Below are positions 1 to 26,568 of a stretch of 26,568 nucleotides of DNA, piece by piece. This DNA is from a virus, in IMG/VR virus record IMGVR_UViG_3300043172_000518, positions 1-26,568 of that record; one strand, written 5' to 3'. The position numbers and the translations under genes are program-made. Numbering within the stretch: position 1 is the first letter of the stretch; every line of letters begins with the position of its first letter. Under the pieces are notes generated by a model. The model did no database searches. It was not told where the DNA came from and was given only the letters and a program-made list of their open reading frames with translations.

Positions 1-831
1 CACCAGCCTCGCGTTGATTACTTCCGTGTCGCTGCGGTGGGTGGCCTACTTTTCGATATCTGGTGGGCCTTTATGATGGAGCAGACGGTCGTCCAGATCA
101 TCGATTGGAATAACACCTTCGAGAACCATCGGTCTCGATCGATAATTAACCCCGCGTTCGTGCTCGTTCCCAACGATCACAATGCGGCGTACTGGAGACA
201 CATCCTCCTGTCTGGGCCGGAGCTTGCGCCGCAGAGGATATGCGTCTGGTTTGTGCTCTTGCAGGCGGTGTCTCGACAGCCTTGGCCTCAACGGAAGCAT
301 GGTTTCTTAATGCAGGACGGGGTTCTTCCGCACAACTGTAGCAGTATGGCGTTTATGACGCGCCTGCCGGTTGCGATCTTTGAGGATGCTATTCCCGTGC
401 TCGAAGATGTGAAGCTGGTCCGGACACTGCCGATAGAGGAAATGAGGCGGCTCTTGGGGGCGGCGCCAGACGGCGCCGAGGAGATCGATGGAGGAAGCGA
501 CGCTCTCCATCACGCGTCGACCGAAGTCGCCGATTCGCGGGACAGGCGGGTGTTCAATGCTGTCGCGGGCATGGTGAAACAGCCATTTGCGTTGATCGCA
601 CCAGCTATGCGGACGAAGGTGAGGGAAGCGCTGGACGCAACAAACGAGGAAATCATGTTGTCCGCGATCAAGGAAGTGGCAGCACGCGGCGACGAGGGCA
701 GGAAAAGCATACAGGCTGTCTGCACGAGGGCGAAGCTCATCGCGAGCGGACAGGAGTTTGAGACCGTGAAGCAAGAGAAGCAGGAAAGCGGCGGAACCGA
801 TGGGTTGGTGGAGTGGGGGAATACGCTCTGA
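1..831 (+). CDS. Phage replication-initiation / replisome organizer protein (5' end uncertain)
   Basis: The frame is open from base 1. The gene may begin upstream of the window, or at the tandem ATG codons at 73 and 76, giving a product that begins MMEQ or MEQ. The N-terminal part has the look of phage replication proteins of the O / DnaD-like winged-helix type: a W-x-NN-T-F-E-N-H-R-S-R segment, then P-N-D-H-N, then V-W-F-V-L-L-Q-A-V-S-R, where such proteins carry a first DNA-binding helix. The C-terminal third is charged and low in complexity, ending in an acidic Gly-rich tail. The stop overlaps the helicase ATG by one base (TGATG), so the two are probably translationally coupled. The family role is to bind the phage origin and load the helicase. 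Position next to DnaB supports this; the exact family is my inference. Confidence 0.6.
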   Translation, partial: HQPRVDYFRVAAVGGLLFDIWWAFMMEQTVVQIIDWNNTFENHRSRSIINPAFVLVPNDHNAAYWRHILLSGPELAPQRICVWFVLLQAVSRQPWPQRKHGFLMQDGVLPHNCSSMAFMTRLPVAIFEDAIPVLEDVKLVRTLPIEEMRRLLGAAPDGAEEIDGGSDALHHASTEVADSRDRRVFNAVAGMVKQPFALIAPAMRTKVREALDATNEEIMLSAIKEVAARGDEGRKSIQAVCTRAKLIASGQEFETVKQEKQESGGTDGLVEWGNTL

Positions 832-2171
832 TGGAAACGCAAGACCCTCCGTATGATCTGGATGCAGAGGCCTCCGTGCTGGGTGGGATGATGCTGGACG
901 AGGCGGCAATCGACTTGGTCGAGCCGATCATTCCACGAGGAGAGGCCGGGCGCTTCTACCGCATGGATCACCAGCTCATCTACGCCGCGATGGTGAACAT
1001 GCGGTTGAATGACGAGCGGATCGACGAGATCACCTTGACCGACTATCTCCGATCGAGGGGTGAGCTGGAGCAGGTCGGCGGCAAGGACTACCTGATCGAC
1101 CTTTACAGCGCGGTCCCCAGTATCGCGAACGTGGAATACTACGCTCGCATTGTTAGGGACAAGGGGCGCCTGCGCGATCTGATACAGCTCGGCCACCGCG
1201 TTTACAATGCCGGATACGTTTATGATGCCGACCCCGGCAAGCTGGCTGGTGACACTGAGGAGGCGCTAATGCGGATTCAAGGCGCCGCCGAGACATCGGC
1301 GCCTGTGACCGCACGGAAGGTTGGAGAGGTCGTGGTCAGGAAGATCCTCGCGGGTGAGATGCCGACCGGCCTCAAGACCGGCCTGGATGTTCTCGACAAG
1401 CGGATGATAGGCCTGATGGCGGGGGAGGTTATCGTCCTTGCGTCCCGTCCGGGCGTCGGGAAGACGGCACTCGCCGTGCAGACCGCCGAGTATGTTGCGG
1501 AGTCGCAGGCGGCGGTGCTGTATTTTTCGATGGAGATGACGAAGGAGGCGCTCGTGCGGCGGATCGCGGCCCAACGGCTGATGATTCCTGGTGGGCCCTT
1601 GCGTCAGCCGAAGTACCTGAGCAACTTCGACAAGAGCAAGCTGAAAGAGGCGAGATTCAGTGACCGGCTGTTTTTGTCGGACGCGACAGGCTTGAACACG
1701 TCGGACATCAGAGCCAGGGCCCGACGTATGAAGATGAAGCAGCCAGACCTGGGCCTGATCGTGATCGACTACCTGGGGTTGATACACGATGAGGGAGAAC
1801 AACAGAATCGGAATGTCGCGGTCGCCAACATCACCCGAGCGATCAAAGCGATGGCCTTGGAATTGAGCATCCCCGTCCTGTTGCTTCACAGCTTGAGTCG
1901 CAGCAGCCAGCATGAGAACCGGATGCCGGATCTGCACGACCTGAGAGACAGCGGCCAGATCGAGCACGACGCCGATATTGTCTGGTTCCTGCATCCGGCC
2001 AAGAAGTATGACGGCAAGAGTGCGATCCCCGAGACGGTCGAGATCTATCTGTTGATCCGCAAGCACCGGGAGGGGTCGGTCGGAAACGTGCGGTTGAAGT
2101 TCCGAAGGGCGATGACGAAGTTTATCGATCCCGATCGGCAAGAGCAGCCGACCCTTGAGGGTGTGGCGTAG
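831..2171 (+). CDS. dnaB: Replicative DNA helicase, DnaB family
   Basis: This 446-residue protein has the full DnaB layout. The N-terminal DnaB domain (about residues 5-100, LDAEASVLGGMML and the Y-A-A-M segment) is followed by a linker and a RecA-like ATPase domain. Walker A is ASRPGVGKT at residues 204-212, with Lys211 contacting phosphate. Walker B is LIVIDY, with Asp313. A late S-G-Q-I-E-H-D-A-D segment matches DnaB motif 4. The start is set at ATG 831, which overlaps the upstream stop by one base; a GTG at 813 in the same frame is less likely because it lies further inside the preceding gene. It unwinds DNA at the phage fork, presumably loaded by the preceding protein. The length is normal for the family. 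Confidence 0.95.
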   Translation: METQDPPYDLDAEASVLGGMMLDEAAIDLVEPIIPRGEAGRFYRMDHQLIYAAMVNMRLNDERIDEITLTDYLRSRGELEQVGGKDYLIDLYSAVPSIANVEYYARIVRDKGRLRDLIQLGHRVYNAGYVYDADPGKLAGDTEEALMRIQGAAETSAPVTARKVGEVVVRKILAGEMPTGLKTGLDVLDKRMIGLMAGEVIVLASRPGVGKTALAVQTAEYVAESQAAVLYFSMEMTKEALVRRIAAQRLMIPGGPLRQPKYLSNFDKSKLKEARFSDRLFLSDATGLNTSDIRARARRMKMKQPDLGLIVIDYLGLIHDEGEQQNRNVAVANITRAIKAMALELSIPVLLLHSLSRSSQHENRMPDLHDLRDSGQIEHDADIVWFLHPAKKYDGKSAIPETVEIYLLIRKHREGSVGNVRLKFRRAMTKFIDPDRQEQPTLEGVA

Positions 2172-2175
2172 GTGC

Positions 2176-2736
2176 ATGATGACTGAGGAGCAACGAGGAA
2201 ACTTTTGGGATATGCGGGAGCGGTGGCTCTCCTGCCCTGGCTACGAGAGTCTGTATCAGGTCTCGAATCACGGTCGCGTGCGCCGACACAAGGAGGCGAC
2301 CGGGCCCTCTACATACCCAGGCCGGATGAAGAAACTTGGTTCGCGGCCTGCGGACGGGGTTCCGGTTGTTACCCTGCACAACGGGCGAGGGTCCAGCGAG
2401 CGATTGCCGGTCGCGCCGTTGATCTGCCGAGCGTTTCACGGCGAGGCGCCGGAAGGCAAGACGCATGTTGTGCATGTGGACGGCAGGAGCAAGAACAACC
2501 AACAGGGCAATCTGCGGTGGGGGACGGCCTCTGAGATTGTCGAGGCGACTTGGGCTCGTGGCAAAAAAAAGGCGGTGGCGAGGATCTTAGAGCCGCGTGA
2601 GGTCGACGCGATTCGCGAGCAATGGGGCGAGGAGTCGGCCGCGTCACTCGGAGAGCGCTACGGTGTGTCCGCTCAAACGGTGCGTGATATCTGGTCCCGC
2701 CGTACCCACGCGGAAGACGATCGGGAGATTGGGTGA
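2176..2736 (+). CDS. NUMOD4 / HNH endonuclease with C-terminal helix-turn-helix
   Basis: The 186-residue product has three recognisable parts. A NUMOD4 motif lies near residues 17-35 (W-L-S-C-P-G-Y-E-S-L-Y-Q-V-S-N-H-G-R-V). An HNH nuclease core lies near residues 97-117 (H97-V-V-H100-V-D-G, then K-N-N, then N-L-R-W). A helix-turn-helix follows at about 155-175 (L-G-E-R-Y-G-V-S-A-Q-T-V). This is the standard architecture of free-standing phage homing-type endonucleases. The start is ATG 2176 or 2179, 4 to 7 bases after the helicase stop; a GTG at 2155 would lie inside dnaB. It probably nicks or cuts DNA, perhaps to promote its own spread; HNH proteins can also serve phage replication or packaging. 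The stop overlaps the next ATG. Confidence 0.85.
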   Translation: MMTEEQRGNFWDMRERWLSCPGYESLYQVSNHGRVRRHKEATGPSTYPGRMKKLGSRPADGVPVVTLHNGRGSSERLPVAPLICRAFHGEAPEGKTHVVHVDGRSKNNQQGNLRWGTASEIVEATWARGKKKAVARILEPREVDAIREQWGEESAASLGERYGVSAQTVRDIWSRRTHAEDDREIG

Positions 2737-3014
2737 TGTTGCAATCGACCATGAGACTGGTTAGCGATGAGGAGCAAGAACGCGAGAGCTTGATTCGCTG
2801 GTGGTCGGCGGTCGTGAAGACATCACCTGTCCGTGTCAATCATGTGGCGGCGGCGCTGCGAGATGACGAGGCGTTTTGGAAATCGCTTGAGGAGGCCCTT
2901 GACGATGAGAGGCCGCAAAAGGCCCTGCTGATGTTGTATCGGAAGCTCGCTCGCCTGGGCCTGCTGGTTGTCCACTTGAATCTTATCGAGATGAACGACA
3001 ATGACGGGGAGTGA
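2736..3014 (+). CDS. Small hypothetical phage protein, 92 aa
   Basis: I do not recognise this protein. ATG 2736 overlaps the endonuclease stop (GTGATG), which suggests translational coupling. The product is mostly alpha-helical by composition, with acidic patches (DEEQER, DDEAF, DDER) and a Leu-rich C-terminal half, and it has no cysteines. Its place in the tightly packed replication-side operon suggests an early function. A role is not assignable from sequence. Confidence 0.7.
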   Translation: MLQSTMRLVSDEEQERESLIRWWSAVVKTSPVRVNHVAAALRDDEAFWKSLEEALDDERPQKALLMLYRKLARLGLLVVHLNLIEMNDNDGE

Positions 3015-3411
3015 TCGATTCAGGGATATCGCTCATCGGTTGATTGCGAGTGGCGTCTTGAGCCGGAGCTTTCAGCACTTCGAGGAGGAGCAGGATCTCG
3101 CCGCGTTTCTCATGGCGGAGTTGGGCCATGAGGTTGAGAGTTATGAGAGTTGGTTTCAGTGGAACCGGGATTTGTGCGGGTCGGACGGCCTTCCGTGCAA
3201 GCATCCTCGTGGCAACATGGCAAAGAGCAGGACAGGGGCAAGCTACTGCGTGACGTGCGCGTACGAGGCGGAGTTGCGGCGGACGCGGTTGGAACTGGCG
3301 CAACAGGCTTCGGATAGCGTAGCGCTGAAAGAGGAGAACGAGGGTCTTCGGTTAGAGCTGGGGATATTGAAGGATTTGGTCGAGAATGAGGTTCCTGCAA
3401 GGGATGAGTAA
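3001..3411 (+). CDS. Hypothetical protein with CxxC pair and C-terminal coiled coil, 136 aa
   Basis: ATG 3001 lies 14 bases inside the preceding gene. The N-terminal half contains R-F-R-D-I-A-H-R-L and an acidic F-E-E-E-Q-D segment. Cysteines near residues 58, 66, 81 and 84 (C-G-S-D-G-L-P-C-K-H, Y-C-V-T-C) could bind a metal. From about residue 88 the sequence is a heptad-type coiled coil (A-E-L-R-R-T-R-L-E-L, E-E-N-E-G-L-R-L-E-L). The pairing of a CxxC site with a coiled coil recurs in the downstream genes at 4207 and 4710, so these may be related small proteins. The function is unknown. Confidence 0.7.
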   Translation: MTGSDRFRDIAHRLIASGVLSRSFQHFEEEQDLAAFLMAELGHEVESYESWFQWNRDLCGSDGLPCKHPRGNMAKSRTGASYCVTCAYEAELRRTRLELAQQASDSVALKEENEGLRLELGILKDLVENEVPARDE

Positions 3412-3479
3412 GGTGCGATTGGTTTTGCCGGTCAACCGGATGGAAATCGGTGTCGTGTAACCCACGTTCCCCCTCACCA

Positions 3480-3531
3480 CCGCAGCGGAGGCATAATGCG
3501 GGGGTCGCAGGTTCGAGTCCTGCCCGGCACA
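3480..3531 (+). pseudogene. tRNA-like 3' end (degenerate tRNA or phage attachment-site copy)
   Basis: A perfect T-arm is visible: stem GCAGG 3507-3511, loop TTCGAGT 3512-3518, stem CCTGC 3519-3523. It is followed by a 7-base acceptor strand CCGGCAC and a discriminator A at 3531. Upstream, CCGCA 3480-3484 can pair with TGCGG 3497-3501, but the loop is 12 bases and ends in CATAA instead of a normal 7-base anticodon loop. No canonical 5' half fits at the usual distance: GTGTCGT at 3450 pairs only partly with the acceptor strand. A more distant TGCCGG at 3426 pairs well and is followed by a D-arm-like ACCG/CGGT hairpin, but that would make a molecule of about 107 bases. It is either a degraded or unusual tRNA, or the tRNA 3' segment that integrating phages carry at attP. 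Confidence 0.5.
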
Positions 3532-3535
3532 TTGA

Positions 3536-3558
3536 GTCATACACGGATCGTGTACGAC
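3536..3558. repeat. Near-perfect palindrome downstream of tRNA-like end
   Basis: GTCATACACG (3536-3545) and CGTGTACGAC (3549-3558) form an inverted repeat with one mismatch and a 3-base loop. No T-tract follows, so an intrinsic terminator is unlikely. It lies 5 bases after the tRNA-like 3' end and 20 bases before the next gene. It could be an RNA-processing hairpin, an operator, or a recombinase-binding site. Confidence 0.5.
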
Positions 3559-3577
3559 TGACCCGAAAGGAGAATCC

Positions 3578-3733
3578 ATGATCGAATGGCTGAAGCGAAT
3601 GTTTTGCCGGTTCGGTTGGCATTGCCCGGCCAGGAAACGTGAGTACATCGAGTTCGACGGGGCCTCTGTCCATGCTCGCTGCTCATGGTGTGGGTACGAA
3701 GGCATGATAGACAGCCAGGGCAATCTGTTTTGA
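3578..3733 (+). CDS. DUF1660-like small zinc-binding phage protein, 51 aa
   Basis: A strong Shine-Dalgarno (AAAGGAG, 3566-3572) precedes ATG 3578. The 51-residue product has four cysteines, two of them in a C-S-W-C-G-Y site, and ends in the D-S-Q-G-N-L-F tail that I recall from small prophage proteins of the DUF1660 type. Those are short zinc-ribbon proteins with C/H ligands and no established function. It opens the second half of the small-gene chain after the tRNA-like element. The stop overlaps a TTG start candidate of the next gene. Confidence 0.75.
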   Translation: MIEWLKRMFCRFGWHCPARKREYIEFDGASVHARCSWCGYEGMIDSQGNLF

Positions 3734-3945
3734 CACCCAACCAGAAAAAACCGAAGACGAGGAAGCTGGCCAATGGTCGGATCGCCGAACAGTATGTCGA
3801 CGCCGTGGCGAAGATGGCATGTCAATGGTGCGGACGTCGCCGCAGACGAATGGTTATCGGTAATGCAGTTGGCCACTTACCCACCCGCGTGCTCTGCCGT
3901 ACCTGCCATGGCAAGCTCGGTGAGTTGTTCGAGGAGAACCCATGA
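3730..3945 (+). CDS. Zinc-ribbon small protein, paralogue of the next gene
   Basis: No ATG in this frame fits without overlapping most of the previous gene. TTG 3730 overlaps the preceding stop (TTGA) and gives a 71-residue product, which is my chosen start. The sequence has a Lys-rich N-terminus (K-K-P-K-T-R-K-L), then C-Q-W-C-G and C-R-T-C pairs typical of a zinc ribbon, and ends in K-L-G-E-L-F-E-E. The downstream protein at 3942 has the same plan, so the pair looks like a tandem duplication. An upstream ATG at 3685 exists in frame but lies within the preceding gene. The function is unknown; nucleic-acid binding is plausible. Confidence 0.6.
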   Translation: MTPNQKKPKTRKLANGRIAEQYVDAVAKMACQWCGRRRRRMVIGNAVGHLPTRVLCRTCHGKLGELFEENP

Positions 3946-4145
3946 GCAAGAAACTGAAGACGAGGAAACCGAAGACGAGGAAGCTGGGTCAAGGCGCGGT
4001 TGCCGAGATACAAATGGGCATCCACGAATGCACTGCCTGCGGGAAGGATTACATAATTACAATCCATCTATGGTACGGCTACCACGACCTGTCACTTTGC
4101 TTTCCCTGCTGGAAGAAGATAGGCGAGTTGTTCGAGAGTGGCTGA
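3942..4145 (+). CDS. Zinc-ribbon small protein, paralogue of the previous gene
   Basis: ATG 3942 overlaps the upstream stop by four bases (ATGA) and has GAGGAG ahead of it. The 67-residue product has the basic start K-T-R-K-P-K-T-R-K-L, a C-T-A-C-G pair, a C-F-P-C pair and a final K-I-G-E-L-F-E. This mirrors the preceding protein (K-L-G-E-L-F-E-E), although the middle segments differ. Two CxxC pairs about 35 residues apart indicate a zinc ribbon. The function is unknown. Confidence 0.75.
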   Translation: MSKKLKTRKPKTRKLGQGAVAEIQMGIHECTACGKDYIITIHLWYGYHDLSLCFPCWKKIGELFESG

Positions 4146-4147
4146 CG

Positions 4148-4201
4148 ATGGCAAGTAAACGTGATCGGTTCCACGAGACCGCACCACGACAGAAAGGCTG
4201 A
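4148..4201 (+). CDS. Possible 17-residue leader peptide
   Basis: ATG 4148 lies two bases after the previous stop and runs to TGA 4199-4201, which overlaps an ATG at 4201. The product is short, basic and lacks a strong Shine-Dalgarno sequence. It may be a real coupled micro-ORF or merely a spacer. It is listed because it fills an otherwise empty gap in a chain of coupled genes. Confidence 0.25.
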   Translation: MASKRDRFHETAPRQKG

Positions 4202-4206
4202 TGCAA

Positions 4207-4695
4207 ATGAAGTGCTCCCACTGCAACCCCGCAGCCCGCAAGACGACGATCCGGACGGCGAGCCTGTGCCCGGAGTGCATGGAAGTGGAAGTCACCCGCC
4301 TCCGCGCTTCCAATGAAGAACACCTCGCGGCTATCGGTCGGGCCTGGATGGCGCTTGGAGTAAAGACACCCAAGGAGGCTGGCTTCATGGAACTCTCCGA
4401 GCTTGTCGCTTATCGTTGCTCCGAACTCACCAGGCTCCGTAAGAAGATTGAGGCGCTGCGGGCCGACATCGGTACTTATCTCAACGGCGCGTACATCCAA
4501 ACAACAGACGCCGAACTCACCAGGCTCCGCAAGATCCAGGCCGCCATACCCTCGGCGTGCAAGATCATTCGGGGCCTGGTGAATGGCATCACGGAACATC
4601 GGGTAAGAAAGGCGACGGAGTTCGTGGACTTCCACGATCCGCAGCCGACCCACGAAGAGGGTGGATGCACGAAGCCCTGCTGCGGGGGAACGTGA
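4207..4695 (+). CDS. Hypothetical CxxC / coiled-coil protein with ELTRLR repeats, 162 aa
   Basis: I chose ATG 4207 because AAAGG (4193-4197) is nine bases upstream; ATG 4201 is also possible but too close to that site. The protein begins with C-S-H-C and C-P-E-C, a likely zinc site. Three coiled-coil blocks follow, with the recurring motif E-(L/V)-T-R-L-R at about residues 27, 78 and 105, and it ends in a Cys-rich tail (C-T-K-P-C-C-G-G-T). Each of the last two blocks is encoded by a near-identical 20-bp DNA repeat (4421-4440 and 4511-4530). The same DNA motif appears in the next two genes. The function is unknown. Confidence 0.7.
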   Translation: MKCSHCNPAARKTTIRTASLCPECMEVEVTRLRASNEEHLAAIGRAWMALGVKTPKEAGFMELSELVAYRCSELTRLRKKIEALRADIGTYLNGAYIQTTDAELTRLRKIQAAIPSACKIIRGLVNGITEHRVRKATEFVDFHDPQPTHEEGGCTKPCCGGT

Positions 4696-4709
4696 GAAAG
4701 GCGGCGGTG

Positions 4710-4997
4710 ATGACAATCGGCGACAAAATCACATTAGAGGAAGTCCGAAAGCGCGCAGTCGCACATGCCCGTGACACAGACACCCGGCTCCGCGAAGAGC
4801 GCGAAGCGGAACTCGCCGAGACCATGTGCTGTGACACCTGCGAAGAACTCCGCGTAGAACTCACCGGGCTCCGGGCTGCAGCACTCGCCTACCAAGACCT
4901 GGCGGTATGTTACCGGCTCGGCAAACGGCCAACCGAAAAGCTATTCAAGCGACTCGATAAGGCCAAGGCCGCACTGCGGCAGGAAGGCGGTGGGTGA
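4710..4997 (+). CDS. Hypothetical coiled-coil protein with ELTGLR repeat, 95 aa
   Basis: ATG 4710 is preceded by GAAAGG at 4696-4701 with an eight-base gap. An in-frame GTG at 4692 overlaps the previous stop and is less likely. The product begins M-T-I-G-D-K-I-T-L-E-E-V, then has a charged helical segment, a C-C-D-T-C site, the repeated E-L-T-G-L-R-A motif (DNA 4857-4876) and a basic C-terminal helix. It overlaps the next ATG (GTGATG). The function is unknown; it belongs to the same family-like cluster as its neighbours. Confidence 0.7.
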   Translation: MTIGDKITLEEVRKRAVAHARDTDTRLREEREAELAETMCCDTCEELRVELTGLRAAALAYQDLAVCYRLGKRPTEKLFKRLDKAKAALRQEGGG

Positions 4998-5344
4998 TGC
5001 CAAAAAAACGGGATGTGCGATCCGCCATGGGTGAACCAGCACTAAGGATGGCAATGCCTCGCATACGACGCCGAGTTAAGGAGCTAGAGGCCGAACTCGC
5101 CATAGCCAACACCGAACTCACCGGGCTCCGGGCCATCGAATCCGCACTGCCGAAGACGCGGGACGGCGTGCCAATCGTGCCGGGGATGTTTGTCTGGCAC
5201 ATTGGGGAGTTCGGGTCTGTTCGTAGAGAAGTCAGTCGAGACCTGCACTGCTGGTACACGACGGAGAACGCATACTACTCAACCGAGGCCGCGGCGCTGG
5301 CCAGTCATCGACACAATGCCGACAACTCGGAGGATAAGGCATGA
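4997..5344 (+). CDS. Hypothetical protein with coiled coil and C-terminal GVP-PGM-VW domain, 115 aa
   Basis: ATG 4997 overlaps the previous stop. The N-terminal half is basic and then coiled-coil (K-E-L-E-A-E-L, then the repeated T-E-L-T-G-L-R-A, DNA 5114-5133). The C-terminal half reads D-G-V-P-I-V-P-G-M-F-V-W and later Y-Y-S-T-E-A-A-A-L. I recall this combination from small phage proteins of unknown role in which the text D-G-V-P-x-x-P-G-M is conserved. The gene ends in an ATGA overlap with the next. The function is unknown. Confidence 0.7.
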   Translation: MPKKRDVRSAMGEPALRMAMPRIRRRVKELEAELAIANTELTGLRAIESALPKTRDGVPIVPGMFVWHIGEFGSVRREVSRDLHCWYTTENAYYSTEAAALASHRHNADNSEDKA

Positions 5345-5604
5345 CACTCAAATGTAAACCTGTAACGATGGACGAGGCCCTGCATGACTGCAAGGCAAAA
5401 CCCCGTGGAGCCATTGATTGCATCCCGCACAGAAAGACTGGACGGCTCCCCATTCGTTATGAGGGTGGGCTCCAGTGGTATCGGGGGAAGCACGCGGGGC
5501 AGATTGACGCGATCCTCGCGCTGCAGAAGATGGGCCATTCCCGAATTGCTACGAAGCTGCAAAAGCACTTCGGCATGGACGAGAAGGGTAACATCAGATT
5601 TTAG
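5341..5604 (+). CDS. Hypothetical small basic protein, 87 aa
   Basis: ATG 5341 shares four bases with the preceding stop (ATGA). The product has basic residues throughout, a W-Y-R-G-K-H-A-G-Q-I-D segment and ends in E-K-G-N-I-R-F. The tail resembles the ending of phage proteins of the D-x-x-G-N-L-F type, but I cannot name a family. Cysteines near residues 5, 17 and 27 are not in a clear zinc-site arrangement. Confidence 0.65.
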   Translation: MTLKCKPVTMDEALHDCKAKPRGAIDCIPHRKTGRLPIRYEGGLQWYRGKHAGQIDAILALQKMGHSRIATKLQKHFGMDEKGNIRF

Positions 5605-5626
5605 ACGGACGCTCGGAGGATCAGCC

Positions 5627-6196
5627 GTGAACCAGGCAATGAAACTTGAGCATGTGCGCAGAATGGGGAAGGTACACGTCTGGGAGGATCGTTGGACGGG
5701 GTTCTTGACGCACCCCGATTGCACTTGCATCGGCACTGTGGTCGGCAAAGAGGAGGTTTTCGTCTTCGCGGTGAGCGTGTTGAACGCCCACATGCCGTTG
5801 ACGGAGGATATTATCAGCAATCGGGTTCCCGCCAGTCAGCGCGGCCACGTTCTCGGCATGATTGACGAGCTGTTATACAGTAAGACGGATGTTTGTCTGC
5901 CGTTCGCCAAACTGGTTTCCCTGATGTCTGGCGGTCAGGTGGGCCCGATGCCAGCGAGTATCGCTTGTCCTGTTGTGGAAGCGCCTGAGCCGCCTCCGCT
6001 TCGCTATTTCGGGAAGATCCGCAAGCCGTCCTGGTTCCGTCGGATCTGGGGTTTGCGGCTGCCCGTCTCGCGGGCCTGTCGATGGTGTTTGACGGTCGTG
6101 TTGTCTCCTGCTCGAAAGGTGGCGTCCGACATTCGTGACGGGAACAAGGAATACGAGAGCGCTGGTTACGACTTCCCAATGGGCGAGGGGTTGTGA
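5627..6196 (+). CDS. Hypothetical protein, 189 aa (GTG start)
   Basis: The open frame extends back to 5384, but that part overlaps the 87-residue gene in another frame. GTG 5627 has a strong CGGAGGA at 5614-5620 six bases upstream, so I place the start there. The protein has an N-terminal segment with H-P-D-C-T-C, a hydrophobic stretch around V-F-V-F-A-V-S-V-L, a Pro-rich linker (A-P-E-P-P-P) and a basic, Trp-rich region (P-S-W-F-R-R-I-W). It ends A-G-Y-D-F-P-M-G-E-G-L. I recognise no domain. Confidence 0.65.
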   Translation: MNQAMKLEHVRRMGKVHVWEDRWTGFLTHPDCTCIGTVVGKEEVFVFAVSVLNAHMPLTEDIISNRVPASQRGHVLGMIDELLYSKTDVCLPFAKLVSLMSGGQVGPMPASIACPVVEAPEPPPLRYFGKIRKPSWFRRIWGLRLPVSRACRWCLTVVLSPARKVASDIRDGNKEYESAGYDFPMGEGL

Positions 6197-6197
6197 G

Positions 6198-6608
6198 ATG
6201 CCAAGGGGAAAGGCCGACCTGATCTTCCCAGTGCCGGAGACGCCGAAGATCCGCTTCACGGCGCTCGACCATGATCTCCAGGCGACCCATCCCTACTACT
6301 TTGTCATCGGCACCCAGATTAGCTACGCCAAGTCGATGGAGCACGCACAGGGGTTGAGGGACCGCATGATGCTCACCTGTAACCGAGCTTATCGTTGGGT
6401 GGATATGGTTCCTGCCGGGGCCCCTCGCGTGTCGCCGACCAAGGTGCGGGCGCTTCGGAACCTCACGGGGGAGCAGCTCGGCCAGATTACAGACATGCTT
6501 GAGGCTGGGAACAACGTCGCCTACATCGGCCGGAAGTTCGGTGTGCCGCCGAATATCGTAGCGGCGCTGCGGCATGGGTTGGTTTATGCCCCGCTCGCCG
6601 ACGATTAG
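6198..6608 (+). CDS. Hypothetical protein with C-terminal helix-turn-helix-like region, 136 aa
   Basis: ATG 6198 lies one base after the previous stop, with GAGGGG upstream. The N-terminal half is unknown. The C-terminal third (about residues 89-129) reads L-T-G-E-Q-L-G-Q-I, then I-G-R-K-F-G-V-P-P-N-I-V-A-A-L-R-H-G, which fits a helix-turn-helix of the type that recognises DNA in small phage regulators. It is the last gene of the rightward early cluster. Its stop TAG overlaps the TAA stop of the leftward recombinase gene by two bases, with no room for a separate terminator. Confidence 0.7.
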   Translation: MPRGKADLIFPVPETPKIRFTALDHDLQATHPYYFVIGTQISYAKSMEHAQGLRDRMMLTCNRAYRWVDMVPAGAPRVSPTKVRALRNLTGEQLGQITDMLEAGNNVAYIGRKFGVPPNIVAALRHGLVYAPLADD

Positions 6609-7348
6609 CCCGATCTGCAATGCCGGTCATAGGAAAACCCAGGCCGTGTTTTGAGGATGCGGGAGATGGTGCCGTGGTGCCAGGAGCGTCCACGGCACTT
6701 GTGGCCTTCCTTGGTGAGCTTGCGGCCGATCGCCCGGTAGCCGAGGCCCTCGTTCCGCAGGGCAACCATCCGTTCGATGACGGCCTGTTCTTGCTCGTCA
6801 GGCTTCATGCCGGTTGGGCGCCCTGAGCCGTTCGGTGGGGTCTCGGGGTCATCCTCGAAGCCGTAGGGGAGGCTGTCGCTCATCCTGCGGCCGTTCGCCT
6901 GCATCGAGAGCATCGCGTCTCGCGTCCGTTCTGCGGTCTGCTCTCGCTCCAAGGTGGCGATCGCAGCCATGATCGTGAAGAAGCAGCGGCCGACCGGCGT
7001 GGATGTGTCGATGTGGGTGTCGAGCATCGCGAGACTGGCACCGGCCTTTTCGAGCCGTTCGCAGATCTCCAGGGCGTCGGCCGTGTTGCGGGCGAGCCTG
7101 GACAGCGAATAGACGACCAGTGTGGCCTTGGAGTGGCAGGCGACCTCCAGGGCCCGGTGCAGGTTTTCACGAAACATCGTGGCGCCGCTGATGCCCTCAT
7201 CCTGGTAGGTGTTCAGGATCACATAGTCGTGGGCGGAGCAGTAAGAAGCACACCGAAGGATCTGGGTCTCGTTCGACGCGCATTTGGACATCGCGCCCTT
7301 CGGTCGAGGGCTGAAACGGGCGTAGATTACGGCTTGTTGTGTGGTCAT
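6605..7348 (-). CDS. Serine recombinase (resolvase/invertase type, compact)
   Basis: I set the start at ATG 7348 with GGAG upstream (product begins MTTQQ); the frame extends to 7423 without support. The 247-residue protein starts with the catalytic motif Y-A-R-F-S (Ser13). It continues with the resolvase-fold signatures D-E-G-I-S-G and Y-S-L-S-R-L-A-R-N, whose arginines contact the scissile phosphate, and E-R-E-Q-T-A-E-R-T. A short part of the Recombinase (PF07508-like) region follows (Y-G-F, then G-L-G-Y-R-A-I-G-R-K-L-T), ending at I-S-R-I-L-K-T-R-P. The zinc-ribbon and coiled-coil C-terminus of large phage serine integrases is absent. It could be the integrase or a resolvase/invertase. Confidence 0.85.
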   Translation of the reverse strand: MTTQQAVIYARFSPRPKGAMSKCASNETQILRCASYCSAHDYVILNTYQDEGISGATMFRENLHRALEVACHSKATLVVYSLSRLARNTADALEICERLEKAGASLAMLDTHIDTSTPVGRCFFTIMAAIATLEREQTAERTRDAMLSMQANGRRMSDSLPYGFEDDPETPPNGSGRPTGMKPDEQEQAVIERMVALRNEGLGYRAIGRKLTKEGHKCRGRSWHHGTISRILKTRPGFSYDRHCRSG

Positions 7349-7374
7349 TCTGCATCTCCGATGATCTCTTTGGC

Positions 7375-7644
7375 CTAGTCTCTCCGAAAAATAGCGATAG
7401 CGCGGGCCAGTCGTTGGCGCCATAGCCTCCGACGTTCGCTTCGCTTTTCTGCCTTGGATATCCTCCTGAACGCCGCCTTGGTTTCAACCGGACATACAAT
7501 CTGGAACGGCTGTGAGCGACCATCGACAGGCGCGTGGAATATCGTTCTCGTTTGCACCCGCCGCAAGGACTCCTTGATATGGTGCTCGTCCACGGTTTGC
7601 TTGTCGGCGTGCCAAACATCGATCACTGTGACGGTCTTCTTCAT
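7375..7644 (-). CDS. Small basic hypothetical protein, 89 aa
   Basis: ATG 7644 overlaps the stop of the transglycosylase gene (ATGA) and follows AAAGG. The product begins M-K-K-T-V-T-V-I-D-V-W-H and has a strongly basic C-terminus (K-A-E-K-R-S-E-R-R-R-L-W-R-Q-R). It sits between the transglycosylase and the recombinase in the leftward operon. I recognise no family. The basic tail might bind nucleic acid or the membrane surface. Confidence 0.6.
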   Translation of the reverse strand: MKKTVTVIDVWHADKQTVDEHHIKESLRRVQTRTIFHAPVDGRSQPFQIVCPVETKAAFRRISKAEKRSERRRLWRQRLARAIAIFRRD

Positions 7645-8138
7645 TTTCGCAGCCTTTCCTGCACGTCCCGCCAGTAGCGGGCGGTTCTTGCGAGCACATG
7701 CGGCGGCTTGTCTTCCCAGCCGGGCCCGCCGTTCCAAGATCGGGCCTGCCATTCAGTAGACCGGCCTCGCGTCCAATAATCGAGGTAGGTGTCGAACATT
7801 GCGTGGGACCGCTCAGGGCTCCAGCGGTCGGCGAGGGTGAACTTTCCGTCAGGGTCGATCCGATTGCACTCCTCCACCATGATCGGGAGGATCTGGGCGA
7901 TGCCGATCTCTCCCGCCGGCTCCGGCGGCGGGCATGGGTTTCCCCCGCTCTCCACCGCGCAGACGGCCCACCAGAGCCGTTCCCTGCCGTCTGCGAGCGC
8001 CGGCGCCGTGGAGATGGGTATCGGGTCTTCGATTTCGTCTGCGGACGTTTTGATCGCCTTGGTGTAGATCAAGACCAGCATCATCGCCGTTCCGCCAAGC
8101 CCGAAAGCGGCCAGATAACGTGGGAAGTTCGGTTTCAT
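7641..8138 (-). CDS. Membrane-anchored lytic transglycosylase-like protein
   Basis: The 165-residue product has an N-terminal hydrophobic segment (about residues 8-25) that would act as a signal anchor. A soluble-lytic-transglycosylase-like domain follows. The likely catalytic Glu63 lies in A-V-E-S-G-G-N-P, followed by the family G-E-I-G-I-A-Q-I motif and later W-N-G-G-P-G-W and Y-W-R-D-V-Q. These proteins cut the glycan strand of peptidoglycan, so this one is probably used for lysis or DNA entry. ATG 8138 shares four bases with the stop of the upstream gene. Its place in the leftward operon, away from the virion genes, is unusual for a lysis gene. Confidence 0.8.
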   Translation of the reverse strand: MKPNFPRYLAAFGLGGTAMMLVLIYTKAIKTSADEIEDPIPISTAPALADGRERLWWAVCAVESGGNPCPPPEPAGEIGIAQILPIMVEECNRIDPDGKFTLADRWSPERSHAMFDTYLDYWTRGRSTEWQARSWNGGPGWEDKPPHVLARTARYWRDVQERLRK

Positions 8139-8455
8139 GGGCTGGGTGCCTCCGCTTTGGCGATGGCGGCGCGGAGCCTGCTACGGACGTTCATCATCGC
8201 CTGATGTCCTTTGACCGGAACAGCGGGCATATTGACGAGGGCGTACTCACACGCCGCGAGCAGGGCCTCGTGGCTGTTGACGGCAAGGATAATGAGGTCC
8301 AGGTCGGCGTCAATCTTGTCCCGCCGTGCGTGGCACTTCTGGCAGGCACAGACGGATGCGACTTCTGTGCCGTCCGCTGCCTGGATGATCATCACGTTGG
8401 TCTGATTGGCCTTCGGCGCTGCTTCCCACGGCAGCGGACTGTGTTTCTCGCTCAT
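8135..8455 (-). CDS. Phage hypothetical protein of the HSPLPW type, 106 aa
   Basis: The product begins S-E-K-H-S-P-L-P-W, has I-I-Q-A-A-D-G-T-E-V-A, C-A-C-Q-K-C-H, and L-I-I-L-A-V-N-S-H-E-A-L-L-A-A-C-E-Y-A-L. This combination is a common small phage protein of unknown function (an H-[ST]-P-L-P-W start and an A-V-N-x-H-x-x-L-L core). The start ATG at 8455 is next to the upstream gene's stop. The C-terminus is helical and basic. It is translationally coupled to the transglycosylase gene by an ATGA overlap. Confidence 0.8.
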   Translation of the reverse strand: MSEKHSPLPWEAAPKANQTNVMIIQAADGTEVASVCACQKCHARRDKIDADLDLIILAVNSHEALLAACEYALVNMPAVPVKGHQAMMNVRSRLRAAIAKAEAPSP

Positions 8456-8886
8456 CAGTGTGTCTCCTTTGCTGGCTTCATCACGATGCGGGCCCTTTCC
8501 CAGCAGTCGCTACCGTAGATTCTCGATGCCATCTCGACGAGTTGCCGCAGCTCGCGACCTGCCTTGAGTTGTTCCTTGGCGAGCGTTGCCATCGCACTAC
8601 TGAAAGGAGACCTCTCAAACGCCGTCGTGATTCGCTCCAGGGCGATCGCGAACGCCACCATCTTCCAGTAGGCGATTGCGTGGTGTGCGCAGGCGTAGTC
8701 ACCGCCCATTGCATCACGGTTTTTAGGAATGTAATGTGTCTCAGGGTCGATCACTTCGGCATACGCCAGCTCCCATGCCCGATCCGTCGAGACGTGCCGC
8801 TTGAGCTGCTCACGCCTCGCCACAAAGGCCTCCCAGTATCCCTGTGCGTGAGCCCGCCGCTTCATCGTGGATTTGCTTATCGCCAT
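8455..8886 (-). CDS. Hypothetical protein sharing N-terminal module with the putative small terminase, 143 aa
   Basis: The first 40 or so residues (K-S-T-M-K-R-R-A-H, then W-E-A-F-V-A-R-R-E-Q-L-K-R-H, then D-R-A-W-E-L-A) are almost identical to the protein encoded on the other strand at 12751, and the DNA is nearly identical too. After that the sequences diverge. The C-terminal part here has H-H-A-I-A-Y-W-K-M-V-A-F-A and a helical charged stretch. The shared region looks like a small DNA-binding module. No function can be assigned beyond that. Confidence 0.7.
   Translation of the reverse strand: MAISKSTMKRRAHAQGYWEAFVARREQLKRHVSTDRAWELAYAEVIDPETHYIPKNRDAMGGDYACAHHAIAYWKMVAFAIALERITTAFERSPFSSAMATLAKEQLKAGRELRQLVEMASRIYGSDCWERARIVMKPAKETH
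8765..8886 (-). repeat. Long inverted repeat, copy 1 (partner at 12751-12878)
   Basis: The 122 bases here are the reverse complement of 12751-12878 apart from scattered differences and a 6-base insertion in the partner. Bases 8770-8836 match 12807-12873 without a single mismatch over 67 bases. Both copies encode the N-terminus of the respective protein. Confidence 0.9.
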
Positions 8887-9431
8887 CAGTTCTCCTCGTG
8901 TGGGAGTGTGATGTTCGGGGTCATATTCCTGCCCTCGGCGACGAAGCCGGTGGTTCGTGCCGCTTTCAGGATCTTGAGGCGGGGGATCGGGTGCTCAAAC
9001 CAGAAGCTCCCGCCGTAGAACATCCGCGAACCGTCGCGAGCGGCCGAGGTCTGCACGTCGGAGACGCCGTCTGTGTCGAGTTGGGCAAGGATCTTCGCCT
9101 TGACGTTCAGTGAGACCTCTTTCGGGCCGGCAGCCTCGCCGTATTTCTCGATGTCAGCCTTCGAGAGTTTCAGGATGCCTCGCACGGTGATCGCCATAAC
9201 GAAGTCCTCAAAGTCTGCAACGGTCAGCCGTTGCGGCATCTTTTCGAGGTCGTAGTTCATAGCGGAGGTTATGATCGTCGTCGCCTTTTCCCGGTTAGCT
9301 GTGTCGCAGGTAGGGTCCGTGCAAATGAAACCGGCAGGCCACACTTCATAGCCGCTTTGCAGCGTCCTGTTGCAGAAAGCACATTTCGGGGTGTTCGCCG
9401 GGTCGTTCCCCATTTCTTCTTGGTGTGTCAT
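8886..9431 (-). CDS. Hypothetical protein with N-terminal zinc-finger-like Cys pairs, 181 aa
   Basis: The N-terminus has C-A-F-C-N at about residues 17-20, and C-T-D-P-T-C about 20 residues further on, which together suggest a treble-clef or ribbon zinc site. The middle is helical (A-D-F-E-D-F-V-M-A-I-T-V-R-G-I-L-K-L-S-K-A-D-I). The C-terminal half is beta-rich with S-W-F-like aromatic pairs and H-P-I-P-R-L-K-I-L-K. The stop overlaps the next gene's start by one base. I do not recognise the family. A weak Shine-Dalgarno lies in the 29-base gap upstream. Confidence 0.6.
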   Translation of the reverse strand: MTHQEEMGNDPANTPKCAFCNRTLQSGYEVWPAGFICTDPTCDTANREKATTIITSAMNYDLEKMPQRLTVADFEDFVMAITVRGILKLSKADIEKYGEAAGPKEVSLNVKAKILAQLDTDGVSDVQTSAARDGSRMFYGGSFWFEHPIPRLKILKAARTTGFVAEGRNMTPNITLPHEEN

Positions 9432-9460
9432 TTGTGGCTCTCACTCTCTTTCGGAACTCC

Positions 9461-9703
9461 TTAGAAATGCCCAGGGTCGCTGGGCTTCCAGTGCTCCAGC
9501 ACTTCTATCTCGATCCTTTTGGCGGTGATCGTCTTATAGAACAGCGTGGTTCGTCCGCTCAAGTTCAGAGTGACCCGCTTCGCAAGCTCCATCGCCAGTT
9601 TCGGTAGATCCAGCTCCACTTCGACCGTTACAGCAACCGTCTCATATCGCCTCTTGCAGCCATTCCAGTGAGTAAATACTACCTTGTGTGTTGGCTTCAC
9701 CAT
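9461..9703 (-). CDS. Hypothetical small protein, 80 aa
   Basis: The gene starts at ATG 9703, after a stop-plus-Shine-Dalgarno junction of the type TGAAAAGAG seen along this operon. The product has a beta-strand-like run V-A-V-T-V-E-V-E-L-D-L and a basic helix A-M-E-L-A-K-R-V-T. It has faint similarity in layout to the 99-residue protein at 10059 (a V-T-V-D-L-D-I run followed by a short helix). I recognise no family. Confidence 0.6.
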   Translation of the reverse strand: MVKPTHKVVFTHWNGCKRRYETVAVTVEVELDLPKLAMELAKRVTLNLSGRTTLFYKTITAKRIEIEVLEHWKPSDPGHF

Positions 9704-9715
9704 TAGGATCTCTTT

Positions 9716-10045
9716 TCAGAATGACGCGACCACCGCCGATGCGCTCGTGTCCTTGCACTCGCGGATCGGCTTGGGCGTCCAGTGCAGGTCTCGCTCGATC
9801 TTGAGCCCGAACGGCCCTTTGATCGATTCCAGCTCGGACAGGGAAAAGTAACCCATCTCGCGCTCGTGTCCACACACGAGGCCGAAAAACCGATCTTCGC
9901 CGTCGAACTCGGTCGCGTACCACGTCCAATTCGTCCAGGGAGTGAAGAACTTGACGACGACGACGGCGAGGTCGGCGAGTCCGAGCGCCTCGTTCGCGTA
10001 GAGCGGCGGGAGTTTGTTGCGGAGGGCTTTCGTGAGCAGTTTCAT
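9716..10045 (-). CDS. DUF2958-like protein, 109 aa
   Basis: The sequence M-K-L-L-T-K-A-L-R-N-K-L-P-P-L-Y-A starting at ATG 10045, then V-K-F-F-T-P-W-T-N-W-T-W-Y-A-T-E-F-D, F-F-G-L-V-C-G, L-G/M-G-Y-F-S-L-S-E-L-E and I-E-R-D-L-H-W matches the DUF2958 signature as I know it. DUF2958 genes are frequent in plasmids, integrative elements and phages, often near antirestriction-type small genes, and have no proven function. The length is normal. The Shine-Dalgarno overlaps the stop of the previous gene. Confidence 0.85.
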   Translation of the reverse strand: MKLLTKALRNKLPPLYANEALGLADLAVVVVKFFTPWTNWTWYATEFDGEDRFFGLVCGHEREMGYFSLSELESIKGPFGLKIERDLHWTPKPIRECKDTSASAVVASF

Positions 10046-10058
10046 GGGAGATCTCCTT

Positions 10059-10358
10059 TCACGGGTCAGGGGTTAGGGCTGGCGTGATCCGGGTGACGGT
10101 GGCGGCGATCCTGCCGCCCAGCTTGGCGACTCGGAAGCCGTCGCGATTCAGAGCGGACAAGAAAAGGTCGTCCAGAAGGCCGTCCTCGTCTATATCCAGA
10201 TCGACTGTGACCTCGAAGTGCTCTATCTTCCCATCGTTGCACCGGGGTTTCGAGCCGTACAGCCGATAGTATTGAACGGGCTTGACCGCCTTGCCGAGAA
10301 GGCGGCTCGGCTCGGTCGTAACCAAAACGACATTGAGCGCTTTGCTCTTAGTGCTCAT
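10059..10358 (-). CDS. Hypothetical small protein, 99 aa
   Basis: I chose ATG 10358 (product begins MSTKSKALNV) because TGAAAGGAG lies directly upstream; the frame extends to 10394 without such support. The product has a beta-rich run (F-E-V-T-V-D-L-D-I) and a Leu-rich helix, then an L-G-G-R-I-A-A-T-V-T-R strand. It is acidic in the centre. I recognise no family. It may be a distant paralogue of the 80-residue protein at 9461, but that is only a visual impression. Confidence 0.6.
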   Translation of the reverse strand: MSTKSKALNVVLVTTEPSRLLGKAVKPVQYYRLYGSKPRCNDGKIEHFEVTVDLDIDEDGLLDDLFLSALNRDGFRVAKLGGRIAATVTRITPALTPDP

Positions 10359-10371
10359 GGGAGATCTCCTT

Positions 10372-10758
10372 TCAGGCGTCAACAGCGGATACACTCAGGC
10401 CGCGATTCAGAACCTTCTCGCGCCACTTCGGCGAATAGCCAGTGCCCGTCCCTGGTGGCATCAGGATGGGATACTTCTTGAGCCAAGCACGCGGCACGGA
10501 GTAGTAGCACGGGCCCACGGTTTCATCGAGGGGCTTGTAGCCCCACGAGCCGTTGCAGCCGTCAGTGCGGAGCAGGTAGCAGCAGATGCGGCGGTAGTCG
10601 TGGCCGTCCTTCGCTCCGCATTCAACGGTCCATAAGACGTGCTCGCCGTCCTCGCGTGCCATGTGCGAGGCGAGCAAGTGCGCGCCCTTCTTGAGCGGCT
10701 CAAGGATCTCGGCGACCACGTCTTTCTTCGTGGCGCCTTCGGTGAAGTACGTTCCCAT
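10372..10758 (-). CDS. DUF6927-like protein, 128 aa
   Basis: The sequence begins M-G-T-Y-F-T-E-G-A-T-K, contains A-S-H-M-A-R-E-D-G-E-H-V-L-W-T-V-E-C, and C-C-Y-L-L-R-T-D-G-C, then W-G-Y-K-P-L-D-E-T-V-G-P-C-Y-Y-S-V-P. The W-G-Y-K-x-x-D-E-x-x-G-P motif is the feature I associate with the DUF6927 group found on phages and mobile elements; the assignment is from memory and moderate. It starts at ATG 10758 behind TGAAAGGAGG. The function is unknown. Confidence 0.6.
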   Translation of the reverse strand: MGTYFTEGATKKDVVAEILEPLKKGAHLLASHMAREDGEHVLWTVECGAKDGHDYRRICCYLLRTDGCNGSWGYKPLDETVGPCYYSVPRAWLKKYPILMPPGTGTGYSPKWREKVLNRGLSVSAVDA

Positions 10759-10773
10759 CGTGCTATCCTCCTT

Positions 10774-10959
10774 TCAGGTGATATTGACGGTGACGTTCAG
10801 CGTGTCGACCCACTCTCTCAGCTCGTCGGGCGTGAGAATGTCCTTGGGCTTGGGCGTGAGGCTGTTGGTGATCTTCAACACCCGGTACACCAAGTCGTTT
10901 GAGTGGGGGTCGTGATACCCATACTCCACGTTCAGTGTGATCTTCTTGGCCAGTGGCAT
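10774..10959 (-). CDS. Hypothetical small protein, 61 aa
   Basis: ATG 10959 is preceded by GAAAGGAGAG. The product has a beta-strand-like K-K-I-T-L-N-V-E-Y-G-Y-H-D-P start, a central S-N-D-L-V-Y-R-V-L-K-I-T-N-S-L, and D-E-L-R-E-W-V-D-T near the C-terminus. There are no cysteines or membrane segments. I recognise no family. The stop TGA is fused to the Shine-Dalgarno of the next gene in the operon. Confidence 0.6.
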   Translation of the reverse strand: MPLAKKITLNVEYGYHDPHSNDLVYRVLKITNSLTPKPKDILTPDELREWVDTLNVTVNIT

Positions 10960-10962
10960 CGG

Positions 10963-11193
10963 TCAACTCTCCTTTCCAAAGCAGAAACCGGACAAAGTTT
11001 CGAACGACGGCGTCTCGCACGGTGAGATCGGCGAGATCGGATCGACGGGGTCGGCTTCCTTCCGGTAGAACCCGCCGCAGCTTGGGCAATGCCAATAGAG
11101 AAACCAGGAGTCCTTTCCCGTGTAGTACGCTTTGGAGTTGCCGCAGCGGCAGGTGATCTTGAAGGGAGTACAGTCAGGCTTTGTGGCAGTCAT
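10963..11193 (-). CDS. Zinc-ribbon protein, 76 aa
   Basis: The product has two clear zinc-ribbon knuckles: T-C-R-C-G-N-S-K (about residues 14-21) and H-C-P-S-C-G-G-F (about residues 35-42). An aromatic segment W-F-L-Y-W lies between them. The C-terminal half is Pro/Ser-rich and probably disordered. ATG 11193 follows TGAGAGGAG, in which the TGA is the stop of the preceding gene. It may bind nucleic acid; the target is unknown. Confidence 0.7.
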   Translation of the reverse strand: MTATKPDCTPFKITCRCGNSKAYYTGKDSWFLYWHCPSCGGFYRKEADPVDPISPISPCETPSFETLSGFCFGKES

Positions 11194-11205
11194 GGGGATC
11201 TCCTC

Positions 11206-11418
11206 TCAGGCGGCAAGCGCCGCGTCGACCGTCTCATCTTTCACAGTTTCGGGGGGCGCTTTCACGACCCGCCAGTCTTCGACGAGCATCCAGCGCCTCA
11301 TCAGGTCTTCGGCGTAGGTCTCGGCTTCTGCCTCGGTCGCGAAACTCAGGCCGTTGCCGCACCATTTCCCGCTGTCGTCCGCTATCACTTCCACCTTGTA
11401 CGGCTTGCTTTCGGCCAT
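11206..11418 (-). CDS. Small hypothetical phage protein, 70 aa, first gene of the leftward operon
   Basis: I set the start at ATG 11418 (product begins MAESKPYKVEV), preceded by AAAGGAG; the frame is open to 11607 but that extension has no Shine-Dalgarno. The sequence K-V-E-V-I-A-D-D-S-G-K-W-C-G-N-G-L, F-A-T-E-A-E-A-E-T-Y-A-E-D-L-M-R-R-W and E-D-W-R-V-V is a small conserved protein type I recognise from phages and mobile elements without a known role. It heads the operon, with a promoter candidate about 200 bases upstream. Confidence 0.65.
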   Translation of the reverse strand: MAESKPYKVEVIADDSGKWCGNGLSFATEAEAETYAEDLMRRWMLVEDWRVVKAPPETVKDETVDAALAA

Positions 11419-11621
11419 CGGAGTTCTCCTTTCGTCGTTCACCCCCGCAGGGCGACGACATGCGTGCCCAAGGTCAGAACACCGGGATGCGAGGCACGAA
11501 TCGAATCCGGCAAGGGAAAGAACGAGCGGCAGAGCCGTGCTGGTAGGTGAGAAGCCCCAGAGAAGGTCAGTCGAGGCCAGAGATAGGTCAGGCAGCGTCA
11601 TGCTCACCGCTCCACATATTC

Positions 11622-11650
11622 AATCTACGACATGGATCGGTCGATTGCAA
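11622..11650 (-). promoter_or_regulatory. Candidate sigma-70-like promoter for the leftward operon
   Basis: Read on the minus strand, TTGCAA (plus 11645-11650) and TAGATT (plus 11622-11627) are 17 bases apart. Each matches the -35 and -10 consensus at four of six bases. It lies about 200 bases upstream of ATG 11418 and reads toward it. The match is weak and unproven. Confidence 0.3.
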
Positions 11651-11689
11651 GAGAAATCTTAGCCGACGGCCAAAAAAGGTGTGATCGGA

Positions 11690-11734
11690 CGTGGACGGGT
11701 TTGGACGAGTCTTGACCGGATCGTGGACGGGTTT
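11690..11734. repeat. Direct repeat CGTGGACGGGTTT, two copies
   Basis: The 13-base unit occurs at 11690-11702 and 11722-11734, 32 bases apart, just upstream of the 33-bp tandem repeats. The similar spacing may be coincidental or may point to a common binding protein. Confidence 0.6.
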
Positions 11735-11771
11735 GACCCGATAGTCCAGTTCAGTTCTGTTCTGTTAAGCG

Positions 11772-11870
11772 GCCATGAGCCGGGCGGGTCATGGCCATGA
11801 GAAAGCCATGAGCCGGCGGGGTCATGGCCATGAGAAAGCCATGAGCCGGCGGGGTCATGGCCATGAGAAA
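11772..11870. repeat. Three tandem 33-bp repeats, each with an inverted repeat
   Basis: Copies lie at 11772-11804, 11805-11837 and 11838-11870, followed by a partial GCCA. Copies 2 and 3 are identical and copy 1 differs by a small change in its GC-rich centre. Each unit contains GCCATGA, about 10 GC-rich bases, then TCATGGC, an inverted repeat. No spacers separate them, so this is not a CRISPR array. The arrangement is what one expects of iterons or a multi-site operator. Confidence 0.85.
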
Positions 11871-12025
11871 GCCAAATCGGTATCATTCCTGATAGTGGCC
11901 GCTCCTCTGTGACGATCTCAGGCGTCCTGGTGGCCGATCGGGCTCAGGCCGGCGCTCCTGGGCGATCCTGAGAGGCCTGCGGGCGGAGTCGGTGCTATCG
12001 CGCGTGACAGTGGTATGCAGTAGAA

Positions 12026-12110
12026 CGTCAGTAGGCGGATCTGCGGTGTGGCGTGTGGCGCTCACAGGGCTGTTTCGGGCTACTGACCGTGAAGTAGGGC
12101 GTCAGTAGGC
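12026..12110. repeat. Direct repeat CGTCAGTAGGC and an inverted CTACTGAC
   Basis: CGTCAGTAGGC occurs at 12026-12036 and 12100-12110. The inverted form CTACTGAC lies at 12080-12087, so GTCAGTAG appears three times in 82 bases, once reversed. The pair 12080-12087 / 12101-12108 forms a hairpin-capable inverted repeat. Confidence 0.55.
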
Positions 12111-12123
12111 CCTCGAAGGACGC

Positions 12124-12158
12124 CAATCGCGAAGACGATCGCGATCAATCGGCGATTG
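12124..12158. repeat. Nested palindrome
   Basis: CAATCGC at 12124-12130 and GCGATTG at 12152-12158 form an inverted repeat whose centre nearly coincides with the perfect inner palindrome GATCGCGATC at 12137-12146. Such nested symmetry suggests an operator or origin site. No further evidence is visible. Confidence 0.55.
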
Positions 12159-12269
12159 ACTGGCCGCACGTTGGTAGTTCTTGACCGTCGAGATAGCCAA
12201 TTCTGGCTGTCGGTCGGCGTCGAGGGCCTCGCGGGCAGTCCGCGTGCCAGCCGTGGCCGTCTCGATCGC

Positions 12270-12290
12270 AGTCAGGACCAAGTCAGGACC
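12270..12290. repeat. Tandem AGTCAGGACC repeat
   Basis: The 10-base unit AGTCAGGACC occurs at 12270-12279 and again at 12281-12290, giving an 11-base period. It is short and could be chance, but adds to the repeat density of this region. Confidence 0.45.
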
Positions 12291-12471
12291 GATGAATCAG
12301 GGTCGGTTGGCGCCGTGGGAGCCCACGAGTCCAGTAAACAGCGTTCTGAGGCTGTGAGTGGGGTCGAAGCGGTGTCGGGCGGGTTGGCGAGGCGATCAGC
12401 TTCCGCCGGCCTGGGGTCGAAAATGGATTGAGCGTAGGAGTCCCATTGCCTTTGTCGGAAACTTGACCAAG

Positions 12472-12484
12472 CCCCCCCCCCCCC
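12472..12484 (+). repeat. Poly-C run of 13
   Basis: Thirteen consecutive C bases follow CTTGACCAAG. Such a tract is prone to slippage and to sequencing or assembly error. A G8 run lies 237 bases downstream at 12721-12728, on the same strand. Confidence 0.8.
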
Positions 12485-12553
12485 GCCGAGGAAAACTTCA
12501 AGGGTTAGCAAGTGCCTGGGGGATCAGCACTTATGAATCAGGCGGTCGAGGAG

Positions 12554-12623
12554 GCGCATATGCGCATATGGGGGCGCATACCAAGCGCATACCGTTGTGG
12601 TTCAAGGAGTTACGACGCGCATA
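12554..12623. repeat. Five GCGCATA motifs, with overlapping palindromes
   Basis: GCGCATA occurs at 12554-12560, 12562-12568, 12574-12580, 12585-12591 and 12617-12623. The first two form the perfect palindrome CATATGCGCATATG (12557-12570). All five lie 130-200 bases upstream of the putative small terminase start, so they could be a packaging site, a late-promoter operator or an origin. Confidence 0.75.
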
Positions 12624-12750
12624 TTCTGGTCGAGCGAGGATGCCGGCCGTTGCAGGTGAGATGCAGCTCTACCGAATGGGTTTTTGGCGGTTGGATGGAT
12701 TTGAGAAAAAATCGTGGACAGGGGGGGGTGGGCGACGATAGGGTTCCGGT

Positions 12751-12878
12751 ATGGCGATACCGCAGAGCAAGTCGACGATGAAGCGGAGGGCACACGAGCT
12801 GGGGTGCTGGGAGGCCTTTGTGGCGAGGCGTGAGCAGCTCAAGCGGCACGTCTCGACGGATCGGGCATGGGAGTTGGC
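12751..12878 (+). repeat. Long inverted repeat, copy 2 (partner at 8765-8886)
   Basis: This is the partner copy of the inverted repeat on the leftward operon. The exact 67-base match is 12807-12873. It includes a 6-base in-frame insertion near its start relative to the partner. Confidence 0.9.
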
Positions 12879-13314
12879 CGCGACCGATGTGATCGAGCAT
12901 CACGAGAAACGGCGGATTGCCGAGTCGGGAAATCTGCCGTTTGAGGATCTGAAAACGCCGTCCGATCTACTCGTGCCGAGAGCTGCGTTCAAAGCGACTC
13001 GCGGCGAGTCCAGAGAGGTTGTCGAGTGGGTTGCGCAGAACATCGCGGTTGCAGATGCGACTCCGCGAGATTGCCCGTGTCCGGAGGCCTGGGCCCTGCT
13101 CCTGTGGGTGAGGGATGCCGACGTGCCGGAGAACCAGCAGCGATTCTGGACGATCATCTTTCCCAAGCTGATGCCAACGAGGTCGGCACTCGGGGATGGA
13201 GGGGGGTTCGACGATGACGGGCGGCGCCTTGACAGATTACTCGACGAAGTCGATAAGGTGTGCGAGCAGCTCGAAGAAAGGAAGAAGGCGGAGCAGGCGG
13301 AGTTGTCGGCGTGA
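12751..13314 (+). CDS. Putative terminase small subunit (by position)
   Basis: This 187-residue protein is the first gene of the late module, two genes before the large terminase, which is the usual place of a small terminase. The N-terminal 40 residues (K-S-T-M-K-R-R-A-H, W-E-A-F-V-A-R-R-E-Q-L-K-R-H, D-R-A-W-E-L-A) form a probable DNA-binding helical module shared with the leftward gene at 8455. The centre has A-L-L-L-W-V-R-D-A-D-V-P-E-N-Q-Q-R-F-W. The C-terminus is a charged helix (R-L-D-R-L-L-D-E-V-D-K-V-C-E-Q-L-E-E-R-K-K). No small-terminase signature is conclusive, so the call rests on context. Small terminases recognise the packaging site, and the GCGCATA cluster lies just upstream. Confidence 0.5.
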   Translation: MAIPQSKSTMKRRAHELGCWEAFVARREQLKRHVSTDRAWELAATDVIEHHEKRRIAESGNLPFEDLKTPSDLLVPRAAFKATRGESREVVEWVAQNIAVADATPRDCPCPEAWALLLWVRDADVPENQQRFWTIIFPKLMPTRSALGDGGGFDDDGRRLDRLLDEVDKVCEQLEERKKAEQAELSA

Positions 13315-13334
13315 TGTGAATGGAGGCTGTCGCC

Positions 13335-13562
13335 ATGTTCGAGGCTTTCGAGTGCCATAGATGCCTACACTGCGGCAAGGTGTTTGCGCACATGAGGAAG
13401 GCTCACCCAAAGCCGATGTACTGTTCGGAGCGATGCGATGTGAAGGGGGAGAGCGTCCTGACTCCCAACACGACTGGCGGTGGCCCAGGCTATCCGAAGG
13501 GCACATGCGGAATTGACGGCGACCCTGACGCCTGGGCCAAAGCTGGCCTGCGAATAGAGTGA
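13335..13562 (+). CDS. Small zinc-finger protein, 75 aa
   Basis: ATG 13335 lies eight bases after GGAGG (13322-13326), so I prefer it to the earlier in-frame start at 13320. The product contains C-H-R-C-L-H-C-G and Y-C-S-E-R-C-D-V, two cysteine pairs that form a likely zinc finger, with H-M-R-K-A-H between. The Gly-rich C-terminal half ends in D-P-D-A-W-A-K-A-G. It sits between the terminase subunits, so a packaging-associated or HNH-less zinc-finger role is conceivable. I recognise no family. Confidence 0.7.
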   Translation: MFEAFECHRCLHCGKVFAHMRKAHPKPMYCSERCDVKGESVLTPNTTGGGPGYPKGTCGIDGDPDAWAKAGLRIE

Positions 13563-13565
13563 CGC

Positions 13566-15437
13566 ATGAACAGCCTGGCGCTTGATCGATCGCCGTACTA
13601 CTCGCGGTATTATGCTCGCCTGAAAGATTGGCGGGCGAATCTCAAGTTTCGGCGGAAGCTGAACGCGCTCGGGTACACCGACGAAGACAACGCGGCAGAG
13701 CTGCGGATGATGTGCGGCCGTGATCTGTTGTTCTGGCTCAACGCCTTCTCATTCATCTTCGAGCCGCGCAAGAGCACCTATCTGCCGTTCCTGACCTATC
13801 CGTTTCAGGACGATGCCTTTACTACGCTCGATCACTCGATTGAGATCGGCATCGATGTCGGGATCGAAAAGAGTCGCGACATGGGCGGCTCGTGGGGTGT
13901 GATCGCAGTCTATGTCTGGCGGTGGCTGTTCAAGGCGAATCAGTCGTTTCTACTCGTGTCTCGAAACCAGGATCTTGTCGATAAGGCCGGGAATCCCGAC
14001 TCGCTGTTCTGGAAGGTCGATAAGCTCCTCCTTGGATTGCCCGCTTGGATGAAGCCGCGTAATCCCGATCGAACGCTGCTGCATCTTGGGAATCCCGAGA
14101 ACGAGAGCGTGTTGGATGGCACGTCGACCACGGGCGATGTGGGGCGTGGAGGCCGTCGCCTGGGGATTCTCCTCGACGAGTTTGCCGCATTCAAGTTCGA
14201 GGATGGCTACGCCGTGTTCAGGGCGACTCAGGCGGCGACCGATTGCCGGTGTTTCTTGTCGACACCGAAGGGTGGGGCGGGGCCCTGCTACGACGTGATG
14301 CACCCGGAGTCCGGAACCGAGATCGTCATCATCACGTTGCACTGGAGCAAGCACCCCGAAAAGAATCCCGGCCTGTACCGGGCAACACCGGAGAAGATCG
14401 AGTTCCTCGATCCAGGCTATCGATATCCAGACGACTACCAATTCATTCGAGACGATAAACTGCGGTCTCCGTGGTATGACCGCGAGGATCGTCGACCGGG
14501 CTCGACCCCGCAGCTCATGGCCCAGGAGCAGGATATCGAGTATCATGGTGCGGCGTTCCCGTTCTTCGACCTGACTCGACTGGATCAAATCATCAAACGC
14601 TGTCGCCCGCCGATCGCGATCGGGAGCCTCCACTACGATCGAATCGCTATCGAGCCGATCGAGTTCGAGGAGGAGCCTGGGGGAAAACTCTCGCTATGGG
14701 TGAATCTCGGGGCAGATGGGAAGCCGCCCGTGGATCGCCGGTACATCATCGGGGTTGATATCTCCTACGGGACGGGGGCCAGCAACTCGGCGGCGGTTGT
14801 GTACGACCGGGCGACGCGGGAAAAGGCGGCTGAGTTCATCACGCCGCACCTGACGCCGGAGAAGTTCGCCGATGGCGTGATCGCCCTTGCCAAGTGGTTT
14901 GTGGGGGCCAACGAGCAGGAGGGCGGCGCCAAGATGATCTGGGAGGCGCAAGGGCCGGGCCGGGCGTTCGAGGGCGCTGTGAAGGATGCGGGCTATCGGC
15001 ACATCTACTACCGGGATGCTGCGGCCAACGAAGCGCGTATGTTTCGGCGCCGCAGTAGGATACCGGGTTTTTGGACCACGGCCGATACGATGAGGATGCT
15101 CCTGAGTGCCTACCGCAAGGCGCTGGACGCGGAGACGATCATCAATCTGAGCGAGACGGCGGTGAACGAGTGCAAGGAGTTCGTCCACGACAAAAACGGC
15201 CAGATTGCCCATTTCGCGTCATTGAACACGGATGACCCGACGGCGGCTCGGGCGGCTCACGGCGATGTTGTGATCGCCGACGCTTTGGCAAATAAAGTGC
15301 TTGCATTATCTCCGATGTTGCCGCAGACTGCCGAGGCGTCAGAGGACCGGGAGCCGCCAGAGGTTCCCGAGTGCTCCTTCGCCGGGCGGCGGAAACGCCG
15401 CGAGGACGCGAACTGTGAGCTGATCTGGATTGACTAG
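13566..15437 (+). CDS. terL: Terminase large subunit (TerL)
   Basis: The 623-residue protein carries both terminase activities. The ATPase domain has a Walker A variant, K-S-R-D-M-G-G-S-W at residues 102-110, of the K-x-R-x-M-G-x-S-W type, and a Walker B at L-G-I-L-L-D-E-F, with Asp204 and Glu205. The C-terminal RNase H-like nuclease domain shows Asp398 (G-V-D-I-S-Y-G), Glu460 (W-E-A-Q-G-P-G) and Asp567 or Asp572 (H-G-D-V-V-I-A-D-A), which would bind the metal ions. It packages DNA into the head and cuts it. ATG 13566 lies three bases after the preceding stop. The exact packaging type cannot be told from this sequence. Confidence 0.95.
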   Translation: MNSLALDRSPYYSRYYARLKDWRANLKFRRKLNALGYTDEDNAAELRMMCGRDLLFWLNAFSFIFEPRKSTYLPFLTYPFQDDAFTTLDHSIEIGIDVGIEKSRDMGGSWGVIAVYVWRWLFKANQSFLLVSRNQDLVDKAGNPDSLFWKVDKLLLGLPAWMKPRNPDRTLLHLGNPENESVLDGTSTTGDVGRGGRRLGILLDEFAAFKFEDGYAVFRATQAATDCRCFLSTPKGGAGPCYDVMHPESGTEIVIITLHWSKHPEKNPGLYRATPEKIEFLDPGYRYPDDYQFIRDDKLRSPWYDREDRRPGSTPQLMAQEQDIEYHGAAFPFFDLTRLDQIIKRCRPPIAIGSLHYDRIAIEPIEFEEEPGGKLSLWVNLGADGKPPVDRRYIIGVDISYGTGASNSAAVVYDRATREKAAEFITPHLTPEKFADGVIALAKWFVGANEQEGGAKMIWEAQGPGRAFEGAVKDAGYRHIYYRDAAANEARMFRRRSRIPGFWTTADTMRMLLSAYRKALDAETIINLSETAVNECKEFVHDKNGQIAHFASLNTDDPTAARAAHGDVVIADALANKVLALSPMLPQTAEASEDREPPEVPECSFAGRRKRREDANCELIWID

Positions 15438-15446
15438 GAGGCTCGA

Positions 15447-15548
15447 ATGCCATGTGCGACTAAACGTGTTGGACGCCGCAGAAGTGGCCGACGCCGAAAG
15501 CAGAACAAGCGCGGGAGAACCCCGAAACGCAACCGTCGGCCCGGTTAG
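15447..15548 (+). CDS. 33-residue Arg/Lys-rich peptide
   Basis: ATG 15447 is preceded by a strong AGGAGG with a six-base gap, right after the terminase stop. The peptide is about half Arg plus Lys (for example V-G-R-R-R-S-G-R-R-R-K-Q, then K-R-G-R-T-P-K-R-N-R-R), with one Cys and no acidic residue. It resembles a protamine- or nucleic-acid-binding tail by composition only. No domain is visible. Its close coupling to terL and its own Shine-Dalgarno argue that it is translated. An alternative is a chance short frame with biased composition. Confidence 0.55.
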   Translation: MPCATKRVGRRRSGRRRKQNKRGRTPKRNRRPG

Positions 15549-15617
15549 TCAAGGATGGGTATGATCGCGAGCGCAAGGATGCGCAGCCGGGCTCTCGCGA
15601 AAAGACCGAGAAGTGTT

Positions 15618-15660
15618 AGACGGCAGTATGGTGCCATACCACCGTACTGCCGTCTTTTTT
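15618..15660 (+). terminator. Rho-independent terminator
   Basis: The 11-bp perfect stem AGACGGCAGTA (15618-15628) / TACTGCCGTCT (15645-15655), with an inner TGGT/ACCA pairing, is followed by T6 (15655-15660). It lies between the terminase block and the Tad2-domain gene, so the terminase genes and the following virion genes may be separate transcripts. Confidence 0.85.
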
Positions 15661-15697
15661 CTTGAGTATGGAAGAACAGAGACAGGAGACAGGAACC

Positions 15698-16168
15698 ATG
15701 CAACGCTGGAAATGTCACAAAGAAGTGGGCGGCGAGAAGATTGTGTCGATCAACGTCGACGGCCCCGACGGAAGCGCACTCCTGCACCTCGCCGACGGCA
15801 CCAAGCAGGATGTCAGCGCCGAGTACATGCGGAAACGCGAGCCGCAAGTGGGCGGGTACTACATCAAATACGAGGACGGCTACAAATCGTTCAGTCCGGC
15901 AGAGCCGTTCGAGGGCGGGTACACCAAGATTCCGGCCGGCGGGTCCAGCTTCGGCATCGGTAAGGCCATCCTCGTGCTGCGTGATGGCGGCAAGGTCTCG
16001 CGGCACGGTTGGAACGGCCCAGGCCAGTATCTCAAGCTCCAGGTTCCGGACGCACACAGCGCGAACACCCTGCCGTATGTCTATATCATCACCATCCAGG
16101 GCCATCGCGTGCCGTGGATGGCAAGCCAGACAGACTTGCTGGCTTGCGATTGGTTCGTTGCAAAGTAG
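15698..16168 (+). CDS. Protein with C-terminal Tad2 (DUF2829, anti-Thoeris) domain
   Basis: The start is ATG 15698 behind AGGAG/CAGGA; an in-frame ATG at 15668 would add ten residues. The C-terminal half (about residues 86-156) matches the Tad2 / DUF2829 layout: I-G-K-A-I-L-V-L-R-D-G-G-K-V-S-R-H-G-W-N-G, a loop, then L-P-Y-V-Y-I, then V-P-W-M-A-S-Q-T-D-L-L-A-x-D-W. Tad2 proteins sequester the ADP-ribose-type signal made by bacterial Thoeris defence, so this may be an anti-defence protein. The N-terminal 80 residues are a separate domain (L-L-H-L-A-D-G, then G-G-Y-Y-I-K-Y-E-D-G-Y-K-S-F-S-P) also known from phage proteins. The fusion of the two is the notable point. The activity is inferred from domain identity only. 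Confidence 0.8.
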   Translation: MQRWKCHKEVGGEKIVSINVDGPDGSALLHLADGTKQDVSAEYMRKREPQVGGYYIKYEDGYKSFSPAEPFEGGYTKIPAGGSSFGIGKAILVLRDGGKVSRHGWNGPGQYLKLQVPDAHSANTLPYVYIITIQGHRVPWMASQTDLLACDWFVAK

Positions 16169-16238
16169 CGCTGGCGTGTGTTGCGCTTGGCGCTGGTGAT
16201 CCAGGGGGATTGGACGACGGAAGACGGGAGATGCGACC

Positions 16239-16676
16239 ATGAGATCTTTTGCAGTTCTAATGTTGTGCCTGCTCGTCGCAGGCTGCTCGGTGATCGACAC
16301 GGGGCCGAAGACGGCGCAGATCGCCGTGGAGGGCGCTGCGGCCACTGCCAAGGTGTTGCTAGCACAATACAAGCCGGAGACGATGACGGCGGGTGCGAAG
16401 GCGAATATCAACGATCCGCGATACCGCGTCAGGGTGTTTGTCGGCGCTGGAACTCTGTGCGATATGTTCATCAGCCTGGAGGGCGCCGACGCGGGCTTCA
16501 ACATTCAGGGGGCGGGCGGCGCCAGCGAGATCTCGGCCGAACTCAAGGCCGAACTATCGGACATCATCGGAAACCAAGCCATGAGCACCGAGGAGCGCTG
16601 GAACGCCGTTCTTGACGCTCTGACCAAGCACTTCATCGCGTCTCCGCCGGATGCTGGCTCCGGGACTGGAGATTAG
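16239..16676 (+). CDS. Putative lipoprotein, 145 aa
   Basis: The product begins with a signal sequence (M-R-S-F-A-V-L-M-L-C-L-L) ending in a lipobox V-A-G-C, with Cys16 as the predicted lipidated residue. The mature part has A-A-A-T-A-K-V-L-L-A-Q-Y, a G-A-G-G-A-S-E-I run and a helical, acidic C-terminal half, ending in a Gly/Ser-rich tail. The gene comes after a 70-base gap from the Tad2-domain gene, with GGGAG upstream. It would sit in the outer or cytoplasmic membrane. A lysis or superinfection role is possible, but no family is recognised. Confidence 0.7.
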   Translation: MRSFAVLMLCLLVAGCSVIDTGPKTAQIAVEGAAATAKVLLAQYKPETMTAGAKANINDPRYRVRVFVGAGTLCDMFISLEGADAGFNIQGAGGASEISAELKAELSDIIGNQAMSTEERWNAVLDALTKHFIASPPDAGSGTGD

Positions 16677-16681
16677 TCGTT

Positions 16682-17182
16682 ATGCCAACAGCGCAGGCAT
16701 CGGTTGCGTTGTTCCTGTCGCGGCGGTTGCGGTCGCGGGCTTCGCTCGTGATCGCGGCCGTCGTCATAGGGTGTGGCGGCGGGTGTGGCGTTGAGGCGAA
16801 GGTGGCCGATCGTATCGCCGTCGAAGACGTGAGCCTTGTTGACAAGATCGAGGCGGCGAACACGCGGCTTGCCTTGCGGCTGGAAGACAAGATCGACAGC
16901 ACGACCGAGCAGGCGATCGACGCGACCAACAAGGTCGGCAGAGATCTTGACCAAGTGATTACAACCTCGTCGAAGACGACTATCGGCCTGACGGGTCCGT
17001 GGATCGTCGCTCTGCTCGTGGGGCTGGCCTTGGTCGGCGCTGCGTGCTTTGTGGTTGCCGTGTGGCTGATTGTTCGGTGGTTGCGGTGTCAGTTCCAGAA
17101 GCACGGCTACACGCCCGAGAATTGGAAAAAGAAGATCGTCGAGTTTCAGGGCAGCACGGTTTCTCGATCTATGCGAGACTAG
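16682..17182 (+). CDS. Putative membrane protein, 166 aa
   Basis: ATG 16682 lies five bases after the lipoprotein stop. The N-terminal region is basic and hydrophobic and ends in a V-I-G-C lipobox-like site at Cys31, so an N-terminal signal or lipid anchor is possible. The central part is a charged helix (E-D-K-I-D-S-T-T-E-Q-A). A strongly hydrophobic segment at about residues 106-132 (W-I-V-A-L-L-V-G-L-A-L) is a clear transmembrane helix with a basic tail after it. The pairing with the lipoprotein just upstream suggests a joint envelope function. The function is unknown. Confidence 0.65.
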   Translation: MPTAQASVALFLSRRLRSRASLVIAAVVIGCGGGCGVEAKVADRIAVEDVSLVDKIEAANTRLALRLEDKIDSTTEQAIDATNKVGRDLDQVITTSSKTTIGLTGPWIVALLVGLALVGAACFVVAVWLIVRWLRCQFQKHGYTPENWKKKIVEFQGSTVSRSMRD

Positions 17183-17184
17183 CG

Positions 17185-19002
17185 ATGATGGTCAAACGCA
17201 GCGATGAAACGATCAATCCGCTCAACGCGGACGACATGACTGATCTGCAAGATGCGGTGAACCGCTCGCGGATAGCCCTGTCGTACGCGCGCACCAATCG
17301 CAGGAAGATGATCGAGCAGTATGTCGGCTCGCACTACGGTCGCGAAGGCTCATCCGAAAAAGTCCCGGTGCCGCTGCTCGAACAGATGATTGCGATTTTC
17401 ATGCGGTCGCTCGTCGCCAACGCACCCAAGGTGTTGATTCACACGCCACACCTGGAACTCAAGCCCACCGCCGAAGTCTTCACCCAAGTATCCAACGCTC
17501 TCATTCGTCAAATCGAACTCGGCGAGACATTTCGGCTTTGGGCGCTCGACGCGCTATTCGATTTCGGGATCGTGAAGGTCGGCCGGGCCGTGGGGCCCAC
17601 GGTCACAACGATGGGGTTCGAGCACAGGATAACGAATCCCTATTGCGATCGGGTGAGCCTCGATGACTGGGTGCATGACACCGGCTCAGCGCGGTGGGAG
17701 AAATGTACCTTTATGGGCAACCTCGTGCGGGTGTCGATGGAGGAAATGCGTAACTTTGGCGACCTGTACGACAAGGCGGGGCTCGATCAGCTCCAGGTTG
17801 TCGAGGATCGACAGACCGACGAGACAGGCACGCAGCGATCGGAGCAGATCGCCTTGGGCAGCGAGGGATGCGTGGACTGGAAGGATCAAACTCTCGTTTG
17901 GGAGCTGTACCTCCCAATGGAAAATCTATTGCTGACCCTGCCCGCCAGCCGGGGCGGTCAGAACTCGCTCGATTGGACAAAGCCGCTTCTTGTGCGCGAG
18001 TACGAGGGGCCTGACGAGGGGCCGTTTCACAGGCTGTACTTCGGCGACGTTCCCGACAACATCATGCCGCTGGCGCCGGTTCACACACTGATCGACCTCC
18101 ACATGCTCGCCAACAATCTATTCCGCAAACTGGACGATCAAGCAAGGCGGCAAAAAGAGTTCGGTGTTGGTCAAAAGGGTGGAGAGACCGACGCTGTGGC
18201 CATCATGGATGTCAAAGATGCGGCGGTCATAATGGTTGAAGATCCCGCCGCCTTCACTACGGCGAGGATCGGCGGGCCCGATCAGGTGAATCTCGCGTTC
18301 TTCATGGCGGTGACTCAGCTTTTCTCGAAGCACGCCGGGAACCTGGACGCTCTCGGGGGGTTGCAGCCCACGGCCGAGACACTCGGCCAAGAGGAACTCA
18401 TGGCATCCGGGGCCTCGAAGAAACTCTCCGGGATGCGGGCGAGGATGCTCAGCGCGACCGAGAAGGTTGTGCGGGCGCTGAACTGGTATCTGTGGGACGA
18501 GCCCTTCGGCCTGCGGCCCTATGAATTGAAAACTCCCGATAGCGGCATGACGATCAGTGGGCTCTGGAGGCCCTCCGATCGAATGGGCGATTTCATGCAA
18601 TACAACTTTGACATCGATCAATACTCGATGGTCGATATCACGCCGGCCCAGCGGTTCGCGCAGCTCATGCAGTTTGTCCAGAACGTGCTTATGCCCGCGT
18701 TGCCGATGTTGCAGGCAGAGGGCGGGCGCCTGAACTTCAAGGCGCTTCTGAAACTGGCGGAGCGGCAGGGGGGGCTCCACGAGATCAGCGAGCTGGTCGA
18801 GTGGGCGGGCGGGCCTCCGATCGACGCGCTCCAGCCGTTGCAGGATATTCAGCAGCCGGCGAAGCCGGCGGTAACGACAAGGCGGTACGAGAGGATCAAC
18901 AAGCCCGGCGCAAGCCAGCAGGGAAACGAGGCGACAATGATGCGGAGCCTGTTGGGTCAGAATCCGCAGGGGGCCGAGATGGCTGGTCTTGCGAGGAGCT
19001 GA
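17185..19002 (+). CDS. Portal protein
   Basis: I place the start at ATG 17185 (or 17188), three bases after the preceding stop. The 605-residue product falls in the size range of phage portal proteins and lies between the terminase and scaffold/capsid genes, as is usual. An N-terminal R-N-x-Y segment is not clear, but G-S-H-Y-G-R-E-G, L-F-D-F-G-I-V-K-V-G and L-A-N-N-L-F-R-K-L-D-D-Q-A fit the helical body of portals. It also contains S-K-K-L-S-G-M-R-A-R-M-L-S-A-T-E, seen in P22-type portals as the wing-like helix. It would form the dodecameric DNA-entry ring of the procapsid. The call is from position, length and overall pattern. Confidence 0.75.
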   Translation: MMVKRSDETINPLNADDMTDLQDAVNRSRIALSYARTNRRKMIEQYVGSHYGREGSSEKVPVPLLEQMIAIFMRSLVANAPKVLIHTPHLELKPTAEVFTQVSNALIRQIELGETFRLWALDALFDFGIVKVGRAVGPTVTTMGFEHRITNPYCDRVSLDDWVHDTGSARWEKCTFMGNLVRVSMEEMRNFGDLYDKAGLDQLQVVEDRQTDETGTQRSEQIALGSEGCVDWKDQTLVWELYLPMENLLLTLPASRGGQNSLDWTKPLLVREYEGPDEGPFHRLYFGDVPDNIMPLAPVHTLIDLHMLANNLFRKLDDQARRQKEFGVGQKGGETDAVAIMDVKDAAVIMVEDPAAFTTARIGGPDQVNLAFFMAVTQLFSKHAGNLDALGGLQPTAETLGQEELMASGASKKLSGMRARMLSATEKVVRALNWYLWDEPFGLRPYELKTPDSGMTISGLWRPSDRMGDFMQYNFDIDQYSMVDITPAQRFAQLMQFVQNVLMPALPMLQAEGGRLNFKALLKLAERQGGLHEISELVEWAGGPPIDALQPLQDIQQPAKPAVTTRRYERINKPGASQQGNEATMMRSLLGQNPQGAEMAGLARS

Positions 19003-19005
19003 AAA

Positions 19006-19350
19006 ATGGTGGAGTCCAGTACGGCTTGCATCGACGCGACTGATTGTCCTCTGCGCGAGGAGACCGTAGCCGTGCTTGCATTGGTGGATGACCACAAGCG
19101 GGGTGCGATTCGTTGGACGCGATGGATGATGGTCATTCTCGTTGGTGCGCTGTCCGCGCTGTTTACCGCACAGGTCGAGGTGCGGATCAGGCTGGCGGGC
19201 AAGCCAGATGTGTCGCCCCCCGCGTCTTTCGAGAAGAAGGTGGACAAAATTGGTGATGCGGTGGCGGATCTCGTAACAGATGTCGCGGTCTTGACGCGGC
19301 TGACGGAGGATCACCTTGATTCGCACGCTACTGCCAGCGGAGGCCGATGA
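19006..19350 (+). CDS. Holin-like small membrane protein, 114 aa
   Basis: ATG 19006 is behind GAGGAGCTG. A hydrophobic segment at about residues 40-56 (W-M-M-V-I-L-V-G-A-L-S-A-L-F) is a single transmembrane helix, and the N-terminal part carries charges and two cysteines. The C-terminal half is helical and may form a coiled coil. One transmembrane helix with a charged tail is compatible with a class III holin or a membrane anchor. It sits between portal and the scaffold-like gene. No signature decides between these. Confidence 0.55.
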   Translation: MVESSTACIDATDCPLREETVAVLALVDDHKRGAIRWTRWMMVILVGALSALFTAQVEVRIRLAGKPDVSPPASFEKKVDKIGDAVADLVTDVAVLTRLTEDHLDSHATASGGR

Positions 19351-19703
19351 TGCTGTATTGCTACACAACAAAGTCAGGCAAGACCGTCGAGAGGTCATTC
19401 CCCATCGGCAAGTCGCCCATGTTTGTGGTGTTCGAGGGGAAACGGGCCTACCGCGATTTTGTGGCGGAGCAGCGCCAAGTAAGGGATACGCCCGGTGCGT
19501 GGCCGATGTTTTCTGGCGCGGCAGCGGTTCATCCATCGCAGATTCCCCAGGCGATCGAGGCCGCCAAACTGCACGGAGTCAACATCGAGTTCTCCAAGAC
19601 GGGTGAACCGAAGTTCGAGAGCCCGAACCATCGGAAGCGGTATCTGAGGACACGGAAGATTTTTGACAGGAACGCGGGATACGGAGACCCGGTTCCGGAC
19701 TGA
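19347..19703 (+). CDS. Hypothetical protein between portal and scaffold, 118 aa
   Basis: The start is ATG 19347 or 19350; GGAGG at 19339-19343 favours the second by spacing. The product begins M-M-L-Y-C-Y-T-T-K-S-G, contains H-P-S-Q-I-P-Q-A-I-E-A-A-K, and ends in H-R-K-R-Y-L-R-T-R-K-I-F-D-R-N-A-G-Y-G-D-P. I recall the H-P-S-Q-I-P and R-K-x-Y-L-R pattern from phage proteins next to portal or capsid genes, often compared with zinc-ribbon FmdB-type proteins, but here the cysteine pairs are missing. The function is unknown. Confidence 0.65.
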   Translation: MMLYCYTTKSGKTVERSFPIGKSPMFVVFEGKRAYRDFVAEQRQVRDTPGAWPMFSGAAAVHPSQIPQAIEAAKLHGVNIEFSKTGEPKFESPNHRKRYLRTRKIFDRNAGYGDPVPD

Positions 19704-19733
19704 GGCTCATAAACGACAGGAGTGACAAGAACG

Positions 19734-20705
19734 ATGGTAGATACAGAAACAAAACCTGACGGCGAAGGCGGCGAAGGCGGCGCTGGTGAGTTTGTAGATC
19801 CCTATTCGACGGCCTACCGCGAGGGAGACCTTGACATCCACGAGCCCGAGCCAGATGAGCCAACCGGCAGCGGGACAGGCGGAGACGGGGATGGCGAAAA
19901 GGAAGGTGCCGGTAGCGGAGGCACCGACGAGATCAGCAGCGGCCTCGTCGAGAGGGCCAAGGCTGCTGGGTTTACCGACGACGATATCGCGTCGTTCAAC
20001 GACAAAGCATCACTTGAGCGGACGCTCGTGATACATTACCGGCGATTGGCGAATGGACCCGGTGCGCCAAAGGCCGATGATACTGACAAGCCGGGTGACG
20101 GTTCCGCCGATGGTTCTGGGAAGCCAGAAGGAACGGCCGACGAGTCCACGTCAGGCACGGCAACGCCATTTGACTTCAAGGCAGAGCTGGGCGATTACGA
20201 CGAGGAGCTTACCGAAGGCCTGACCAAGTTTGCGAAGCATGTTGAGGAGCGTTACAAGGCCCTCGACGCGAAGGTGGACAAAGTATTGGGCGGTGTGCAG
20301 TCTCAACGCAATGCGGAGATCGCTGTTGAGATCGACGGCATTTTTGACGATCTCAACGAGCCGGAGCTTTTCGGCAAAGGGCCGCTTAGTGGTCTGACGA
20401 CCGATAGCACCGAGGCGGAGAATCGGGCGGGGCTTGTGAACACGGCCGTCGGTATCGGCAAGGGCCTAGCCGAAGTCGGGAAAAGGTTGCCGCTCAAAGA
20501 CCTGATCGATGCAGCGATGAGTGTCCTGCACCGCGAACGTGTCGAAACTCGGACGCGCGGCAAGATAGCTAAGAAGGCCAACCGCGCTACGCGGTCGGCC
20601 ACCATTCGGCCGTCAGCGCGCAAGGCTGGCGACAATATGACCAACGAGGAACGTGCAATCGAGGCGATCGGAGAGATCATGCACGGCTCTGGTGGTAACG
20701 AATAG
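19734..20705 (+). CDS. Scaffold-like acidic protein, 323 aa
   Basis: The start is ATG 19734, with AGGAG at 19718-19722; a GTG at 19722 in frame would overlap that site. The N-terminal 150 residues are very acidic and Gly-rich (E-G-G-E-G-G, D-E-P-T-G-S-G-T, D-K-P-G-D-G) and look disordered. A helical region follows (F-K-A-E-L-G-D-Y-D-E-E-L, K-H-V-E-E-R-Y-K-A-L-D-A-K-V), and the C-terminus is basic then acidic. An acidic, helical protein just upstream of the capsid gene is the usual scaffold position. No family signature is seen. Confidence 0.6.
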   Translation: MVDTETKPDGEGGEGGAGEFVDPYSTAYREGDLDIHEPEPDEPTGSGTGGDGDGEKEGAGSGGTDEISSGLVERAKAAGFTDDDIASFNDKASLERTLVIHYRRLANGPGAPKADDTDKPGDGSADGSGKPEGTADESTSGTATPFDFKAELGDYDEELTEGLTKFAKHVEERYKALDAKVDKVLGGVQSQRNAEIAVEIDGIFDDLNEPELFGKGPLSGLTTDSTEAENRAGLVNTAVGIGKGLAEVGKRLPLKDLIDAAMSVLHRERVETRTRGKIAKKANRATRSATIRPSARKAGDNMTNEERAIEAIGEIMHGSGGNE

Positions 20706-20741
20706 CAGTCTGCCGCGCCTAACAAGAGAGGAGTTAGTGCC

Positions 20742-21776
20742 TTGGCGCTGACCGTTGAACAAATCGCAGATCTGGTTGCGAGTACGCAGAAGAATCTCGG
20801 CGAGCTTCAATGGACGGACCTGACGACGGACTTGCAGGAGCATGTCGCCGCCAGCCGTCTCATCAAGAAGGAGCGCGTCTCTTTCGAGAGCGGAACCTCG
20901 ATCCAGCGGAACATTATGAAGCAGGACTCGGGTGCCGCAAAGCATACCGGCCTGTACGGGACGGATTCGTACAACGTCATCGACGTGATGACCTCGATCG
21001 ATGTGCCGTGGCGCCATACGACCACATGGTACGCTTTCGAGCGGCGCGAATTCAAAATGAACTCGGGCAAGCGGAAGATCTTTGATCTCATCAAGACTCG
21101 CCGCATGGCCTCGATGATCTCGTTGGTGAAGTTGCTGGAGTCAACCTTCTGGTCGAAGCCAGCGGACAGCACCGACACCATCACGCCATACGGGCTGCTC
21201 TATTGGGTAGTCAAGAACGCGGCCGAGGGATTCAACGGCGGGAACCCCAGCGGGTTCACGGCCGGTGCCGGTGGCCTGAGCAGCGGCGCTGTGACGCGGT
21301 GGAAAAACTACTCCGGCGCGTACACGAACTTCACGAAGGATGATTGCATCCGGAAGCTCAAGACGTGCGCGCGGAAGATCCAGTTCATGCCTCCGATCGA
21401 AGGCATCCCCGAGTACAAGCGGGGCGCAACGCGGTACGAGATCTTCACGAACCTGATCGGCATCCAAGAGGTCGAAATCATCGGAGAGCAGCAGAACGAC
21501 AATCTCGGCCGTGACATCGACAAGATGAACGGCAAGATCCTGCTCAACGGAACTCCGATGACCTGGGTTCCCTTCCTGGACGCCGACTCGACGCACCCCT
21601 TCTACTTTGTCGATTGGAGCGTGTTCACGACGTTCTTCCTGACGGGGGAGTACATGCTGGAGAGTTCACCCGAAAAGGTGCCCTTCAAGCACACGACCCT
21701 CAAGGTGGACATCGACATGACCTGGAACACGCTCTGCGACAACCGCCGCAAGCTCGGCGTGCTGTATCAGGCGTAG
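20742..21776 (+). CDS. Major capsid protein (TTG start)
   Basis: The gene begins at TTG 20742, with AGAGAGGAG eight bases upstream and no nearby ATG alternative. The 344-residue product lies directly after the scaffold-like gene. It has the composition of HK97-fold coat proteins: an N-terminal helix (T-V-E-Q-I-A-D-L-V-A-S-T-Q-K-N-L), an aromatic-rich central core (W-Y-A-F-E-R-R-E-F, Y-W-V-V-K-N), an A-G-A-G-G-L-S-S-G-A loop and a C-terminal P-M-T-W-V-P-F-L-D-A-D segment. I infer the assignment from position, size and overall pattern, not from a named family. Confidence 0.75.
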   Translation: MALTVEQIADLVASTQKNLGELQWTDLTTDLQEHVAASRLIKKERVSFESGTSIQRNIMKQDSGAAKHTGLYGTDSYNVIDVMTSIDVPWRHTTTWYAFERREFKMNSGKRKIFDLIKTRRMASMISLVKLLESTFWSKPADSTDTITPYGLLYWVVKNAAEGFNGGNPSGFTAGAGGLSSGAVTRWKNYSGAYTNFTKDDCIRKLKTCARKIQFMPPIEGIPEYKRGATRYEIFTNLIGIQEVEIIGEQQNDNLGRDIDKMNGKILLNGTPMTWVPFLDADSTHPFYFVDWSVFTTFFLTGEYMLESSPEKVPFKHTTLKVDIDMTWNTLCDNRRKLGVLYQA

Positions 21777-21843
21777 AAGGGGCCGAAGGACTGAAACGAA
21801 ACGGAGCTGAGAACTGATCGGCTCATAACAAGGAGTGAGACCA

Positions 21844-22950
21844 GTGGGAAACCAGTATTTCAAGCAGGCGAGGATTTTCCCTCGCATGGTGTGGTTCTCC
21901 GGCTCAACGGCGCTGAAAGAGGGGATGGGGTTGTGCTACGACCTCGATTACCTGACGACAGACGCCGGGGAGACGGCGACCGATCCGTTTGAAGCGCGTG
22001 GGGCCGTCGTGACGCTTCCTTCGGGCAGTGGCCGCGTGAACGTGGCCTTCGCAGGCGTGGCATCGCGAGACTACGGGGCGGAGACGGGCGGACAGTCGAT
22101 CGAGATCTACGAGCCGGGAAGCGTCTGCAAGGTCGCAATCGGCATCGACACTGTCGTCAACGAAGGGCTCATCACCTGTAGCGTCGGTGCGGGTGACGTT
22201 GGATTGTTCTCCAGAGAGGGCCTACCGGGGCGCGGCTCCGCTGTCCCTCTCCAGACCAATGCGAATGGCACATCGTTTGGCGAACAAGACGGAACCGGCG
22301 AAATGGGTGCCGCAGACGGCATTCTCACCGCCACGTTTACTGGCGGTGCGGACAATGCCCTCGTTGGGGACTACTGCTACATTCTTGGCGGGACCGTCAA
22401 AGACACTGGCGCTGTCGACGCTACCTTGGTGGCTGGCAAGTTCCTCATCACCGCGTCGTCGGCGACCTGGATCACAATCACGCCAGCGACGACTGCGGCG
22501 GGGCACGACAACGCTACGGGCGTGCTCGGGACGTTGGCTTGTTCGTGCAGTTACTACGTCATGTCCGGGCAACAGACCGCCCTGTGCTATCTGCAAGATG
22601 GCGAGGAGAGTGGCTGTCAAGAATGGCTCGAAGGCAACGATGCTGCTGATGTCAATTCGATGCCCGGCGGGACGACCTATGTGGGCGCTGCCGAGGGCGC
22701 GACGATGGGTGCTGCCACTGACCACACCATAGAAGTGCAGCGTGGAATCCTCCTGAAAAGGTTTGTGGTTCCGAAGGATCACACGCAGTCGTCGAGGATC
22801 TTGGAAGGCTCTGGCGTTACAGCCTTCATCATGGCCGGGTCGGCCTTCGCAGCCTTGACGGCAGGAGCGGACGGAAACGTCGCGACCTTGATGTTTGATC
22901 CTCTCGGCACAATCTGTCAGGTGATGGCAACAGACATGGTCGAGAGCTAA
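21844..22950 (+). CDS. Capsid accessory / decoration-like protein, 368 aa (GTG start)
   Basis: GTG 21844 is about nine bases after AAGGAG (21829-21834); an in-frame GTG at 21835 would abut that site. The product is Gly/Ala/Thr-rich with many short strands (V-T-L-P-S-G-S-G-R, L-T-A-T-F-T-G-G-A-D). It has a conserved-looking I-L-L-K-R-F-V-V-P-K-D-H and an A-F-I-M-A-G-S-A-F segment near the end. The position straight after the coat gene and the beta-rich composition fit a decoration or head-stabilising protein. It is not recognised. Confidence 0.55.
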   Translation: MGNQYFKQARIFPRMVWFSGSTALKEGMGLCYDLDYLTTDAGETATDPFEARGAVVTLPSGSGRVNVAFAGVASRDYGAETGGQSIEIYEPGSVCKVAIGIDTVVNEGLITCSVGAGDVGLFSREGLPGRGSAVPLQTNANGTSFGEQDGTGEMGAADGILTATFTGGADNALVGDYCYILGGTVKDTGAVDATLVAGKFLITASSATWITITPATTAAGHDNATGVLGTLACSCSYYVMSGQQTALCYLQDGEESGCQEWLEGNDAADVNSMPGGTTYVGAAEGATMGAATDHTIEVQRGILLKRFVVPKDHTQSSRILEGSGVTAFIMAGSAFAALTAGADGNVATLMFDPLGTICQVMATDMVES

Positions 22951-22988
22951 CGGCTCCGTCGGTTTGTGAGTTCTCTTACCTTGGCGCG

Positions 22989-23036
22989 GGCGCCGTCGTT
23001 TTCGGGAGACGCGGCGGCGCCTGGCCTTGGTTTTTT
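22989..23036 (+). terminator. Possible terminator after the capsid genes
   Basis: GGCGCCGTCG (22989-22998) can pair with the GC-rich strand at 23012-23021 over 10 bp including one G-T pair. A T6 run at 23031-23036 follows after nine bases. The gap between stem and T-run is longer than usual, so activity is uncertain. Confidence 0.5.
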
Positions 23037-23056
23037 GGCAAGAAAGGAACAACGAC

Positions 23057-24190
23057 ATGACAGCGGTAATGGCAGGAACCATGATGATGCAGCTCAACGA
23101 AGACGATGAATCGCGGATGCGGCAAATGCTCAAGCTGCGGGACCACGAGCGATTGCCCGCAGTGCTTGTGGAGATGTACCACGAGATCAAGATGCTCTGT
23201 GACCGTGTTGAGGGTGGCGCATCCAGTATGCCGGTCTGGGTGCTTGGGGTTATCGCCCACGAATCCGGTGCAGCACACCAGACACGCAGGGATTTAGAAC
23301 AGCCGGTGCTCGTGGATCGCCTGCCTGTCGATGAGAGCCGCGAGGTCGGGGATCTGTTGATTGACGGGCGCACCGGGTTCTGGGGCAAGATAAGGTCGGG
23401 GACGCCCGTGATGTACGAACCCGGCCCTGACGCAAAGACCTTGCGGCACGCCTATTTCCACCATCTCTCGGACCAGACAGGGTTTCTGGCCTTGAGGCTC
23501 GCGACCGGCAAGATCCTCAAGGTGGCGATCGAGGCCGTGAGGCTGATCGAGGAATCGCCGGCCGTTCGGCCCGTAGAAGACCCGCCGACGCCGCAGCGGG
23601 TCGATACCCCGCCTGAGATGCGAGATCGGGCACCGAAGCCGGTCAAGCTCGAGCGCAAGCTCACGGACCTTGAGAAACCGTGGGTGGTCGTGAAAACCGA
23701 CACCGTCACTGAGGCGGTCGTGGAAGGCCGGATATGCTGCGTGAGGGTTTGCGGCATCGGCGCGCAAGAGGATACGCTGCTAGTGGAGCGAGCTAGTGGA
23801 ACTCGCTTCATTATCCCGATTGGCGACGCGGATCTGCCGAGGACGAAGGAGGCGCTGGTGCTGGCCGTTGACACGGAGCCTCCGCAGCCTGGGCTCGGTT
23901 CTCCGTCGATTGCAGCGACATATGCCGATGACGGCGTGACGGAGGAGACAAACGTCGACCCGACGTTCAAGGGCCAAGCTGTCCCCCATGAGGAGACGCT
24001 CGGTGGGGACGGCGGCGGCAGCTATGATTTCGACGACGGACGCGATGAGGACGATCAGGACGATGCTTCCGTTGGCACGCTTGACTTTGACGGGCACGAC
24101 ACCCCGACCGAAGATGGGGTGAGCGAGGATAAGGCCGACTCAGAGGGTAGACAAGATGGCGGAATCGACGCTATCCGTGACCAAGGCTGA
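23057..24190 (+). CDS. Hypothetical acidic structural-region protein, 377 aa
   Basis: ATG 23057 follows AAAGGA eight bases upstream; the in-frame extension to 23027 lacks such a site. The N-terminus is Met-rich and helical (M-A-G-T-M-M-M-Q-L), and the centre has H-L-S-D-Q-T-G-F-L-A-L-R-L. The last third is strongly acidic and low in complexity (D-D-G-R-D-E-D-D-Q-D-D-A). Its reading frame runs 35 bases into the next gene. Such acidic proteins are common in phage head regions, but I recognise no family. Confidence 0.6.
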   Translation: MTAVMAGTMMMQLNEDDESRMRQMLKLRDHERLPAVLVEMYHEIKMLCDRVEGGASSMPVWVLGVIAHESGAAHQTRRDLEQPVLVDRLPVDESREVGDLLIDGRTGFWGKIRSGTPVMYEPGPDAKTLRHAYFHHLSDQTGFLALRLATGKILKVAIEAVRLIEESPAVRPVEDPPTPQRVDTPPEMRDRAPKPVKLERKLTDLEKPWVVVKTDTVTEAVVEGRICCVRVCGIGAQEDTLLVERASGTRFIIPIGDADLPRTKEALVLAVDTEPPQPGLGSPSIAATYADDGVTEETNVDPTFKGQAVPHEETLGGDGGGSYDFDDGRDEDDQDDASVGTLDFDGHDTPTEDGVSEDKADSEGRQDGGIDAIRDQG

Positions 24191-25154
24191 TATGGACTCG
24201 GCACTAGGCGGGTTTCTCGGCTTTACGGAAGATTCTACAAATTGGTCCTCCGACGAGTCGGGGAGGATCGATAAGTATCGCAAGGCCGGTCAACGACAGG
24301 CCTACTACCCGCCGATCGTCCAGGGGATGAAGTTCCCCTACAAGTGGCGCTTCCTGCGGCCGGTCTATACCCTCACGGCGTGGGCCGACGTGGCTGTGGC
24401 TGTCGTCGGCACGCCTTCGCACGCGGCAGGGTTCTCGACGATTGACGTTGCCGACGACACCTTCTACGCGACGATGGTTGGCGCGTCGGTCTTGTTCGAC
24501 ACATCGGGCGACAGTTATGTGGTCAGCGAGTATGTTACCGCGCAACAGATCAAGGTGGTTGGGGACGCCTCCGGCGAAACCGCCGCCGACATGATCGTGA
24601 TGGAATGCGGGAATTACCAGATGCCCGATGACTTCGGCACGATCGACGGGCGACTTACGTTTGCGCCTGCTGTGACGTGTCGAGACCCGCTTCCGGTTGT
24701 CGGCGAGGCGCAGATCCGAGAGCTGCGGCAGCGAGATACAAGCTCGGGTGTGCCGGTGTACGCGGCCTTGCGTCCGAAAACGATCGTTGCGACGGCTGGG
24801 CAACGGTGGGAAATGCTGTTGCACCCTCGACCCGACACGGGGTATGCGCTGACGTTCCGATATCACGTCCTGCTCAATGATCTCGTCAACTCGACGGACT
24901 ACCCGCCTGGAGGCATGGTGCATGGCGACATGATTATCGCCTCGTGCCTCGCGGCGGCGGAGCAGGGCGAGGAAGACGCCAAGGGCCCCAAGTGGCAGGA
25001 CTTTATGACCAAGCTCGTCGCGTCGATCGCGGTCGATCTGCGGGGCGGGCCTGAGTTCCTGGGGAGGATGACAGACGGAAGTGATGAGTCGGGCGCTCGC
25101 GGCGTACAGCACGCGGGCCTCCCGATCGTGAGCTACAATGGCGTCGTGCAGTAA
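24156..25154 (+). CDS. Head-tail adaptor-like protein, 332 aa
   Basis: ATG 24156 overlaps the preceding gene by 35 bases. The protein has Y-R-K-A-G-Q-R-Q-A-Y-Y-P-P near the N-terminus, a beta-rich centre (A-S-V-L-F-D-T-S-G-D-S-Y-V-V-S-E-Y-V) and the C-terminal Y-P-P-G-G-M-V-H-G-D-M-I-I-A-S-C-L-A-A-A-E. The pattern of an N-terminal helix, a strand-rich middle and a helical end after a Tyr-Pro-Pro segment fits head-completion/adaptor proteins of short-tailed phages (like P22 gp4), but I cannot confirm this. Confidence 0.5.
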   Translation: MAESTLSVTKADMDSALGGFLGFTEDSTNWSSDESGRIDKYRKAGQRQAYYPPIVQGMKFPYKWRFLRPVYTLTAWADVAVAVVGTPSHAAGFSTIDVADDTFYATMVGASVLFDTSGDSYVVSEYVTAQQIKVVGDASGETAADMIVMECGNYQMPDDFGTIDGRLTFAPAVTCRDPLPVVGEAQIRELRQRDTSSGVPVYAALRPKTIVATAGQRWEMLLHPRPDTGYALTFRYHVLLNDLVNSTDYPPGGMVHGDMIIASCLAAAEQGEEDAKGPKWQDFMTKLVASIAVDLRGGPEFLGRMTDGSDESGARGVQHAGLPIVSYNGVVQ

Positions 25155-25165
25155 GGAATGCGCGT

Positions 25166-25501
25166 GTGACCACCCTGCAACAAAGGTACGGCCTTGGTGC
25201 GACGACACGAGCGGGGACGCCAGAAGGAGCCGCGTCGATCGCGGATGGGACCGACGAGGTTTTTTTGTGGGAGCGATCGCAGCGCGTTGTGTCGATCTAC
25301 AACCACCGAGACAGCGGTGTTGATATCTATGTCGTGTGGAATGGCGAGACGGCGGCGCTGGACGACTATGACGTGATGGTTGAGCCTGGGCAGTTGACGG
25401 TGAACCCAGGCGGGATTTCTGTGCAGAGAGTGGCGATCTGGGCCGACGGCGGCTTTATCACGCTGGGGGGCAGTCTGGCGGTTAGGGGATATGGATCGTG
25501 A
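25166..25501 (+). CDS. Hypothetical small structural-region protein, 111 aa (GTG start)
   Basis: GTG 25166 is preceded by AAGGA with a nine-base gap and lies 11 bases after the previous stop. The product is beta-rich: V-F-L-W-E-R-S-Q-R-V-V-S-I-Y-N, then G-V-D-I-Y-V-V-W-N-G, then Q-R-V-A-I-W-A-D-G. It has no cysteines or helical signature. The stop overlaps the GTG start of the next gene (GTGA). A tail or fibre-associated role is possible from position alone. Confidence 0.6.
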   Translation: MTTLQQRYGLGATTRAGTPEGAASIADGTDEVFLWERSQRVVSIYNHRDSGVDIYVVWNGETAALDDYDVMVEPGQLTVNPGGISVQRVAIWADGGFITLGGSLAVRGYGS

Positions 25502-26385
25502 GCCTGGGTGCGTATGAGCCATTGATTACGGCGAGGGTGCCGCGAGAAACGCTCGCGCTGGCGGATTTGTCGGATGTCACCGGCAACACTGGCAATGGCA
25601 CCACCGTCGTCATGGATGACGCCCCCATCATTGGCCCCAACGGCATGGTGGTCAACGGCACCATCTCCGGCATCGGCCTGATGGTCCGTACTGGCAACAT
25701 GACAATCGCGGGGACCATTGCAGCCTCCGCCTTTTCCAGCGTTAGCTTCAAGATGGACGTTGGCAGTCCGGTGGCAGGGCAGTACATCCGAAGCGCCGAC
25801 GGCGACGGCAACTTCGATTGGCAATGGCCCGACAAGATTGCCGTCGCCGATATCCACAGCAGCGCAACAAGCGGGTCTGGCAGCGTGCTGGCCCTGGTCG
25901 GTGGCCCCACCTTCACCGGCACTGTACTAGGCGATGCGTTGAACTTCACCGGGGATGTGGCTGGCGGTAGCCTAAGCACGGCTGGCAATGTCACGGTCGG
26001 GGGCACCGTTGACGGCGTGGATGTTGCGGCCAGGAATGTCACAGCACACACCCGCAGTGTTGGCCTGGAGATTCCGTTCCCCGCCGACGACGACGCAATC
26101 GGGTTCAAGCACGTTCGACAGGCAATCACGATCAGCAAAATCGTCGGCAAAACAGACACGGGCGTCGTCCAGTTCTGGATCAGGTGGCGTGATGAACTCG
26201 CGGCCAAGGGCACGGGCACCTTCGTTCACCCGGACCCGCTCGAAGCAGACGATGACGGTGAGTTCTACGACAGCGGCTTCGATGACGCGACGATCCCAGC
26301 GGGTTCGGTTCTCGAATACGTTGCATTTGGCCTCACTGGCTCGCCGATGTGGCTGCAACTCTGGGTCGAGTACACGATAGACTAG
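25498..26385 (+). CDS. Tail-fibre-like protein, 295 aa (GTG start)
   Basis: GTG 25498 overlaps the previous stop (GTGA). The middle carries the repetitive strands typical of phage tail fibres: L-V-G-G-P-T-F-T-G-T-V, then F-T-G-D-V-A-G-G-S-L, and G-N-V-T-V-G-G-T-V-D-G-V-D-V-A. The C-terminal part (W-I-R-W-R-D-E-L, S-V-L-E-Y-V-A-F-G-L) may be the receptor-contacting or trimerising tip. It sits at the end of the visible virion module. The fibre call rests on the G-N-V-T-V-x-G-T-V-D-G-x-D-V pattern. Confidence 0.7.
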   Translation: MSLGAYEPLITARVPRETLALADLSDVTGNTGNGTTVVMDDAPIIGPNGMVVNGTISGIGLMVRTGNMTIAGTIAASAFSSVSFKMDVGSPVAGQYIRSADGDGNFDWQWPDKIAVADIHSSATSGSGSVLALVGGPTFTGTVLGDALNFTGDVAGGSLSTAGNVTVGGTVDGVDVAARNVTAHTRSVGLEIPFPADDDAIGFKHVRQAITISKIVGKTDTGVVQFWIRWRDELAAKGTGTFVHPDPLEADDDGEFYDSGFDDATIPAGSVLEYVAFGLTGSPMWLQLWVEYTID

Positions 26386-26394
26386 GGAGATGTC

Positions 26395-26568
26395 ATGGCA
26401 GAGATCACGAACCCGGAAGCGATTAGGTTTGTGAATGAGCAAATCCGCCCAATGGCGGAGACGCTCCGCGACCTGAATACGTTATTGGATAATCTTTACG
26501 ATCAGTGGGTGAATGCGCAGAATCCACTCGGTGAGCACTTTTCCAGCCCGGCCGACACTGTTGAAGAC
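26395..26568 (+). CDS. Partial hypothetical protein, truncated by the window end
   Basis: ATG 26395 is behind GGGAGA with a short gap after the fibre-like gene's stop. Only 58 codons are visible: M-A-E-I-T-N-P-E-A-I-R-F-V-N-E-Q-I-R-P-M-A and then helical sequence. I recall the start A-E-I-T-N-x-E-A-I-R-F-x-N-E-Q-I-R-P from phage proteins downstream of fibre genes, of unknown role. The rest lies beyond the window. Confidence 0.65.
   Translation, partial: MAEITNPEAIRFVNEQIRPMAETLRDLNTLLDNLYDQWVNAQNPLGEHFSSPADTVED

Follow-up and report, generated by a model that had tools for sequence, protein, structure and literature searches.

What does a Tad2-like protein with a second domain in front of it do within a block of packaging and head genes? 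The question is raised by the open reading frame at 15698-16168 of a virus record from IMG/VR, which is a linear fragment with a length of 26,568 bases (the whole of it is here called the window). An earlier note on this DNA had described the protein as a fusion of a Tad2 domain with another phage domain. It had proposed that the gene could act early in infection only from a promoter of its own, and that otherwise its product enters with the virion or acts late.

Gene order around the two-domain gene

The fusion of a Tad2-like domain to a second phage domain within the packaging and head block, as the earlier note read it, held up, and the features of the locus are collected in Table 1. The strong terminator said to lie just upstream of the gene is also supported by calculation, with 16 pairs followed by a T-run, -36 kcal/mol, and a z score of -9.45. 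About 43 bases separate the end of this hairpin from the ATG, and a search of the plus strand in this region gave no sigma-70-like promoter. The placement between terminase and portal genes stands for the terminase. The portal is assigned by its position and by a weak match of its L007 homologue to the SU10 portal (E = 0.0087), and two small genes intervene. The product of one is a putative lipoprotein with an LLVAGCS lipobox and that of the other a putative membrane protein, and a family search with them gave no significant match. Searches against PADLOC and NCBIfam gave no match.

Table 1. Features of the two-domain locus (positions in the window)
Feature	Position	Strand	Basis or remark
Large terminase subunit, upstream neighbour	13566..15437	+	phrog_2, E = 7e-16; 39-43% identity to TerL of L179 and L007
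Strong intrinsic-terminator-like hairpin in the gap between terminase gene and two-domain gene	15618..15655	+	Calculation
Shine-Dalgarno-like AGGAGA, 8 nt 5' of the ATG	15684..15689	+	Direct sequence reading
Two-domain gene, Dec-type OB plus compact Tad2-like, 156 aa	15698..16168	+	ORF intact
N-terminal OB domain, homologous to phage L Dec, residues 1-79	15698..15934	+	
Tad2-like domain (PF11195), compact, without the long beta2-beta3 insertion, residues 87-154	15956..16159	+	
Two small genes between Tad2 gene and portal-like gene	16239-16676, 16682-17182	+	
Portal-like protein, downstream past the two small ORFs	17068..19002	+	Position; L007 homologue weakly matches SU10 portal

A distant relative, L179 (TerL 39%, portal 37%, and MCP 29% identical), has the order terL, Tad2, portal. 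Its gene encodes only the Tad2 domain (86 aa) and overlaps the end of terL, which indicates that divergent relatives have the slot between terminase and portal in common but not the OB domain. In other contigs (L003, L131, L157, and L148), Tad2 genes were also seen near terminase genes. Scans with TerL and portal gave no relatives among viral contigs, and a search of phage records with the MCP gave no match.

Elsewhere in the window, the proteins encoded in opposite orientation at 8455-8886 (minus strand) and 12751-13314 (plus strand) share about 37 nearly identical N-terminal residues (STMKRRAH...WEAFVARREQLKRHVSTDRAWELA), and the latter is a candidate small terminase gene with a homologue upstream of TerL in L179. 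There is a short tandem repeat at about 11659-11886, where a minus-strand frame reads repeated WLSHGHDPAGS units. Based on sequence pattern, 6605-7423 (minus strand) encodes a serine recombinase-like protein. A NUMOD4/HNH homing-type endonuclease is encoded at 2155-2736 (plus strand).

The two domains

The Tad2/DUF2829 pattern that the earlier note recognized in the C-terminal half was confirmed by profile search. Residues 87-154 match PF11195 with 70.5 bits (cut-off of 25; E = 1.8e-19), and W105-N-G, W140-M-A-S-Q-T-D, and W152 are found exactly where they had been placed. A PDB sequence search with this domain gave SptTad2, ModTad2, and SPO1 Tad2 as the best matches. We modelled the full-length protein as a monomer with AlphaFold2, based on a 51-row alignment. 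The model (pLDDT 93.6, pTM 0.65) shows two well-formed domains but leaves their placement relative to each other uncertain. Its residues 83-156 superimpose on SPO1 Tad2 (8sme) with a Z score of 12.9 and an rmsd of 1.7 over 74 aligned residues, and comparison with hisADPR-bound ModTad2 gave a Z score of 12.6. The domain thus resembles SPO1 Tad2, ModTad2 (from a Myroides prophage), HgmTad2/AcrIIA7, and SptTad2 in family (PF11195), in fold (Z scores of 11.4-12.9), and in the signature segments.

The gcADPR pocket of Tad2 is lined by the beta1-beta2 loop, the beta3-beta4 loop, strand beta4, the beta4-alpha3 loop, and helix alpha3 (review PMC12043709). In our model, these segments are found at about residues 103-110 (W105-N-G), 132-136, 137-139, 140-143, and 144-148 (W140-x-x-S-Q-T-D). 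The motifs WNG and W-x-A-S-Q-T-D are invariant throughout the compact Tad2 subfamily, and W105-N-G, W140, S143-Q-T-D, and W152 are all present here. Because WNG and W..SQTD map to pocket-lining segments, the most conserved residues of the family sit at the expected pocket, and the model suggests that the ligand pocket is likely intact. A feature that counts against a sponge is that P0001 reads SANT where the near-invariant motif reads SKMT.

The domain is different from SPO1 Tad2 between beta2 and beta3, where it is about 13 residues shorter. The link between these strands is 11 residues long in the model, and 70 residues align with 83 of SPO1 Tad2. As the cyclic-dinucleotide site of Tad2 uses a beta2-beta5 insertion (PMC12043709), the part that bears this site is largely missing; this insertion, which marks the HgmTad2 subtype and not the whole Tad2 family, was not found here in its full form. 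In the solved Tad2 proteins, which have lengths of about 88-104 aa, the beta2-beta3 region is longer and includes the alpha2 helix, which has a dimerisation role in SPO1 Tad2. Since the compact form is without alpha2 and the longer region, it may form a different pocket-building tetramer, which also counts against a sponge.

Compared with the solved Tad2 proteins, there is also an extra OB domain of 80 residues in front. The earlier note had ascribed a conserved pattern of its own to this extension, and PHROG families 11049 and 872 indeed match it; a Pfam search of the N-terminal domain gave no model. When modelled alone, it forms an OB-like beta barrel (pLDDT 94.6). Dec of phage L (6E3C) was the top solved match in four tests: a profile-based search against PDB sequences (E = 0.003; runner-up, 0.91), hhalign (probability of 95%, P = 3e-8), Foldseek (E = 3.1e-4, 30% identity; runner-up, 0.04), and VIA-align (Z score of 8.0 over 77 residues; the runner-up, a ribosomal protein, had 6.9). 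In a shuffle control, Dec scored 21.0 bits, compared to 11.1 at most among 20,000 shuffles. Each of these results is modest alone, and we conclude from their combination that the OB domain is homologous to Dec, with 27-30% identity over about 77 residues. Matches to P68HR, EFP-OB, TMEM210, and CPAP were below the cut-off or weak and were treated as noise. The genome of ES18, whose head decoration protein is gp8, gave no match when scanned with the OB profile, and an OB alignment with 9 sequences proved too divergent for scanning.

The OB domain is the capsid-binding part of Dec, and its contacts are K30, Y31, and Y49 (site 1) and Y71 and E73 (site 2) (PMC6449081). In our protein all five differ (K30 to N19, Y31 to V20, Y49 to D38, Y71 to D60, and E73 to Y62). 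The C-terminal beta-helix tail through which Dec forms trimers is absent, and the Tad2 domain stands in its place, directly after the OB domain. Judged by these contact residues, Dec homology does not imply Dec function. The residues that are conserved in the OB domain are K8, H7, Y54, Y58, Y62, S64, and S66.

Recurrence of the fusion and its neighbours

Databases already contain both the Tad2 domain and the two-domain architecture. The family phrog_872 spans both domains, and its members N4 gp49, SopranoGao gp55, and SJ46 J46_0048 have the identical architecture over their full length; we found no characterised member of this family. Two-domain proteins are present in Klebsiella phage SopranoGao, in Salmonella phage SJ46 and its relatives, in Escherichia phages N4 and Louie, where the N-terminal domain is shorter and more divergent, and in IMG/VR contigs L089, L142, L151, L154, and L168. 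There are also 275 plasmid records with a match, 210 of them at a coverage of at least 80%. This rules out a fusion unique to one phage. Nearly all of these plasmids are non-mobilizable and come from Escherichia, Klebsiella, and Salmonella, and the top matches are about 108 kb in size. Their size, mobility, and relation to SJ46 suggest phage-plasmids of the types represented by P1 and SSU5. In the Klebsiella and Escherichia phage-plasmids, the protein is annotated as 'DUF2829 domain-containing protein' and has the same architecture (pCP102, 45% identity over 100%), and many homologues carry the annotation 'anti-CRISPR protein'. The phrog_872 copies that we examined differ from the present one in that they mostly lie outside packaging and head operons (in phage-plasmids, in the vicinity of regulator genes in SopranoGao, and in N4) and in that the insertion within their Tad2 domain is often longer. 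In the two plasmids whose gene neighbours were examined, these are DNA ligase, PhoH, glutaredoxin, and integrase genes and not head genes. We found no paper on the fusion or on the relation between the N-terminal domain and Dec, which, given partial coverage of the literature, argues only weakly for novelty. In view of the label 'capsid decoration protein' on two Pseudomonas phage homologues, the resemblance to Dec may already have been noticed by others.

The OB domain also occurs without Tad2. It stands alone in many phages, and a profile scan of genome contigs yielded five loci in which it is either unfused or joined to a different partner. In Caulobacter phage JessA it is fused to Acb2 (PF24729, E = 4.5e-17), a hairpin sponge of the Acb2/Tad1 type whose ligand-binding part comes from a different Pfam family than Tad2. 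In L028:3977-4471 and L105:1060-1548, the partner is crAss001_48 (PF21825), an uncharacterised phage domain that, by association with the OB domain, may be another anti-defence part. The Tad2-like domain has other partners as well. L127:4191-5216 encodes, in one continuous frame, a family 2 glycosyltransferase (PF00535) with a Tad2-like domain at its C terminus. In L158:4788-5213 a cysteine-containing extension (KCKKCGG...) precedes the Tad2-like domain; it has a zinc-ribbon look, is perhaps Lar-like, and gave no Pfam match.

Hairpin genes adjoin compact Tad2 genes too. Twelve of the 48 contigs with a compact Tad2 gene carry an Acb2/Tad1 hairpin above the cut-off, and in half of these (6/12) the two are on the same strand and at most 350 bp apart. 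For the OB domain, 5 of 44 contigs have a hairpin gene, one of them below the cut-off, and in 4 of the 5 the genes are on the same strand within 600 bp. For both pairs, the P value for proximity is at the floor of 200,000 trials under uniform placement, a generous null since small accessory genes cluster, and the two distance limits were chosen after the data were seen. In Mycobacterium phage MalagasyRose, the order is Tad2 (gp4), Acb2/Tad1 hairpin (gp5), terS, terL, portal. The gp4-gp5 region (L011:707-1509) consists of an unannotated Tad2-like gene followed by the hairpin gene (PF24729, E = 2.4e-22) and looks like a two-sponge cassette. Domain identity, fold, signature segments, OB homology, recurrent fusion, sponge adjacency, and gene position are thus established by computation.

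A possible role late in infection

From these results we infer the ligand, the target system, the timing, and the anti-defence activity of the protein, which is probably a soluble sponge, made late and carrying an accessory OB module, that captures an ADP-ribose signal produced by TIR enzymes. The compact Tad2 domain would bind and hide an ADP-ribose-type messenger (gcADPR or a relative, e.g., His-ADPR) that a host TIR protein makes, and with the messenger sequestered, the death effector would stay off. The protein would be produced late, together with the head genes, when capsid- or portal-sensing TIR systems fire. Thoeris cyclases bind major capsid proteins, which act as their trigger (PMC12578639), and SpbK, a TIR protein, is activated by a portal protein (PMC12847820). 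As both triggers are late products, late expression would be no handicap, and expression with the packaging genes would fit this published sensing. The idea that the gene must act early, from its own promoter, is weakened by these late triggers. Nothing supports entry with the virion: the ten N4 virion proteins that PMC6027278 lists do not include N4 gp49, a protein with this architecture, and by this analogy virion delivery is disfavoured. The Dec-type OB domain, an accessory module common to other sponges, could provide a second ligand site, oligomerisation, or docking.

OB folds often bind nucleic acids or sugars. It is therefore conceivable, although we consider it rather unlikely, that the OB domain itself binds a nucleotide or oligonucleotide signal and widens the range of messengers that are captured. 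The conservation of the seven OB residues named above and the repeated occurrence of the domain fused to or beside Tad2 and Acb2 are in line with this. However, the conserved residues may be structural, Dec, the nearest solved relative, binds capsid, and there is no member with a known ligand.

The likelihood is lower still that the OB domain docks on assembling capsids or on the portal and places the Tad2 pocket where capsid-sensing TIR proteins signal. Such a tether would agree with the homology to the capsid-binding domain of Dec, with the location of the gene in the head block, with the 'capsid decoration protein' annotations, with the sensing of capsid by Thoeris, and with the gene order in phages L and Dewey, where dec and a stand-alone OB gene, respectively, have lysis genes on one side and terS on the other. 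On the other hand, all five Dec contacts are changed and the trimer-forming tail is absent, copies of the architecture lie mostly outside head operons, the same slot in L179 holds a Tad2 without OB domain, and gp49 is missing from the N4 virion list. A more general form, in which the OB domain is a docking module on both Tad2 and Acb2 sponges that holds them at assembling capsids, portals, or other viral structures, where TIR enzymes sensing capsid or portal would produce their signal, for local rather than bulk capture, must be regarded as improbable. Least probable is a non-TIR target, such as Cas9, against which AcrIIA7 was reportedly first described, or a CBASS cyclic dinucleotide: HgmTad2 was deposited as AcrIIA7 and solved with cADPR and cGG, and many homologues bear the anti-CRISPR label, but the insertion with the cyclic-dinucleotide site is largely missing from our protein, whereas HgmTad2 has 104 aa.

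With these results, a common unnamed phage domain, which has no Pfam model and occurs alone, fused to Tad2 or Acb2, and beside sponge genes, gains an identity, and this identity provides a handle for finding more proteins that counter host defences. It also allows experiments on the question of whether phages place sponges at those structures that set off TIR immunity.
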